From NCBI GenBank assembly GCA_015654675.1, contig JAATGM010000010.1, forward strand, positions 1 to 64,000: a stretch of 64,000 bases of DNA, in the 5' to 3' direction. Made by a program: the position numbers and the translations under genes. Below, piece by piece: positions 1 through 64,000 of the stretch. Source of the stretch: Planctomycetota bacterium (GTDB lineage Bacteria > Planctomycetota > Phycisphaerae > UBA1845 > UTPLA1). The notes below the pieces were generated by a model. The model searched no databases. It saw nothing but the letters and a program-made list of their open reading frames with translations, and was not told the origin of the DNA. Position 1 is the stretch's first letter. Each line of letters opens with the position of its first letter.

Positions 1-52
1 ACACCCCGCCCTTAAGTCCCGCACCCCAACCGGCTAAGATCACGCCCAACGC

Positions 53-1663
53 ATGAACACAGACGTCCAAGTCCTCGTCGTCGGCGCCGGTCCCACCGGC
101 CTCCTCCTCGCGGCCGAACTCGCCCGCCGCAACGTCTCCGCGCGCCTCATCGACGCCAATCCGGCCCCGCAACATTGGGATCGCGCCACCATCGTCCACC
201 CGCGCACCGTCGAAGTCTTCGAAGCCCTCGGCATTCACGAAGCCCTCCTCGCCGTCGGCCTGAAGCAGCAGATCGCCCGCCTCTACTCCGACGGCGTCCT
301 CCTCGGCGAGATCGACCTCGCCCTCTGCGGCAGCCGCTACACCTTTAACGTCAACCTCTCCGAGGAAGTCACCGAAAAGGTCCTCACCGATTACCTCGTC
401 CGCCAGGGCGGCCGCGTCACCCGCTCCTCGCGCCTCGTCTCGCTCAAAGACCACGCCGACCACCTCACCGCCACCATCGACCACGACGGCAAATCCGAAT
501 CCCTCTCCGCCCGCTGGGTCGTCGGCTGCGACGGCATCCACAGCGTCACCCGCACCATCGCCAACATCGACCTGCAAGGCCACGACATCCCCGAACCCTG
601 GGCCGTCTTCGACGCCACCATCCCCGACTGGCCCGACATCTACGCAGCCAACTTTGGCTACTTCGACGAAATCCCCATCATCCTCACCGCCCTCCCGAAC
701 AAACGCTGGCGCGTCTACATCCGCCCCACCGCCCCCGACTCCGATCTCGTCGCCGACGCCACCACCACGCTCCGCCGCTACGTCCCCGCCGTCCGCTTCG
801 AAAACATCGACCACCCCGCCCGCTTCCACTGCCACACGCGCGTCGCGAAGCGCTACCGCGCCGGCCGCATCCTCCTCGCCGGCGACGCCGCCCACGTCTG
901 CACGCCCGCCCAGGGCCACGGCATGAACAGCGGCATACAGGACGCCTTCAACCTCGCCTGGAAACTCGCCCTCGTCTGCCAGGGCCACTGCGACGCCGCC
1001 CTGCTCGACAGCTACGAGGCCGAGCGCAAACCCGTCGCCGAAATGATCACCGCCTCCGGCGACGCCGCCGAACACGACGAAACCCTCGCCACTCCCGCCG
1101 AACGCCGCGCCCGCGACAAGGCCATGCGCGCCGTCTTCTCCGACCCCAAGCGCTGCCACCACGAAGCCGTCGCCGAAGCCGAACTCGACATCGACTACAG
1201 CAACTCGCCAATCGTCATGGGCGACAAACACGCAGCACTCGAGCCCGGCCACCGCCTCCCCAACCAGATCGAAATCCGAAACCCCGCCGGCAAATCCGCG
1301 CGACTGCACGAACTAACCCACCGCCCCGGCCACACCGCCCTGCTCATCAGCAACAACGAATCAGCAATGAAAGAACTCGAACAACTCGAAGGCCAACTTC
1401 AGACCAAAGCCAAAACCCCCATCACCGAATCCACAACAACGCTAACCACGCACGACAAAGCCCACCCGCGCCGCGCGCAACTAACGACGAGCAGCGCAAA
1501 CGCGCTGGGTGCAACCGATCTGACGCTGCTGCTAATCCGCCCCGACGGCCACATCGGCCTGCGAGCCGACCAAAACCACGCCCAAGCCCTGAACGACTAC
1601 GAATCGCGACTACGAAACTCCGCGGCCCTTGCCTCGCCGCCCAAACGCAGCAAAGGCCAATAG
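53..1663 (+). CDS. FAD-dependent monooxygenase (PheA/TfdB-type)
   Basis: This 536-residue protein has the architecture of class A flavin hydroxylases, which use NADPH and O2 to hydroxylate aromatic or related substrates in the cytosol. The N-terminal Rossmann dinucleotide-binding motif GAGPTG is at residues 11-16, a GCDGIHS segment follows mid-protein, and the second FAD motif GDAAH is at about 277-281, followed by the family's GHGMNSGIQDAFNL helix. The C-terminal ~150 residues resemble the thioredoxin-like tail of phenol hydroxylases but are weakly conserved. It starts at an ATG 52 nt into the window, so upstream partners cannot be seen. The neighbour on its right is convergent. Substrate is unknown. 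Confidence 0.88.
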   Translation: MNTDVQVLVVGAGPTGLLLAAELARRNVSARLIDANPAPQHWDRATIVHPRTVEVFEALGIHEALLAVGLKQQIARLYSDGVLLGEIDLALCGSRYTFNVNLSEEVTEKVLTDYLVRQGGRVTRSSRLVSLKDHADHLTATIDHDGKSESLSARWVVGCDGIHSVTRTIANIDLQGHDIPEPWAVFDATIPDWPDIYAANFGYFDEIPIILTALPNKRWRVYIRPTAPDSDLVADATTTLRRYVPAVRFENIDHPARFHCHTRVAKRYRAGRILLAGDAAHVCTPAQGHGMNSGIQDAFNLAWKLALVCQGHCDAALLDSYEAERKPVAEMITASGDAAEHDETLATPAERRARDKAMRAVFSDPKRCHHEAVAEAELDIDYSNSPIVMGDKHAALEPGHRLPNQIEIRNPAGKSARLHELTHRPGHTALLISNNESAMKELEQLEGQLQTKAKTPITESTTTLTTHDKAHPRRAQLTTSSANALGATDLTLLLIRPDGHIGLRADQNHAQALNDYESRLRNSAALASPPKRSKGQ

Positions 1664-1668
1664 CCGCT

Positions 1669-2181
1669 TCACGGCCGCCCCAACTCGCCCTTCCACAAAT
1701 GCGGTATCAGCGTAATGAACATCGCATACTTGCCGTCCCAACTCGTGATCAATCGAACGGAGTCCGGACTTTCTAATTCGATACCCTTTTTCTCAATTTG
1801 AAATTCCGAGTCTACGCCGGATTCCTTTTCGAAGCCCATCGTCGACTTGAACGAGTAGAAAACATCCGCCTTCAACGGAAATGCGTCGCCGTGAAGTTTG
1901 CAGGAATATCGATACTCGACTCCATGCGCCTCATCCTTCATGGACGGTCCGTCGCCGCACGGCTTGCTCCCCATGAGGTCGGGGACTCGTATCATGAAGG
2001 TCGCTCCCCCCAGGGCAGGTTTACGAACCTCATTCGCCCCGAGCCCGTCCACCTTGAACACGCTGTAGCGCAGCAGGTACGTCGGCTGCACCGCCTTGGT
2101 GCCGCTCGGCGGCGAACCCACTACGCTGAGCGGAATCAACGCCACAATCACCAGCCCGATCGCCGCTTTGGTCTTCGTCAT
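1669..2181 (-). CDS. Hypothetical exported protein
   Basis: A 170-residue protein with an N-terminal signal peptide (two Lys near the start, a hydrophobic run, then a GSPPSG stretch). I chose the ATG at 2181 over the longer form starting at 2196 because a GGAG lies 9 nt upstream. Two cysteines in the middle (KPCGDG and YSCKLHG) could form a disulfide. No family is recognised. Its stop is 5 nt from the stop of the convergent monooxygenase. The coding strand has lower GC than its neighbours. Confidence 0.6.
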   Translation of the reverse strand: MTKTKAAIGLVIVALIPLSVVGSPPSGTKAVQPTYLLRYSVFKVDGLGANEVRKPALGGATFMIRVPDLMGSKPCGDGPSMKDEAHGVEYRYSCKLHGDAFPLKADVFYSFKSTMGFEKESGVDSEFQIEKKGIELESPDSVRLITSWDGKYAMFITLIPHLWKGELGRP

Positions 2182-2431
2182 GAATGTGCGCTCCAATCAC
2201 AATTTGAATTGGGACCGGCCCGCGCCGCGTCCGGCCACTCTCGAAATCAATGGCAACACCATCTTACCACCAGCCACCCGCCCGCGCGCGAATCCCCACC
2301 GCCAGCCACAATACGACGTTCAGAGCAATAATCGCCTACAATACCCACGGTCCTGTCGGCGGGGCTCCCGGCGATTTCCAACGTTGGCGATCGGGCGACT
2401 GATTCGTGCCGCTACTCCAAGGAGTTGTTCC

Positions 2432-2758
2432 ATGGCCGATTCAGTCAAAGCCGAGCCGAAATCGCGAAGCTGGCACTACCCCACCACCAACGCCAAGGCC
2501 TACTGCGTGGTGGCCGTCGCCCCGCAATCCCCCTTCCACATCGCCAGCGTGCTTTACGTCTGCCGCAACGAGGACGGCGACGACTTCGAGCTGAAACACT
2601 TCGTCACCCAGCGCGGCGAGCAGGACGCCGTCCGCATGGCCGAGTCCTGGATCAAGTCCAACCTCTTCCCCTCCTGGTACGAACCCGTCCTCCTCCCCGA
2701 AGGCCGCTCCCTCCTTCCCGGCCCCAACCAACCGCGCGTCAAACGCCTCCGCCCCTGA
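2432..2758 (+). CDS. Hypothetical small cytosolic protein
   Basis: A 108-residue protein without signal peptide or membrane segment, beginning MADSVKAEPKSRSWHYP and carrying a run of acidic and aromatic residues, then a proline-rich basic tail. The start is well supported: AAGGAG at 2419-2424 sits 7 nt before the ATG, although the frame is open further upstream. No domain is recognised. It faces the PEP-CTERM gene convergently with a hairpin between them. Confidence 0.6.
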   Translation: MADSVKAEPKSRSWHYPTTNAKAYCVVAVAPQSPFHIASVLYVCRNEDGDDFELKHFVTQRGEQDAVRMAESWIKSNLFPSWYEPVLLPEGRSLLPGPNQPRVKRLRP

Positions 2759-2811
2759 CCGTCATCCGATCCGCCACCGAGCAACTCCGGAGCGTCCGCC
2801 GACATCCAACG

Positions 2812-2839
2812 AAAAGGCCCCGGCATCATGCCAGGGCCT
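2812..2839. terminator. Bidirectional hairpin terminator between convergent genes
   Basis: AGGCCC and GGGCCT pair around an inner GGC/GCC stem at 2815-2839. On the minus strand the stem runs into TTTTC, and on the plus strand into CGTTCGTTTTC. It lies between the stop at 2758 and the PEP-CTERM gene stop at 2867. Confidence 0.6.
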
Positions 2840-2866
2840 CGTTCGTTTTCTAATTGCGAGTCGAGA

Positions 2867-3493
2867 CTAGCGACCGCGTCGCATCAGCCCGATCCCCGCT
2901 CCGACCAGCAACATGATCATCGTCGCCGGCTCCGGAACAACGGCAACCTGCGCGACCGAAGACGTGCTACTCACCTGGTGAAAATTCGCCGATGCCTGAT
3001 CTCCACCTTCCATCTTCACTGTCACCGAAACGTTCCCCATCCCGAACACTCGGCCCGACGCCGGATCCGAAATGAGCGCATCCGTGTCAGCCGCAAACCG
3101 GAACGAATCGCCCGCGCGGAACGAACCCGCCGCAAAGTTGACCGTCAGCACCGTCGGATGCCCGGCCAGACCCGTCCAGGAAAAATTGACGTCAGACGCC
3201 GAGAGTCCCACGAGCGAAGGCAGCCGAAGCACCGCATTGGTCCCGTTGGCAAAGCTGCCCGTCCCGTCAAAGTCGAACATCGCGCCCGGCGTGCCCGCGA
3301 CGTCAAACGTCATCGTCTCCACAGACCCCGCGCCCGACTCGAACATCACGCCGTAAAAGTCGTTGTTCGCGGCGTTGTCGCTCCCCGTCGTATCCAAAAC
3401 GATGGCGGCCTTCGCTTGCACCGGAAAGCCGGCCACCGCCGTGAATGCCCCGATGACGCTGGCGACAATGAAAAACTTATGTGACTTCTTCAT
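2867..3493 (-). CDS. PEP-CTERM sorting domain protein
   Basis: A 208-residue exported protein: signal peptide at residues 1-27 (MKKSHKFFIV onward), a beta-rich body, and a C-terminal PEP-CTERM tag consisting of VPEPATM, a hydrophobic helix and the basic end LMRRGR. In the known system an exosortase cleaves at this tag and the protein is delivered to the cell surface or matrix; no exosortase is in this window. The start at 3493 is preferred because an AGAGGA precedes it and it begins the signal peptide. The longer open frame to 3559 would put a charged stretch before the signal. The body's cargo function is unknown. Confidence 0.82.
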   Translation of the reverse strand: MKKSHKFFIVASVIGAFTAVAGFPVQAKAAIVLDTTGSDNAANNDFYGVMFESGAGSVETMTFDVAGTPGAMFDFDGTGSFANGTNAVLRLPSLVGLSASDVNFSWTGLAGHPTVLTVNFAAGSFRAGDSFRFAADTDALISDPASGRVFGMGNVSVTVKMEGGDQASANFHQVSSTSSVAQVAVVPEPATMIMLLVGAGIGLMRRGR

Positions 3494-3592
3494 ATCCTCT
3501 AACTCCAGTCTCGTGCGGCCGATTCGTTCCGAACCACGCCGGCACTTGGTTGTTTTCACTTCAAACCGTATTCATGGCATGCCCGCAGCGCA

Positions 3593-4129
3593 TCAGGCCG
3601 CATCACCTCCCCCGTCCGCCTCGTCCCGCCCGCCGCCGCACCGTTCGCCGGTCATGCTCGTAGACTTGGGCTTGAAAGCCGCTTCGCCATCGCTCGGATG
3701 GGGCGGCAAAAGTTCGCGAATCATCGCGTGATTCGCCAATTGACCGGTATTCAAGCGCATGAGATCGCCCTTCAGTTCCTCAACCCGACCCTTCAGCGAT
3801 CCGAGCGGAACCGTCCGCAGCACGCCGAGCATGCGCGGCGGAGCGAGGATGACCAGATGTTCGACCTTGTGCTGAACCGATTTCGTCTGCAGCCAATGGA
3901 TAATTTCCGCTGCAAACCGGCGCTCGTTGTTCTCGATGTTGTGCGTCGCGCCGCCAAGGGCTGTCGGCCGCGCGTGTTCCTGTTCGGGCAAGGCATTCTT
4001 CAGTCCTTCGTGTTCATCTACGTGTTGCGTGCCTTGCTCAGTCGTTCCAACGCACAGAAGTCGACACGATTCCGCGTCCGCCAGCGCAAACCACGTGTGG
4101 CCTCGTTCTTCCATTTTCGGAATGATCAT
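3593..4129 (-). CDS. Host-attachment-like protein (bacterial eRF1-related family)
   Basis: A 178-residue protein matching, from memory, the host-attachment family related to the bacterial archaeo-eukaryotic release factor fold. It opens with WFALADAESCRLL, a typical first strand of that family, and has the conserved ENNERRFAAEIIHWL helix and HLVILAPPRMLG strand-loop. The C-terminal ~25 residues are Gly- and Asp-rich. The start at 4129 has AAGGAG 7 nt upstream; another ATG at 4135 is too close to that site. It sits in a cluster with DUF892 and glycine-zipper genes often linked to stress. Its leader contains a long hairpin and a structured repeat. Biochemical role is uncertain. Confidence 0.72.
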   Translation of the reverse strand: MIIPKMEERGHTWFALADAESCRLLCVGTTEQGTQHVDEHEGLKNALPEQEHARPTALGGATHNIENNERRFAAEIIHWLQTKSVQHKVEHLVILAPPRMLGVLRTVPLGSLKGRVEELKGDLMRLNTGQLANHAMIRELLPPHPSDGEAAFKPKSTSMTGERCGGGRDEADGGGDAA

Positions 4130-4193
4130 TCGCATTCTCCTTGCAGACACGATCGACGCCGAGGCCACATCCAAGCGCCCGGGTTCATGGAGA

Positions 4194-4238
4194 GGGCTCA
4201 GGCCACCGACCCCCCCCCCGGAGTCGGTGGCCGAGCCC
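4194..4238 (-). other. Long hairpin with homopolymeric loop in 5' leader
   Basis: GGGCTC at 4194-4199 and GGCCACCGAC at 4201-4210 pair perfectly with GTCGGTGGCC at 4223-4232 and GAGCCC at 4233-4238, leaving one bulged base (4200). The 12-nt loop contains a run of ten C (G on the minus strand). It lies 65 nt upstream of the host-attachment-like start codon. There is no T-run after it in the minus direction, so it is not a classic terminator. Confidence 0.7.
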
Positions 4239-4295
4239 AACTGAGTGGCGCACTACCTTGCGCCGACAATCGATTTCACGAAGGAAATGAATCGA

Positions 4296-4412
4296 GTAAA
4301 AAGCGAAAAACCGACGTGGCAGAACACCCGCGGGTATTCAATCACGTCGGTTTACTCAACAACGAGCCCCCCGGCTAAGCCGAGTTGCCCTTTATCTGGT
4401 CACCCGAACACT
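4296..4412 (-). repeat. Structured intergenic element, copy 1
   Basis: Aligns along its length with 6141-6254. Read on the minus strand, conserved blocks are GTTCGG, GATAAAGGGCAAC, GGGGGGCT, GTTGTT, GTAAACCGACGTGA and CACGTCG. A 10-bp outer stem (AACCGACGTG with CACGTCGGTT) encloses an ACCCGCGGGT palindrome and is followed on the minus strand by TTTTTCGCTTTTT, which is terminator geometry. A smaller GGC-rich stem precedes it. It lies upstream of the host-attachment-like gene (start 4129), as copy 2 lies upstream of the DUF892 gene. Not assigned to any RNA family I know. Confidence 0.65.
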
Positions 4413-4561
4413 TCAACTAGGTCCTGTCGCCAGTCCGCATGATTTCTCACGCGTGCTCACAGGAACCAAGAGCATAATCGCGAGAATGCAAAATGGGCAG
4501 GGCGATTCCGTGTTATTTCGTGCAAGTCGCAAATAGTGCCCGCACGCACCGCCCGAATGGA

Positions 4562-4690
4562 TTACTTACGCAACAACTTTGCAATGATGAAAATGACAAC
4601 CGCTCCAAAGAAGCCGCCTCCCAGAAGCAGATAAACAAGTGAGTACCCCACGGCGGCAAGTGGCAGAAGAATCACTGGTTGGGCTGGCAT
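4562..4690 (-). CDS. Tiny predicted membrane protein (42 aa)
   Basis: The frame is open from 4867, but I take the ATG at 4690 because GGGGAG lies about 7 nt upstream and the encoded 42 residues form a coherent hydrophobic protein: two apolar stretches around VGYSLVYLLLGGGFFGA, ending IIAKLLRK. It resembles, in style only, the small stress-induced membrane peptides found beside DUF892 genes. It lies downstream of the glycine-zipper gene on the same strand. Function is unknown. Confidence 0.5.
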   Translation of the reverse strand: MPAQPVILLPLAAVGYSLVYLLLGGGFFGAVVIFIIAKLLRK

Positions 4691-4898
4691 GAAAATCTCC
4701 CCGGCCCGAACCGGAACGGCCATCAGCGACCTGCTCCCGATTGACACCGATCTCATCTCGAAAGGAACGCCCGAAGCCCGCCTCGTATCGATGACGGGCC
4801 TCGGGCACGGAACCGCCGATTTCCGGCGGTTCCTGACTAACCCAGCCAGTACACTCTCGCGGAGCACGGCTGGATGGAAATTACAAGTTCATCGCGAT

Positions 4899-5429
4899 TC
4901 ACACAGCACGGCGGCCGCATTCGCTCTGCTCCACGCGCAGCCACGCGTCACGCATAGCGCCCCGCGCGTCGCTCCAACTCAGTTTCTTATTCTCGGCGCG
5001 TGCTTCCCACCCGGCGCGCAATTCGGGTTCCGCCGCTTCAAATGTCTGCCCATACTCGCCGTGGCTGCTGTAGCTCTCCCAGCCATACTGGTAGGCCGGA
5101 CCGTAAAGCTCATAGGTGGAACCCTGCGGAACGTACTCCCGTCCCTGGTATGCACCGCGCCAATACGCATGTTCAACCGTGGGATTGACAGCCTCGGCCG
5201 CCCCCTTCCCGGCCAGCCCGCCGGCGACCGCTCCAACGACTGCGCCGACACTCGCCCCGATCGGACCGGCCACGACCGCCCCGATGAGCGCTCCGGTCGC
5301 GCCACCTCCCGCGGCTCCCGCGCCCACGCCGACCGGGTGCGCCCCGGGTGCCCCTGTGATCGGATCGCGATTGGCGTCTGAATTAGACACGGCTGCTGCT
5401 TTTTTGATGTCAGTCTCGCTTGGACTCAT
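4899..5429 (-). CDS. Glycine-zipper protein
   Basis: A 176-residue protein with a polar N-terminus, then a Gly/Ala-rich zipper at about residues 36-75 (GxxxGxxxG spacing, e.g. GALIGAVVAGPIGASVGAVV), then a Tyr-rich acidic region (WRGAYQGREY, YQYGWESYSSHGEY) and a charged end. The ATG at 5429 follows GGAG at 8 nt; a TTG two codons upstream is less likely. Related proteins occur in many environmental bacteria near general-stress genes. Here it lies between DUF892 and the tiny membrane protein, probably co-transcribed. It has no signal peptide, and its role is unknown. Confidence 0.72.
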   Translation of the reverse strand: MSPSETDIKKAAAVSNSDANRDPITGAPGAHPVGVGAGAAGGGATGALIGAVVAGPIGASVGAVVGAVAGGLAGKGAAEAVNPTVEHAYWRGAYQGREYVPQGSTYELYGPAYQYGWESYSSHGEYGQTFEAAEPELRAGWEARAENKKLSWSDARGAMRDAWLRVEQSECGRRAV

Positions 5430-5523
5430 GTTCAAATCTCCTTACAGAATCTACTTTTTGGAAATGGCGCACATTCGATAAGCGCATCACATTTCAACGT
5501 TCGTTCAGTGCCGCCGGGCACAT

Positions 5524-6030
5524 TCAGACCGCGACGGGCTCCGCGCATGCCTTTTCGTTTATGCCGCCCTGCGCTAACGCAGTCAGCTTCTTGTCGGCAG
5601 CGCCGTCTTCATCCAGTGTTTTCTGAAGAACCTTGGCCGCGTCCTTGTAATTCAATGCGTTGGCGAACGTCCGAACACACCCATATGCCGCCATCTCATA
5701 GTGCTCAACGCGCTGCGCCGCTGCGATCAGCGCGACGTCCCGCACCGAATCCTCCGAATCTTCGTTGATCGCCTCGCCGCCCTCCTTGATCAGCCCCTCC
5801 ATCGCGACGCACTTCTTGCCGCCTGGACTCAAGCTCAGCCGCTCAAAGATCGTTTCGAGCCGCTTGATGTGCTCGTGCGTCTCACCCAGATGGTGCGCGA
5901 ATGCGTCCCGCAATTTCGTGCTGCTGGCGGCCTTCGACAGCTTGGGCAACGCCTGCCGAATTTGCTTCTCCGCGCTGTAAATGTCCTTCAACTCGCTGAC
6001 GTAGAGGTCATGCAATGAAGCAAGTTTCAC
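5524..6030 (-). CDS. DUF892 ferritin-like protein (YciE/YciF family)
   Basis: A 168-residue helical-bundle protein. The opening (LHDLYVSELKDIYSAEKQI, about residues 5-23) is the hallmark of this family, with metal-ligand Glu residues in helix 1 (E12, E20) and again in HLGETHEHIKRLE. A VEHYEMAAYG helix supplies further ligands, and the length matches the usual ~160-170. Family members are diiron, ferritin-like stress proteins induced by osmotic or general stress. It is the first gene of a minus-strand run with the glycine-zipper gene 94 nt downstream. Its leader contains structured element copy 2, suggesting RNA-level or shared regulation. Confidence 0.88.
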   Translation of the reverse strand: MKLASLHDLYVSELKDIYSAEKQIRQALPKLSKAASSTKLRDAFAHHLGETHEHIKRLETIFERLSLSPGGKKCVAMEGLIKEGGEAINEDSEDSVRDVALIAAAQRVEHYEMAAYGCVRTFANALNYKDAAKVLQKTLDEDGAADKKLTALAQGGINEKACAEPVAV

Positions 6031-6140
6031 GGTGGATTCCTTTCAAAAAACGACTTGATCGGCGACAGACTTTCCAATGGGTCGAACCGGACTATTCATG
6101 CCGTCATGACGGCCTTTCGGTCCACGACGCCGCGCGCAAC

Positions 6141-6254
6141 TGCAAAAAGAAAACGACGTGCCCAAACGCCCGCAGGCATTCGCTCACGTCGGTTTACCGA
6201 ACAACAAGCCCCCCGGCGGATCCGGGTTGCCCTTTATCTAGTCATCCGAACACT
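6141..6254 (-). repeat. Structured intergenic element, copy 2
   Basis: Second copy of the element at 4296-4412, in the same orientation, about 110 nt upstream of the DUF892 start. The GATAAAGGGCAAC block, the GGGGGGCT block, GTAAACCGACGTGA and CACGTCG are conserved. The short GC stem after GGGCAAC has a different sequence in the two copies yet still pairs (CCCGG/CCGGG here, CGGC/GCCG there), which hints at RNA structure. On the minus strand the final stem runs into TTTTCTTTTT. A GCCGTCATGACGGC palindrome sits at 6101-6114 between the element and the gene. Confidence 0.65.
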
Positions 6255-6893
6255 GATGTTGACGTCCGCCGGAAGCCCGCGCAAATCCACAAGCTGCCGA
6301 CAGACGGTCGGATCTTAGGGTCCGGTATGCAACAAGGCGAGTTAATTCCACGTAATCGTGCCCACTCATGCAACGTCTGCTTGCGCATGAGCCGGTGCGA
6401 GTAGAAATGATTTACACTCGCAATCGAATCGGTCCCCGACTCGCCGAATCCCGGCAAGTCGAGTCCATCGACGGTGATGCGTTTTTCGCCCCTTGGAAGA
6501 CACGGCTCGCCGCGCCAGTAGATCGCAAATCGGCAAACCCGGGACAGTCCCGAATGGCATGAAGCCGAACGCCGCCATCCCGCTTCGCGGAATATCCCGC
6601 TCTCCCACCCCCGACCGTGCCTCACCCCGCCCCGCCCCGCGTCATCGCCCACCGTCCACTGTCCATTAGCTACCCCCTCCGCCCCGCCCCCCGTTCCCCA
6701 TTCTCTGATCTCTGTTCCTTGCCCCTGCCCCCTCCATCCCGCCCCCTAACGAAGATTCCATGTCCGTTCCGGACATTTCTGGTCCACTGTCCCCCGTATA
6801 TCTATAATAAACCACCCCAAACCTCCCCCCGCATCGCTGTCCACTGTCCATTATCCATTGTCCACTTTCTATCCCCGCCCCGCCCGACTGGCA
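6255..6893. other. Non-coding stretch, pyrimidine-skewed
   Basis: No convincing gene. From about 6600 to 6890 the plus strand is strikingly C/T-rich and repeats a GTCCACTGTCCATT motif (near 6653, 6782 and 6838). It also holds a perfect 7-bp hairpin (ATGTCCG, TTC loop, CGGACAT at 6760-6776) and a TATAAT at 6803-6808 with no gene after it. Short open frames here look like noise. Confidence 0.5.
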
Positions 6894-7118
6894 TCAGTCA
6901 TTACTCTGACCGACCTTCTTCAGCGCCGCACCCTTGTGCATCGCAAGGTGGTCGGTCTTTTCGCTCTTTATCAGGTACTGCGGCTCTTCCTTCGACGCGT
7001 GAACCGTATACCCCTTAAACTTGGTTTCAGACGTGATTTTCTTCTTGATCGTCCCCCGAACCCGGCCGGCCTCCGAATTCCACTCTACGAGGTCGCCAAC
7101 TCTGAAAGCGCGTGTCAT
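6894..7118 (-). other. Possible independent translation start for the DUF2945 domain
   Basis: The ATG at 7118 is preceded by AGGAGAG with a 7-nt spacer, better than any site before the DUF488 start. Translation from here gives 74 residues, exactly a stand-alone DUF2945 protein. The two domains may therefore be two genes whose separating stop codon is absent, or one gene yielding both a fusion and a short form. Confidence 0.5.
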
Positions 7119-7736
7119 GGGCACACTCTCCTGCGGTTCTCTCGATTCAAACAGCGGCAACGAATGCGCGTAAGAGAGTCGCCCGCCCACCAGCCGGGCC
7201 GCGGAAGTGTACGGATGCTCAGGTGGCTCGCTTCGGCTGAGGATGTGCAGAACGCGCACGCCCATCGCCTTGAGATAATCAGCGATCATCGAACGATGGC
7301 AGCGCCACCAGACCGCTTCAGAACACATGATCGCCGTTCGACCGGCGCGGGCAATCTCAAGCAGTCGGGCGACCCCATCGGCAAATGCGGGTGTCTCCAT
7401 GTAGTCGGCATAACCGCGAAACGATGCGTTGCGCCATGCGACATTATGCGAATCCGGTCGGGCCGGCCGTCGCCCTCCCAGCTCCACGAGGTGTTCATAA
7501 CGGATGCCCGCCGCGGCCAGGGCCTTCTGAAGCGCCGACTTGTGGAAGTGAGGAAAGCGTCGCGAGCCCGGAAAGTGTCGCACATCGACGACAATCTCGA
7601 TCCGGTGCTGACGCAGGAGGTCGACGAACTCTTGAATCGATCGAGTCGAGTGGCCAATGGTCCAGATCGCCAGTGGCCCGTCGTCGACGCTGGCGATGGC
7701 CGGAATTCCCTTTTTCCTGACACCGGCCTGGGGCAT
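6894..7736 (-). CDS. DUF488 protein with C-terminal DUF2945 (Tudor-like) domain
   Basis: A 280-residue protein in one open frame. Residues ~23-200 are DUF488: IWTIGHSTRSIQEFVDLL, the DVRHFPGSRRFPHF motif, and the Cys motif MCSEAVWWRCHRSMIADYL. Residues 207-280 are a full DUF2945 domain (FRVGDLVEWNSEAGRVRG, then GYTVHASKEEPQYLIKSEKT), normally a free-standing ~70-residue protein. The frame continues upstream to 7943, but the ATG at 7736 is where family similarity starts, and the upstream part translates a DNA repeat. DUF488 is of unknown function; DUF2945 resembles a Tudor/SH3 barrel. See the separate entry for the internal start. Confidence 0.82.
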   Translation of the reverse strand: MPQAGVRKKGIPAIASVDDGPLAIWTIGHSTRSIQEFVDLLRQHRIEIVVDVRHFPGSRRFPHFHKSALQKALAAAGIRYEHLVELGGRRPARPDSHNVAWRNASFRGYADYMETPAFADGVARLLEIARAGRTAIMCSEAVWWRCHRSMIADYLKAMGVRVLHILSRSEPPEHPYTSAARLVGGRLSYAHSLPLFESREPQESVPMTRAFRVGDLVEWNSEAGRVRGTIKKKITSETKFKGYTVHASKEEPQYLIKSEKTDHLAMHKGAALKKVGQSND

Positions 7737-8387
7737 TGGGGAGATTCTACCGTCCTGACGTTCTAACGTTTTGACCTCTTGGCGTTTCAAGGTTTTGACG
7801 TCTCGGTGTTTCGCCCCGCCCCTCTCCCTGAGATAGGGAGAGGCCGGGTGAGGGTCGAATTTGCAAGGGCATCCCCCAATGCGACCAGCACCATCCCTCG
7901 CGTCAACCCCACCGCTCCAGCCCTCAGCCCGCGGCCTGTCCATTCTGCTTCAGAAATTCAGAATCCCGACTTGACTTCCAATTTTTGCTCGACTAAACAC
8001 TATCCGAACATGCTCCCACGAAAAGAGCATGGGGGCAATCCGGGGTCAAACTGCGCAAGAGCCCAGGAAGGGGCCCAGCGCCGATTCCCTGCCCAACGAA
8101 GGCCGCTCTTTGAAAAGTGAATCCGGAAGGTCAGGACCCGATTATCACCATAATCACCGCGCGTTATCACCGCGTGGGAAGTGGCGACTAGAACAATGTC
8201 CAAACAAACCGGACCGCTCCAAATCTCATCCGTCTCACGCACCAACCCCGCTGAAACCCCAAAAAACGCGGCACATCCTCAAAATCTCACAAATCTCGTC
8301 CTCCTCCGCGCCCGATAGGGCGCACGAATGTAGCCGGCTGCTTCAGCTGCCGGGACATGACGTAGGGGCTCGTCCGTCTCAAAAATC
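7737..8387. other. Non-coding stretch of about 650 bases
   Basis: No gene supported. At 7750-7810 the minus strand carries imperfect ~24-nt repeats built on GACGTCAAAAC-like units, which translate as KTLKRQEVKTLERQ in the open frame before the DUF488 start. A hairpin repeat follows at 7821-7854. The rest (7860-8387) is lower in GC than the surroundings, with only short antisense frames. Confidence 0.5.
7821..7854. repeat. REP-like hairpin repeat
   Basis: CCTCTCCCT at 7821-7829 pairs perfectly with AGGGAGAGG at 7835-7843 around a GAGAT loop, followed by CCGGGTGAGGG. This stem-plus-tail pattern resembles a hairpin repeat I recall from intergenic DNA of many GC-rich bacteria. Only this one copy was noticed in the window. 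Confidence 0.5.
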
Positions 8388-9176
8388 TCACCGCCGAAAA
8401 ATCGCCGCCAACCCCGCCCCAACCCCCAGAACAACCAGCAGCGGCAAAACCCAGCTCGCCACCGGATACTTGAACCGGTACAGCCGCGCCAGGTGCACCA
8501 GATACAGCCACTGCTGCCGGATCGTCAGCTTGCTCCGCCCGTGCAGCCGATCCGAAAACTCAATCGGAATCTCAAGCACCCGCCGGCACCGCCCCTTGAT
8601 TAGCAGCTCCAGCCCGATCTTGTACCCCACCGGGTTGAGCGCCGCCGCCCCCTCCCACGTTTTGCGGTGCAGCGCGAAAAACCCCGCCATCGGATCGCGA
8701 ACCCGCACCAGCGGCCGCGCCAGCAAGGTCGCCGCCGCCGAGTTAATCCGCCGAAAAAACGTCCAGTCGATCGTCTTGCCGCCCGCCACATACCGGCTGC
8801 CGATCACAAAATCGGCCGACCCGTCCCGAATCGGCTGCACCAGCGCCGCAATCCGCTCCGGCGGGTGGCTCAGGTCCGCATCCATGACCACCAGCAGATC
8901 GTTTTTCGCCTGCTCAAACCCGCGCAGCACCGCGCTCGAAAGCCCCCGTTCCCCCCGCCGAACAATGACTCGGATCGGATGCGTCCGGGCCAGCTCATCG
9001 ACAATCGCCTCCGTCCCGTCATCGCTGGCGTCATCGACAATGATCAGCTCCCCCTCCAGCCCGGCCGACTGCAGCGCGGCAAACACCCGCCCCGCCAGCA
9101 GCCGCAGGTTTTCCGCCTCCTGGAAGGTCGGCACGATGATGGAGAGTCGGTCGGAAGAAGGCGCGGAGGTAGACAT
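8388..9176 (-). CDS. Family 2 glycosyltransferase, polyprenyl-phosphate mannosyltransferase type
   Basis: A 262-residue GT-A enzyme likely to transfer a sugar from a nucleotide donor to a polyprenyl phosphate at the inner membrane. LSIIVPTFQEAENL at residues 11-24 and IIVDDASDDGT at 45-55 are the nucleotide-binding start. DADLSHPP at 99-106 contains the metal-binding DxD, and PMAGFFALHR and the later FSDRLHGRSKLTIRQQ segment match dolichol-phosphate mannose synthases. A single hydrophobic helix at ~236-258 anchors the C-terminus. It stands alone on the minus strand, upstream of nothing obvious; the donor sugar cannot be read from sequence. Confidence 0.85.
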   Translation of the reverse strand: MSTSAPSSDRLSIIVPTFQEAENLRLLAGRVFAALQSAGLEGELIIVDDASDDGTEAIVDELARTHPIRVIVRRGERGLSSAVLRGFEQAKNDLLVVMDADLSHPPERIAALVQPIRDGSADFVIGSRYVAGGKTIDWTFFRRINSAAATLLARPLVRVRDPMAGFFALHRKTWEGAAALNPVGYKIGLELLIKGRCRRVLEIPIEFSDRLHGRSKLTIRQQWLYLVHLARLYRFKYPVASWVLPLLVVLGVGAGLAAIFRR

Positions 9177-9236
9177 GCGAGGTGCGGCCGATTCTAACGA
9201 CGACCCCCGCCGCCCGATACCGCCGCAAGGGTGGAA

Positions 9237-10556
9237 TCAGCGTTTCTTGATCAGATCAAGATTGGAGAACTGCCCGCCCAGCACCTTTCGCGCGTCCGTC
9301 CGCAGCCAGTTCGTTAGAACAGCCGCATATACCGCGCGGAAGTCGATCTGCCACGGAATGTCGCCCTGGTTCAGTTGTCGCAGATCGGGGTGCGCGTTCT
9401 GCACGCCCGCCCGAACCTTCGACCCCAGCAGAAACATCGGCGCCGCCTGCCCATGGTCCGTCCCCTGTGATGCATTCTGCTCGACGCGCCGCCCAAACTC
9501 GGAAAACGTCATCACCAGCACGCGCTCGAGCTGGCCCGACGAACGCAGATCAGCAAAGAACTGCTTCAGCCCAGCCCCAAGCTGCTGCATAAGCTGTTGG
9601 TGCCGCCCGATCTGCTGCGCATGCGTGTCGAACCCGCCCAGCGACACGTAATAGACCCGCGTCGGAAGGTCGGCCGCGATCATCCGCGCTACCATCTGAA
9701 GCTGCGCCGTCAGTTGCCCTCCGCCTCCGCGCCGCCCGCCGCCAAACATGCCGCCCGCGCGTCCGCGCCCGCCCCCGGCCGCATCCTGAATGTCCCGCGC
9801 CGACATGCGCGCATCCATCGCGGTTCGCTGCAAATACTCAAGCTTCGAGATCGGCCGGAGCGTTCCGTCCGGATTGTGATCGTCGTCTGGATTGTTCAAC
9901 CGCTCGAATGCATCGCGCGTGGCCTTCGAGGTTTTCCCTGGCTGCCACGCAAGCTGCTCGGGCTGGCTGAACGCCACCGGCGAGAACTTCTGGCCTTGCA
10001 GCGCCAACGGCGCCTCCGAGGTCAGCGCAATCGCCGCCTTCGGATCGGGCACATCGTCACCCTTGCACGAGCAATCGAAGTACCGCCCCAGCCAGCCATG
10101 ATGGTCGCGCTGCGTAGGATCGCCCGTCTCCCAGATTTCGGTGCTCTTGAAGTGCGACCGATCCGGATTCGGATAACCCACGGCTTGCACAATTGAGAGC
10201 AGGCCTTCGTCAAAAAGCTCCTTCAAGCCGACGGCCGACGGATGCAGCCCGACCTCATCTGTCAGCGCCAACGCCTTGTCCCGCGCGATCGCAAGCTGCG
10301 GGCGAGCGCGATAGTAAGCATCGCTCCTGTACGGAATGATCGTATTCAACCCGTCGTTGCCGCCGGCAAGCTGCAACACCACAAGAATCCGGTCGTTCGA
10401 CGCCCCGCCTTTGCGATTGTTCGATCCACCACTCGGCTCAGCGCCGAGCACCATCGCCGTGCGATTCAGAAAAGTCGGAATCGTGGCGGCCGCGCTGATC
10501 AGAGTCAGACCGTCCCGCAAAAAATTGCGTCGAGTCGCTGCAACCGGCTCGCTCAT
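9237..10556 (-). CDS. DUF1501 family exported protein
   Basis: A 439-residue protein of the DUF1501 (sulfatase-fold-like) family that is abundant in planctomycetes. The N-terminus carries a twin-arginine-like signal (TRRNFLRDGLTLISAAATIP), implying Tat export. Family landmarks are LVVLQLAGGNDGLNTIIPY, the HLKSTE-like FKSTEIWETGDP stretch, SLGGFDTHAQQ, and MTFSEFGRRVEQNASQGTDHG. A Gly/Arg-rich insert lies around residues 265-280. The 24-nt gap to the DUF1800 gene and shared strand indicate co-expression, as is usual for this pair. Enzymatic activity is not established for the family. Confidence 0.9.
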   Translation of the reverse strand: MSEPVAATRRNFLRDGLTLISAAATIPTFLNRTAMVLGAEPSGGSNNRKGGASNDRILVVLQLAGGNDGLNTIIPYRSDAYYRARPQLAIARDKALALTDEVGLHPSAVGLKELFDEGLLSIVQAVGYPNPDRSHFKSTEIWETGDPTQRDHHGWLGRYFDCSCKGDDVPDPKAAIALTSEAPLALQGQKFSPVAFSQPEQLAWQPGKTSKATRDAFERLNNPDDDHNPDGTLRPISKLEYLQRTAMDARMSARDIQDAAGGGRGRAGGMFGGGRRGGGGQLTAQLQMVARMIAADLPTRVYYVSLGGFDTHAQQIGRHQQLMQQLGAGLKQFFADLRSSGQLERVLVMTFSEFGRRVEQNASQGTDHGQAAPMFLLGSKVRAGVQNAHPDLRQLNQGDIPWQIDFRAVYAAVLTNWLRTDARKVLGGQFSNLDLIKKR

Positions 10557-10580
10557 CGGCGTCCCTCCAAAAGAGGCCCC

Positions 10581-12170
10581 CTACGACAACTGGTACTCCG
10601 GCGTCGCCACGATCAGCATGATCATCTCGCGGATCGCGTCGGCATTCTCGGGCGACGCCGCCTGATCCCGATTCTTCAGTGACTCATCCAGAGTTTGTAT
10701 CAATACCTCGCGGCGATCGTCCGACATCGTCCTTCCCGTCAGCCGTATCAGGAAATGATCGACGATCTCGTTCGTGGTGCTCAGGTCATGCTCGCGAATG
10801 ATCGGCATCGGATCGAACGCCGGCTGAGTACCCGTCGGCTTGGCGCGCTCACGCAGCTCCGGATCGTCGCCGGCCGCCCGCATCAGCATCATTTCGCCTA
10901 GCCCGCGACCGCGCCCGCCCGATCCCGAGACTAATCGCCCCGCAACGTTGTAACGATTGTAAAGTGTCGCCGTGTTGATCCAGGTCAGCCCGCCGTCCCA
11001 GCCCTTGACGTTTGGCGGCTGGAACAGGTCTTGCCCCATCAAACGCAGTCCAAGCACCATCGCGTCTAGGTCGACGGGTTTGGCACCCAGACTCCGCATC
11101 GTCCCCACAACCAGCTCGACCGGGCTCTTCACGTGCGAGTTCATTACCGACCGCGCGTAAAACGCGTTATGCAGGAACATGGCCCGCAGGACGGGTTTGA
11201 CCTCATAGTTGTTCTTGCGAAACACGTTCGCGAGGTAACGAACGACATTCTTGGGCGGCTCCTCACCCGCGAAAAAACGCCACAGCTTCGTCACCATGTT
11301 CTCAGCTGTCTGCGGCTTGGCGAGTATGGCGTCGATTACGTCGCCGCCGTTTAGATTCCCGCTCACACCCAGCACCGTCTTCCGCCCCGCGTCGTGCTGC
11401 CGCGGTCGAAACATGAACTCCTCGGTGTCACGATCGATCGACCACCCAGTGAAGGCCCGTGCGGCTTCCTGCACGTCTTTCTCGGTGTAGTTGCCCCGGC
11501 CGATCGTAAAGAGTTCCATCAACTCGCGAGCATAGTTCTCGTTGGGATGCCGGAGGTTGCTCTGCGCATTGTTCAAATAGAGCAGCATGGCCGGATCCTT
11601 GCTGACTTCCATCAGCAGCTTCCGGAAGTTCCCGGTCGCGTTCGCGCGAAACAAAGCATTCTGCTGCGCCAACATGTAAGCCGATTTGACTTCGCGCGCC
11701 CCACTGGTGAAGTGCCCATGCCAGAAGAGCGTCATTTTCTCTTCAAGCGGCCTGGGCGTCTCGATCATCTGCCCGATCCACCAGCGCCTCAACAAATGCG
11801 TCTGCACCTGGTCGCGGGCATTCCGCTCCTGACGCAGCTTCTGTCGCTCGTCCTCGCTCGCCGCGCGCATTGCAGCACGTTCGACCGGTTCCATCCGCTC
11901 GACCGGCGCACGCGTGGAATTAGATGGCGAATCCTCGTAATTCAGCAACGAATCGACGGCCTTTTGGCGGCCGAGTGCGGCAAGTCGATCGATTTCTTCG
12001 GGCGTCCCGCCAAATCCCGCCCGCCGGAGCAGATGGCCCGCCTGCTCCCGTCCCCAAACACCGGCTCGATTGGGAGCATCCGTCGCATGCACCCGCGACG
12101 CAATCGACAGTCCAAGCGGAATAACAAGGACCAGCGAAAGAGCAGTGTGTCTGTGAACACCCATAACCAT
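10581..12170 (-). CDS. DUF1800 family exported protein
   Basis: A 529-residue protein with a signal peptide (SLVLVIPLGLSIASRVHA) and the DUF1800 signature: HLLRRAGFGGTPEEIDRL near the start, MTLFWHGHFTSG, the conserved NENYARELMELFTIGRGNYTE region, and the C-terminal VKGWDGGLTWINTATLYNRYN. It is transcribed first, with DUF1501 24 nt downstream. The two families nearly always occur together in planctomycetes and related bacteria, but what they act on is unknown. The ATG at 12170 begins the signal peptide; a second ATG two codons in is equally usable. Confidence 0.9.
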   Translation of the reverse strand: MVMGVHRHTALSLVLVIPLGLSIASRVHATDAPNRAGVWGREQAGHLLRRAGFGGTPEEIDRLAALGRQKAVDSLLNYEDSPSNSTRAPVERMEPVERAAMRAASEDERQKLRQERNARDQVQTHLLRRWWIGQMIETPRPLEEKMTLFWHGHFTSGAREVKSAYMLAQQNALFRANATGNFRKLLMEVSKDPAMLLYLNNAQSNLRHPNENYARELMELFTIGRGNYTEKDVQEAARAFTGWSIDRDTEEFMFRPRQHDAGRKTVLGVSGNLNGGDVIDAILAKPQTAENMVTKLWRFFAGEEPPKNVVRYLANVFRKNNYEVKPVLRAMFLHNAFYARSVMNSHVKSPVELVVGTMRSLGAKPVDLDAMVLGLRLMGQDLFQPPNVKGWDGGLTWINTATLYNRYNVAGRLVSGSGGRGRGLGEMMLMRAAGDDPELRERAKPTGTQPAFDPMPIIREHDLSTTNEIVDHFLIRLTGRTMSDDRREVLIQTLDESLKNRDQAASPENADAIREMIMLIVATPEYQLS

Positions 12171-12622
12171 GCCTTAACAATGGCGAGCGTTGGCTTGCGA
12201 GTTCCATCTAGTCTAACGCCCGACTGACCATTCTATTCTCGGATAGCGGCCCCGACGCCACTGCCATCCGAAGTTCGCTCATCCGCTCTCACATCTCTGT
12301 CGATATCGTAAACTCGAAATGGCGAAATAGTTCGAGGGGACGCAAGGCCGACCGTGCGCAACAATCTCCCAAACCTCGCCGCGCTTCACCCACAACAAAT
12401 GCGATTTTCGGAATCTACCACTGGAAAAATGGGCCGCTCGACTATAATGTCCGCAAAAGTTGGCGCGCACCTCGGAGTCCAATCAGAAACCCGCAGCCCA
12501 TGCGGGCGAGCGTCAAACCAACGCTCAACAGATAGCCCAATTTATGCCGAATTCACGCGATCCCAAGCGGTCGCGGCAGGTACAAACTCGAGAAGATACT
12601 CTCGCTCCAAAGGGACCATCGC
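12171..12622. other. Divergent intergenic region with possible promoter and leader hairpin
   Basis: No gene seen between the divergent DUF1800 and Rrf2 genes. A perfect TATAAT lies at 12443-12448 on the plus strand, about 175 nt before the Rrf2 start, with only a weak -35. The implied leader contains a CCCGCA/TGCGGG hairpin near 12498-12514. Promoter assignment is tentative. Confidence 0.35.
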
Positions 12623-13042
12623 ATGATGCGAACTAAAGCCGCAAGCTATGCCTTGCTCGCCATGTACGAAATCGGCCGACGCCAGAAGAGCCCGAACGCC
12701 GCCAATGGCATTCAGGCGGGTGATATCGCACAGAAATACAAACTGCCCACGGCATACTGTGCGAAGGTGCTCAGCCAACTTGCGCGTGCGGGCGTGCTGC
12801 GCTCCGATCGTGGCCCGCACGGCGGCTTCCGCCTGAATCGAACCCCCGACAAAATCACCCTGTTCGACATCTTTGATGGAGTCGGCGGTCTCATGCCCGA
12901 GGCCGGAGTCGCCGCGGTGCCAGGTCTGCCCAACATGGTTCAAGGCGCCTTGAATCGCGCGTACAACGAGTCCGCCACAAAGCTCCGCGAAATCCTCAGG
13001 AAGACCAACCTGACCGACGTCCTCGGGACCAACGGGCGCTAG
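12623..13042 (+). CDS. Rrf2 family transcriptional regulator
   Basis: A 139-residue winged-helix regulator. The N-terminal KAASYALLAMYEIG helix, the recognition region IAQKYKLPTAYCAKVLSQLARAGVLRSDRGPHGGFRL, and the LFDIFDGVGGL dimer segment are classic Rrf2. The three clustered cysteines that hold an Fe-S cluster in IscR or NsrR are absent; the only Cys is residue 46 in the helix-turn-helix. It is therefore likely a cluster-free member such as CymR. It is preceded by a long leader, and no target gene is adjacent in the same operon. Confidence 0.88.
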   Translation: MMRTKAASYALLAMYEIGRRQKSPNAANGIQAGDIAQKYKLPTAYCAKVLSQLARAGVLRSDRGPHGGFRLNRTPDKITLFDIFDGVGGLMPEAGVAAVPGLPNMVQGALNRAYNESATKLREILRKTNLTDVLGTNGR

Positions 13043-13179
13043 GTCGATTCCCCATTTCTATCTCTGTTGCGACAGACGCCAATTCCGGTATCCTGCGCAA
13101 ACATGCCCACATGCGGCGACTCCGTGCGTCAATACACGGTCCGCATAGTGCGCACGGGAGTCTCGCAGGATCTCCGCCG

Positions 13180-13596
13180 ATGACTCGACCCATCCGATTT
13201 CTGACCACGCTGAGTTTTGCGCTTGCGACTGCCATCGCCACCGGCTGCGTCGAGCGAACGGTCACAATTACGACCGAGCCCGACAACGCCACCGTCTACC
13301 TCAACGATCAGGAAGTCGGTCAGACTCCCGTCACGGTTCCATTCACCTGGTACGGCACCTACGACGTGATCTGCCGCAAGGATGGTTTCACAACCATGCA
13401 GCAGGCGGTCAAGATTGACGCGCCTTGGTACGAACTTCCGGGCATTGACCTCGTATCAGAGTGTCTGACGCCTGTTACCTATCGAGACCACCGGGCTCAT
13501 CATTTCGTCCTCGAACCGGAAAAGCTTCCGACCAAGGACGAACTGCTGGGCCGAGCGAGCGAATTTCGGGACAAGGCCCTTAGCGAAGGGAATTGA
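13180..13596 (+). CDS. PEGA-domain lipoprotein
   Basis: A 138-residue protein with a lipoprotein signal ending ATAIATGC, placing the lipidated Cys at residue 23. A PEGA domain follows (VTITTEPDNATVYLNDQEVGQTPVTVPF), a small beta fold common in cell-surface proteins. The frame is open upstream from 13111, but the ATG at 13180 starts the signal peptide and has AGGA nearby. It is transcribed in the same direction as the Rrf2 gene, 137 nt away. Its role is probably envelope-structural; no partner is visible. Confidence 0.78.
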   Translation: MTRPIRFLTTLSFALATAIATGCVERTVTITTEPDNATVYLNDQEVGQTPVTVPFTWYGTYDVICRKDGFTTMQQAVKIDAPWYELPGIDLVSECLTPVTYRDHRAHHFVLEPEKLPTKDELLGRASEFRDKALSEGN

Positions 13597-13775
13597 TTCG
13601 CTCTTCGGTTAGTGCCGGCTGGGTCGGAAAAGCCGGGATTTGAATTCCATCCGTTTGGTTCGTCGCTGCGTTTTTCTTGGACCTGCCGACAACCGAGCCG
13701 CGATGGCATCGGCCGGTTCCATTCCGGATAGGGAAGGATTACGTCCGCGCTAAGGCGCGTCGATAAGTCATTGTC

Positions 13776-15752
13776 ATGTGCGGTATTTGCGGAATCGTCG
13801 ACTTTGAACACGCCGTCGAGCCCGACCTCCTCGCGCGCATGAACGCCGTCCTCGTTCACCGAGGCCCGGACGAAGGCGGGCAGCATGTCCACGGCCCCGT
13901 CGGCATCGCCATGCGCCGTCTGAGCATCATCGACGTGGCCGGCAGCCACCAGCCCATGTCGAATGCTGATGGCTCCATGTGGATCGTATTCAATGGCGAG
14001 ATCTACAACTTCCAGCAGGAGCGCGAGCTGCTCGAACAGCGCGGACACGTCTTCCATACACATGGTGACACAGAGGTCATCCTCCATCTCTACGAGGAGT
14101 TTGGCCTGCGCTTCGTCGAACACCTCAACGGCATGTTCGCGATCGCCATCTGGGATTCGAAACTGCGCCGCCTCGTGCTCGTTCGCGATCGCGCCGGCGT
14201 AAAGCCGCTCTATTACGCCCTGCACAATGGCCGGCTGCGTTTCGCGTCCGAATCAAAATCCATTCTCCAAGACGCCTCCTTGCCGCGCACGATCGATACA
14301 AACGCGGTCGCGGGATTTCTCAACTACAATTCGATGCCGACCCCCGCAACGATGTTCCGCGAAATCCGCTCTATTCCTCCCGGCCACCTCGCCCTCTTTG
14401 ACGCGCGCGGTTTTCAGCTCGAGCGATACTGGGATGTCGATTTTTCGCATAAACGCGACTGGAAGCAGCCCGAACTGCTCGAATCGGTCGAGCACCTACT
14501 CAAAGATTCAATTCGCCTCCGAATGATCAGCGATGTGCCGCTGGGCGCGTTCCTTTCCGGCGGCGTGGACTCAAGTCTGGTTGTCGCGCTGATGGCCGGG
14601 TTGTCGCGCCATCCCGTCGAGGCCTTTTCAGTCGGCTTCGACGAGCAATACGCCTACATGGATGAACGCGAATACTCGCGCGCCGTCGCAAAAATGTATG
14701 GCGCGAACCATCACGAGGTCGTCCTCAAGCCGGACGACCTGCTCAAGGACATCGATCGTGTTGTCTGGTTCCTGGACGAACCGTGTGGCGACGCAGCTGC
14801 CTTTCTGACGCTGGCACTGTCTGAGTTCACCCGAAAATATGTCACCGTCTCACTTTCCGGAGTCGGCGGTGACGAACTTTTCGCGGGTTACCGCCGCTAT
14901 CTCGCCGCGAAATGGCATGACCGCTATCTCAAGTTGCCCGCGTTTGTTCGCCACGGCCTCATCCGCCCCCTGGTCAGCATGCTGCCTGAAAATCGCAGTT
15001 CTCGTCTGGCTAATCTCGGTCGCATCACCAAGAAGTTCGTTCGCGATATCGACGGCGACCTCAAGTCCTCCTGGCAGAACACCGTCTCCTATCTTCCCTG
15101 TTACGACGGACCAATGTTCGCCGGTGCGATGGAGCCCATCACGCGCCAATCATTCCGAAGCGACGACTTCGACGCCCTCTGGCAGCGCGTCGGTGCCCTG
15201 CCCGACCCGGTCGATAAAGCCATCTACCTCGACCTTAAAACCTACCTCCCCGATCAGTTGCTCTTCCTGCAGGACAAAATGTCGATGGCCGCCTCGCTGG
15301 AAACACGCGAGCCGTTCCTCGACTACCGGCTGATCGAACTCGCCGCGACCATCCCGCTTAATCTGCGCATGCCCGGCAACGAGCTGAAAGCCATCCTTCG
15401 CCGCATCGCCGACAAATACCTTCCCCGAGAATGTATTTACCGTGAAAAGAAGGGCTTTGCCGCCCCGATTGGACAGTGGTTTCGCGGCCCGTTGCGCGAC
15501 CAGCTCCGCGACGCCCTTTCGCCCGAACGTGTCCGTTCGCGCGGCATCTTCAGGGTTGAATACATCGAATGGATGCTGCGATCCTTCTTCGAGCAGAATC
15601 GCGACCTGTCCGTTCAACTGTTCCAGGCGTTCATGCTCGAATTGTGGTTCCGACAACTGGTCGATGGCGAAGGCCGGCGATTCGCCGGCACGCTTTCGCC
15701 ATCGCTGAGCAAGTCGCCGCCTCGACCTTCACCCAGCGCACAACCGGCATAA
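13776..15752 (+). CDS. asnB: Asparagine synthase (glutamine-hydrolysing)
   Basis: A 658-residue two-domain enzyme. The mature N-terminal nucleophile is Cys2 (MCGICGIV), followed by glutaminase motifs RRLSIID and VFNGEIYNF. The synthetase domain has the ATP pyrophosphatase loop SGGVDSS at about 261-267, then GGDELFAGYRRY and DKMSMAASLETREPFLD. It converts aspartate, ATP and glutamine to asparagine in standard members. Members of this subgroup are also found in exopolysaccharide and exosortase loci, so an amidotransferase role in envelope polymer synthesis is possible. It is followed 9 nt later by a multi-span membrane protein and then dtd. Confidence 0.92.
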   Translation: MCGICGIVDFEHAVEPDLLARMNAVLVHRGPDEGGQHVHGPVGIAMRRLSIIDVAGSHQPMSNADGSMWIVFNGEIYNFQQERELLEQRGHVFHTHGDTEVILHLYEEFGLRFVEHLNGMFAIAIWDSKLRRLVLVRDRAGVKPLYYALHNGRLRFASESKSILQDASLPRTIDTNAVAGFLNYNSMPTPATMFREIRSIPPGHLALFDARGFQLERYWDVDFSHKRDWKQPELLESVEHLLKDSIRLRMISDVPLGAFLSGGVDSSLVVALMAGLSRHPVEAFSVGFDEQYAYMDEREYSRAVAKMYGANHHEVVLKPDDLLKDIDRVVWFLDEPCGDAAAFLTLALSEFTRKYVTVSLSGVGGDELFAGYRRYLAAKWHDRYLKLPAFVRHGLIRPLVSMLPENRSSRLANLGRITKKFVRDIDGDLKSSWQNTVSYLPCYDGPMFAGAMEPITRQSFRSDDFDALWQRVGALPDPVDKAIYLDLKTYLPDQLLFLQDKMSMAASLETREPFLDYRLIELAATIPLNLRMPGNELKAILRRIADKYLPRECIYREKKGFAAPIGQWFRGPLRDQLRDALSPERVRSRGIFRVEYIEWMLRSFFEQNRDLSVQLFQAFMLELWFRQLVDGEGRRFAGTLSPSLSKSPPRPSPSAQPA

Positions 15753-15761
15753 TTCCGTACA

Positions 15762-17558
15762 ATGGGCCGCGTGTCCTCCGGCCTCGTGCTTGATCATCTC
15801 GGAACGCTTGCGTTCGTCTTCCTCGCCATGGCCGTGCTCGCGCTGGCTGCGGCCCGCCAATTACCTCAACGCCTGGGTGCAGCCATCGCAATCGCGGCTG
15901 CGTCGGTTGCGGCGATTGCCGCGGTCGTCGCACACTTTGGCTGGAATGCCTTCGCGCCGCACGATGCGACGATCGTTTTCGCCATCCTTGCGCTCTGGTG
16001 GACCGTCGTCGGCGCTGCCACTTCCCGTCCCGATCTGTCACGCTCCACCGTCGCCGAAGTTTCCGCCGGCGCGCTCTCTGCGGCACTCGTGTTTGGCATC
16101 CTGACCTCAGTCCTCGTCGTTTATGCCCTGACCTACACCATCCTGCAGAGACTGCTCGGACCTCCAGACGCCTTCGCGCCCGTGCCAGGCCTGGTCTGGC
16201 GAGCCGGTCTGGTGGCCCTCGCATCACTCTTCACCGCCGCAATCGTGTTTTGCACCATTCGGCGCGAATCCCATCAACCGGCCATCGTATTCATGCTCGC
16301 GGTCCTGATTGGGACATGGCTTTCGTTGGCCATTCCCTTTCCCATGGGTTCGGGCACCGCGCCGGCTCAGCAATTCCGGTCGACTCGAAGCGACTGGTGG
16401 CAATGGCTGGGCGGGCTGCACGCAATCCAGGCGCTACTGGTTCTTGCCGCACTCGATCTTTTCGAGCGCGTACGCCGTCGCCGGCTCAGGGACTGGCCTG
16501 ATCGGCTCGAATGCCTGATCGAAGGCCCGCCTCGCTGGGATGGTTTCATCGAAGCCGTCTCGGTCGTTTCGGCATCCGTCCTCATTCTCGCAGTCATGCA
16601 GATTGTCCGCGGTGCTCCGCCGAGCCGCTGGCTCGTCCTCGTCTCAGCTCTCTCATCGCTCGCCGCGGCGGGCGGCTGCCTCACTCTGTGCGAGCGACGC
16701 TGGAATGCAAACCTGTTTGGCCTCGGTGCAGCATTAACCGCCACCGTCTGCGCGACATTGCCGCTCTTATTCATCGCGCCGAACCCTCGCATCAGCATGT
16801 CGGCCCGCCTGCCGGTCGTGCAGACTGCCGCGCTGTTCGGCCTTGCATTTGCCGCGTTCCTGTGGCTTTGGCTTTCTAGATTCTGGCGTCAGCAACTGCT
16901 CGGCGAATTGCCATGGACAACAGCCGGGCGCGGCATTCCCTATGCCCGCAGAACCGGTTTCCTGGTCGCGGCACTAGCCGTTCTCATCGCGTTCCAGATC
17001 GCCCTCTGGCCGACGCTGCCGAGCGTCGTCGCCTCCGACAACTCGCCCGGGCGCTGGTTCGCGGGACTTTCTGCGATGGCGCTACTCGCGCTGGTCACGA
17101 TCGGTGACGCACGCGCATCGTCGTCGCGCGCCATGGCCGCGCTCACGCTTGCGACCCTCGGTGCCGCCCTTGTCTTCATCTTGGCGCGCTGGCCCGACAC
17201 CGTTCTTCGTGGGCGTATCATTCAGTATCTCCCGATCGTGGCTTCGCTCGCTGCCCTTCCGCTACTTGCGCTTGCCGAGACCATCCCCGACAATTCGCGC
17301 TGGCGCAGCTTCGCTCCTCCGCTCTGGTTCATCGCACTGCTGATTCTTCCAGCCGCGGCACTGCTCGCCGTACTGTTCACGCGCCGCCTGCCGGCCGAAT
17401 GGATCACGCCCATGACGCTGGCGACCGTCGGCGGCATTTATGCACTCGCCGGCAGCCGTGAGGGCAGGCGCGCATTTCTCGCGCTGTCTGTCGTGCTTCT
17501 GTTGGCGGCTGCCTTCAATCTCTCGCGACTTTATGGTGCGGCGCTGATTCGCTCCTGA
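15762..17558 (+). CDS. Multi-span membrane protein of unknown function
   Basis: A 598-residue, extremely hydrophobic protein with roughly 17-18 predicted transmembrane helices spread along its whole length, separated by short loops (for example VIFAILALWWTVVGAA and PLWFIALLILPAAALLAVLF). No recognisable transporter or glycosyltransferase motif was found. It begins 9 nt after asnB and ends 16 nt before dtd, so it is probably co-transcribed with both. The number of helices is high for a 600-residue protein and leaves almost no soluble domain. Confidence 0.75.
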   Translation: MGRVSSGLVLDHLGTLAFVFLAMAVLALAAARQLPQRLGAAIAIAAASVAAIAAVVAHFGWNAFAPHDATIVFAILALWWTVVGAATSRPDLSRSTVAEVSAGALSAALVFGILTSVLVVYALTYTILQRLLGPPDAFAPVPGLVWRAGLVALASLFTAAIVFCTIRRESHQPAIVFMLAVLIGTWLSLAIPFPMGSGTAPAQQFRSTRSDWWQWLGGLHAIQALLVLAALDLFERVRRRRLRDWPDRLECLIEGPPRWDGFIEAVSVVSASVLILAVMQIVRGAPPSRWLVLVSALSSLAAAGGCLTLCERRWNANLFGLGAALTATVCATLPLLFIAPNPRISMSARLPVVQTAALFGLAFAAFLWLWLSRFWRQQLLGELPWTTAGRGIPYARRTGFLVAALAVLIAFQIALWPTLPSVVASDNSPGRWFAGLSAMALLALVTIGDARASSSRAMAALTLATLGAALVFILARWPDTVLRGRIIQYLPIVASLAALPLLALAETIPDNSRWRSFAPPLWFIALLILPAAALLAVLFTRRLPAEWITPMTLATVGGIYALAGSREGRRAFLALSVVLLLAAAFNLSRLYGAALIRS

Positions 17559-17574
17559 GGGGGAAGTCTGCCGA

Positions 17575-18021
17575 ATGCGTGCCCTCGTACATCGAGTCAA
17601 GGAAGCATCCGTCCGCGTCGACGGCGAATTGGTTGGCCAGATAGAGCGCGGCTTACTCGTCTACCTGGGCGTGGCTCCGGAGGATTCCGAAACCGATGTG
17701 AGTTATCTGGCCGAAAAAATTCGCAACCTGCGCATCTTTGCCGACCAGGAAGGAAAGATGAATCTCGACGTGTCGCAGGCCGGTGGAGGCGTGCTGCTCG
17801 TCAGCAGCTTCTCGCTACTGGCGGACGTGCGCAAAGGACGTCGACCGGCCTTCGATGGAGCGGCTCTTCCCGAACTGGCGAATCGCCTCTACGAACAAGT
17901 CGCCGCGCGGCTGGCCGAATCGCTTCCGGTCGCTACCGGCCGGTTTGCGGCGATGATGGACGTCGCATCCGTCAACGACGGCCCGATCAACATTCTGTTG
18001 GATTCAAAAAAGCTGTTCTGA
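17575..18021 (+). CDS. dtd: D-aminoacyl-tRNA deacylase
   Basis: A 148-residue protein of the normal length for the DTD family, which hydrolyses D-amino acids from mischarged tRNAs in the cytosol. The first strand MRALVHRVKEASVRVDGELV is canonical. The active-site SQxxL motif appears as SSFSLLAD at 77-84, with Ser replacing the usual Gln, and the Gly-cis-Pro motif is NDGPINI at 134-140. It lies 16 nt after the membrane protein. The Q-to-S change is worth noting but the rest of the fold is intact. Confidence 0.92.
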   Translation: MRALVHRVKEASVRVDGELVGQIERGLLVYLGVAPEDSETDVSYLAEKIRNLRIFADQEGKMNLDVSQAGGGVLLVSSFSLLADVRKGRRPAFDGAALPELANRLYEQVAARLAESLPVATGRFAAMMDVASVNDGPINILLDSKKLF

Positions 18022-18029
18022 CAAGCCCG

Positions 18030-19781
18030 TCACGGGAGCGACAACAGGACGCCCACGAATCCCGGCACGTCGCCAGTATCAAGAATGCCATTCGAGTTGA
18101 AATCGCCCTTGCAGACATCCTGACCCACCGGCGAACCCAGCAGCGCCTTCACAAACCGCTGAACATCGGCGCCGTTCAACACCAGGTCGCCGTTCATGTC
18201 GCCCTTGGGAGGCGGACAGCAACTCGAACCGCACTGCGAGTTCACACCCTTCCACTGGCTGCCCGAGATGAGCGCGCACTGTTGTGGCGTGAGCCCGCCG
18301 ATGCAACTCGTGCCGTTGTTAAAGCAACAAGCGCCGATCGGCACCGGGCAATTCGCCTGCGCACAGCTCTGGCCGGAGTGGAACACACCGTTCTGAGCTG
18401 CACAACTCGCTGGCGTGGAACTAGCGATGCAATCGCCCAGCGGAAGACAACATGCACCGCTTGGGCACGAATTACCCGCTCCGCACTGATAGGCCGGGCC
18501 TTGCCACACGGCGCCGGAGATCTGCGTGCAGTCGCTCTTGGAAAGATTCAGACAGGACCCCGCGAAGCAGCACGCCCCGACGCATGGGTTTGACGCGCAG
18601 GTCGTGTTGTCGCCCTTGTATACGCCCCCCTGCGCCTGGCACTGAGCCGCCGTCTGACCGTCCTGACAGCTACCGTCGGGCAGGCAGCACGCCCCGCTAA
18701 CCGGACAACTGAACGATGCACAACTTGTTGATGGCCCGTTCCAAACGCCGCCGCTGGCGTCGCATTGCGACTGGGTCTTGTTAGTACAGGCCCCTCCGTT
18801 GGCGCAACAAGCCCCGTTGCACGTAACACCGGCGCAATTGGTGCCATTGCCCTTGTAGGCGCCACCCACCGACGCACATTGCGACGGTGTTTGCGAATTT
18901 GCACAGGTCCCGTCAGGAAGGCAGCAGGCGCCCCGGCACAGACTCGCCGAGCACGGTGTCAGGACGCCTCCAAATGTCCCACCCTGGTTGGTGCAATTGC
19001 TTTGCGTTGTCTGAGTGCACGATCCGTCGGAAAAACAGCAGGCCCCGTCGCAAATCCCCGGAGAATTACAGTTCGTATTATTTCCTCGATAGCTGCCGCC
19101 CATCGCGGCGCACTGGCTCGCCGTCTTGATCTGGCATCCGGTCGGCAGACAACATGCCCCCTGCTGCTCCTGACAGTCGATCACCGCGCGAATCACGAAA
19201 TCGCCGCTGACGCCCAGTGAACACGCATTCACCCAGCCCAGGCCGATGGCATTGATCGCGTTTTTGCCCGCCTGACACCCGTTGGTATCCGTCACCACGC
19301 TCGCGCCGACGACCGGTTCCGGATCGTTAAAGAATTTGAACGACACCACGAATACCTGATCACGAACCACCGGCACGCTGATGGGAACCGTCTGGTTTTC
19401 ATCCAGATAGCGATATTCATTCAACGCGCCGTCCGTCAGCACGGGCGCTTCGAGTAGCTCGAGCAGCTGGCCCGGAAACGGAAAATTCGAAGGCGCAAAA
19501 ATGGAAATGCTGTCTTCGATGGATTGCGGCTCGCCACCCAGCACCGACCGCCAGAAAACCTGAATCGCCACGATGTTGCCGTCGCAAGGAGACGTTAGCC
19601 ATACGGCCGCGCTCTCGCCCGCTACAAAGCCCGATTGGATCGCGCCCGTCGCGCCGTCACCCAGGGAGTCGTTCCGGACGACAATCTCCGCGGAGATGGC
19701 CTGTGGCGGCCAGACGAGGCAAAACAATGCTGCAATGGGAAAGACCAGGCACACTCGCGCCGCACGGGGAAGTCGATACAT
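18030..19781 (-). CDS. Exported Cys-rich GACC-repeat protein with dockerin-like C-terminus
   Basis: A 583-residue exported protein. Signal peptide about 1-31; residues ~32-205 form a beta-rich N-terminal domain. About residues 208-525 hold eight tandem ~38-42-residue repeats, each starting GACC and containing four further spaced Cys with a CxxxGGxYxG core. The last ~55 residues carry two EF-hand-like dockerin repeats (GDMNGDLVLNGADV and GDFNSNGILDTGDV), suggesting calcium-dependent attachment. The ATG at 19781 follows a GGAGGAG site; the frame remains open upstream across part of the tRNA, which is not coding. Likely extracellular; ligand unknown. Confidence 0.82.
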   Translation of the reverse strand: MYRLPRAARVCLVFPIAALFCLVWPPQAISAEIVVRNDSLGDGATGAIQSGFVAGESAAVWLTSPCDGNIVAIQVFWRSVLGGEPQSIEDSISIFAPSNFPFPGQLLELLEAPVLTDGALNEYRYLDENQTVPISVPVVRDQVFVVSFKFFNDPEPVVGASVVTDTNGCQAGKNAINAIGLGWVNACSLGVSGDFVIRAVIDCQEQQGACCLPTGCQIKTASQCAAMGGSYRGNNTNCNSPGICDGACCFSDGSCTQTTQSNCTNQGGTFGGVLTPCSASLCRGACCLPDGTCANSQTPSQCASVGGAYKGNGTNCAGVTCNGACCANGGACTNKTQSQCDASGGVWNGPSTSCASFSCPVSGACCLPDGSCQDGQTAAQCQAQGGVYKGDNTTCASNPCVGACCFAGSCLNLSKSDCTQISGAVWQGPAYQCGAGNSCPSGACCLPLGDCIASSTPASCAAQNGVFHSGQSCAQANCPVPIGACCFNNGTSCIGGLTPQQCALISGSQWKGVNSQCGSSCCPPPKGDMNGDLVLNGADVQRFVKALLGSPVGQDVCKGDFNSNGILDTGDVPGFVGVLLSLP

Positions 19782-19918
19782 CACTTTCTCCTCCGCACAA
19801 AGGGTATTCCCCACCCAGATGCCATTGTCGCGTCCTTGAGCGGAAAACTCAAAGAAAACGCGCCGCGCAGGCACCAGGCATGCCCCCAAAGCATCACTCG
19901 CGATCAAAAATGGAAGAT

Positions 19919-19991
19919 TAGCGGCGGCCGGACTTGAACCGGCGACCCAGGGCTTATGAATCCCTTGCTCTGCCAACTGAGCTACGCCGCT
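19919..19991 (-). tRNA. tRNA-Met (CAU)
   Basis: Folds as a full cloverleaf on the minus strand: acceptor AGCGGCG pairs 7/7 with CGCCGCT, D stem GCTC/GAGC, anticodon stem AGGGA/GCCCT with one A-G mismatch and loop TTCATAA (anticodon CAT), T stem GCCGG/CCGGC with loop TTCAAGT. 73 nt with discriminator A; CCA is not encoded. A1-U72 pairing and sequence look like elongator tRNA-Met; tRNA-Ile with lysidine cannot be excluded. Confidence 0.93.
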
Positions 19992-20153
19992 TTGTGAAAA
20001 TCAAACAAATCTATAGTCGAATCCGCCCCGAATGACAACCCCGATCCGCCGCTCGCGGACAAGCTAATCATCGGCCAAAGCCGATAAATGCCCTATCGGA
20101 ACACCGCGGGCCGATCGTCTTGAGATGGATGTTTGAGCGGAAACCGGGAGTAG

Positions 20154-21071
20154 ATGATGGAAAGCCCAATCGAAGCGGCGCTCCTCGCAAGAATCGCATG
20201 CCTTGAAGCACGCAGCAGACAATCGCGGATTGCGCTGCTCGCAATATGCGTAGTCGGTATCGGACTGGCGGCAACAATGGGGCAGTCTGGCCGCGGCGGC
20301 GGGGGAGGACACGTAATAGAGGCGGAGCGATTCGTCCTTCGCGATTCGGCCGGCGCGATCCGGGCCAAGCTCTCAGCCGACAGTCAGGGTCGCGCGAGTC
20401 TGGCCCTGCTGGATAAGAATGAGAAGTCCCGAATTGCCCTGGGCGTCTCATCGGATGGGGCCCCAGTATTGGTTTTCGGCGATTCCGATAGCCACGCAAC
20501 GCGGCTTGAAATGAGCGTCAAGGCGGACGGAACCACCGCCATCGGTCTCGGCGACGCAAAAGGCAAGTTCCGCATGACAATGGAGGTCAAAGCTGACGGC
20601 TCCTCGCACGTGTTCCTCATCGACGAAAAAGGCTTGGCCCGGACCGATTTGGCACTGATGCCCGACGGTTCGCCTCTGCTGGCCTTCAGCGACGACGAAG
20701 GTCGTGTTCGCGCACGCCTCAACTCTGACGGCAAAGCAGGTACTCCCGGCCTGATGCTCTTCGACGATGCGGGCAAGCCGCGAGCGACGCTCGGAATGTC
20801 CCCCGACAAGTCATGGGGAATGACTTTGGTCGACGCCGAACGAAATAATCGCGCCAGGCTACTGATCAGTGCTGATGGATCTCCGGGCCTCTCCCTGTCC
20901 GATCGCCAAGGCCGCACGCGGGCTAGCTTCAACGTATTTGCCGACGCCGCCAATCTGCTGATGTACGACCGCGCCGGGAAAAGTCGGGCCCAACTGGGAG
21001 TCTGGCCAGACGGTCTTCCGGCATTGAACCTATTCGATCCGCAAGGCGAGACACTCTGGAGTTCGCCCTAA
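20154..21071 (+). CDS. Membrane-anchored protein with ten ~24-residue beta repeats
   Basis: A 305-residue protein with a short cytosolic start, one transmembrane helix at about residues 25-41, a Gly-rich linker, and then (58-305) ten consecutive 22-25-residue repeats. Each follows the pattern aliphatic-x-D-x-x-G-x-x-R-A-x-L, then x-DG-x-P-x-L-x-L-x-D, as in DEKGLARTDLALMPDGSPLL. The periodicity suggests a beta-solenoid or repeat propeller in the periplasm. I recall such repeats only in uncharacterised proteins. It stands alone between tRNA-Met and a convergent PEP-CTERM gene. Confidence 0.75.
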   Translation: MMESPIEAALLARIACLEARSRQSRIALLAICVVGIGLAATMGQSGRGGGGGHVIEAERFVLRDSAGAIRAKLSADSQGRASLALLDKNEKSRIALGVSSDGAPVLVFGDSDSHATRLEMSVKADGTTAIGLGDAKGKFRMTMEVKADGSSHVFLIDEKGLARTDLALMPDGSPLLAFSDDEGRVRARLNSDGKAGTPGLMLFDDAGKPRATLGMSPDKSWGMTLVDAERNNRARLLISADGSPGLSLSDRQGRTRASFNVFADAANLLMYDRAGKSRAQLGVWPDGLPALNLFDPQGETLWSSP

Positions 21072-21089
21072 GCACTGCGGCGGTTTCAG

Positions 21090-21130
21090 GTAAAAACAAA
21101 AACAGCGGCGTTCCGAAGGAACACCGCTGT
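21090..21130 (-). terminator. Rho-independent terminator
   Basis: A stem at 21102-21130 (ACAGCGGTGTTCC paired with GGAACGCCGCTGT on the minus strand, with a short loop and one mismatch) is followed on the minus strand by TTTTTGTTTTT. It lies 40 nt after the stop of the PEP-CTERM gene at 21171 and may also stop the plus-strand repeat-protein gene. Confidence 0.85.
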
Positions 21131-21170
21131 CTTGAGAGATTTGCTGTTGTTAAGAAAGCGTCGCTGACGC

Positions 21171-21716
21171 TTAGCGGCTGCGGCGGCGAGCGATCAGAGC
21201 AAGTCCACCGAGGACCAAGCCCATCGTGGCCGGCTCAGGGAACAAGCTGACAGTCAGGGCGTACGGCCCGTTCTGCTGATCGAGGAAACCGCGAACCCGC
21301 AGGTAGTACACATCATCCGGGCCGGTGTTCATGTAGCGAACGGCCGAGCCGCGAACCGGACCAACACCCGCGCCACCGATGCCATCGGTGCCCGCGTCAT
21401 CGTCTTCGATGATCAGCGCGCCGCCCGGGCTCAGGACGCCCAGCAGCGTATCAGGACTTGCAAAATTGCCAGGAATGCTTCCGAACGGAGTGGTGATCGC
21501 GGTCGCGATGCAGTTCCGCGGAATGTGAATCGCATAGACATCAACATCGCCCGGCGTAAGGGTGCCGAAACCGATGTCGGCCGTGGGCGGTGCGCAGGTC
21601 AGATTGATCGGCGTCGCCGTCGCGATCGTGTCATTCGGCTCTGTTTCGTAGTAAACCGCGAACGCGTTGGACGCCAAGGCGAGAACCGCACTGGCTGCAA
21701 TAAGTCGAATCCGCAT
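21171..21716 (-). CDS. PEP-CTERM protein with pre-peptidase-like domain
   Basis: A 181-residue exported protein. Signal peptide 1-20 (LIAASAVLALASNAFA), then YETEPNDTIATATPI and GDVDVYAIHI, which are typical of bacterial pre-peptidase C-terminal and DVUA0089-type beta domains, then a PEP-CTERM tag (LFPEPATMGLVLGGLALIA followed by RRRSR). It would be sorted by an exosortase not present here. The domain is usually a passive surface or secreted module; function unknown. A strong terminator follows its stop. Confidence 0.85.
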   Translation of the reverse strand: MRIRLIAASAVLALASNAFAVYYETEPNDTIATATPINLTCAPPTADIGFGTLTPGDVDVYAIHIPRNCIATAITTPFGSIPGNFASPDTLLGVLSPGGALIIEDDDAGTDGIGGAGVGPVRGSAVRYMNTGPDDVYYLRVRGFLDQQNGPYALTVSLFPEPATMGLVLGGLALIARRRSR

Positions 21717-22112
21717 ATCTCTCCTCCTACTATGGACGCTTATCGGAAGCGCCCGAACCCGCTTGCTTCATTCCGCCTCTCTTAGGCGTTAGGTCGCAGG
21801 ATAACACATCACATGGCCAAAAGTCAAGGACGAATTGCACCTAACAATCAGTGGCTACCGGGATTAGGGGAGCACCCCCTTCTTGGTCCGAGCCACCACT
21901 GGTTACGCGGACGGACCTAAAATACACCGTCGATAACTCAATTGAAATCAGGTCGTTATATCAGTCTGTCCAATAACGAAAATCTATAAAGAAGTGCTCT
22001 TCCGCGTACGTTTCGCACCCGAAATCCCGTCCACCCCGGCATGCCTACTGCAATCTTCACGAACGACCGCGCATTTTTCAGCTCGCACGCAAGATTTGCA
22101 CAGCAATTAGTT
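21717..22112. other. Non-coding stretch of about 395 bases
   Basis: No gene supported. The segment is noticeably more AT-rich than its surroundings (especially 21800-21990). It presumably contains the PEP-CTERM gene promoter next to 21717 and the mutM end at the other side. No clear -35/-10 pair or terminator could be picked by eye. Confidence 0.4.
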
Positions 22113-22925
22113 TCAGCTCCGGCCACGCCGCTGGCAGACCGGACAAAAATGAGTGCCGCGCTGCCCGACCACAATTCGCCGAATCTCCGACCCGCATTGC
22201 CCGCACGGCAGGCCCGCACGACCATAAACGCGGAATCGATCCTGCATGCTTCCCCCCGGATAAGCCCAATCGATCGAAGCACCGTTCGAGGCAATACCTT
22301 CGGCCAGTGTTTCGCGAATCGCCGCATGCAATCGCACGACTTCCTTGTCGTTCAGTCGGTCACTCCTCTGCAGCGGATGCAATCGCGCTCGGTGCAGCGA
22401 TTCGTCGGTATAGATATTCCCGAGCCCCGACACCACGCTCTGATCCAATAGCAGCGGCTTCAATTGCCGGGCCCGCCCACGTATCAAATTCGCCAATGCT
22501 GACGGCACGAATTCATCGCTCAACGGTTCCACGCCGACATCGCGCAATAGCTCAGCCGCTGATGTCGTCACCACCACCCGCCCAAACTTTCGCGCATCCT
22601 CAAATCGAAGCTCCATCCCCCCGCGCAGCCCAATCCGCACATGCACGTGCTTCCCCGCGCCGCGCCCGGCAGGAACCACATCCAGCCGGCCAGACATCCG
22701 CAGATGGATGACTATCGCCGCGCCCTCCCCGCCAAGCTCAATGACCGCAAACTTGCCCCGCCGCCGCACCCCCGTGACTTTGCGTCCGATGGCCTGCCCC
22801 CGCGCCACCCGCAATCCGGGCCGGAGCATCCTCGGCCAATCGCACGCAATCTCAGTGATCACCTTGCCAAGCAAACCCGGCGAGATCTTTCGCACTGTTG
22901 TTTCGACTTCCGGCAACTCCGGCAT
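22113..22925 (-). CDS. mutM: Formamidopyrimidine-DNA glycosylase
   Basis: A 270-residue base-excision repair enzyme that removes oxidised purines such as 8-oxoguanine. The N-terminus must be Pro after Met removal for catalysis, which fixes the start at 22925 (MPELPEVETTVRK, with P2 and E3); the frame extends further but is non-homologous. The helix-two-turn-helix region (LLDQSVVSGLGNIYTDESL) and a C-terminal zinc finger (CGQC and CPVC) are intact. It is divergent from the MoxR gene with ~185 nt between them. Confidence 0.93.
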   Translation of the reverse strand: MPELPEVETTVRKISPGLLGKVITEIACDWPRMLRPGLRVARGQAIGRKVTGVRRRGKFAVIELGGEGAAIVIHLRMSGRLDVVPAGRGAGKHVHVRIGLRGGMELRFEDARKFGRVVVTTSAAELLRDVGVEPLSDEFVPSALANLIRGRARQLKPLLLDQSVVSGLGNIYTDESLHRARLHPLQRSDRLNDKEVVRLHAAIRETLAEGIASNGASIDWAYPGGSMQDRFRVYGRAGLPCGQCGSEIRRIVVGQRGTHFCPVCQRRGRS

Positions 22926-23111
22926 GTCCCTGTCTCCTGGTGCGGCCGCATGCTGTTTTGGCCGCTCGCTGGCCCTGTGATTCGCTCGCAAGTCCCGATT
23001 TCCAAAGTCGATATATATCGTAGCGGCCTCGTAAAGGCCGACCCAGACGCGTCCCTATACTTGTAAAGAGGCCGCCGACATTGCAGCATGTCCCGGCCTG
23101 TGGGGAACAAC

Positions 23112-24179
23112 ATGCCTGAAAACACTGCGAACGAGCGGCTCACTCCGGAGGAACACGAGGCCGTCGAAGGCCTGGCCGCCGGCTACCGCCGCATCCGCGA
23201 CGAGCTGGGCAAGATCATCGTCGGACAGCAGGCCGTCATCGACGAACTGCTCATCGGCCTGCTTGCCCGGGGCCACTGCATGCTCGAAGGCGTCCCGGGC
23301 CTCGCAAAAACGCTGCTGATCAGTTCGCTCTCTAAAACGCTTTCTCTGTCCTTCAGCCGCATCCAATTCACGCCCGATCTGATGCCCAGCGACATCACCG
23401 GCACGGAGATCATTGAGGAAGATAAAGGCACCGGCACGCGCCAACTCCGCTTCGTCAAAGGACCGGTCTTTGCCAACGTCATCCTTGCCGACGAAATCAA
23501 TCGCACCCCGCCCAAGACCCAGGCCGCACTGCTCGAAGCCATGCAGGAAAACCAGGTCACGGCCGCCGGCTTCACGCACAAACTGCCGCGGCCGTTCTTC
23601 GTCCTCGCGACCCAAAACCCCATCGAACAGGAAGGCACCTATCCGCTTCCCGAGGCCCAGCTCGACCGCTTCATGCTGAAGATTCTGGTCGGCTACCCCA
23701 GCGAAGAGGAAGAACTCGCCATCGTCCGGCTGACGACTGCGTCCGCCGAATCAACACTCCAGCGCGTGCTCGACGCGACACAGGTTCACACGCTGCAGGA
23801 ACTCGTTAGAAAGGTTCCCTGCGCCGACCACGTCATGCGTTTCGCGCTTCGACTCGCCCGCATGACTCGCCCGGACAACCCAAAAGCCCCGCGCTACATC
23901 AAAGACTACATCGCCTGGGGCGCCGGCCCGCGCGCATCGCAGTTCCTCGTCCTCGCAGCGAAGGCCCGCGCCCTGATTGCCGGTCGCTACCACGTATCGA
24001 CCGAGGATATCGTCGGACTCGCCCACCCGATCCTCCGTCATCGCATCGTGACAAACTTCAATGCCGAGGCTGACGGAATCTCCCCGGACAAGATCATTGA
24101 TCGCCTCCTGAACGATGTCTCTCGCGCCGATACCCCCGGGCTGGATGCCGTCGGCGCCGACGCGATTCTCTCCGGCTGA
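23112..24179 (+). CDS. MoxR-family AAA+ ATPase
   Basis: A 355-residue AAA+ ATPase of the MoxR group, thought to act as a chaperone that assembles or activates VWA-domain partners. Walker A GVPGLAKT at 60-67, Walker B LADEINR near 122-130, the sensor region ATQNPIEQEGTYPLPEAQLDRF, and a C-terminal lid. The ATG at 23112 has GGGGA five nt upstream; an earlier ATG at 23088 lacks a site. It is first in an operon with DUF58 and two VWA proteins, the typical partner arrangement. Confidence 0.93.
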   Translation: MPENTANERLTPEEHEAVEGLAAGYRRIRDELGKIIVGQQAVIDELLIGLLARGHCMLEGVPGLAKTLLISSLSKTLSLSFSRIQFTPDLMPSDITGTEIIEEDKGTGTRQLRFVKGPVFANVILADEINRTPPKTQAALLEAMQENQVTAAGFTHKLPRPFFVLATQNPIEQEGTYPLPEAQLDRFMLKILVGYPSEEEELAIVRLTTASAESTLQRVLDATQVHTLQELVRKVPCADHVMRFALRLARMTRPDNPKAPRYIKDYIAWGAGPRASQFLVLAAKARALIAGRYHVSTEDIVGLAHPILRHRIVTNFNAEADGISPDKIIDRLLNDVSRADTPGLDAVGADAILSG

Positions 24180-24220
24180 CCCGAGCCCGTCCCGAGTCCG
24201 GCCGGCCTGCGGAGCGCACC

Positions 24221-25135
24221 ATGGTGCATTCGAACCACGACTATCGTCGCTTCCTCGATCCGCGCGTCCTCGCACGCATCGGCGGCCTCGAAATGCGCGC
24301 CCGCATGATCGTCGAGGGCTTCATCACCGGCCTTCATCGCTCGCCTTTCCGCGGCTTCTCCGTCGAATTCTCCGAACACCGCAAATACAGCCAGGGCGAC
24401 GACCTCCGCCACCTCGATTGGCGCGTCCTCGGCCGCACCGACAAGCACTACGTCAAGCAGTACGAGCAGGAAACCAATCTCCAGCTCATGCTCGTGGTGG
24501 ATTCCTCGAAGTCGATGACCTACCGTTCGAGCGATCAATTGCTCACCAAGCGCGACTATGCCGCTTCGATCGCCGCTGCAATTGCATACCTTGCCCTGCA
24601 CCAGGCCGACGCGGTCGGTCTGATCGCATTCGATGCGCACATTGGCCGCGTCGTGCGCGCCACCAACAACCCCGCCCAATGGAAAACAATCATCCACGAA
24701 CTGGAAACCGCCCCCCCCGCGCCGGCGACAAACATCCGTCGCGCCCTCGACGAAGTCGCCGAAAAACTCACTCGACGCCACGTGGTTATTGTCATCAGCG
24801 ACCTGTTCGAGGAGCCCTCCGAAATCCTCGCCGGCCTCCGTCATCTACGGCACCGCAAACACGAGCCGATTGTTTTTCACGTGATGGACCCGGCCGAACT
24901 CGATTTTCCGTTTACTCAGCCCACGCGGTTCGAAGGGCTGGAGGACGGCGACCGACTTCTCACCCAGCCGCGCATCATCCGCGAACGCTATCTCGAGGAA
25001 GTTCAGAAGTTTCTCGAATTGATCCGCCGCGGTTGCCTGCAGAACCGCACCGATTACCAGTTGTTCAGCACTGCCGACCCGCTCGACAAGTCCCTCTCCG
25101 GATTCCTCGCGAGCCGGTCGGCACACATGAGGTGA
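24221..25135 (+). CDS. DUF58 / VWA-fold protein
   Basis: A 304-residue cytosolic protein, with the DUF58 core FSEHRKYSQGDDLRHLDWR at about 50-68 followed by KQYEQETN. A VWA-type metal-site motif LVVDSSKSM has D94, S96 and S98. It begins 41 nt after the MoxR gene and ends 10 nt before the next. In characterised operons DUF58 proteins act with MoxR on cell-envelope VWA complexes; no catalytic role of its own is known. Confidence 0.92.
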   Translation: MVHSNHDYRRFLDPRVLARIGGLEMRARMIVEGFITGLHRSPFRGFSVEFSEHRKYSQGDDLRHLDWRVLGRTDKHYVKQYEQETNLQLMLVVDSSKSMTYRSSDQLLTKRDYAASIAAAIAYLALHQADAVGLIAFDAHIGRVVRATNNPAQWKTIIHELETAPPAPATNIRRALDEVAEKLTRRHVVIVISDLFEEPSEILAGLRHLRHRKHEPIVFHVMDPAELDFPFTQPTRFEGLEDGDRLLTQPRIIRERYLEEVQKFLELIRRGCLQNRTDYQLFSTADPLDKSLSGFLASRSAHMR

Positions 25136-25145
25136 CCCGAGTCGG

Positions 25146-27314
25146 ATGTGGTCCTTCGTACATCCCGGAATCGCGGCGGCGGCGGCAGGCCTCGTCCTCA
25201 TCCCCATCGCCATTCACCTGCTCAGTCGGCGGCGATACCAGCAGGAGCCCTGGGCGGCCATGCTCTTTCTCCATCGCGCCCACCGCCGCACACGCCACCG
25301 AACACGCATCGAGCAGTGGCTCCTGCTCGCGCTCCGCACCGCCGCCATGTTGCTTATCGCGCTGGCCGTCGCCCAGCCGCTGATCGGTGCCAAGCCGACG
25401 TTCGGACTTGGCCGCCAGCCGCGAACCGAGCGAATCCTGATCATCGACAATAGCGCCTCCATGCGCGCCCCCTGTGACGACGGACGCAGCGCCTACGATC
25501 ACGCCCGTGACGCGGCCCTCAAACTCGCCGCTACGTTCGGCCCTAGTGACGCCATCTCCGTAATTACCACTGCGTGGCCCGCGCGCGTGATCATGAACAA
25601 CGCCCCGCTCGACGATGGCGCCATCCGTCGCGCCCTCGCCGACCAACCCGGCACCTTCGCAAAAAACGATCTGGCAACCGCCCTCGATCGCGCCCGCGAA
25701 GCCGCCGTTCGAAGTGAGCTCCCGGCCGACCGCCGCGCCGCTTATCTGGTGACGAATCTCTGCCGTTCGGATTGGCTCGATAATCGTGCCGCCTCGTCCG
25801 GCGAATCATCGACGCAGCTCAACGCTCGACGACTCACCGAGGTTTCGCGTCTGACGATCCTGGAAATCGACCCACAATCCAGAGATAACGCCGCCATCGT
25901 CGGCCTGACCTGCACCGATCGACTCGTCGGCTGCGAGTGGCCAATCGCGCTCGCCGCCGATGTTGCGGCCTTCACCGAGCATCCGCTGCCCGCCGCGCAG
26001 CTCGAAATCCGGGTCGATGGCCGCGTCGTCCGGACTCTGCCTGTCGCTGCGCTCGCCGCCGGCGAAGTCCGCCGCGTTCCATTTACCGTCTCCATCGAGC
26101 ATCCCGGCTCGCGCGTCGTCTCAGTCCGCCTGCTCGGACCCGCCGACGCGCTCCCCTATGACGACGCCCGCTACTTGTCGATCGACGTCGCGCGCGGCAT
26201 GCGCGTTCTGGCGGTCGATGGCCGCTCGGTCGGCTCGCAGGGCGGCGATTCGTTCTACTTTGCTCGCGCCTTGGCTCCATCCAACTCGGGCGACGCCGCG
26301 CACTTCCAAGTGCAGAGCGTCGGCGAATTCGAACTGCACGCCGCCGATCTCCGAACTACCGCCATTGTCGTCCTGGCCAACGTCCGATCGCTTCCAGCTG
26401 ATCAATGGAAGCGGCTCACGCGATTCGTCCGCGATGGCGGCGGACTCTTCGTCGCCGCGGCCGATCAGGCCGATCCCGAAAACTACAACCGCGCCGCCCG
26501 CGAACTGCTTCCGGCCGCCCTCGTCCGCATTGACGAACGCAACCCCGACGCCCCCGACCTCCCGACGTTGCAGATCGCCGATGCATCACACCCGGTTCTC
26601 GCCGACTTCGGCGCGCAACCCATCGGCGGCCTGCTCACCGCAAAGTTCTCGCGCGCCTGGCGCGTCGAACCGGCCGCCGAGGCACATGTCCTCCTCCGCT
26701 TCACCAACGGCGACACCGCACTCGTCGAACGCAGTGTCGGTCGCGGCCGGGTCATGCTCTGGACTTCCAGTTTAAACATGGCGTGGAACAACCTCCCCGC
26801 CCGGCCCGATTTCGTCACGCTGATGCTTAACATCGCCGGTTCGCTGTCGGCCCGCGCAGATGCGTGGCGAAACGTCCTCGTCGGCGAGTCCGCCGTCGAG
26901 CCACTTCGACAGGCAGCTCGCGGAAACGAAGCCACGCTGCGCACGCCCGATGGCAGGCAATTCACCCTTCCAATTGCGTCCGACGACGGACGCCTCGAAG
27001 TCCGCGTGCCCGGCCGCGGCCCCGACGGTTCGACCGACGAACCCGGCGTCTACGAGCTGACTGTCAACGCTTCCACCGCAAAGCTGTGCGTCAACGTCAG
27101 CCCCGCTGTCTGCGACCTGCGGCGCTGGACGCGCGAAGACCTCCGCGCATCCTTTGGTGAATCGATTGGCTGGGCCAATGCCGCTGATCCGCTCGCTGCA
27201 ATCACTCAGCGCGCCGCCGCGTCGGCCGCGACGCTCCCGCTCTTGATCGTCCTGTTCGCGGTTCTCCTGATCGAGACCTTCGTCGCCCTGGGATTTGGAC
27301 ATCGCCGCGCATGA
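25146..27314 (+). CDS. BatA-like membrane VWA protein
   Basis: A 722-residue protein with the double-transmembrane N-terminal region of BatA-type proteins (helices at ~6-25 and ~58-80, with the RRRYQQEPWAAMLFL motif between) and a VWA domain whose metal site reads IIDNSASM (D101, S103, S105). A long periplasmic beta region follows, and a final transmembrane helix lies at ~695-717. It overlaps the next gene by 4 nt (ATGA). It probably anchors a MoxR-controlled envelope complex. Its length is far above the ~330 residues of Bacteroides BatA because of the large middle part. Confidence 0.88.
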   Translation: MWSFVHPGIAAAAAGLVLIPIAIHLLSRRRYQQEPWAAMLFLHRAHRRTRHRTRIEQWLLLALRTAAMLLIALAVAQPLIGAKPTFGLGRQPRTERILIIDNSASMRAPCDDGRSAYDHARDAALKLAATFGPSDAISVITTAWPARVIMNNAPLDDGAIRRALADQPGTFAKNDLATALDRAREAAVRSELPADRRAAYLVTNLCRSDWLDNRAASSGESSTQLNARRLTEVSRLTILEIDPQSRDNAAIVGLTCTDRLVGCEWPIALAADVAAFTEHPLPAAQLEIRVDGRVVRTLPVAALAAGEVRRVPFTVSIEHPGSRVVSVRLLGPADALPYDDARYLSIDVARGMRVLAVDGRSVGSQGGDSFYFARALAPSNSGDAAHFQVQSVGEFELHAADLRTTAIVVLANVRSLPADQWKRLTRFVRDGGGLFVAAADQADPENYNRAARELLPAALVRIDERNPDAPDLPTLQIADASHPVLADFGAQPIGGLLTAKFSRAWRVEPAAEAHVLLRFTNGDTALVERSVGRGRVMLWTSSLNMAWNNLPARPDFVTLMLNIAGSLSARADAWRNVLVGESAVEPLRQAARGNEATLRTPDGRQFTLPIASDDGRLEVRVPGRGPDGSTDEPGVYELTVNASTAKLCVNVSPAVCDLRRWTREDLRASFGESIGWANAADPLAAITQRAAASAATLPLLIVLFAVLLIETFVALGFGHRRA

Positions 27315-29683
27315 ACCGAATCATCCATTGGCTGATTGGTTTCGACCCGCGCCGCCTCGAGCCCGGAGGCAAGTGGGCGTTCCGGCTGCTCACACCACCC
27401 GAACCCTGGGTGCTCGCCACCGGCCTCGTGCTTGCCATCGCCGTGGTCGCGCTCTGCTACTCGCGCGAGGCCACCCGTCGCTGGCCGCGTGTCCTGCTGG
27501 CCTTTTGCCGGCTCTCCGCCTTGCTCGTCGTCATGGGACTTTTTTCGCAACCCGCCCTCGTCTACACACGCAATCAGGTCTATCCCACGGCTGTCGCCGT
27601 GCTCGTCGATCGATCCGCCAGCATGGCCCTGGCCGAACGAACGACACCCGACACCGGCTCGCACCAGACGCGCTGGCAGCTTGCGACCAACACCCTGGTC
27701 GGTTCCTCAAAGCTCCTCGAGCAATTGTCCCCGCACCGCGAAATTGCACTCTGGGATTTCGCCGACTCCGCTCGCATGCTCGTGAACATCAAGTCAGGCG
27801 AGGACGATACAGTCGCCCGGAAGGAAATCGCAGCGGATCAACCCGCCGGCCCGAGAACCGACGTCGCCGGCGCTTTGAATGCAGTCCTCGACGCATCCCG
27901 CGGCGGTCGATTGGCGGCCGTTGTCGTCCTCAGCGATGGACGCCAAACCGCGCCCACTTCCATTGAGCCCGCCGTCGCGGAGGCCGTCGAACGCCGCGTC
28001 CCGATTCATACCATCGTCGTCGGCTCGTCGCGTGGAAGACGCGACATCGCCATAGTCCGCGCCTGGACCGATGGCGACGCATTTGTCGGCGACTTTACGT
28101 CAATCAACGCGCGCGTCGTTGCCGACGGATACGCCGGCCCCGTTCCGGTGACGCTCGAACTCCGCGACGCGGCCACGGGCGGCCTGCTCGCCCTCCGTCG
28201 CGTCGAGATCGACCCGCGAAAACCCGCCGCCGATCTCGAACTTCGCTTCCGGCCTACTCAACCAGGAAAGCTCCGCCTTCGCCTGACCGCACTGCCCCGC
28301 GCCGACGAAGACGACTCCGAGAACAACTCGGCCGAGGCCTCCCTGCTGGTACACGACGAAAAAATCCGCGTCCTCTACGTCGATGCCGAACCTCGCTTCG
28401 AATATCGCTTTCTCAAGAACACCCTTCTCCGCGAGCCGACGCTGGAGAGCAGCATTCTGCTCCTCTCCGCCGCACGCGACTTTCCGCAGGACGGAACCCA
28501 TCCCATCCGCCGCTTCCCGGTCAGCCCTCAGGAGCTTGCCGAATATCAGGTTGTCATCCTTGGAGACATCGACCCGCGCGGCGATTGGATCAGCCCCGCT
28601 CAATTGCGAATGCTCGCCGACTTTGTGTCGTCACGCGGCGGAGGCATCGCCTTCATCGCCGGCGAACACAACACGCTGGCCCGGCTCCTTGGCACTCCGC
28701 TCGAAAAGCTCGTCCCCGTTCGCGTGTCGGCCGACTCGAAGCCCACCGCGACCTCCCCCATCACTGAATCATTCACGCCCCACCTCACCGCCGCGGGCCG
28801 GCGTCATCCGCTGTTCCGCCTCGACGTCGACTACTCAGAAACGCCGGGCGCTGCCGAAAAACCGACCGACGTCCTCAGTCGCCTGCCCGGTTGGTATTGG
28901 TTCGCGCCCGCCCCCGGTGCTGTCCCGGGCGCCGAAATCCTTGTTGAACATCCCTCCCAGGTCTCGTCCGACGGTCCCGTCCCACTTGTCGCCCTCGGTC
29001 GCTATGGCGCCGGCCGTACCTACTATCAGGGCACGGACGACACGTGGCGCTGGCGGCAGCATCAGGGCGAGGGCTATTACGATGCCTATTGGGTGAAGGT
29101 GATCCGCCTGCTCGGTCGCGAGGCCCGCCTCGGACCACTGCATCGCTGGCGACTCGAAACCGATCAGCGGCAAAATCGCATTGGCGAACCGATTCATCTC
29201 GTCCTAACAGCCGAGGACGCCGCTACCGCCGGAACCTCGCAGGAGCTATCCGCCCGCCTTACGGCGGACGATGGCGATCTCATCGAATCGATCAAGCTCC
29301 AGCGAACCGATCCGTCCGCGCGAACCTTTGACGCCTCGTTCTGGCCGTCCGCTCCCGGTCGCTATCGGGCCACTGCGGATGTCTCCGTCGAAACGCCCTC
29401 ACACCCGCCCGTCACGGCCACATTCGAGGTCGACGCCGATGCCGAAGAGCGTACTCAGCCGGCGGCCGATCGCGACTTTCTCCAGATGATCTCCGCTCGA
29501 ACGGGCGGCAAATGCGTCGACCCGGCCGACGCCGCATCGCTGGTCAACCTCATTCCCGATCGAAGCATTCTCGTGCCGGACGACCTCGTGCAGCCGCTGT
29601 GGGATACCAAGTTTGCGCTGCTCCTGTTCGTGCTGCCCATCACGCTCGAGTGGATCGTCCGCAAACTGCGAGGATTGGCGTGA
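27311..29683 (+). CDS. Large membrane VWA / glutamine-amidotransferase-fold protein
   Basis: A 790-residue protein: two N-terminal helices (~33-50 and ~60-80), a VWA metal site AVLVDRSASM (D100, S102, S104), a beta-sandwich region, then a stretch (VLYVDAEPRFEYRFLKNTL onward) resembling the class-I glutamine-amidotransferase-like domains found in such proteins, and a last helix near 765-783. It overlaps the preceding gene by 4 nt and is 1 nt from the next ATG, indicating translational coupling. It is likely a periplasm-facing partner of the BatA-like protein. Confidence 0.85.
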   Translation: MNRIIHWLIGFDPRRLEPGGKWAFRLLTPPEPWVLATGLVLAIAVVALCYSREATRRWPRVLLAFCRLSALLVVMGLFSQPALVYTRNQVYPTAVAVLVDRSASMALAERTTPDTGSHQTRWQLATNTLVGSSKLLEQLSPHREIALWDFADSARMLVNIKSGEDDTVARKEIAADQPAGPRTDVAGALNAVLDASRGGRLAAVVVLSDGRQTAPTSIEPAVAEAVERRVPIHTIVVGSSRGRRDIAIVRAWTDGDAFVGDFTSINARVVADGYAGPVPVTLELRDAATGGLLALRRVEIDPRKPAADLELRFRPTQPGKLRLRLTALPRADEDDSENNSAEASLLVHDEKIRVLYVDAEPRFEYRFLKNTLLREPTLESSILLLSAARDFPQDGTHPIRRFPVSPQELAEYQVVILGDIDPRGDWISPAQLRMLADFVSSRGGGIAFIAGEHNTLARLLGTPLEKLVPVRVSADSKPTATSPITESFTPHLTAAGRRHPLFRLDVDYSETPGAAEKPTDVLSRLPGWYWFAPAPGAVPGAEILVEHPSQVSSDGPVPLVALGRYGAGRTYYQGTDDTWRWRQHQGEGYYDAYWVKVIRLLGREARLGPLHRWRLETDQRQNRIGEPIHLVLTAEDAATAGTSQELSARLTADDGDLIESIKLQRTDPSARTFDASFWPSAPGRYRATADVSVETPSHPPVTATFEVDADAEERTQPAADRDFLQMISARTGGKCVDPADAASLVNLIPDRSILVPDDLVQPLWDTKFALLLFVLPITLEWIVRKLRGLA

Positions 29684-29684
29684 G

Positions 29685-32600
29685 ATGAGACGATTGCCGG
29701 ACAAATCGCGAGAGCAACTCGACGCCGCCGGCGGCGTGTTGGAGCAACTCGCCCGTCTCCGACGGCGCCTGCGAGTCCTCCTGCTCGTTGACGGCACGGC
29801 GCGCGTGATCGCGGTCGCCTCCATCGCATTCCTCGCCATCGGCGTTGTCGACTATTGGCTCGTCCTGCCGTGGCTCCTGCGTACGGCGATCGCGACTTCG
29901 CTGCTGATCGGCTTGCTTGCAATGACCGATCGCCGAATCGTGCGCCCGCTGATCAACCGCATCCCGCTTCGTGAAATCGCCTCGCGCCTCGCACGCCGAA
30001 CGCACGACGCCGACCGCCTCGCGAGTCTCGTCGATCGGGCCGAGGGGCACGCCGCCGGTGCGCCCGAATTGTGGCAGCGCGTCGACGCCGAAGCCCGCGC
30101 CGCTGTCGCCGCACAACCGATCGAATCCGTCATGAACGCCCGACGGCCGCTGAAAGCCGTCGCCTGCGGTTCTGCTTCGCTCCTGGCGGTGCTGGTCTTA
30201 TCGCTCGCGGCGCCCGGCTGGATGCACACCGCCTGGCATCGACTGATCTGGCCGCCGGGCGCGGCCGCATGGCCGACGCGCGTCGGCATCGAACCCCTGA
30301 CCCGCTCCAGCAAAGTCGCGCGGGGCGAGCCATACATCACGGAGATGCGCATCACCCGCGGCGGCGATCCCGACCTGCGCGCCTTTCTGGTCGTCGCCGA
30401 GAAAGATCGCCCCACGCAGCGCCTGATGATGAGACTGGACTCCGACGGAACCTACCGCCGCACGATCGAATGCGTGACGGCCGACACCCGCTTCTGGTTC
30501 GAGTCCGGCGACGCTTCGACCGCCGCCACGCCGGACATCCTCCGCGTGGTCGATCGCCCGGCCGTTCGGCGCATGACCGCCGACGTCACGCCGCCGCCCT
30601 ACGTCCGCAATGGAAAATCATGGACCGAATCGCTCGACGATCGCCGCATCGCCGTTGTTCAAGGCAGTAAGATTTCGGTGATCGTCGACGCCACCAAGCC
30701 GCCCAGGCGCGACGCCGCTGGAAACACACGGGCGGTTCTGCGTTTCGATGACGGAACCGAAGTGCCCCTCGCGTCGACCGACGCCGAGCCAACGCGACTG
30801 CGTGGCGATTTCGTCGCCGATGCTGCCCGCCGCTTCGAAGTCGCCATGGTGGATCGCGACGGCCTCACCTCCGGCCCACAGCAGTCCTGCGAGGTCGAGG
30901 TCAAACCCGACGATCCCCCTTCCGTCGCCATTGTCCGCCCGCCTGCCGCGATTGAGGCCGCGCCGATCGCCGAAGTATCAATCCGCGTCACCGCCGAGGA
31001 CGACTTCCGGCTGAAATCGCTCGCACTCGAATGCACTATCGCCGATCACTCACCCGTCCCGCCGTTCGACTTGCTCGCTGCCGCCGACGTCGCCCCTGCG
31101 GCGGCTCGCGTCACGATCGACCATGTCATGCGACTCGCCGATCTCAAGGTGAAGCCCGGCGACACGATCGAGTATCGCGCCGTCGCGGCCGACGACGCCG
31201 AGCAGGCCGGAAAGCCGCGCGATCCCGTCCGCACCCCGCTCTCGCGAATCCGTGTTGTCGAAGCCGCCGACCTCGCCGAACGAATTCGCGCCGACCAGAC
31301 CGCCCTCCACGCACAGATTCGCACCATCCTCGCCGCCGAAGAGGTCATTCGCGATCGTACAACCGCCGCCATGAATCCCGCGCTGCAATCCGAAGATGCC
31401 GACGACACCTCCGCCGGAACACTCGAATCGCTGGGTGGACAGCAGCGCGGCGTCATCGCCCGCGCCCGTCAGCTCGCCGCCCAATTCAACGACATCGCCG
31501 ACCGCATTCGCGCCAACGGACTCAAGCTCGAAGATCTCTCCGCAACCCTTCCGGCGACGTCGCGCGAACTCGCCGAAATCGCGGACGGCCCCATGACTGC
31601 AGCCAACTCGCTTCTCGCGCAGGCCGCGCAGGCGCCCGCGACCGCGCGCGGCGATTCCGTCACCCGCGCCCTCGCCTCCGAATCCGACGCCATTGCGAGA
31701 CTCAATCGCCTGCTCGAATCGGCCGGCGAACTGCATGACGTGCCCGATGTCGTTCGCAAACTACGCGAACTGCTCGATCGCCAGGAAGCACTGGCTCGCA
31801 CCGGTTCCGACCTCGCCAAGCGCACCGCGGGCGTCGCCAACGACCGCCTCCCCGCCGCCGAACGCGAACAGCTCGCGCAATCCGCGCGCGATCAGGAGCG
31901 GCTGGCTGACGAAGCTCGCCGCGCGGTCAAACGCATCGGCGAACTGGCCAGCGTCACCAAAGATCGCGCCGCCGCAACCGCGCTGCAGCGTGCCTACGGC
32001 GCGGCCGATGGCGCCGGTGTCGCCGACAAGATGGCCGATGCAGCCCGCCAATTGAACGAAAATCGAACTAGTCGCGCCGTCGATCTACAGCACGAGGCCG
32101 AGACCGCCCTCCGCAGCGTCCTCGCCGCGCTGGAACAGGCCCCCCTTCGCCAACTGGAGGAACTCACTAAGCAACTCGCCGACCTCAACCGCCGCCTCGA
32201 CCGGCTGATTGCCGCTCAGCAACGCCTCATCGACGAAAACCGCGCCGCCCGCGCGGACAACGCCGCGGCCGGCCCGTCAAAACCCGCCGACGAATCCGCC
32301 GATCGCCTCCGCCGCCAAGCCGAGCGACAGAGCACGCTCGCCACAACGACCTCCGGCCTCACCCGCCGCCCCGAACCCAGCGGCGAGAATGGTGAAACGG
32401 TCCGCAAGACGCTTGCAAACGCATCCGGACACATGAAAGACGCCGCCACAAAGCTCGATAGCGGCGACGAGAAACCGGCCCTCGACGAGCAGCGAACAGC
32501 CCTCGACTCCCTCAAGCAAGCCCGCGACCAGCTCAACAAACTCGAAGACAAAGCCGCCGAAGAACTGTCGCAGCGCTCGCTCGACGCCATTCGTGACGAG

Positions 32601-33188
32601 CTTGTCCGCATTCGGAATGAGCAGGAAAAACTCCGCGGACTGACTCGCGCCCTCCCCGCCGGAGCAGCCAACCGAGCTATCCGGCTTCGAGCAACCAGTC
32701 TCGCCGGGCAGCAGAGCAAGCTCGCCACTCCGCTCGAAGCCGTTAAGAAGCGGATGGGCGGAGCAATCGTTTACGTGTACGTCTGCGACGCGATCCTCGC
32801 GCGCATGAAGCAATCCGCCGATGCACTCAAGGCCGCCAAACGCGACCAGGCCGTCACCGATCAGACGCGGATCGTCCAGGACCTCAGCCGCCTCATTGAC
32901 GCCATCGCCCAGCTGCGCCGGCAACGAGACGACGCGCGCTTCGCCGAATCTGCGGCCGCCGGTGGACAGGGTGAATCCGGCACGCCCGATCGACCCGTTC
33001 CGCCGATTGCCGAGCTTCGAGTGCTGCGCCTTCTACAATCTGAGTTGAACGACCACACGGCCGACGCAGCGCGCGACCCCGCAGCCAACGCCGAAGGCAT
33101 TCAGGACCTCGCCGCCCAACAGCGAGACTTGCTCGACCTGGCGAAGAAAATGATGGAACGCGCCCGCGCCCAGCAGGAGAAGCCATGA
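29685..33188 (+). CDS. Giant membrane-anchored coiled-coil protein (DUF4175-like)
   Basis: A 1167-residue protein with three N-terminal hydrophobic helices (about 32-50, 57-75 and 155-175), beta-sandwich segments at about 200-480, and then a very long Ala/Arg/Glu-rich region (~500-1150) with heptad character and many Gln. It resembles DUF4175-type proteins that accompany MoxR/VWA operons. The ATG at 29685 follows the previous stop by one base; the frame's extension upstream lies inside the previous gene. It overlaps the next gene by 4 nt. It probably reaches across the periplasm as a scaffold. Confidence 0.82.
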   Translation: MRRLPDKSREQLDAAGGVLEQLARLRRRLRVLLLVDGTARVIAVASIAFLAIGVVDYWLVLPWLLRTAIATSLLIGLLAMTDRRIVRPLINRIPLREIASRLARRTHDADRLASLVDRAEGHAAGAPELWQRVDAEARAAVAAQPIESVMNARRPLKAVACGSASLLAVLVLSLAAPGWMHTAWHRLIWPPGAAAWPTRVGIEPLTRSSKVARGEPYITEMRITRGGDPDLRAFLVVAEKDRPTQRLMMRLDSDGTYRRTIECVTADTRFWFESGDASTAATPDILRVVDRPAVRRMTADVTPPPYVRNGKSWTESLDDRRIAVVQGSKISVIVDATKPPRRDAAGNTRAVLRFDDGTEVPLASTDAEPTRLRGDFVADAARRFEVAMVDRDGLTSGPQQSCEVEVKPDDPPSVAIVRPPAAIEAAPIAEVSIRVTAEDDFRLKSLALECTIADHSPVPPFDLLAAADVAPAAARVTIDHVMRLADLKVKPGDTIEYRAVAADDAEQAGKPRDPVRTPLSRIRVVEAADLAERIRADQTALHAQIRTILAAEEVIRDRTTAAMNPALQSEDADDTSAGTLESLGGQQRGVIARARQLAAQFNDIADRIRANGLKLEDLSATLPATSRELAEIADGPMTAANSLLAQAAQAPATARGDSVTRALASESDAIARLNRLLESAGELHDVPDVVRKLRELLDRQEALARTGSDLAKRTAGVANDRLPAAEREQLAQSARDQERLADEARRAVKRIGELASVTKDRAAATALQRAYGAADGAGVADKMADAARQLNENRTSRAVDLQHEAETALRSVLAALEQAPLRQLEELTKQLADLNRRLDRLIAAQQRLIDENRAARADNAAAGPSKPADESADRLRRQAERQSTLATTTSGLTRRPEPSGENGETVRKTLANASGHMKDAATKLDSGDEKPALDEQRTALDSLKQARDQLNKLEDKAAEELSQRSLDAIRDELVRIRNEQEKLRGLTRALPAGAANRAIRLRATSLAGQQSKLATPLEAVKKRMGGAIVYVYVCDAILARMKQSADALKAAKRDQAVTDQTRIVQDLSRLIDAIAQLRRQRDDARFAESAAAGGQGESGTPDRPVPPIAELRVLRLLQSELNDHTADAARDPAANAEGIQDLAAQQRDLLDLAKKMMERARAQQEKP

Positions 33189-33775
33189 AACATCACCAAG
33201 CGGCTCTCGCAGCCCTTCTCTTCGCGGCCATACCCGCCCTGGCCGACCCGCCTACATCGCAACCGGCCGACTCATTCACTCGGCGGCTGCTCAAAGGCGA
33301 CTCCACGCAGGGCGACCCGCTCAACCGCATGATCGAATCGATGGACCAGGCCCGGGCCGGCCTCGCCGACCGGCGCGACACCGGCCGTGACACCCAACTC
33401 GCCCAGAAGCAGGCCCTTACCGCCCTCGACGAACTCATCGAATCGGCTCAACGCTCCTCCGGCTCCGACGGTTCATCCAAGTCTTCCAAGACCCAGAAGC
33501 GCCGCACCGGCCAAGCCAGTCCGCAACAGAAGAAAGCCGCCTCACCCGGAAAGGCCGACGGCAAAGCTCCCGCCACTCAGCCCGCCGCCGGTCCGACACG
33601 CGGCGACCGCTCCGGCGTTAGCGCGAATGTCGGCGAAGCCCCGCGCCGCTGGGGCAATCTGCCGCCGCGCGACCGAGCCGAGCTTCTCAATGGCCTCGAC
33701 GAAGAGATGCCCGCAAAGTACCGCGAACATATCGAGCGCTACTATCGCTCGCTAACCGAAGAGGAAAAGCCATGA
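33185..33775 (+). CDS. Exported low-complexity protein of the VWA operon
   Basis: A 196-residue protein with a signal peptide (residues 1-20, ending ALADPP) and a polar Ser/Lys/Gln/Pro-rich disordered middle. The compact C-terminus RWGNLPPRDRAELLNGLDEE then YREHIERYYRSL is, from memory, a recurrent motif in planctomycete proteins of this operon type. It overlaps both neighbours by 4 nt. No enzymatic motif is present, so it is likely a structural adaptor. Confidence 0.7.
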   Translation: MKHHQAALAALLFAAIPALADPPTSQPADSFTRRLLKGDSTQGDPLNRMIESMDQARAGLADRRDTGRDTQLAQKQALTALDELIESAQRSSGSDGSSKSSKTQKRRTGQASPQQKKAASPGKADGKAPATQPAAGPTRGDRSGVSANVGEAPRRWGNLPPRDRAELLNGLDEEMPAKYREHIERYYRSLTEEEKP

Positions 33776-34794
33776 CACCGCGCCGCACCGCCGTCGCCAT
33801 CGTACTTTTTCTGTCGACCGCTTCGCTCGCGGCGCCCTCCACGCAACCCGTCTCGTCGTCCGACGACGAATACACGCCGGAAACGCTGGCAGCCATCGAT
33901 CGCGGCCTCGCCTGGCTCGCAGCCCATCAATCCGATGACGGCTCCTACGGTGCTGGCTCCCAATATGGTCGCCACGTCGGCATCACCGGCCTGGCCGGCA
34001 TCGCCTTCATCGCCGACGGCGATCTCCCCGGTCGCGGCCGTTACGCCAAAAACGTCCAGCGCTGCCTCGACTTCATTCTCAAATCCACGGCCGAGCAGTC
34101 CGGCCTCGTCGCCGCTGAAACGTCCTACGGCCCCATGTACGGCCACGGTTTCGCCACCCTCTTCCTCGCCGAAATGTACGGCGCCGCCCCCAACCCCGAC
34201 CTCCGCGAAAAACTCCGCAAGGCCATCCTCCTGATCGTCCGCACGCAAAACGACCAGGGCGGCTGGCGCTATCACCCCGTTAAGGCCGACGCCGACATCT
34301 CAGTCACCATCTGCCAGATCATGGCCCTCCGCGCCGCCCGCAATGTCGGCATCGACGTCCCCAAATCCACCATCGACCGCGCCATCCGCTACGTCCGCGA
34401 CAGTCAAAACCCCGACGGCGGCTTCCGCTACATGCTCGACTCCCCCGGCTCAATGTTCGCCCGCTCCGCCGCAGGCGTGGCCGCGCTCTTTTACGCCGGC
34501 ATCTACGAAGGCCGCGACATCGAGCGCGGCGTTGCCTACCTCGAAAAATTCACCCCGGGCAAATCGCAGGAACAAACCCACTTCTACTACGGCCATTACT
34601 ATGCCGTGCAGGCCATGCACTTCGCCGGCGGCGCGCACTGGCGCGCCTGGTGGCCCGCCATCCGCGATGACCTGATCTCAAAGCAGGCCGCCGATGGTTC
34701 ATGGAACGGCGAAGGCGGCACCGAATACGGCACCGCCATGGCCCTCATCGTCCTGCAATTACCCAACAACCTCCTGCCGATCTTTCAGAAGTAG
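33772..34794 (+). CDS. Exported prenyltransferase/squalene-cyclase-fold protein
   Basis: A 340-residue protein with a signal peptide (1-22) and an alpha/alpha-barrel repeat domain of the terpene cyclase / protein prenyltransferase superfamily. Repeat marks are SDDGSYG, NDQGGWRYHP, NPDGGFRYML and ADGSWNG. The DxDD cyclase acid is not seen, so this is probably a binding, not a terpene-forming, member. Exported members are common beside VWA genes in planctomycetes. It overlaps the preceding gene by 4 nt and is 17 nt from the NPCBM gene. Confidence 0.85.
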   Translation: MTPRRTAVAIVLFLSTASLAAPSTQPVSSSDDEYTPETLAAIDRGLAWLAAHQSDDGSYGAGSQYGRHVGITGLAGIAFIADGDLPGRGRYAKNVQRCLDFILKSTAEQSGLVAAETSYGPMYGHGFATLFLAEMYGAAPNPDLREKLRKAILLIVRTQNDQGGWRYHPVKADADISVTICQIMALRAARNVGIDVPKSTIDRAIRYVRDSQNPDGGFRYMLDSPGSMFARSAAGVAALFYAGIYEGRDIERGVAYLEKFTPGKSQEQTHFYYGHYYAVQAMHFAGGAHWRAWWPAIRDDLISKQAADGSWNGEGGTEYGTAMALIVLQLPNNLLPIFQK

Positions 34795-34811
34795 GCGATA
34801 TCATCCATCGA

Positions 34812-35972
34812 ATGATTCGCCTCGCCCCGTTGATCGCGCTGCTCGTTCCCGTCATCGCCTCGGCGGCCAGTCCCGCAATGTCCGTCGAGCCGCTCGCCGG
34901 GCCGCCCCAATCCGCCCGCATCAAATCATGTTCGCTCGAAGCCGGCCTGACGCTCGACGCCCCCAATGCCGCCCCACCCATCAAGGCGACCGACCTGAGC
35001 CGCATCACCAACCCGGCCGCCATCGAACGAATCAGCCCCAGCGACTGGACTTTCATCACAACCGACGGACAGCGAATCCTCGGCAAAATCGAATCCGGCG
35101 ACGAAGGCCATATCACAATCAGGCACGCCGCGCTCGGCCCACTCGTGCTTCCGATCGAATCCATCACCGCGATCATCGCGAGCCCCAATCGCACGCAACG
35201 GATCGCCTCAGGCGAATCCGATCGCGTCTTGCTCGCCAATGGTGACGTCTCGATCGGGATCATCCGCGAAATCAACCGCGACAAGTTGCGCGTCGCCGAC
35301 GCCAATTCCGAAAACGAACGATCCATCGACACAACCCTCCTGCAGCGCGCCGACTTCGCAAACCCATCCACCCAGCCGGCCGCAGAACTCGCCGCGCTGC
35401 TCCGCCTTATCGACGGAACAACCATTCGCGCCTCAGAGCTCAACTGGCGCGACGACAACATCGACGTCGTCCTGCTCGGCCGCCAGCGCGCCCGCCTCGC
35501 ACCCGAAGCCACACGAGTCATCGAAATCGTCGGCGGCCCGCGCGTCTGGCTCAGTGACCTCGAACCCGCCGCCTTTGAGCACAAACCCATCCTCGGACCA
35601 CGTCTCAACCTGGGTCGCGACGTAAACGCCCTCGGCAAGCCGCTCCGCTTCAACGGACGCACTTACGATCGCGGGCTCGGCCTGCACTCCGCCCAGCGAA
35701 TCGAATACGCCCTCGATCGACACTACAAACACCTCCGCGCAAACGTCGCCATGGACGAGTCAGCCGGCTCCCTCGCCGACGCCACGCTCCGCATCACGCT
35801 CGATGGCCGCGAGGCCGCCCGCCTCGACCACCTCCGCGCCGGCCAGCCCGCCCATCTTCTCGAAGTCGATCTCTCGAACGCCGACCGGCTGGTCATCGAA
35901 GTCGACCCCGCCGCTAACGCCGATATTCAGGACCGTCTCAATCTGCTCGATGCGTCCCTGCTCAAGAACTGA
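34812..35972 (+). CDS. Exported NPCBM-domain protein
   Basis: A 386-residue protein with a signal peptide (1-20). The middle (40-240) is beta-rich with repeated DGT/DGQRILGKIE-type strands reminiscent of an SH3-like or DUF-type scaffold. The C-terminal ~125 residues form an NPCBM carbohydrate-binding module (FNGRTYDRGLGLHSAQRIEY, then ATLRITLDGREAARLD). The ATG at 34812 starts the signal; the longer frame runs inside the previous gene. It closes the MoxR-VWA operon and suggests that the complex touches a glycan. Confidence 0.78.
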   Translation: MIRLAPLIALLVPVIASAASPAMSVEPLAGPPQSARIKSCSLEAGLTLDAPNAAPPIKATDLSRITNPAAIERISPSDWTFITTDGQRILGKIESGDEGHITIRHAALGPLVLPIESITAIIASPNRTQRIASGESDRVLLANGDVSIGIIREINRDKLRVADANSENERSIDTTLLQRADFANPSTQPAAELAALLRLIDGTTIRASELNWRDDNIDVVLLGRQRARLAPEATRVIEIVGGPRVWLSDLEPAAFEHKPILGPRLNLGRDVNALGKPLRFNGRTYDRGLGLHSAQRIEYALDRHYKHLRANVAMDESAGSLADATLRITLDGREAARLDHLRAGQPAHLLEVDLSNADRLVIEVDPAANADIQDRLNLLDASLLKN

Positions 35973-36158
35973 TACCCCGCCACGGAATCCGCAATCCGAC
36001 TCGCCCCGCGAAGCGAATACCTATTCAGCCCGCGCCCCTACACGCGGGCAAAAACGTGGCTCGCCAAGGCCGAGGGGGAACGGCGGGCGCGACCGGGAGA
36101 GTTCGCGCCCGTCGCCCTGTCGGCATCAGAACCGGACCACTAAGATGCAACCCGACTT

Positions 36159-36743
36159 GTGGAGTCCGACCTCGCCGTGCCCCAGACCCTGCTACAGCGC
36201 GTGGCCGCCGGCGATCCCGCCGCAATTGATGAGTGCATCCGGCAATACGGGCCGCTCGTCTGGTCGCTCGCCCGCCGATTCTTCCCGAGACACCCGGACG
36301 CCGAAGACGCCGCGCAGGAAATCTTCATCGAACTCTGGGAAAAGGCCCCGCGCTACGACGCCAACATCGCCTCCGAACAGACCTTTGTCGCCATGATCGC
36401 TCGCCGACGACTGATCGATCGCAAACGACGCGTCTCTCGCGGTCCGGCCGTCTCAGCTCTTGAAGACAACGACTTCGCCGCCAGGCCGGCCATCTCCACG
36501 CCCGACACCGCCGCCCTCAATGAGGAAGTCGCCGGAGTCCGTCGCGCCGTGGCATCGCTGGAACCCGACCAGCAACAGCTCCTGCAGCTCTTCATCTCAA
36601 ACGGCTGGTCTCACGGCAAGATCGCCGAACACCTCCGGCTCCCGCTCGGCACGGTCAAGACGCGTCTTCGCCGCGCGATTCTGACCGTACGCGAGACTCT
36701 CGCCGCGCGGAACACGCCCGATTCGGCGGAGGTGTCGCGATGA
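36159..36743 (+). CDS. ECF-type RNA polymerase sigma factor
   Basis: A 194-residue sigma-70-family factor. Region 2 spans AEDAAQEIFIELWEKAPRYD and the following DNA-melting helix (residues ~48-85), and region 4 is the QQQLLQLFISNGWSHGKIAEHL helix-turn-helix ending in LPLGTVKTRLRRAI. The start is a GTG at 36159, with another GTG at 36177; neither has a strong ribosome site. It overlaps the RskA-type anti-sigma gene by 4 nt, the usual pairing for self-controlled stress regulons. Confidence 0.9.
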   Translation: MESDLAVPQTLLQRVAAGDPAAIDECIRQYGPLVWSLARRFFPRHPDAEDAAQEIFIELWEKAPRYDANIASEQTFVAMIARRRLIDRKRRVSRGPAVSALEDNDFAARPAISTPDTAALNEEVAGVRRAVASLEPDQQQLLQLFISNGWSHGKIAEHLRLPLGTVKTRLRRAILTVRETLAARNTPDSAEVSR

Positions 36744-37501
36744 TGCCGCGTAATCTCCCCGACAACGACCGACTCATCGACCTGCTCATCGAGCGCGCCA
36801 CACAGGGTCTGTCCGATTCCGACGCGGCCGAGCTGGCCCGTCTGCTCGCCCAATACCCCGACTTCGACCCGGACACGCTCGACTACGCCGTCGCCGCGAT
36901 TGATTCCGCACTCGCCGAGCCGATCCCCGGCGAACTTCACGCCGCGCTGATGGCCCGCATCCGTGCCGACGCAAATCGGACAAATCGCGTCACTCAGCCG
37001 GCTGCGCCCGCGCGCTTCGCCGCCCTCGGCTGGCTGGCCGCCGCCGCGTCGCTCTTCATCGCCGCCGCCGTCTGGCTCAACTCGCGCGCCATCCCGCCAA
37101 CGCCGCCGCCCCCGGCCGAGCGCCGCGAAACGCTTCTCGCGCAAGCCCCGGACCTCGTCAAAGTCACGTGGCAATCACAAGACCCGCGCTACGCCGCCGT
37201 CAGTGGCGACGTCGTCTGGAGCACCGGCCGCCAGGAGGGTTACATGCGCCTCAAAGGCATGCCCGCCAACGCGCCGACAGCGCAGCAATATCAGCTTTGG
37301 ATCGTGGACCCCGCGCGCGACAAAAATCCCATCGACGGCGGCGTTTTCGACGTACCCGCCGGCGTTGCCGAAGTCGTCATCCCCATGAACGCCAAACTCG
37401 CGGTGGGCAAGCCCGCTGCCTTCGCCATCACCCTTGAAAAACCCGGTGGCGTCGTCGTCTCGGCCGGTCCGCTCCTCGTCGTCGCCCCGGTAAAGAGCTG
37501 A
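36740..37501 (+). CDS. RskA-type anti-sigma factor
   Basis: A 253-residue membrane protein: cytosolic N-terminal sigma-binding part (1-95), one transmembrane helix at ~95-112 (GWLAAAASLFIAAAVWL), and a periplasmic RskA C-terminal domain (SGDVVWSTGRQEGYMRLKGM, then YQLWIVDPARDKNPIDGGVF). The HxxxCxxC zinc motif of ZAS anti-sigmas is absent, as in this family. It is translationally coupled to the preceding sigma factor, and regulated proteolysis of the domain would release it. Confidence 0.9.
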   Translation: MMPRNLPDNDRLIDLLIERATQGLSDSDAAELARLLAQYPDFDPDTLDYAVAAIDSALAEPIPGELHAALMARIRADANRTNRVTQPAAPARFAALGWLAAAASLFIAAAVWLNSRAIPPTPPPPAERRETLLAQAPDLVKVTWQSQDPRYAAVSGDVVWSTGRQEGYMRLKGMPANAPTAQQYQLWIVDPARDKNPIDGGVFDVPAGVAEVVIPMNAKLAVGKPAAFAITLEKPGGVVVSAGPLLVVAPVKS

Positions 37502-37522
37502 CATCGGATAAACTCCCGGACG

Positions 37523-38392
37523 ATGTCGCCGTTCACCGGAACCATCGAAACCACTCACGGCCCGCTCACCCTCGGGGGCCGCACGCTCGTGATGGGAATC
37601 CTCAACGTAACCCCCGATAGCTTCAGCGATGGCGGACGCTATCTCGATCCGCAAGCCGCTGTCGCCCGCGGTCTTCAACTCGCTGCCGACGGCGCCGACG
37701 TCATTGACATCGGTGGCGAATCCACCCGCCCCGGCAGCGACCCGGTGACAGCCGACGAGCAATGCCGCCGGGTCGTCCCGGTCATCGCTAAACTCCGCGA
37801 TCGCGGACTCACGATTCCCATCTCAATCGACACCCGCTCGGCAATGGTCGCCGCTGCCGCACTCGATGCCGGCGCGGACATCGTGAACGACGTCTCCGCC
37901 CTCCGCGACGACCCGGGCATGTCCGAGACGGTCGCTCAGCGCCGTTGCCCGGTCGTATTGATGCACATGCAAGGCGCGCCCAAGTCTATGCAGGAAAAGC
38001 CGAGATACACCGACGTCGTAGCCGAACTGCTCGACTTCTTTCGAGAGCGAATGACACACGCTGAAAAAGCCGGTATCGAAAAAGTGAAAATCATCCTCGA
38101 CCCCGGCATCGGCTTCGGCAAATCCACCGATCACAACTGGGAAATCCTCCGCCGCCTCCGCGACTTCCACCAGCTCGACCGCCCGATTCTCGTCGGAGCA
38201 TCGCGAAAGCGCTTCCTCCGCGCCCTCGCCGGCAACGAGGCCGCCGACGCAGCGGATTCAAGACCCGTACTCGCTGCATCCATCGCCGCGGCGATCGCTT
38301 GCGTACAGTCAGGTGTGCAACTCGTTAGAGTCCACGATGTAAAAGAGTCTCGAGCGGCAATCGCCGTCACGGAATCCGTGAAGACTGTGTAA
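37523..38392 (+). CDS. folP: Dihydropteroate synthase
   Basis: A 289-residue TIM-barrel enzyme of folate synthesis, joining p-aminobenzoate to the pterin diphosphate. Canonical loops are GILNVTPDSFSDGGRY (~28-43), DVIDIGGESTRPGSDP, MHMQGAPKSMQEKPRY, DPGIGFGKSTDHN and GASRKRFL. Its last ~57 codons have been duplicated together with the following lipoprotein gene: a near-identical, still in-frame copy lies at 38941-39084. It stands 21 nt downstream of the anti-sigma gene, possibly in the same transcript. Confidence 0.95.
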   Translation: MSPFTGTIETTHGPLTLGGRTLVMGILNVTPDSFSDGGRYLDPQAAVARGLQLAADGADVIDIGGESTRPGSDPVTADEQCRRVVPVIAKLRDRGLTIPISIDTRSAMVAAAALDAGADIVNDVSALRDDPGMSETVAQRRCPVVLMHMQGAPKSMQEKPRYTDVVAELLDFFRERMTHAEKAGIEKVKIILDPGIGFGKSTDHNWEILRRLRDFHQLDRPILVGASRKRFLRALAGNEAADAADSRPVLAASIAAAIACVQSGVQLVRVHDVKESRAAIAVTESVKTV

Positions 38393-38407
38393 CAGGAGAA
38401 CGATCCA

Positions 38408-38995
38408 ATGCACACTCAGCGTTCCGCCATCGCCGCAGCAATCGTCGCGCTCCCCCTCCTCACCGGCTGCGCCCTCTTTCAGGCGACAACGGCGTCGAAT
38501 GTTTACTCCACGAAGATTGATCAAAATCGGAAGCTCACGCTTTACGAGTTCTGGGGCTATAACGCGATCACTGACGATCCCGAGTTCAACTATTCGGAAC
38601 TATCGCTGGCACTTGAAGGTGACTCAAACATCATTCTCAGGGAACAAGTCGCCCGCGTTCACCGACCAAAGGCAGATCAAACAAAGAACCATGGACGGTT
38701 TGATCTCGGTTGTCTTGAGGCCCGCGTCAGTACCGATCGCGAACGCCTTTGGATCGTCGATCGCGACAATGCCATCGTCATCTGCGCGATCGACCTGAAT
38801 CGCGCGACGGTGGTCGGCAAGGATCAGATGCTCCCGTTCTGGGCCACTCCATCCGGTGGCGTCCGCCTTGAACCGACGGGAGGCGAAAAGGCCTGCAAGA
38901 CCGAATCGACCGCCCTCGGCCAAACGAGCCGAACCACTGCAACGCCGACGCAGCAGACTCAAGACCCGTACTGGCCGCATCCATCGCCGCTGTAA
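38408..38995 (+). CDS. Small lipoprotein, paralog 1, with overprinted tail
   Basis: A 195-residue protein with lipobox LLTGC (Cys at ~22). Its middle carries RLWIVDRDNAIVICAIDL, matched by VWIIDRDSNQVIVAYDI in the paralog at 39108; the two share the start (MHT-RS, ALPLLTGC/SLPLLAGC) as well. AGGAGAACGATCC precedes the ATG. The last ~18 codons (TATPTQQTQDPYWPHPSPL) are written over the folP-derived remnant in a different frame, so this tail is probably recent. Function unknown. Confidence 0.78.
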   Translation: MHTQRSAIAAAIVALPLLTGCALFQATTASNVYSTKIDQNRKLTLYEFWGYNAITDDPEFNYSELSLALEGDSNIILREQVARVHRPKADQTKNHGRFDLGCLEARVSTDRERLWIVDRDNAIVICAIDLNRATVVGKDQMLPFWATPSGGVRLEPTGGEKACKTESTALGQTSRTTATPTQQTQDPYWPHPSPL

Positions 38996-39084
38996 TCACG
39001 TGCGTGCCGTCAGGCGTGCAACTCGTTAGAGTTCACGACGTAAGAGAATCCCGAGCGGCAATCGCCGTCACGGAAATCCTCTAG
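38941..39084 (+). pseudogene. folP 3'-end remnant (tandem duplicate)
   Basis: 47 codons plus stop in the folP frame. Over the 44 alignable codons it differs from the real folP end at 17 of 132 bases (about 87% identity). Thirteen of the 17 changes are at third positions and 11 of 15 changed codons are synonymous. Similarity resumes weakly upstream to 38911. It lacks any folP body. The unit repeated is folP end plus leader plus lipoprotein gene, about 690 nt apart. It overlaps the last codons of the preceding lipoprotein gene. Confidence 0.88.
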
Positions 39085-39107
39085 ATTCGCTGATCGGAGA
39101 ACGATCC

Positions 39108-39623
39108 ATGCACACCAGTCGTTCGGTCCTCGCTGCAGCAACTGCATCGCTCCCCCTCCTTGCGGGCTGCCTTTTTGAGGCGCAAAAGGTGCAAACCCTG
39201 TACAGCGCAAAGATCGACAACAATCGCTCTATCGCGCTACGTTCACATTCGGTAACGAATGCGCTGAGTTCGGGCCCGCGTTTCAACTTCTGCGAGCTGC
39301 AATTCACTGGCTACGAGGGTGAATGCACAAGCGACTCCACAAGCTTCGGCCGCCGCCCGAACTCGGGAAATGGCGGCTATTCTTCAACATTGACCAAACT
39401 GGAGGGCCGAACCGACGATTCTTGCAGTCGCGTCTGGATTATCGATCGGGACTCGAATCAAGTCATCGTTGCGTACGACATAGCCTCCGGTCGCATTTTT
39501 CCGATGGACGACGCGATGCCAGACTGGGCACAACCCGATGCTGGAACTTCCCTGGCGCTGGCCCCGCCCGTCGAATACAGCACCCAGACGATTGTCGGAA
39601 TGGGCTTCGGCGTTCGTCGCTAA
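39108..39623 (+). CDS. Small lipoprotein, paralog 2
   Basis: A 171-residue protein with lipobox LLAGC, paralogous to the gene at 38408 (shared N-terminus, KIDNNRS/KIDQNRK, and the WIIDRD core). The leader GGAGAACGATCC is also copied from the first unit. It lacks the overprinted tail and ends VGMGFGVRR. Its stop overlaps the stop of the convergent DUF2752 gene by 4 nt. No function can be assigned. Confidence 0.78.
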   Translation: MHTSRSVLAAATASLPLLAGCLFEAQKVQTLYSAKIDNNRSIALRSHSVTNALSSGPRFNFCELQFTGYEGECTSDSTSFGRRPNSGNGGYSSTLTKLEGRTDDSCSRVWIIDRDSNQVIVAYDIASGRIFPMDDAMPDWAQPDAGTSLALAPPVEYSTQTIVGMGFGVRR

Positions 39624-39916
39624 TCGACACGGTCCCGTGCCATAGGCCGCGCGCAGCACACAAGCACTGCAATTAAGGCGGCCAGCAAGACAATCCCTAA
39701 CGGATGATACGAAACCGACTCGGCCCACATCCCGCGCACCGCGCAGCTCAAGCTCCGCGCCAGCCCGCATCCCGGACACCGAATGCTGAACGCGATCCGA
39801 TACAGGCAAACCGGCGTTTCCACTCCGTGCGCCGGCAGCAATCGCGCCGCCACCAGAACCGACGCAGCCCCCAACCCAACCAGTCGCCTCCGTGGATGAA
39901 GATATGCGAAACTCAC
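39620..39916 (-). CDS. DUF2752 membrane protein
   Basis: A 98-residue inner-membrane protein with the DUF2752 signature CPGCGLARS (Cys at ~49 and 52), preceded and followed by hydrophobic helices, ending VLVCCARPMARDRVD. Family members are short, with two or three helices and a metal-binding-looking CxxCG loop; function unknown. It overlaps the next minus-strand gene (zinc-ribbon protein) by 4 nt, so the two are likely co-expressed. Confidence 0.85.
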   Translation of the reverse strand: MSFAYLHPRRRLVGLGAASVLVAARLLPAHGVETPVCLYRIAFSIRCPGCGLARSLSCAVRGMWAESVSYHPLGIVLLAALIAVLVCCARPMARDRVD

Positions 39917-40746
39917 GTGCCACCCTGCTGCTGCGACAGCAGCGTAAACAGCATCTGCCCGCCCAGTATCGCCCCGAGCACGGTCACGACGATCGACACG
40001 CCCAGCGCAAACTTCAGATGCATGTTATCCTGCCGCACGAATCCGTAATAAAGCGAATAGAACCCGCACGTGAACAAACAAAGGCATCCCTGCGCTGCGC
40101 TCTCCTGAAAGGCAACCACCAGCAGCCAGATCGAAGCCGCCAGCGAATAGACCGTCTGCGCGATTTGGAACGCCGCGGCCAGCGCAGTGTTCTGCGACGC
40201 CGCGACGTAGAACGCCACGAAGAACACCAGCGAGCCGACGCCGAAAAACCACCCAGTCTGCCAGAACGGCGCGGCTCCTACCGCAGCGGTTGAACTCGAT
40301 TTTCTCGCAATGATGGTGCGCCCGATGTGCTGCGATGCCGAATCCGTCGGCGGACTGCTCTCTTCGCCGATAGTCCTCCCTGTCCGGCGGTCGTACCCGC
40401 ATTCCGTGCAGATCACCGCGTCAGTTGGCACGCCGCAACCGCACCCCGGACAGTTCATCGTTGGCAGTGCCGTCGACGATCCGACATCGAGCAAATCGTC
40501 GAACTGCGAAAGGTCGGCGTCTGCCGGCAGTACTTCCACCCTGGGCTCGCTCGATTTCCGGATCGCAGCCGCCTTCTGTAGCTTCAGCGCCCGCGTCGCC
40601 TCGTAACACGTCTTGCAGTAATAACGACCCTTGGAGTCCTTCACACGCGGCACGTGTGACAACTCAAGACCGCATTTGCGGCAACGCTTCTCAGTTGCGC
40701 CCGACCCGAGTGGCAAGGCCATCACGCATCCCCGAAAGACGGTCAA
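39913..40746 (-). CDS. Zinc-ribbon membrane protein
   Basis: A 277-residue protein with two zinc-finger-like Cys pairs. CRKCGLEL then YYCKTCYEA lie near the N-terminus (about 22-47), and CPGCGCGVP then VICTECGYDRRTG at ~97-122 form a second. The C-terminal ~110 residues hold about four transmembrane helices (FFGVGSLVFFVAFYVAAS onward). An ATG at 40722 is an alternative start. It overlaps the DUF2752 gene by 4 nt. Possibly a sensor or membrane organiser; function unknown. Confidence 0.78.
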   Translation of the reverse strand: MTVFRGCVMALPLGSGATEKRCRKCGLELSHVPRVKDSKGRYYCKTCYEATRALKLQKAAAIRKSSEPRVEVLPADADLSQFDDLLDVGSSTALPTMNCPGCGCGVPTDAVICTECGYDRRTGRTIGEESSPPTDSASQHIGRTIIARKSSSTAAVGAAPFWQTGWFFGVGSLVFFVAFYVAASQNTALAAAFQIAQTVYSLAASIWLLVVAFQESAAQGCLCLFTCGFYSLYYGFVRQDNMHLKFALGVSIVVTVLGAILGGQMLFTLLSQQQGGT

Positions 40747-40820
40747 ATCGGCGCGTTAGATCGCAAACCTGCAACCACCTGGACCCATTCTAAACTATTC
40801 GCGGATGTCCGCGGAATCCC

Positions 40821-41630
40821 CTACGCCCCTACCGCCGAGTATCGCTTCAACCCCGCCGTCCACATCAATCGAAACACAACGATCCCCACCACCAGCCAGC
40901 CCATCTGCCATAAAAGCCCGGACGCGGCACGGCTCGGCGTAAGCTGCCCCGCCAGCAACTCCGACGGGTAAGCCATGATCCAACGGAACGGCAGCAGGTC
41001 CGAAATGACCCGCAGCTGTTTCGGCAGCAACTCGATCGGCGCCATCCGCCCGCCAAAAAACAGACTCGCCCCGAACCAGAGTTCTCCCACCGAATCCATC
41101 TTGGTGAAGAAAAACGCGAGGCACCCGATCGCATAGCCCCACACAAAGTTGAGCAGCCATGCCATCATCAGCGCCGCCCCCGCCAGTCCCGCGTCGCGCG
41201 GCGTCGTATGAAACGTGGGCCGGACGATAAGCGCGATGACGCCCCAGATCGGCACCAGCATGATCATGGTCACCAGCTTGTAGGCCGTGTTCGCCGCAAA
41301 CGCCTCCCAGATGGGCAGGATCGGCCGCAGCAGCTCAGGGCTGAGCCGCCCCGTCCGCACCCGCCAGCCCATTTCATAAATGTCCCACGCCGTGCACAAA
41401 TGCCCGACGATCATGGTCATCAGGAAGTACGCCAGCATCTCCCCGGTCGAGAGCGATCCGATATGCCCGGGATTCTTCGACGCCGATGCCGCCGCCGTCC
41501 AGACCGACATCAGCACTGCCGGCGAAACAATACCCCACGCCGCCCACAGGGCGATCTCGGCGCGATACTGAAGCATGTTCGCGATCTCGACCCGCAGCAG
41601 CGTCGGCATCGCCGAGATAACGCGATTCAC
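40821..41630 (-). CDS. ABC-2-type transporter permease
   Basis: A 269-residue polytopic membrane protein with about six helices, of the ABC-2 permease type often paired with two permeases (COG4587-like, from memory). Helices include ALWAAWGIVSPAVLMSVW near the start and WQMGWLVVGIVVFRLMW near the end. Its start overlaps the stop of the ATPase gene by 4 nt, so it is coupled to it. Only one permease is present, where similar systems have two; it may homodimerise. Substrate unknown. Confidence 0.86.
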   Translation of the reverse strand: MNRVISAMPTLLRVEIANMLQYRAEIALWAAWGIVSPAVLMSVWTAAASASKNPGHIGSLSTGEMLAYFLMTMIVGHLCTAWDIYEMGWRVRTGRLSPELLRPILPIWEAFAANTAYKLVTMIMLVPIWGVIALIVRPTFHTTPRDAGLAGAALMMAWLLNFVWGYAIGCLAFFFTKMDSVGELWFGASLFFGGRMAPIELLPKQLRVISDLLPFRWIMAYPSELLAGQLTPSRAASGLLWQMGWLVVGIVVFRLMWTAGLKRYSAVGA

Positions 41631-42661
41631 GTTGCCGCCCCCGCTGCTGTCGTCTGCTGCGCCGGCTGCGCGGCGTTCGCGCGCTCGCGCGATTCGTGAT
41701 ACATCCGTTCAATCACGTCCTCTATCGGCGGATCCGAAATCGAAAGATCCAGCACGGGTAACTCAGCCAGCAGCCGTCCGGTCGCTGCCGCAACCGTGTC
41801 CTTTGGCATTCGCAACGTCAGCTTCCGCTCCTGCCGCGACGTCAATTCTCCATACGGCCCGAAGTCGAATCCCTCCAAATCGCGGGTTAGGTCGATCGTG
41901 ACAACCTTGTACGGCGCAAGCCGCGCCGAGAGTTCCGGCAGCGGCCCGTCAAACAGGATCTTCCCGTGATCGATCAGAATGATTCGCCGGCAAAGCGCGG
42001 TCACATCCGCCATGTAATGGCTCGTCAGGATGATCGTCGCGCCAAATCGCCGGTTGTATTCCCCAATGAACTTTCGAATCCGCGCCTGCATCGTGATATC
42101 GACGCCGATCGTCGGCTCATCCAGGAAGAGCACTGCCGGCCGGTGCAACAGCGCAGAGCACAGCTCACATTTCATTCGCTCGCCCAGCGAAAGTGTCCGC
42201 ACCTGCTTCTTCAGCAGCGGCCCGAGTTCCAGAAGTTCCACCAGCTCGTTGAGCGTCTCCTGAAACGGCGCCTCCTCCAGTTGATAGATCGCCGCGTGAA
42301 CCAGAAATGAGTCCATCGCCGGCAGGTCCCAGTTGAGCTGAGTCCGCTGGCCCATGAGCATCGAGATCCGTTGCAGATAACTCGCCTCGCGCTTCCACGG
42401 AACGTGCCCCATTACGTCCGCTACGCCGCCGGTCGGATGCAACAATCCCGACAGCATCTTCAGCGTGGTAGTCTTGCCCGCCCCATTGGGCCCCAGAAAG
42501 CCGACAATCTCCCCCGCCTCGACCGAAAAATTGACGCGATCGACCGCAACCACATTCTTGAACTTGCGGCGGAATACGCTCCCCAGCGCAGCTCGAAGTC
42601 CCCCCTCGCGCTCCGGAACTCGAAATGTCTTGCACAGCTCGCTGACTTGTATCTGCGGCAC
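41627..42661 (-). CDS. ABC transporter ATPase
   Basis: A 344-residue ABC ATPase with Walker A GPNGAGKT at 57-64, signature LSLGERMKCEL, Walker B VLFLDEPT followed by IGVD, and the H-loop TSHYMADV. The extended N-terminus with REGGLRAALGSVFRRKFKNVVAVD is characteristic of exporters whose permeases belong to the ABC-2 group. The C-terminal ~100 residues are a regulatory beta domain. It precedes the permease in the same transcript, and energises export of an unknown molecule. Confidence 0.92.
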   Translation of the reverse strand: MPQIQVSELCKTFRVPEREGGLRAALGSVFRRKFKNVVAVDRVNFSVEAGEIVGFLGPNGAGKTTTLKMLSGLLHPTGGVADVMGHVPWKREASYLQRISMLMGQRTQLNWDLPAMDSFLVHAAIYQLEEAPFQETLNELVELLELGPLLKKQVRTLSLGERMKCELCSALLHRPAVLFLDEPTIGVDITMQARIRKFIGEYNRRFGATIILTSHYMADVTALCRRIILIDHGKILFDGPLPELSARLAPYKVVTIDLTRDLEGFDFGPYGELTSRQERKLTLRMPKDTVAAATGRLLAELPVLDLSISDPPIEDVIERMYHESRERANAAQPAQQTTAAGAAT

Positions 42662-42719
42662 GAAACACCACTATCCGACGAACCAGCGCGCCGCATCCAC
42701 GGAGGCGAGCGCGACTATC

Positions 42720-44032
42720 TTAGCGACCTGCCGTCGCCGCCGCCTTCGTCGGCTCGCGCAACAGCGCTCGCAAATCGACCGCTACCGGCTTACGCCGTCC
42801 GGCCGACTCCGTCGCACTGGCCGTCGCGAGATGCATGATGCCCTTGTTGGGCTCGAATACAATCGTGTGATATGTCAGCATCGCGCCCCCGGTGCCCGGC
42901 ATATTGACCGACGCCGCAATCCGCCAGACATCCTCAACATCCAGCGTCTGCTTCTTGCTGCGGGCGTCGATCAGCGCCGCCATCAATTTGGCATATCGCG
43001 GACAGGTCGGCCCGCCGTCATGCGATTCGCCGCGCTCGCGAAAATGGTTCGTGCATGCCAGGAAACACGCCACCCCGTCCGGCTGTGGCGACGCCGGCCC
43101 GCGCAGCGTTACTCCCTCGCTGTTTGAAGTTGACCCGTCATACTCCATCACCGCGGCGGCGCACTGCTCCTGCCCGGCCTTCCACGGTTCACTCACGAAT
43201 ATGTTCGTCCCCACCGCGACATGCCGCTTTCGAAATAACGCCGCAACCTCGTCGATGGCCGTCGGCCCGCTCGATTTCTCCAGCGCCTCGCGCAGCGCGA
43301 GTCCCCGCGGAGTAAATCCGAGTATTCCTTCCGGCCCGCCCACCGGAACGTCATGCATCGCCACCGTCACGCCCGATGCGTTCATCCCGCTCAAACAACC
43401 CACAAATCCCGGCCAGGTGAGTGAAGCCCACCCTTCCCGCTTCGGCTTCTCACTCGGCAACTGAACCAGCACCAGTTCAGCCCCGATCATCCATGTGTGT
43501 CGGGGCCAATCCAGATTTCGAGCCGTCAGCGTCGCGCCATCCGCCGTCAGTGGCCCCCACACCGCGAACGACGAACACATCGGCCCAACCCGGTCTGAAA
43601 GGCAGTTGATCACGAGGAGATCCCCGTACTCCAACGGCCGATCCAGCCCCGCGATCTTCGCCCCGTCGCCCAGCCGAGCGCGAAACCCGGCAACGATCCC
43701 CTCCATCTCGCGCCGATAAACCGCACGCGGCCGCATCAGCGATTCCGCCATCGGCCGCGTCATCGCGTTGTAGTTCTTCGCACCACCGCTGAATCGCACA
43801 TCGGCCACGAACGACTCAAACAGCCGCTTGATCTCGTCGGCCAGCAGCCATCCGTGCGCATATCCGCGCTCTTCCGACGTTCCCCACACGCGCAGCACAC
43901 GCATGTCGCCGATGCGCGATAGCTCGCCACAGATCGGTTGCTTCGCCGCCGGCTCCGCGCAAGCCGCGCCCGCCGTAGCGAACAATAGACATGCCGCCAG
44001 TCGCGCCGACCATGCCAACCGGCGATCTCCCA

Positions 44033-44033
<1 letters not shown>
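42720..44033 (-). CDS. C45-type autoproteolytic hydrolase/acyltransferase
   Basis: A 437-residue N-terminal-nucleophile-type enzyme with an export signal (CLLFATAGAACAEPA). VGPMCSSFAVWG puts the catalytic Cys at ~153, generated by self-cleavage in the peptidase C45 / acid ceramidase / isopenicillin-N acyltransferase group. Downstream RNLDWP and LTWPGFVGCLSGMNASGV also fit. It begins with an ATG that overlaps the recA stop by one base (TAATG), so translation may be coupled to recA, an unusual partner. Substrate unknown, presumably an amide or peptide outside the cytosol. Confidence 0.82.
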
Positions 44034-45148
<1,115 letters not shown>

Positions 45149-45191
45149 GCTGAATCCTTTCGTCCCGCGGGCCGCCCCGTCGGCTTGTCGC

Positions 45192-45220
45192 ACTATAGAA
45201 CCATCATCCCGGCGTCTCAA
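45192..45220 (-). promoter_or_regulatory. Sigma-70-type promoter of recA
   Basis: On the minus strand TTGAGA (45215-45220), a 17-nt spacer and TATAGT (45192-45197), matching the consensus at most positions. It lies about 44 nt before the recA ATG, which fits a short leader. Confidence 0.68.
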
Positions 45221-45462
45221 TTCAGTTCGGCCAACCGCTCGCGCGACCGCCGACGCCCATCAGCCCCGAATCCTAACAAAAACCGTATATATGCCGCAAC
45301 CCCCTTTTTCGCGCCAATTTCGCCTTATCCGCTATTCACGGAAATTTCCCGTTTTCCTCCCCGACGCCCGACGTTAAACCCTTATCCTGACAAAAGATCG
45401 CCCGCCTGCATTTTTTTGGCGTTTTCGCTGACAGGCGGCCGAATCCTCAGCCGTCTATTGGA
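45221..45462. other. Intergenic region between recA and ECF sigma gene
   Basis: No gene. An AT-rich patch at about 45277-45300 (CCGTATATATGCCG) is the only low-GC stretch; the ECF sigma promoter should be in here but no convincing pair was picked. The long antisense frame over recA that runs into this region has no protein-like character. Confidence 0.4.
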
Positions 45463-46047
45463 GTGGTGGTTGTGGCAGTCGAAGAACGCGTCGAGACCGG
45501 CGACGAGCCGCTAATCGTCTCCGCCCAGGGCGGCGACCGTCGCGCGCTCGACGATCTGATTCGAAGGCATGACCGATGGGTGCGTGGCGTGGTTTACTCG
45601 ACTCTGGGAAATCCGAATCAGGTGGACGACGTCGTCCAGCAGATCTGGACCAACGTCTGCCAACAGATCGGAACCCTGACCGACCCCGCCCGCTGGCGAA
45701 GCTGGCTCTTCCGCCTCGCCCGCAACGCCGCCATCGACGCCGGACAGAAACAGTCGCGGAGAAAAAAGGCCTTCACTCCGCTCAACACCGAAGCCGATGT
45801 CGCCGCCCCGGACGAGCGACCCGTCGCCGGGATGATCGCCGATGAGGAACGAACAAAAATCATGCAGGCCATCCGTGCCCTTCCGGCCATCTACCGCGAG
45901 CCCTTCGTCCTGCGCCATGTGCAGGACTGGTCCTACGCCCAGATCGGCGAAACCCTCGAATTGCCGGTCGACACGGTCGAAACCCGTCTCGTCCGCGCCC
46001 GGCGCATGCTGAAAGAGTCCTTGCAATCGATGAAGACCGAACTATGA
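45463..46047 (+). CDS. ECF-type RNA polymerase sigma factor
   Basis: A 194-residue ECF sigma factor with region 2 VDDVVQQIWTNVCQQIGTL and WLFRLARNAAID, a linker, and region 4 ALPAIYREPFVLRHVQDWSYAQIGE then LELPVDTVETRLVRARRML. It is unrelated in sequence detail to the factor at 36159. It overlaps the next gene by 4 nt (ATGA), pairing with a membrane anti-sigma-like protein and a PDZ protein. The annotated start is a GTG (45463); an internal GTG at 45472 is also possible. Confidence 0.9.
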   Translation: MVVVAVEERVETGDEPLIVSAQGGDRRALDDLIRRHDRWVRGVVYSTLGNPNQVDDVVQQIWTNVCQQIGTLTDPARWRSWLFRLARNAAIDAGQKQSRRKKAFTPLNTEADVAAPDERPVAGMIADEERTKIMQAIRALPAIYREPFVLRHVQDWSYAQIGETLELPVDTVETRLVRARRMLKESLQSMKTEL

Positions 46048-46661
46048 GTCTGAATACCGAACAACTCGAACGCCTTATCACCCGCCAGCTCGACGGCGAA
46101 ATCACCGACGCCGAACGCAGCATGCTCGACCGCGAACTGGCCGAGAACTCCGCGGCCCGCCAGCTCTTCGATGAGTATCGCGGCCTCGATCTCCGCGCCC
46201 ACGCCGCCGTTCAGGTCTTCTGCGAGCCGGCCCCCGCGACGATTCCGTTCCGTCGCCCGCAAAGCTCGACCAATCGTTCAATCTGGATGAAAACCATTCC
46301 CGGATTGCTAGCCATCGCCGCGGCCGTCGCGTTCTTCGTAGCTCCTTCGCGTCGCGTCGCCAACAACGTTCCTATTGCGACCGGCCTGCAGGCCAAGCCG
46401 CAGCTCGACATCGTCGCGCACGACCCGCTCAAGGCGTACGATCCGCATCTCTCGCCCCTCGAACAATCCAACCGCATCGCGGCCAGCGGAAACGCCCAGC
46501 TGATTGACTATGTCGATCGCCCCGCCATCCAGCCAAGGAACCGCCGCCAGAGCCAGACCCGCGACTGGATCGGCATCGTGAATGACAAGGGCGATCAGGT
46601 CTATCTGCTCGAACAAAACCACCGCCGGACGCGAATCGTCCCGGTGAAGTCCGACTTTTGA
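46044..46661 (+). CDS. Anti-sigma-factor-like membrane protein
   Basis: A 205-residue protein: N-terminal ~60 residues of the zinc-finger-less anti-sigma type (EQLERLITRQLDGEITDAER, then LDRELAEN), a transmembrane helix at ~87-103 (TIPGLLAIAAAVAFFVA), and a periplasmic polar domain ending RRTRIVPVKSDF. The position, overlapping the sigma gene by 4 nt, gives the function; it likely sequesters the sigma factor at the membrane. Its periplasmic sensor part is novel. Confidence 0.8.
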   Translation: MSLNTEQLERLITRQLDGEITDAERSMLDRELAENSAARQLFDEYRGLDLRAHAAVQVFCEPAPATIPFRRPQSSTNRSIWMKTIPGLLAIAAAVAFFVAPSRRVANNVPIATGLQAKPQLDIVAHDPLKAYDPHLSPLEQSNRIAASGNAQLIDYVDRPAIQPRNRRQSQTRDWIGIVNDKGDQVYLLEQNHRRTRIVPVKSDF

Positions 46662-46726
46662 GTAACGCCCGTTTACCGGTCCGCCGCCCCAGCGGGCCTC
46701 AGTTCGAAATCTGAGGAGGAATCGAC

Positions 46727-48154
46727 ATGTTCTGGATCAGACTCATCGCGATGTTCGCGTCCCTCTGGCAGCCGGCGGATTCTCGTACTCGCGATGAAGC
46801 CGCCGCCCCCGCCCACGAACGACCACCGCTTCAATGCGTGGCTTGGACGCGAATGCCGATCGGCGCGGCCCTCCCTGCTCTGACTGACGTCGTCGTCGCG
46901 CCGCCCGCATGGTCCATGGGCCGATGCGGCAACTCCATCCTCGTCGCGGCCGAAGCGCCAATCGCCGGCACCGCCGCCGGCGCACCGGGCGCCGCGACGA
47001 TTGCCATCGCCCCGATGGGCGCGTCCGACAATGCCAACGACGACGATGGCGACAACGACGACGAATTCAACAAGGGCACCGGCCCCTGGATCGGCGTTCA
47101 ATTGGCCCCCGTCCCCAAGGTCCTCGCCTCTCACCTCAAGCTCGACGGCGAACGCCTCATGATCCTCAACATCGCGAAAGATTCACCCGCTGATGACGCC
47201 GATCTCGAGCAATACGACATCGTCGTCGAGCTGAACGGCGAGCCGGCCGGTGCTGATGCCGGCGAGTTTGCCGGCCGAGTCCGCAAGCTCGAAGTCGACC
47301 AGCCCGCCACCCTGACCGTCGTCCGCGAGGGCGGCAAGAAGAAAATCAACATCACCCCGAGCAAGCGGCCGAAGCTCAGCGAAATCAAGTACAAGTTCAA
47401 AGTCGAGGAAGACGTAGTCGAAGACACCCAGGAATCGCGCGGCGCCATGTTCCGTCGCGGCAATGACGGTCAGTGGCAGGTCGTCCCCATGGCGCCCGCC
47501 CCGCCGGCCGCGCCCATGACCCCCGGCGCCCCGGCCATGCCTGCCGTGCCCGCCCCGCCGCCCATTCGCTTCGACATCATCGGCCGCGGCATGCCCGAAG
47601 GTAACTCCACCTTCGTCATCGTCGAATCAAAGGACGGCGTCTCCACAGAGATCCGCCGCGATGCCGACGGTTCAGTCTCCGTCACACGATCAAATTCCGA
47701 TGGCGGCGAAAAGAAAACCCGCAAGTTCAAGTCCGCCGACGAACTCAAGGCCGGCGACCCCGCCGCGTGGGAAATGTACCGGCGGCTCCGCGGCAATCAG
47801 ACCGGCGCTCTCAATTGGAACGGAGCCCCGGCCTGGGGCGGCAACATGTCCGCCTTCAACGACCCCAGCGTCCGGCGCGACATGGACCGCGCCCGCGCCG
47901 AGCTCGAACGCGCCATGAAGCAGGTCGAGGCCGCCAATCGCCAGGGTCGCACCTGGCAAGCGCGCTCCGGCGGCGACGCGAAGCCCGACGTCCGCTTTGA
48001 GCAGCAGCCAAATGGAACCATCCGCGTCACCACCCGCGATGGCGATCAGGAGCTCGTTCAGGTATTCACGAACGCCGACGAACTCAAGGAAAAACGCCCC
48101 GGGCTCTATAAGAAATATCAACGGCTCCACGCCGCCGACGATTCCGACGACTGA
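46727..48154 (+). CDS. PDZ-domain protein of the sigma/anti-sigma cluster
   Basis: A 475-residue protein: hydrophobic N-terminus, an Asp-rich linker at about 103-115 (NDDDGDNDD), a PDZ domain at ~122-215 (GPWIGVQLAPVPKVLASHL, then YDIVVELNGEPAG and LTVVREGGKKKI), then a Pro/Ala-rich stretch and two Gly/Asp-rich repeat-like parts (DGVSTEIRRDADGSVSVTRS and NGTIRVTTRDGDQELVQVF). Lies 65 nt after the anti-sigma gene. No protease triad is present, so it is likely a scaffold, perhaps in envelope-stress sensing. Confidence 0.78.
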   Translation: MFWIRLIAMFASLWQPADSRTRDEAAAPAHERPPLQCVAWTRMPIGAALPALTDVVVAPPAWSMGRCGNSILVAAEAPIAGTAAGAPGAATIAIAPMGASDNANDDDGDNDDEFNKGTGPWIGVQLAPVPKVLASHLKLDGERLMILNIAKDSPADDADLEQYDIVVELNGEPAGADAGEFAGRVRKLEVDQPATLTVVREGGKKKINITPSKRPKLSEIKYKFKVEEDVVEDTQESRGAMFRRGNDGQWQVVPMAPAPPAAPMTPGAPAMPAVPAPPPIRFDIIGRGMPEGNSTFVIVESKDGVSTEIRRDADGSVSVTRSNSDGGEKKTRKFKSADELKAGDPAAWEMYRRLRGNQTGALNWNGAPAWGGNMSAFNDPSVRRDMDRARAELERAMKQVEAANRQGRTWQARSGGDAKPDVRFEQQPNGTIRVTTRDGDQELVQVFTNADELKEKRPGLYKKYQRLHAADDSDD

Positions 48155-48260
48155 TCCCAAACCGGACCTCGAAAAAAATCTTCGAGTCCCGGCGAACTTT
48201 TTGGCTCCTTCCACAACCACTGGCGGGCGCAGCCCCTAACAGGGTTGATTCCGCCGGTAA

Positions 48261-48317
48261 CGCGGCCGGCCAGAGGTGTGCGGCGAGACGCACACCCCTG
48301 TCGGCCGCGTCCACTTT
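48261..48317 (+). terminator. Strong hairpin terminator
   Basis: CGCGGCCG at 48261 pairs with CGGCCGCG ending at 48309, and inside CAGAGGTGTGCG pairs with CGCACACCCCTG (one mismatch), giving about 20 bp around a GCGAGA loop. The plus strand continues TCCACTTTT. It closes the sigma/anti-sigma/PDZ transcript. Confidence 0.75.
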
Positions 48318-48341
48318 TACTCGCGACAGATATACCGTTGC

Positions 48342-48370
48342 TTGATTTATCCACCCCAGCGATTTAGTAA
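48342..48370 (+). promoter_or_regulatory. Possible promoter of rpoN
   Basis: TTGATT at 48342-48347, 17-nt spacer, TAGTAA at 48365-48370, about 100 nt before the rpoN ATG. The -35 is fair and the -10 weak, so this is a tentative call. Confidence 0.4.
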
Positions 48371-48469
48371 TAGGTAACGGACTCATGACGGGGCGTTGAC
48401 CGGCCGAGAATACAAGAGTCACGGTACCCAGCCGGTTTCAATTCGAAAGACGACCCGTCGAGGTTGCGA

Positions 48470-50017
48470 ATGTCGCGCCAGTTCTCGCTCATCCCGGCCC
48501 AGCAGATGCGAATGGAGCAGCGGCTCACTCCGCAGCTCATTCAGTCGATGGAGATCCTCCAGCTCGCCCTCCCCGCTCTCGAAGCCCGTATTCGCGAAGA
48601 ACTCGCCTCCAACCCAGTCCTCGAAGAAACCGAGGCCGAAGCGCCGGTTCGCGCCGAGGCGCCAGCCGAAGCAACACCACCAGACCCGGCCGCCGAAGAA
48701 GCCGCCCGCGAGGCCAAGGCCTTCGAGCAACTCGAGCGGATGTCGCGCGAATACGAATTCGACGGCGGCGATCAACCTTATTCTCCACGCGTCAGAAACA
48801 CCGGCGAACGCGACGCCAAGCTCGACGCCATGGCCACCACGCCATCCCGCGGCATGTCGCTGCTCGAATACCTCGAATCGCAGTGGGCCATGATCGAAGC
48901 CCCCGAGCCGATCAAGCGCGCCGGAACCGTCCTCATCAACTGGATGGATCCCGACGGTTACATCCGCCTCGAATCCGAGCGCAGCGCCGCCACGTCCGAA
49001 GGTCAGAACGGAACGCTCCCGCTCGTCATCCGCCGCGACGCTGAAGAAACGCAGAAACTGATGGACGAAATCGGCCGCTCCGTCTCCCCGCCCATCGACG
49101 CGGGCGTGCTCGACGAAGCCCTCGCCCTCGTCCAAACCCTCGACCCGCGCGGCGTCGGCGCTCGCGATCTGACCGAGTGCCTCCTCATTCAGCTCGACGA
49201 GATGCCCTCCGCCCCGCCCCTCACCGGCGAGCTAGTGCAGAATCACCTGACCGACATCGGAAAGAACCGCCTCCCCGCCGTCGCCAAGGCCACCAACAAG
49301 AGCATCGAAGAGATCAAGGAAGCCCTGGCCGTCCTCAGCAAGCTTCACCATCACCCCGGCCAGCTTGTCTCCTCCTCCGAAGTGCCCATCGTCGTACCCG
49401 ACGTCATTGTTGACTATTCCGACGAAGGCGACGGCTACACCGTCCGCCTCGCCCGCGGCAACAATCCCCGCCTGCGCCTCTCCCCGCACTATCGCCGCGT
49501 CCTCGAAGAAAGCCGCGACAACAAGGAAGCCCGTGACTTCCTCCGTAAACACATCGAATCAGCCGGCGCTCTCATTGACGCCATCCAATACCGCCGCGAA
49601 CGCCTGCTACAGCTCGCCAAAGTCGTCGTCGACCGACAACGCGAATTCTTCGACTACGGCCCGCAATTCATCAAAGTCCTGCGCATGCGCGACCTCGCCG
49701 AAGAGTTCGGATGCGACCCCTCCACCATCAGCCGCACCGTCGATGAAAAATACGTTCAGACGCCGCGCGGCATCTTCCCCTTGCGCATGTTCTTCACCAG
49801 TGGCCAGGAAATGGCCGGCGGCGAAGAAGTCAGTTGGGACAGTCTCCGCGCCAAGGTAAAGGAAATCATCGAGACCGAGGATAAGAAGACCCCCCTCGCT
49901 GATGACGCGATCGCCGCCAAAATGAGCGAGCTCGGCTGCCCCATCTCGCGACGCACCGTCGCCAAATACCGCGCCCAACTCAACATCCCCAATGCTCGCG
50001 AACGCCAGATCTTCTAA
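48470..50017 (+). CDS. rpoN: RNA polymerase sigma-54 factor
   Basis: A 515-residue sigma-54. The N-terminal activator-interacting region is Gln-rich (RLTPQLIQSMEILQL), an acidic linker follows, then the core-binding domain, and the DNA-binding C-terminus ends in the RpoN box ISRRTVAKYR near residue 500. The ATG at 48470 with GAGG upstream is preferred to the TTG at 48464. It directs transcription only with AAA+ activators; none is encoded in this window. It overlaps the DUF1460 lipoprotein gene by 26 nt. Confidence 0.96.
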   Translation: MSRQFSLIPAQQMRMEQRLTPQLIQSMEILQLALPALEARIREELASNPVLEETEAEAPVRAEAPAEATPPDPAAEEAAREAKAFEQLERMSREYEFDGGDQPYSPRVRNTGERDAKLDAMATTPSRGMSLLEYLESQWAMIEAPEPIKRAGTVLINWMDPDGYIRLESERSAATSEGQNGTLPLVIRRDAEETQKLMDEIGRSVSPPIDAGVLDEALALVQTLDPRGVGARDLTECLLIQLDEMPSAPPLTGELVQNHLTDIGKNRLPAVAKATNKSIEEIKEALAVLSKLHHHPGQLVSSSEVPIVVPDVIVDYSDEGDGYTVRLARGNNPRLRLSPHYRRVLEESRDNKEARDFLRKHIESAGALIDAIQYRRERLLQLAKVVVDRQREFFDYGPQFIKVLRMRDLAEEFGCDPSTISRTVDEKYVQTPRGIFPLRMFFTSGQEMAGGEEVSWDSLRAKVKEIIETEDKKTPLADDAIAAKMSELGCPISRRTVAKYRAQLNIPNARERQIF

Positions 50018-50897
50018 GACCGGTTCGATTCCGCGGATTCTGGCGCTGACTCTCCTTTTGTTTTCACCGATCGGCTGCCGAAACTCGCCGACCGCCTCAC
50101 CTCCAAAACGCCCACCGCCCTCCACGCAGCCCATCTACAAATTGACCGAGTCTCAACTGGATGTAGTCCTGGCCGACCTCGCCGAACGCCAACCCGATCT
50201 CGCCGCCCGTGTTGTCGCGCTCGCCCGCCGCACCATCGGCCAACCCTATCGCCTCGGTCTCCTCGGCGAAGGCGGCATCGAACCTTACGACCCGGACCCG
50301 CTCTATTGCCTGAGCGCTTCCGACTGCGTGACGTTCGTCGAACAAACCTACGCCATGGCCCTGGCCTCCGACTGGCCGGAATTTCTCACCGTGCTCAAGC
50401 GCATCCGCTACCGCGATGGAAAAATCGGCATGCTCACCCGCAACCACTTCACCGAGTCCGACTGGAATATCAACAACGCCTGGCTCTTCGACGACATCAC
50501 CAAATCGCTCGCCTCCGGAAAGACCGTTCCCCTGAAGCAACGCGTCGATCGAGCCGCATTCTTCAAAAAGTTTGCCATCGGCCAGGATATCCCCGCCCAG
50601 AATTTCGTCGGCGACTTCATCCCCCGAAAACACCTCCAAAGCGTCCTCCCCGCGCTCCACGACGCCGACGTAGCCGAGATCGTCCGCGGCACCCCCGCCG
50701 CCCCCTACGTAAGTCACATGGGCCTGATCGTGCTTAGTGCCACGGGAAAGGTCATGTTTCTGCATTCCGGCGATCCGGCCGTCCGCGAAGTCCCCCTCGC
50801 CGACTACCTCGCCACCCACAAAAACGTCATAGGAATGAAGTTCCTGCGACTCAGGCCTCTAGGCCGAATCGTTGCATCCAGCCCCGCCGATCGCTAA
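49992..50897 (+). CDS. DUF1460 lipoprotein
   Basis: A 301-residue lipoprotein: signal ending LLFSPIGC, a Pro-rich linker, then a DUF1460 domain with the papain-like (NlpC/P60-related) catalytic Cys in YCLSASDCVTFVEQTYAMA, and a later His in PYVSHMGLIVL. Family members are N-acetylmuramoyl-L-alanine-amidase-type peptidoglycan enzymes (from memory). The frame start at 49992 lies 26 nt inside rpoN, indicating coupled translation. Notable in an organism group with unusual cell walls. Confidence 0.85.
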   Translation: MLANARSSKTGSIPRILALTLLLFSPIGCRNSPTASPPKRPPPSTQPIYKLTESQLDVVLADLAERQPDLAARVVALARRTIGQPYRLGLLGEGGIEPYDPDPLYCLSASDCVTFVEQTYAMALASDWPEFLTVLKRIRYRDGKIGMLTRNHFTESDWNINNAWLFDDITKSLASGKTVPLKQRVDRAAFFKKFAIGQDIPAQNFVGDFIPRKHLQSVLPALHDADVAEIVRGTPAAPYVSHMGLIVLSATGKVMFLHSGDPAVREVPLADYLATHKNVIGMKFLRLRPLGRIVASSPADR

Positions 50898-50998
50898 TCT
50901 GGATGGCAGCGAGTCTCATCATCTGCCGTAAATCGGCGGATTCCCCGAGTAACAACGGCAGTCGGGCAGTCGACCCGGCCCTTCGATGGAGCAGACAA

Positions 50999-53851
50999 AT
51001 GACCAAGCGTTGTATTACGTTGATTGCCTTCGCGGCGATCTTCACGGCAGTCGCCTTCCCGGCCTCACTCTTCGCCGACGATGCGAAGATCCCGCCGCCG
51101 AAGAAAATCACCTCGGTCGAAGGCATCACCGAATACGAGCTCGGCAACGGCATGAAGGTCCTGCTCTTCCCCGACCAGTCCAAGCCGACCGTCACCGTCA
51201 ACATCACCTTCTTCGTCGGCTCGCGCCTTGAGGGCTACGGCGAGACCGGCATGGCCCACTTGCTCGAACACATGGTCTTCAAAGGCACACCCGATCATCC
51301 GCAGATCTGGAAGGCCCTCCAGGACCATGGCGCCCAGTTCAACGGCACCACGTCGTTCGACCGCACCAATTACTTCGAGACGCTCGCCGCCAACGACGAG
51401 AACCTCGAGTTCGCGTTGAAGATGGAAGCCGACCGCATGGTCAATTCAAACATCGCCAAGAAGGATCTCGACTCCGAGTTTTCCGTCGTCCGCAACGAGT
51501 TCGAAATGGGCGAGAACAGCCCCGTCGGCGTCCTCTCCGAACGAATGCTCGCGTCCGCCTACCTCTGGCATAACTACGGCAAGACCACCATCGGCTCGAA
51601 GGAAGACATCGAGCGCGTACCCATCGACAACCTCCAGGCCTTCTATCGCAAGTTCTATCAGCCCGACAACGCTATGTTGGTCGTCGCCGGCAAGTTCGAC
51701 CCCGCCAAGACCCTGAATCGCATCAATGAGCTCTTCGGCAGCATTCCCCGTCCGACGCGCAAGCTCAGCCCGAGCTATACCGTCGAGCCCGCGCAGGATG
51801 GCGAGCGCGAAGTCTCCCTCCGCCGCGTCGGCGATGTCCAGGCCGTTGGAGCCCTCTATCACATCTGCTCCGGCGCACACCCCGACATGGCCGCGATCGA
51901 CGTCCTCGAAGACGTCCTGACCGCCAACCAGACCGGCCGGCTCTACAAAGCCCTCGTCGAGCCCCAGATTGCCACCAGCGTTCGCGGCAGCGCCGAGTCG
52001 CTCCGCGACCCCGGCATGTTCGAGATCATGGTCGAGGCCCGCACCGACAAGCCCCTCGATGAGATCCAGAAAATCCTCTGCGATACGCTCGACAACGTCG
52101 CCAAGCAAGACATCACCGAGGAAGAGGTCGAACGCGCCAAGAACCGCATGGCCAAAGGCGCGGACCTCATGATGAAGGACAGCGGCCGCGTCGGCATCCG
52201 CCTGACAGAATCCGCCGCCATGGGCGACTGGCGACTCATGTTCCTCCACCGCGATCGCATCGCCAAAGTAACCCCGGCCGACGTCAAGCGCGTCGCCGCG
52301 ACTTACCTCAAGCCCAGCAATCGCACCATCGGCAAGTTCATCCCCGACAAGTCGCCCGATCGCACCTCCGTCCCGGCCACGCCCGAACTTGCCATGATGC
52401 TCAAGGACTACAAGGGTCGCGCTGCCCTCGCCGACGGCGAAGCCCTCGACTCCACACCCACCGCGATCGAAGCCCGCACCAAGCGCGGCGCCATGCCTTT
52501 TGGAATGAAGACCGCCTTCCTCCCCAAGGGTTCGCGCGGCGATGAGGTCATCGTCTCGATCGACCTCCATTACGGCAGCGAAGCCGACCTCAAGGGTAAG
52601 ACCGAGGCCGCCGGCTTCATCGGCTCGATGCTCATGGCCGGTACGTCGAAGCACACCAAACGCCAGCTTCAGGATGAATTCGACAAGCTCAAGGCCAACG
52701 TCAGCACCGGATTCGGTGGTGGTGGCGGCCGCCGCGGCGGAATGCGCGGCGGCGGTGGCGGAGGTGGCATGGGCAACGTCGCCATCAATATCGAAACCAC
52801 CCGGAAAAACCTGCCGGCCGTTCTCGACCTCGTGAACGAGTGCCTGCGTCAGTCGACCTTCCCCGAGAAGGAATTTGAGAAAATGCGAAAGCAGCGCATT
52901 TCCGGCATCGAACAAATGATGTCCGAGCCCATGGCGCTCGCCATGTCCGAGATGCGCCGCCGCATGGTCCCGGTCGGCAAGGACGACATCCGCTACGTCG
53001 CGACTCCGAAGGAGCAACTCGAGAAGCTCAAGGACGTCAAACTGGATGACGTGAAGAATCTCTACAACGAGCTGGTCGGTGCGGGCAACTCCGAAGTCGC
53101 CATCGTCGGCGATTTTGACGCCTCCGAAGTGACAAACCTCCTCGACAACATGTTCAAAAACTGGAAGAGCCCCAAGCCCTACCAGCGCATTGACATGCCC
53201 TACTTCGAGGTCAAGCCCGAAAAGCTCGTCATTAACACGCCCGACAAGCAGAATGCGATGTTTGCCGTCGCTGAAAACATCCAGATGCGTGACGACGATG
53301 CGGACTATCCCGCCCTCATGATGGCCAACTACATCCTGGGCGGAAACTCCAGCTCGCGGCTGCTCAACCGCATCCGCCAGAAGGAGGGCCTCTCCTATAC
53401 CGTCGGCTCGCAGTTCCAGGCCAGCTCGCAGGACAAGGCCGGCGCCTTCACCGCCTTCGGAATCTGCAACCCGCAGAACGCCGAAAAGGCCATGACCGCC
53501 GCCCTCGAGGAAATCGACAAGCTCCTCAAGGATGGCGTCACCCAGAAGGAACTCGACGACGCGCGCAAGGGCTACTTCGAGCAGTTCAAGGTCGGCCTCT
53601 CAAACGACGGTCGCATCGCCGAAATGCTCGGCCGCCAGGCCCACCTCGGCCGCACCATGAAGTTCACGGACGAACAGCTCGAAAAGATCCGCAAGCTCTC
53701 GGTTGACGACGTCAACAACGCGGCCCGCAAGTACCTGAAGCCCGACAAGCTCCTCACCGTCCGCGCCGGCGATTTTGACGCCAAAGCCGATGACGATGGC
53801 GAGAAGTCCTCAAAGGCCAAGACCCCGGCCGCCGAAAAGCCCAAGAGCTGA
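50999..53851 (+). CDS. M16 (pitrilysin-type) zinc protease
   Basis: A 950-residue exported peptidase with a signal peptide (1-25, ending LFADD). Residues ~45-490 are the active half with HLLEH at 87-91 (zinc ligands H87 and H91, and a general-base Glu between). The second half (500-950) is M16-like but has lost the HxxEH, as usual. A Gly/Arg-rich insertion (GGGGGRRGGMRGGGGGG) sits at about 605-625. The ATG at 50999 follows GGAG by 7 nt. It would degrade peptides in the periplasm. Confidence 0.92.
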   Translation: MTKRCITLIAFAAIFTAVAFPASLFADDAKIPPPKKITSVEGITEYELGNGMKVLLFPDQSKPTVTVNITFFVGSRLEGYGETGMAHLLEHMVFKGTPDHPQIWKALQDHGAQFNGTTSFDRTNYFETLAANDENLEFALKMEADRMVNSNIAKKDLDSEFSVVRNEFEMGENSPVGVLSERMLASAYLWHNYGKTTIGSKEDIERVPIDNLQAFYRKFYQPDNAMLVVAGKFDPAKTLNRINELFGSIPRPTRKLSPSYTVEPAQDGEREVSLRRVGDVQAVGALYHICSGAHPDMAAIDVLEDVLTANQTGRLYKALVEPQIATSVRGSAESLRDPGMFEIMVEARTDKPLDEIQKILCDTLDNVAKQDITEEEVERAKNRMAKGADLMMKDSGRVGIRLTESAAMGDWRLMFLHRDRIAKVTPADVKRVAATYLKPSNRTIGKFIPDKSPDRTSVPATPELAMMLKDYKGRAALADGEALDSTPTAIEARTKRGAMPFGMKTAFLPKGSRGDEVIVSIDLHYGSEADLKGKTEAAGFIGSMLMAGTSKHTKRQLQDEFDKLKANVSTGFGGGGGRRGGMRGGGGGGGMGNVAINIETTRKNLPAVLDLVNECLRQSTFPEKEFEKMRKQRISGIEQMMSEPMALAMSEMRRRMVPVGKDDIRYVATPKEQLEKLKDVKLDDVKNLYNELVGAGNSEVAIVGDFDASEVTNLLDNMFKNWKSPKPYQRIDMPYFEVKPEKLVINTPDKQNAMFAVAENIQMRDDDADYPALMMANYILGGNSSSRLLNRIRQKEGLSYTVGSQFQASSQDKAGAFTAFGICNPQNAEKAMTAALEEIDKLLKDGVTQKELDDARKGYFEQFKVGLSNDGRIAEMLGRQAHLGRTMKFTDEQLEKIRKLSVDDVNNAARKYLKPDKLLTVRAGDFDAKADDDGEKSSKAKTPAAEKPKS

Positions 53852-53879
53852 TCGGCCGGGTTCGCGTTCGAGCCGGCAA

Positions 53880-54398
53880 ATGTCGACCGAGGCCGCGTTC
53901 CTCACCTACTCGCGTCAGAAGCTGGTTGACTACCGCGCGCAGATCGAACGCTGCGCGCGGTTGCTCGCCCCCTCCGAGCTGTGGCATCGCGCCAACGACC
54001 ACAGCAACAGCGTCGGCAACCTGCTTCTGCACCTCCGCGGCAACGTCATGATGTGGATCGTCGCCGGTCTGGGTGCCAGGCCCTTCGACCGCGACCGCCC
54101 CGCCGAGTTCGCCCAGCGCGACCCGCTCCCGATAGAGCCCATGCTCGCCAACCTGGCCGATGCCCTCGCCCAGGTCGATGGCGTCATCGCGGCCATGACG
54201 CCCGCCGACCTCCAACGCCGCTACAAAATCCAGAACTACGACGTCACCGGCCTCGAAGCCGTTTACCACGTCGTCGAACACTTCGCTTTCCACACCGGCC
54301 AGATCATCACCATGACCAAGGCCATCAAAAATTGCGACCTCAGCGTCTACGACGCTCAGGGGCATCGCCGCGATCAGCGCCAAACGGGCGCGCCATAA
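53880..54398 (+). CDS. DinB-like (DUF1572) protein
   Basis: A 172-residue four-helix protein of the DinB/DUF1572 fold. Metal-site His residues lie in NDHSNSVGNLLLHLRGN and HVVEHFAFHTGQI, the classic spacing. The frame is open upstream but the ATG at 53880 fits the family start. It lies 28 nt after the M16 protease gene and 42 nt before the glycerophosphodiesterase gene. Members bind divalent metals and some transfer thiols; the substrate here is unknown. Confidence 0.86.
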   Translation: MSTEAAFLTYSRQKLVDYRAQIERCARLLAPSELWHRANDHSNSVGNLLLHLRGNVMMWIVAGLGARPFDRDRPAEFAQRDPLPIEPMLANLADALAQVDGVIAAMTPADLQRRYKIQNYDVTGLEAVYHVVEHFAFHTGQIITMTKAIKNCDLSVYDAQGHRRDQRQTGAP

Positions 54399-54440
54399 AT
54401 CGCGAGCCCCGCCACCCGGCCGACGGGTTATGCTCTTCGC

Positions 54441-56258
54441 GTGCCAACCAACGATTCGCGTAGCATCGTCCACGACTCTCTAACTGCGTTTCGGCGCGGC
54501 TGGCGTGCTCTCATCGTCTACGAGTTTCTGTGCAAACTCGCGGTCTTCCTCCTGCTCGCGCCCTTGCTGACGACACTCCTTCACGCCCTGCTCGCCGTTC
54601 AGGGCGAGTCCTATGTCGGCAACATCGACATTGCCCGTTTCGTCCTCTCACCGCTCGGAGCGTCGAGCATCCTCCTGGCCGCCGTGCTTTCCCTCGCGCT
54701 GATCTTCCTGGAACTCGCCGGCGTCGTGTTCATCGCCGATGACTTGATCTCGACGTGCCCTCCATCGCTCACCCGCTGCTTCCGCACTCTCCTGGCCGTC
54801 AGTCCACGGCTCTTCACCGTTGCCGCCGCGCTTGTCCTCTCAGGCGCGGTCGTCGCGCTGCCCTTCCTCGCGGCCGCTGCCCTCGCCTTCAAACTGCTCC
54901 TCTCGCATGGCGACATCAACTTCTACGTCTCGACCAAACCGCGCGAATTCTGGATCGCCGTCGGCGTGGGCGGCCTGCTCGGCGCACTCCTCGCGGTCGC
55001 CGCCGGAGTCCTGTTTGTCCGCTGGCTCTTTGCTTTGCCCGGTGCGCTCCTCAACGGTTGGCGCGGCCGCTCCGCCCTGAAGGCGGCCGCCGCCCAGGTT
55101 CGCGGCCGCTTCTGGACCACCACCCGCTGGATTCTGAGCTGGCAGATCGCGAAATTCGCGATCGCGACGCTGGTGCTTGCTTTCGTTTACCGGGCAAGCA
55201 TGCCGATGCTCAACTTCGCCGAAGCTCGCCCTGCGTGGATACTGCCGTCCGTCGTTGCCATTCTCATTGCCCAGATCGTCGCGGTGGCAGTGCTTTCGGC
55301 ATTCGACTCCATCGGATTCGGCCTCCTCCTCACATCCGCTTATCGTCACCTCAGCCCCGCCGCCGCCCCGACGCCGGCTGTCTCAATCTCCACGCCCCGC
55401 CGCTCGCTCGTAGGTCTCGTCGTCGCCGCGCTGCTCATCGCCGCCGCAACCGACGCCGCTCTGATTGCCCGGAGATTTACCGTGAAAAAACCCGTCGTGG
55501 TTACCGCCCACCGCGCCGGTGCCAGCCGCGCCCCGGAAAACACCCTCGCAGCCCTCCGCCTCGCCATCGAAGACGGCGCCCAGATGGCCGAAATCGACGT
55601 CCAGGAAACTGCCGACGGCCAGGTCATCGTCATCCACGATTCGGACCTGCGACGCGTCGGCGGCGTCGACCGTCTCGTGCGCGACTCCCCTTTCGCCGAG
55701 CTCGAGAAGCTCGACGCCGGCAGCTACTTCTCATCAGAATTCAAAGGCGAGAAAATCCCCACGCTGGAACAATTCATCGACGCCGCCCGCGACAAGATCG
55801 GCCTCAACATCGAACTCAAATACGACGGCCCCGCGCCAAATCTCGCCGGCAAAGTCGTCGACATTGTTCACCGCGGCCGTTTCGCCGACCAGTGCGTCAT
55901 CACCTCGATGGACGCCGCCGGACTCCGCCAGGTCCGCCAACTCGACCCAAAACTCAAACTCGGCTACATCCTCGCCGCCGGCGCCGGAGACCTCGCCTCG
56001 CTCAACGTCGACTTCCTATCCCTATCGCAAAACAACGCCACACCAGCCATGTTGCGTCGCGCCGCCCGCAAAGGCATGACCGTCCACGTCTGGACCGTCA
56101 ACGAGCGCGATGACATGATCAAGATGATCCTGCAGGGCTCCGACAACATCATTACCGACGACCCCAAAACCGCCCTGGACGTCGTCCGCTGGTACGAATC
56201 GCTATCAACCCCCGAACTCATGCTCCTGCGCGTCAGGCAATGGCTCAAGGGCCGATAG
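54441..56258 (+). CDS. Membrane-domain glycerophosphodiester phosphodiesterase
   Basis: A 605-residue protein: six or seven N-terminal transmembrane helices (residues ~25-340, the GDPD membrane domain), then a catalytic GDPD TIM barrel from ~345. HRAGASRAPENTL has the catalytic His and Glu, AEIDVQETADGQVIVIHD holds the metal-binding Glu-x-Asp and second His, and ELKYDG and VWTVNERDDM complete it. It hydrolyses glycerophosphodiesters to glycerol-3-phosphate, or acts on a membrane lipid. The start is a GTG. Its end overlaps the convergent zinc-ribbon gene by 14 nt. Confidence 0.9.
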   Translation: MPTNDSRSIVHDSLTAFRRGWRALIVYEFLCKLAVFLLLAPLLTTLLHALLAVQGESYVGNIDIARFVLSPLGASSILLAAVLSLALIFLELAGVVFIADDLISTCPPSLTRCFRTLLAVSPRLFTVAAALVLSGAVVALPFLAAAALAFKLLLSHGDINFYVSTKPREFWIAVGVGGLLGALLAVAAGVLFVRWLFALPGALLNGWRGRSALKAAAAQVRGRFWTTTRWILSWQIAKFAIATLVLAFVYRASMPMLNFAEARPAWILPSVVAILIAQIVAVAVLSAFDSIGFGLLLTSAYRHLSPAAAPTPAVSISTPRRSLVGLVVAALLIAAATDAALIARRFTVKKPVVVTAHRAGASRAPENTLAALRLAIEDGAQMAEIDVQETADGQVIVIHDSDLRRVGGVDRLVRDSPFAELEKLDAGSYFSSEFKGEKIPTLEQFIDAARDKIGLNIELKYDGPAPNLAGKVVDIVHRGRFADQCVITSMDAAGLRQVRQLDPKLKLGYILAAGAGDLASLNVDFLSLSQNNATPAMLRRAARKGMTVHVWTVNERDDMIKMILQGSDNIITDDPKTALDVVRWYESLSTPELMLLRVRQWLKGR

Positions 56259-56811
56259 CAGCCGGCTGTTCCGCCCGCTTGGAATCCGCCTTGCCGCACT
56301 CAGAGCACACGCCGCTCACATTCCCCGTCAGGTCATATCCACAACCCGCACATCGCCCCTCGCGCCGCCGTCGACCCCGCAACACCCAGCGTCTTGCCTC
56401 GGCAGCGGCCAGTATCAGAACTAGAAACGCTGAGAGGACCTGTACGCTCCAAAACGGCATCGTCAGAAAGTCGAGCTGAAACCATCCTACTTGAGTCCGC
56501 TGCGTGGCTCTCGGATCCGACTCGTCCCATTCCGCACGAGGCGCAGAAAACCGCTGCCAACTAAATCCCCAGCGCCTCGGACCTGGCGCAGGAAATGTGT
56601 TAGATCCGGGAGGATTCTGCGGGTTCTCCAACTCGCGCCGAATCGCAATGAAGAGCGTCCCCGTCGCGCCGGAGAACCGAATATCACCAGCAATCGGAAT
56701 GTCCCGAAACCAATGGCTAAACCCCTGGCGATAGCTGGCCCGCCACCCAATGGCTACCCCCGCGACCAATAAGATCGCGAGCAACAACAGAATTCGTCGG
56801 ATGATTGTCAT
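56245..56811 (-). CDS. Membrane protein with planctomycete-type zinc ribbon
   Basis: A 188-residue protein: signal/transmembrane helix at 6-22 (ILLLLAILLVAGVAIGW), a polar periplasmic middle, a second helix at ~120-140, and a C-terminal zinc ribbon CAGCGYDLTGNVSGVCSECG. This Cys-Gly-Tyr-Asp-Leu motif is, from memory, very common in planctomycetes. I chose the ATG at 56811 over the frame's start at 56937 because it begins the helix. Its stop overlaps the GDPD gene stop by 14 nt. Function unknown. Confidence 0.75.
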   Translation of the reverse strand: MTIIRRILLLLAILLVAGVAIGWRASYRQGFSHWFRDIPIAGDIRFSGATGTLFIAIRRELENPQNPPGSNTFPAPGPRRWGFSWQRFSAPRAEWDESDPRATQRTQVGWFQLDFLTMPFWSVQVLSAFLVLILAAAEARRWVLRGRRRREGRCAGCGYDLTGNVSGVCSECGKADSKRAEQPAAIGP

Positions 56812-56926
56812 CGAAGAGCCGCGTCGGGGAGTGTATTCGGGTCTCGATGTCGCGATCACCCATTCTATCAGTCGGCCACCCCGCTCACGAGCCAGACCCT
56901 CGACACAATCCTTCGCCCCGACTCGT

Positions 56927-56955
56927 TTGGGGATCATGCTCCATTTTGGTATGAT
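56927..56955 (+). promoter_or_regulatory. Possible promoter of dockerin-like gene
   Basis: TTGGGG at 56927-56932, 17-nt spacer, TATGAT at 56950-56955, about 33 nt before the GTG start at 56988. The -10 is good, the -35 only half matches. Confidence 0.4.
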
Positions 56956-56987
56956 CCAACCTTCAGCACCTCGCTCGGGAGTTCCTC

Positions 56988-58331
56988 GTGCCGCCAGTTT
57001 CCTCCTCGCGGTTCGCCCTGACGCTTGCGCTGCCTGCGCTCAGTCTACTTTTCGCATTCGCATCCGCCCGCGCCGCAACCCAGGCCGAGCAATTCCAGGC
57101 CAACCAGAACATCCACGCACCCGGCGAAGGCAACCTCGATTCCTACCTCTACACACTGATCCACGCCCAACCCCGCAACATCGAGTTGGGCTGGCCCGAC
57201 ACCCAGCCCAATTCCCCCCCCGGCACCCCGCCCGGCGCCAACCGCGTCCTCATCACGCGCTTCTACCACAACGGCTCCTACCGCCTCCAATGCGGCGATA
57301 TTTGCTACGTGACCGAGCAGACCACTTTCATTTCGATCTACTTCACCGACGGTTCGCTCTATTTCTACCAATTCAGCAAGCGCGAGGTCGTCTGCACCGA
57401 CGGCTCGTCCACTACGATCGAATCAACCCTCGACACCGCCTCAACCAGCCAGCCCAACACCGTCCGCATCCGCAGTCGCCTCACCAACGTCAGTAGCAGT
57501 CTGACCAGAGGTAGCACAACGACATCCATCGACCGCGAGGCCTTCCGCTCTCCGCCCGGCGGGCTGATTCTCTTCCCGCCCGGCACCTCGCCACCCCAGA
57601 CCATCACCGGCGATCTAGAAATCCGCACCGGCCCGGGCGGCGTGCTCGACCTCCGCGGCCATTCGGCCTCGCAGCCGCTCTTCGTTGCATCTGGCGTCGT
57701 CCGCCTCTTCGCAGATCAAATCCTCACCGACATCGGTGTCACTCCTGCATCGCTCTTTAGTCCCGCTCCCATCATTGCCGCCGGAGAGAACATCTCTGAA
57801 ATCACTCTGCTGCCAAGCCGAAACCTCTGTCCGGCCATCTGGCCCCTGCTCGCCGCTCGAGTCGTCAACCTCTCCAACACCGACGAAACGATCAACCTCG
57901 GCTGGTTTGACGATCTTGGCTGGGTCCCATCTTTCGGGGCCGGCATGGTCCTTCCACCGGGCGGAATGGCCAACGTCGATGTTTTCATCGACGTCCCGTT
58001 CGGATCGCCAGTCTGCGACCTCGACACACTCTCGATATCCGCGATCGCCGATGGCGGCGCGACTGCCGACGCCCAGATTCAATCCGCCATCCTGACCATC
58101 GACACCGACGGCGACGGCCTCTGCGATTGGTGCGAATCCTGCCCGACCACGCGCGCCGGCGACATGTCCGGCAACGGCTCAGTAGGCCCCGAAGACATCC
58201 CCGACTTCACCAGCGCCCTGCTCGGTTCGATCGGCCGCGGATCGGTCGACACCTGCGCTGCAGACATGAACAACGATGACAGAATTGACGGAGCCGACAT
58301 CGCATCATTTGTCGCGGCCTTGGCGCCGTAG
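56988..58331 (+). CDS. Exported protein with dockerin-like C-terminus
   Basis: A 447-residue exported protein: signal peptide (SRFALTLALPALSLLFAFASARA), a long beta-rich body, then a C-terminal dockerin type I-like pair (GDMSGNGSVGPEDIPDF and ADMNNDDRIDGADIASF, calcium-loop pattern) preceded by a CDWCESCP segment. The start is a GTG with GGAG upstream. It is related in design to the repeat protein at 18030. In cellulosomes dockerins bind cohesins; planctomycetes have many dockerin-like proteins but cohesins are not in this window. Confidence 0.82.
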   Translation: MPPVSSSRFALTLALPALSLLFAFASARAATQAEQFQANQNIHAPGEGNLDSYLYTLIHAQPRNIELGWPDTQPNSPPGTPPGANRVLITRFYHNGSYRLQCGDICYVTEQTTFISIYFTDGSLYFYQFSKREVVCTDGSSTTIESTLDTASTSQPNTVRIRSRLTNVSSSLTRGSTTTSIDREAFRSPPGGLILFPPGTSPPQTITGDLEIRTGPGGVLDLRGHSASQPLFVASGVVRLFADQILTDIGVTPASLFSPAPIIAAGENISEITLLPSRNLCPAIWPLLAARVVNLSNTDETINLGWFDDLGWVPSFGAGMVLPPGGMANVDVFIDVPFGSPVCDLDTLSISAIADGGATADAQIQSAILTIDTDGDGLCDWCESCPTTRAGDMSGNGSVGPEDIPDFTSALLGSIGRGSVDTCAADMNNDDRIDGADIASFVAALAP

Positions 58332-58372
58332 CGTCATCGCCGCGACCGGCGAGCCGATCTCAACACGAACCG

Positions 58373-58768
58373 TCAGCGCTTTGATTCGCTCCCCAGCTCC
58401 CTCAAATACCGAAAATCATAAATCCCCGTCGCATGCCCATCCCCCCACGTAATCGAAATCGCATAACTCCCCACCAGCCCCGCATCCCGAACCTGCGTCG
58501 CCCGCTCGATCCCCTCCGGCAAAATCGTCAACGACAACCCCCCCCCCGAAACCGCCGCCGACCCCGTCGGCCGCTTGTCGCGCTCCGTCCGGCACGTCGC
58601 GCACGGACAGTTCTTCCGCAACATCGCCAGCGCGAAAAACTGCTCCACCCCATCCGCCCAGCGAATCTTCAGCCCCGAAGCCCGGTCCAGGTGCAGCTCC
58701 GCCGGCCGCACCCGCGGATCGTCCGGCGAAACCGAATGCGCCGCCATCAGTCGATCTTCGCTCTCCAT
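58373..58768 (-). CDS. DUF971 domain protein
   Basis: A 131-residue protein with the DUF971 fold seen in the N-terminus of gamma-butyrobetaine hydroxylase-like proteins: LKIRWADGVEQFFALAMLR, CPCATCRTE (three Cys), LPEGIE, and ending WGDGHATGIYDFRYLREL. Probably metal or Fe-S related, possibly linked to iron-sulfur carrier proteins in other bacteria. The ATG at 58768 is chosen; another in-frame ATG lies at 58747. The gene faces the dockerin-like gene convergently. Confidence 0.87.
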   Translation of the reverse strand: MESEDRLMAAHSVSPDDPRVRPAELHLDRASGLKIRWADGVEQFFALAMLRKNCPCATCRTERDKRPTGSAAVSGGGLSLTILPEGIERATQVRDAGLVGSYAISITWGDGHATGIYDFRYLRELGSESKR

Positions 58769-58853
58769 CCCCGAATTAGAGACCATTCGCCCACGAAGGC
58801 AATCGACAGGCGACCCGATTATCATGGTCGTTGAGCCATTCGCGGACACGAAA

Positions 58854-59381
58854 ATGAACCCCACCCCCATCACACGCTCCGAGATCGCCATACGCCCCGC
58901 TCGCGAACCCGACCTCTCGGCCATCAGCGACATCTACAATTACTACGTCGACCACTCCACCTGCACCTACGGCATGGTTCACGAAACCCTCGCAGAGCGC
59001 CAGGCCTGGTTCGCGTCCCACGACCCGCAACACCCGGTCATCGTCGCGGTCCGTAACCACCCCGCCGACGAGGAAATCATCGGCTGGGGCGCGCTAAACG
59101 TCTTCAACAAGCGCTGTGCCTACAAGTCCACTGTCGAAAACTCCGTCTACCTGCGCCACGACATGCACGGTCACGGCCTCGGCACACGCCTCATGGAAGA
59201 GCTCATCCGCCTCGCCCAGATCATCGGCCATCACACCATCATCGCCGGCATCTCCGCCGACCAGGCCCCCAGCGTCGCCCTCCATGCCAAGCTCGGCTTC
59301 GTGAAAGTCGCCGAGCTCCGCGAAGTCGGCTACAAATTCGGCCGGTGGCTGGACGTGATCTACATGCAGCGGATGTTGTAG
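58854..59381 (+). CDS. GNAT N-acetyltransferase, phosphinothricin acetyltransferase-like
   Basis: A 175-residue acetyltransferase. AIRPAREPDLSAISDIYNYYV is the opening helix of the phosphinothricin-type subgroup, and LRHDMHGHGLGTRLMEELIRLA contains the acetyl-CoA-binding loop HGHGLG. GFVKVAELREVGYKFGRWLDV completes the fold. An upstream ATG at 58824 is a second option. It may detoxify an amine-containing compound or modify a metabolite. The next gene's frame begins within its last codons. Confidence 0.9.
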   Translation: MNPTPITRSEIAIRPAREPDLSAISDIYNYYVDHSTCTYGMVHETLAERQAWFASHDPQHPVIVAVRNHPADEEIIGWGALNVFNKRCAYKSTVENSVYLRHDMHGHGLGTRLMEELIRLAQIIGHHTIIAGISADQAPSVALHAKLGFVKVAELREVGYKFGRWLDVIYMQRML

Positions 59382-59425
59382 CCGAACCCCCGGCCACGCC
59401 CGCTCCGCCCCGGAGACTGCGACGA

Positions 59426-60349
59426 ATGTTCATGCTCGGGCCGGCCATCATGGCCGCATGGTGGGTCGGTTTCTGCTTCAAGGATGCCTGGCTGCCGACG
59501 CGCCTCTGCTTCTACCTCCCGCCGCTTCTCGTCGCCGCCGCCGGGGCAATCTGGCTCGCGGCCTACCGCCGCCAGTCGTCCTGGCTGCTGCGGTCGTTCG
59601 TCGGCGCAACCATGCTCGCCGCGGGAGCCAAGGCCGCATTCATCGATTTCGAGTGGAACGCGAGCCACACCACTCGCCCGCCAGGCGCCATTCGCCTCCT
59701 GCACTGGAATACCTCCTGGGGCACATTCGGCTCCGATCGCATTTGGCGCATCATTGCCGCCGACCAGCCCGACATCTGCGTCTTTTCAGAGCCCCCCCTC
59801 GCCGACTTCCCCTGGCAATCCCAGCGCCTCTTCCCGGACGGTGCCACTCACACCGGAGCCGGCATGGCCATCGCCTCGCGCTACCCGATGAAGATCCTCG
59901 GTTCACTCGTCGTCCCGAACGTCGCAAGCTGGCACGCCCGGCTCACAACGCCTTCCGGCCCGCTCGACATCCTCGCGGTCGACTTCTCATCCAGCCCGTT
60001 GATCAACCGTCACCAGCCCCTGCTCAACGTCGCTCGCTGGGTCAACCAGCACGACCCCGCCATCCCGCTCCTCGTCGTCGGCGACTTCAACACCCCGCGC
60101 GACTCGATCCATCTCGCCCCGCTCCGCTCGCAAATGACGCAAGCCCATGAGCAGGCCGGCCATGGTTGGCCATATTCCTGGCCTGTCCCCGCCCCCATGT
60201 GGGCCATCGACCAGATGTGGCTCTCACCCGGCCTGAAAGCCCTCGACCACACCTTTCGCTACGCCCTCTGCAGCGATCACCTCAGACAGGTCCTCGACTT
60301 CACAATCGAGCCGGCCAGGGCCAGCACGCAGCCGGCCGGAGCCCATTGA
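59426..60349 (+). CDS. Endonuclease/exonuclease/phosphatase-family protein
   Basis: A 307-residue protein: about three N-terminal transmembrane helices (residues ~5-75), then an EEP domain with LLHWNTSWG, CVFSEPP, VVGDFNTPRDS and SDHLRQVLDF, the metal-binding and catalytic motifs. The active site probably faces the periplasm. The ATG at 59426 has GGAG 10 nt upstream; the open frame from 59345 overlaps the GNAT gene. Its stop overlaps the next ATG (TGATG). Likely a phosphodiesterase or phosphatase. Confidence 0.85.
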   Translation: MFMLGPAIMAAWWVGFCFKDAWLPTRLCFYLPPLLVAAAGAIWLAAYRRQSSWLLRSFVGATMLAAGAKAAFIDFEWNASHTTRPPGAIRLLHWNTSWGTFGSDRIWRIIAADQPDICVFSEPPLADFPWQSQRLFPDGATHTGAGMAIASRYPMKILGSLVVPNVASWHARLTTPSGPLDILAVDFSSSPLINRHQPLLNVARWVNQHDPAIPLLVVGDFNTPRDSIHLAPLRSQMTQAHEQAGHGWPYSWPVPAPMWAIDQMWLSPGLKALDHTFRYALCSDHLRQVLDFTIEPARASTQPAGAH

Positions 60350-61170
60350 TGCCCGAGCGGGTCATCGACGTCCGCCCGGCCGAGGCCTTCCTGCGCGGCC
60401 ATCGCGCCGGAGCCCTGAACCTGCCGTTGGAAAACCTCGACCAGCGAATCCACGAGCTCCCGCCCAGCGGCGCGCAAATCACCCTGTTTGACGAAGTCCC
60501 ATCTCGCGCCGAATCCGCCCGACAGCGACTCGCTGCCCGCGATCGCTGGCAGCTGAATGTCGTCGCAGGCTCGGCCTTTCTCGCCGCCGGTCCCCTCGAA
60601 CAAGGCCCGTCGCGAGCCCGTTTCTGGGAACCACACGCCTGGCTCGCCGACGGGCTCGATCTCATCGAGGCGACCTGCGGCCAACTTAAGAATCGGCGCG
60701 CCGTCGATCTCGCCAGCGGCACCGGCCGCGACGCCGTCTATCTCGCACTGCGTGGACTCACCGTCGAAGCCGTCGACATTTTGCCCGATGCGCTCGAGCG
60801 CGCCCGCGATCTGGCCACTCAATACGGCGCAGAACTTCGCACGCGCATGATCGACCTGGAAACAAATGGATTCCCCGATTCCGATTCGTACGACCTGGTC
60901 ATCGTCTTCAACTACTTGCACCGCGCGCTCTTCGACGACATCCGCCGCGCCGTTCGCCCCGGCGGCTTTGTCATCATCGAAACATTTCTCGTCGCACAGC
61001 GCGAACGCTACGGCAAGCCCGCCCGCGACGCGCATCTGCTCCAGCCCGGCGAATTGTCACAACGTTTCTCCGACTGGCGCGCCATGCGCTACCACGAAGG
61101 CGAATCAACTCCGCGCCGCATCGCCGCCGGCATCATCGCGCAGAAGCCCGAGCAGCAACCTCCCGCGTAA
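60349..61170 (+). CDS. Rhodanese-like / SAM-dependent methyltransferase fusion
   Basis: A 273-residue protein. Residues ~1-75 resemble a rhodanese domain (MPERVIDVRPAEAFLRGHRAGALNLPLENL) without a clear catalytic Cys. From ~115 a class I methyltransferase follows (AVDLASGTGRDAVYLALRG as the SAM loop, YDLVIVFNYLHR), resembling TehB. The ATG overlaps the EEP stop by 1 nt (TGATG), suggesting coupling. Inactive rhodanese with methyltransferase suggests a sulfur- or metalloid-related target; this is inference. Confidence 0.84.
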   Translation: MPERVIDVRPAEAFLRGHRAGALNLPLENLDQRIHELPPSGAQITLFDEVPSRAESARQRLAARDRWQLNVVAGSAFLAAGPLEQGPSRARFWEPHAWLADGLDLIEATCGQLKNRRAVDLASGTGRDAVYLALRGLTVEAVDILPDALERARDLATQYGAELRTRMIDLETNGFPDSDSYDLVIVFNYLHRALFDDIRRAVRPGGFVIIETFLVAQRERYGKPARDAHLLQPGELSQRFSDWRAMRYHEGESTPRRIAAGIIAQKPEQQPPA

Positions 61171-61215
61171 AAACGAAAACGTCCGCACCAACCCGCGAAC
61201 GGATGGATGCGGACG
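61169..61215. terminator. Terminator of HU gene
   Basis: CGTCCGCA at 61180-61187 pairs with TGCGGACG at 61208-61215. On the minus strand the stem runs into TTTTCGTTTTT. It lies about 45 nt past the HU stop and may also end the plus-strand methyltransferase transcript. Confidence 0.75.
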
Positions 61216-61261
61216 AAAAATCGGCTGCGGCCGCGAGGCGGAGGCCGCGCCAATCAATAAA

Positions 61262-61552
61262 CTACTTCTTCTTGCCGAGGATCGAATCCTTCGCGGCCTT
61301 CGCGACGCGGAAGCGAACGACCTTCTTCGCCGGAATCATGATCTCTTCGCCGGTCGCCGGATTGCGGCCCTTGCGCGCCTTGCGATTCACCAGCACGAGC
61401 TTGCCGAGGCCCGGCAGCGTGAATGCGTTCTTCGCTTCGCGGTACGCCGTCGAAACCAGCGTGTCCATGAAGCTGACCACTTGCTTCCGCGGAAGCTCGG
61501 TCTTCTCCGACAGGTGCTTGTACAGTTGCGACTTCGTCATCGACTTTGCCAT
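61262..61552 (-). CDS. HU-family DNA-binding protein
   Basis: A 96-residue histone-like protein: MTKSQLYKHLSEKTELPRKQV is the HU dimer region, and GKLVLVNRKARKGRNPATGEEIMIPAKKVVRFRVAKAAKD is the DNA-binding arm and core, including the conserved RNPATGE. AAGGAGGAACA precedes the ATG, a near-perfect ribosome site. It is monocistronic, between a terminator and an intergenic gap, and would compact or bend chromosomal DNA. Confidence 0.95.
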   Translation of the reverse strand: MAKSMTKSQLYKHLSEKTELPRKQVVSFMDTLVSTAYREAKNAFTLPGLGKLVLVNRKARKGRNPATGEEIMIPAKKVVRFRVAKAAKDSILGKKK

Positions 61553-61660
61553 TGTTCCTCCTTGGCATGAATAGTTTCAAGTAGGACGACTGGGCCACAC
61601 ATGGGTGGCCCGACGAAGGGCGAAATCTATCCCCCCAAAGCCGAAGAATCAACGGTTTTT

Positions 61661-63436
61661 CTAGTATTTTTGACGATTTCCGCCCGAAACCCCGCGACGC
61701 TGATACACCCACGCCACCGGCATTGCCGACATCCCACGTCGGATTACTGCCACCGGTTCGAAGTCGCGCTGCAGCTCACCGGCGGGCGGAAGGTCCGGCG
61801 GCAGGTCTCCATACCCCAGATAATTGTTGATGTGCAGCAGCACGAAATCCGCCCCCGCCAACGAGGGGGCCGGCGGGACCCCAGCGGAATCCTGTGAAAT
61901 GGTTCGACGGACCAGCGTGAACGGAAGCCCCTCCGGCAGGTCCCGATCAAGGATATGGTCCTCCCAAAGGTAGCTGACAACTCGGCTTCCAGCCGGTGCC
62001 TTCGCCAGGCACCAGCGCAACAGCGTTTCCACCCCGTCGCTATTGGTCTGAATGAGGTTGCGATATCCCCGCGCCTCGGCCCCCAGCCACTGAAATTGGG
62101 GGGCAAACAGCTGATCCGGGTACAACTGGAAGTCGGGGTAGGCCTTCTTGGTTTGCACTCCCAGCCAGCCCAACGGCAGGAAAATGGCGACTAGCGCAAC
62201 CACGCCCCGCCGCACCGCATTCCTACCTCCAAGCCGCCGACTCGCCCCCACCGCAAACGCCGCCGTCAAAAGCATCAACAGGGGGTAAACCCCCATGAGG
62301 TAAAAAGTCTGCCGCAAGGGCAGTAGACACAGCGCCCCCACCCATGCCACCACCGTCAGCGTGGGCAGCCGCCAGCGCGGATCGTTCCGGGCCTTCGCCA
62401 GCCCGGTGACCAGCCCGGCCACCGAAAGAACCCCGACCGGAATCGTCGCCTTGAATAAGACGATGCCCGAATACAGCCGCAGATGATCCAGCGCCATCGC
62501 CAAGGGCGGCTTGTGGTCCCAGCGGGCCGCCCTGCCCGCCAACCCGCGCAGAATCGCCGGCTGCGTCAGGTGCTCGGGCATGGCCGCACCCCACACCAGA
62601 CCGGCCAGGATCACGACCCCCGTAAACGCCCGGGCCCGGCTCAATCCTTCGATCCGATCGGCGCACGCGGCGACCAGCGTCGCCGCCAGCATCACGCACA
62701 CCGCCCCCCACACCCACACCGCCCACTCCGGCTTGATTTCAATTCCAATCAGGGCGATCGCCAATCCGATCGCCGAGACAACGAGCACGCCCCAAAGTCG
62801 CCGGCTTCGCTCCGGCCGCATTTCAAGAATAGATGGCGTCGCTGCAAGGCAAATCCCGAATACCGGAACCAAAGCCAGCGCGTACGCCTTCGCCCCAAAC
62901 GCCGCCCCGAGCATCACACCCGCGACGATCCAACGCGCCGTCGAACGCTTCGCCAGGAAGGCCGCAAACGACCAGCACGCCAGCGCCACCGTTGCCGCGA
63001 GAAAGATGTCCCCTTCAGTCATCGCGATCCGGCCAAACGCCAGGTAGTAGGGCGAAAGCGCCAGCAGCGCCGCAGTCAACGCCGCCGTCGCTCGACCAAA
63101 GAGCGTCCACGCCAGACCGGTCGCTGCCAGAATTCCGACCACGCCGACGAAAACACTGACGCGCCGTGCCGCCGCCAGTGTGGACTCGCCGGTCAACCTC
63201 GAGGCCAGCGCTGTGACATACATGGGTAGCCGAAACTGAGACGGGTCAATCGCACGCGCCTCGCCGACAATCGGATGCTCCGCCAGCGCCGCCGCGATCT
63301 GGAGATCGACCGCCTCGTCCCAAAGAATGTCCAGGTTACGCGCGGAAGAACCTGCGACAGCCGCGAAAACGGCTGCTGAAATGAAAATGGCGGCAAGGGC
63401 TAGCACCCCGCCGCCATAACCGCGATGGTCGGCCAT
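61661..63436 (-). CDS. GT39-type polyprenyl-sugar glycosyltransferase
   Basis: A 591-residue integral membrane glycosyltransferase of the PMT/ArnT superfamily, with about 12 helices. The first periplasmic loop holds the acidic pair in NLDILWDEAVDL (catalytic Asp-Glu pattern), and helices follow (e.g. LSPYYLAFGRIAMTEGDIFLAA). The C-terminal ~130 residues form a periplasmic soluble domain. It would move a sugar from a polyprenyl carrier to an envelope acceptor, conceptually complementing the GT2 enzyme at 8388. It starts 1 nt after the stop of the next gene (63438). Confidence 0.85.
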   Translation of the reverse strand: MADHRGYGGGVLALAAIFISAAVFAAVAGSSARNLDILWDEAVDLQIAAALAEHPIVGEARAIDPSQFRLPMYVTALASRLTGESTLAAARRVSVFVGVVGILAATGLAWTLFGRATAALTAALLALSPYYLAFGRIAMTEGDIFLAATVALACWSFAAFLAKRSTARWIVAGVMLGAAFGAKAYALALVPVFGICLAATPSILEMRPERSRRLWGVLVVSAIGLAIALIGIEIKPEWAVWVWGAVCVMLAATLVAACADRIEGLSRARAFTGVVILAGLVWGAAMPEHLTQPAILRGLAGRAARWDHKPPLAMALDHLRLYSGIVLFKATIPVGVLSVAGLVTGLAKARNDPRWRLPTLTVVAWVGALCLLPLRQTFYLMGVYPLLMLLTAAFAVGASRRLGGRNAVRRGVVALVAIFLPLGWLGVQTKKAYPDFQLYPDQLFAPQFQWLGAEARGYRNLIQTNSDGVETLLRWCLAKAPAGSRVVSYLWEDHILDRDLPEGLPFTLVRRTISQDSAGVPPAPSLAGADFVLLHINNYLGYGDLPPDLPPAGELQRDFEPVAVIRRGMSAMPVAWVYQRRGVSGGNRQKY

Positions 63437-63437
63437 C

Positions 63438-63983
63438 TTATCGTTGCGACGCGATTGCTTGTGCGAGCGGACTCACGATCATGGGCACAACCTTTTCGGT
63501 CGCCATTTCCTCGGCCCGCTCCAGCAACTCCGCCTGCGATTTCGCAAGCGAAACTGCGTCATTAAATCCCCAATACTTGCGAAGCGTCAGATAGACGCTC
63601 AACGATTGCGACTCGAACTGCCCGGTCCGAACCTCGTACGTCGTCGTGCGACTCTTGATGTCCACGTACGCCTGCAAATCGCACTCGTCCGTCAGCGCCA
63701 CACCCACAAACGGCTGGCAATCGATCACTGGCCGCGTCCGATCGTCACTCAGTATGCTGATCAGCGGATGGTCCGCCAGCAACGTGTCGGCCACGAGCTG
63801 GTCGTGATTTCCGCGATACTCCAGGTCAAACCCGAAGACCGTCTCAAGATGGTCGTAGTCCAGATCGCCCAGCGTCAGGTGCGCCGGCGCCATCTCGAGC
63901 ACCACCTCCCCGAATCGGCGGACATCCTCCAGCGATCGCGGATTGCTCAAGCCGAAGCGCAATGCCCCCGCCTCCAACCGCAA
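63438..63983 (-). CDS. Hypothetical protein, 5' end may lie outside the window
   Basis: At least 181 residues, no signal peptide or membrane segment; begins with a TTG at 63983 but the frame stays open to the window edge, so the true start may lie outside. It contains LDYDHLETVFGFDLEYRGNHDQLVADTLL and STIERS-like ESQSLSVYLTLRKYWGFNDAV. No family recognised; similar proteins I associate with planctomycetes are unannotated. The GT39 gene follows 1 nt later on the same strand, so they are likely co-expressed. Confidence 0.62.
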   Translation of the reverse strand: MRLEAGALRFGLSNPRSLEDVRRFGEVVLEMAPAHLTLGDLDYDHLETVFGFDLEYRGNHDQLVADTLLADHPLISILSDDRTRPVIDCQPFVGVALTDECDLQAYVDIKSRTTTYEVRTGQFESQSLSVYLTLRKYWGFNDAVSLAKSQAELLERAEEMATEKVVPMIVSPLAQAIASQR

Positions 63984-64000
63984 CCACCGCCTCTCGCCTT

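Follow-up and report, generated by a model that had tools for sequence, protein, structure and literature searches.

In the window analysed here (the whole stretch of DNA, 64,000 nt in length), two minus-strand copies of an element of ~115 nt each are situated upstream of two genes on the same strand, encoding a Host_attach/baeRF_family12 protein and a DUF892 protein, respectively (Table 1). The first-pass annotation had described two aligned copies in the same orientation in front of a host-attachment-like gene and a DUF892 gene. Its positions were recovered by a repeat search and by alignment, all sequence blocks that it quoted were found in both copies, and domain matches to PF10116/PF18856 and PF05974 agree with the two gene assignments. 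A glycine-rich ORF, to which no family was assigned, directly follows the DUF892 gene and probably shares its transcription unit. The neighborhood also contains a strong inverted repeat at 4201-4236 (GGCCACCGAC, a C run and GGAGTCGGTGGCC, without a U-run), located past the copy-1 terminator and ahead of the Host_attach start codon, and a low-complexity region of short repeats (CTGTCCACTGTCCATT, CCGCCCC) at 6600-6900, between a DUF488 gene and the DUF892 leader.

Table 1. Positions of the two element copies, their parts and the adjacent genes in the window.
Feature	Position	Strand	Details
Host_attach/baeRF_family12 gene, 3' of copy 1	3593..4129	-	PF10116/PF18856; ATG 4129, AAGGAG upstream
Leader RNA element copy 1	4301..4412	-	model hit 4301-4419, R2 E 4.5e-29
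Copy 1 antiterminator 5' strand	4398..4407	-	UCGGGUGACC
Copy 1 P1/P2 hairpin	4360..4394	-	
Copy 1 antiterminator 3' strand	4347..4356	-	AGUAAACCGA
Copy 1 intrinsic-terminator hairpin	4310..4351	-	
Copy 1 U-rich tail	4301..4309	-	continues UUUUUCGCUUUUU
Glycine-rich ORF, family not assigned, directly 3' of DUF892 gene	4899..5435	-	
DUF892 gene, 3' of copy 2	5524..6030	-	PF05974, E 4.4e-56; GTG start 6030
Leader RNA element copy 2	6143..6254	-	model hit 6143-6261, R2 E 3.3e-26
Copy 2 antiterminator 5' strand	6240..6249	-	UCGGAUGACU
Copy 2 P1/P2 hairpin	6202..6236	-	
Copy 2 antiterminator 3' strand	6189..6198	-	GGUAAACCGA
Copy 2 intrinsic-terminator hairpin	6152..6193	-	
Copy 2 U-rich tail	6143..6151	-	UUUUCUUUUU

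The repeat search aligned the two copies without gaps over 105 nt at 83% identity (4308-4412 versus 6150-6254), and the core pattern AAAGGGCAAC-N8,22-GGGGGC matched twice in the 64 kb, compared to 0 matches in 100 shuffled windows. In folding calculations both copies exceeded all 200 shuffles (z of -4.8 and -3.6, respectively), and two alternative folds, an antiterminator and a terminator, were seen in each of them. The CCGA of the copy-1 antiterminator 3' strand also forms the base of the 5' arm of the terminator; in copy 2 the terminator base is weakened. A small GC hairpin, here designated P2, had previously been described as a covarying stem. Between the two window copies this did not hold, as P2 displays only a one-sided change (U-G versus C-G) and the double change, from A-U to G-C, lies in the terminator arm, whereas in the wider family the covariation turned out to be strong. 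A simple promoter scan accepted no promoter for either window copy.

Three further copies were found in the same genome by pattern search, and a covariance model made from five copies retrieved seven full-length sense copies from it. Covariance model searches detected the element in 25 of 61 related genomes, from which 63 copies were gathered, with a maximum of nine per genome within the DNA fetched. In a phylum-wide sample a broader model found it in at least 14 of 392 genomes belonging to more than one class, a figure that represents a lower bound given the stricter filters applied. Moreover, scanning 84,980 named genomes with a pattern yielded at least 120 stretches; among the matches listed, all records but one were named as Planctomycetota groups, and the element was not seen in Proteobacteria. 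Model searches on the loci from the pattern scan and the phylum sample added 129 sense hits, the loci overlapping in part. As far as seen, the element appears to be restricted to one phylum, the Planctomycetota. In some genomes copies form clusters with spacings of 2-3 kb, and complete copies stand directly adjacent to each other at L124 6193-6436, L136 1305-1544 and L168 7191-7428, placing two terminators in series, an arrangement that fits serial attenuators.

Our comparison of these homologues revealed an order of parts which from 5' to 3' consists of a variable stretch (often a hairpin, as judged by eye), UCGGAUGACU, the P1/P2 hairpin, AGUAAGCCGA, a long hairpin and a U-run. In a structure-free MAFFT alignment of 100 sequences, the 31 pairs of P1, P2 and the terminator were paired in 93.9% of cells, a share that fell to 30-47% when the pairs were slid out of register, and they contained 275 double-change cells versus 78 from shuffles. 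Likewise, in 176 copies that were also aligned without structure, the highest mutual information of all column pairs was that of the P1/P2 and terminator helices. The terminator is a ~20-bp hairpin followed by a U-run, with at least five U in 8 nt in 97% of the 176 copies. An extra hairpin proposed by RNAalifold (GUC-GGAU-GAC) was dropped, as only two of its pairs hold and the antiterminator accounts better for the bases involved. The first-pass annotation had called for a covariance model and a genome search, and these returned homologues upstream of stress-type genes with covariation support. It had also named two findings that would speak against a regulatory RNA, namely a lack of covariation in homologues and an occurrence at random sites as a mobile repeat. 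Neither was encountered: the homologues covary, a sense gene is the first one downstream of 159 of the 169 copies with a called neighbor, and copies are 73% identical within a genome compared to 71% between genomes.

The second fold, found by inspection, involves pairing of the near-invariant UCGGAUGACU with AGUAAGCCGA, which encloses P1/P2 and occupies the base of the terminator. This antiterminator helix consists of two segments, UCGG:CCGA and ACU:AGU, with a conserved internal loop (AUG/AAG) between them, and its seven pairs were formed in 98.3% of cells in the 100 sequences, compared to 16-42% when slid. The helix is nearly invariant, with double changes in just three cells in the 100 sequences; the variants of pair 21-63 (UA, GC, AU and CG) and of pair 15-69 (GC or AU) all keep pairing, and further double changes occur at pairs 12-72 and 20-64. 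Folding of nascent prefixes gave a mean antiterminator probability of 0.91, with values above 0.5 in 98% of the 176 copies, while permutation of the 5' strand reduced the mean to 0.08. When the full-length RNA was folded, the terminator exceeded 0.5 in 98% of copies and displaced the antiterminator.

Upstream of the element, -10-like boxes (score of at least 7) were present for 34% of the 176 copies, compared to 6% of shuffles, and were mostly positioned 45-75 nt 5' of the UCGGAUGACU block. Alignment on these boxes revealed a TTGCTT -35 sequence at a 16-nt spacer, which had not been a search criterion. Between terminator and gene the boxes were depleted (2% versus 7% in shuffles), suggesting that most of the linked genes are probably transcribed by read-through of the terminator. 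The downstream gene start lies within 100 nt for 83 copies and within 60 nt for 56 of them, and some copies are 200 nt or more from a called start. At the level of the family, the arrangement typical of an attenuator, with a promoter upstream and a same-strand gene downstream, was thus found.

The genes controlled by such a leader would be diverse. MpsC/DUF2294 accounted for 41 of 125 first downstream genes, and the remainder included Ice_binding-like, DUF1571, PAS histidine kinase, Transgly_assoc, KaiC, BON, CsbD, fatty-acid desaturase, OmpA, collagen-like, alcohol dehydrogenase and DUF892 genes. Genes for a sigma-70-like factor, DnaK and glycogen phosphorylase were recognized in addition by reading of the sequences. 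Divergent from the element, a further MpsC gene is frequently present (49 cases, a median of 276 nt upstream). Across 61 genomes, 21 contained both the element and MpsC, four the element alone, three MpsC alone and 33 neither (Fisher p=1.5e-9, a value that overstates independence because the genomes are related and that includes some element copies sitting inside MpsC clusters). An AlphaFold model of one MpsC/DUF2294 protein (m02a6ab8cc4ee, L119:7269-7649:+; pLDDT 90.7) predicts with high confidence a small alpha-beta-beta-alpha-alpha-beta-beta fold. Neither a significant PDB fold match nor a solved relative was found for it, so that a role of MpsC as the RNA-binding partner is neither supported nor contradicted. 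Several other genes were observed in the vicinity of the element. Genes for RRM-type RNA-binding proteins lie beside the divergent MpsC gene at L074, L075 and L083, ~0.8-1.0 kb upstream of the element, and a loose RRM pattern matched at 9 of 130 loci. Divergent CsrA-like genes occur 3' of the MpsC gene at L006 (~4220-4390), L071 (5732-5902) and L058 (~3250-3430). At L007 7024-7314, immediately 3' of the fifth copy, a frame resembling by eye part of a small globin-like protein, which may be a remnant, precedes a PAS histidine kinase gene.

With both folds, the U-run, the orientation towards genes, the promoter signal upstream and the joint occurrence with MpsC/DUF2294 established from sequence and covariation, we consider it very probable that the element acts in cis as a transcription attenuator that carries its own antiterminator. 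The earlier description, which proposed an attenuator or regulatory RNA located in 5' leaders, is supported by the covariance-model hits and their covariation; it did not include the helix of the antiterminator, the promoter signal further upstream, the association with MpsC/DUF2294 or the apparent restriction to a single phylum. According to the proposed mechanism, the leader RNA would be transcribed from a housekeeping-type (sigma-70-like) promoter, and in the emerging RNA UCGGAUGACU would pair with AGUAAGCCGA to form, together with P1 and P2, one long rod of ~60 nt with conserved purine-rich internal loops that acts as the antiterminator. As the RNA grows longer, the more stable ~20-bp hairpin with its U7-8 would reclaim the shared CCGA and halt RNA polymerase before the gene, unless a signal, most likely arising in stress, stabilizes the rod and keeps the terminator open so that the gene is switched on. 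We infer that the element is transcribed, that termination is the default state and that the signal turns the genes on. The involvement of a stress signal is suggested by the gene set together with the greater stability of the terminator, and a small molecule and an RNA-binding protein appear about equally probable as its carrier.

Several alternative explanations were considered. If each copy were the gene of a free small RNA, equipped with its own promoter and terminator and acting in trans on mRNAs, the promoter signal, the strong terminator and the presence of several copies per genome would be readily accounted for, and terminated transcripts would build up as RNAs of ~150 nt. However, the tight linkage to sense genes (159/169, with 56 starts within 60 nt and a depletion of promoters in the intervening DNA), the tandem copies and the conserved terminator-competing helix, which a plain small RNA does not need, argue against such a family; gene linkage and competing helix in particular make it the less likely explanation, and we regard it as improbable. 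A released leader could nevertheless have a second role besides control in cis. The multiple copies, in some genomes clustered at distances of 2-3 kb, might also recall a mobile or repeated DNA element that has spread without regulatory meaning. This explanation is contradicted by the sense orientation towards genes combined with covariation, by the conserved placement beside MpsC genes and by the near-equal identities within and between genomes (0.73 versus 0.71). Moreover, plasmid and phage collections contained no match and the viral collection only one matching contig, so that we consider a mobile repeat extremely improbable.

The near-invariant GGA in UCGGAUGAC raises the further alternative that CsrA binds there and locks the terminated form. 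CsrA is encoded in 59 of the 61 relatives, and several element-controlled operons contain divergent CsrA-like genes besides the ordinary CsrA. Known high-affinity CsrA sites present NGGA in a loop closed by A-U/C-G. The closing pairs seen in the element are not those of such sites, however, so that a loop of this kind does not appear to form, and the third pair of the GUC/GAC mini-hairpin forms in only about half of the copies. In addition, the distribution of canonical CsrA does not track that of the element, and the conservation of GGA is accounted for by the antiterminator helix; we therefore judge control by CsrA to be unlikely, slightly more so than a trans-acting small RNA.

Within the preferred framework of an attenuator with a built-in antiterminator, the sequence data would tentatively allow a more specific and quite possible reading, in which the element constitutes a new, Planctomycetota-specific riboswitch class that responds to a small molecule or an ion connected with stress and, by antitermination, turns on a dispersed general-stress regulon comprising MpsC/DUF2294, KaiC, sensor kinases, a sigma factor, CsbD, DUF892 and others. 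If true, it would represent an RNA-level counterpart of the alternative sigma factor used elsewhere. By its looks, the element defines an extensive RNA regulon, not catalogued so far, in a phylum with poorly known stress control, and it offers an entry point to the function of the MpsC/DUF2294 proteins, which in the Planctomycetota are widespread but obscure. Since one conserved leader precedes unlinked stress-type genes, a common stress signal would be directly testable, and each copy offers a ready-made in vitro transcription assay.

Rfam searches at gathering and relaxed thresholds gave no credible match at the element, in line with the first-pass annotation, which had recognized no known riboswitch class, and in the literature collection searched no publication was found that deals with the element or with planctomycete DUF2294. 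Similar to the element, the Rhodopirellula-1 motif, as entered in the table of a previous survey, is a probable cis-regulatory motif of Planctomycetes, with uncertain RNA status and without an Rfam accession in that entry (Weinberg et al., 2010, Table 1; PMC2864571). It is listed for Proteobacteria as well, in contrast to the element, which was not seen there among the matches listed; judged by this table entry rather than by sequence, Rhodopirellula-1 is possibly an earlier sighting of the element. Attenuation as a principle is known; the class of RNA and its regulon appear to be new, set apart from Rhodopirellula-1 by the table entry only.

With RAT sites (BglG/SacY) and ANTAR two-hairpin targets the element shares a hairpin whose sequence overlaps the 5' arm of the terminator and which has to be stabilized for read-through, but its rod of ~60 nt and its loops are different. 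Antitermination of the BglG/RAT type was rejected, as CAT_RBD proteins were found in 0 of 61 genomes while positive controls were detected; a search for ANTAR domains gave no match, the control genomes being silent as well. The resemblance to riboswitch-type attenuators (ZTP/pfl, fluoride/crcB and Li+ nhaA) comprises an aptamer-like domain 5' of a mutually exclusive intrinsic terminator and a position in 5' leaders, sometimes in tandem. Unlike these attenuators, the element matches no Rfam class, has so far been seen in one phylum only, and precedes a regulon of broad stress and envelope genes rather than those of one metabolic pathway.
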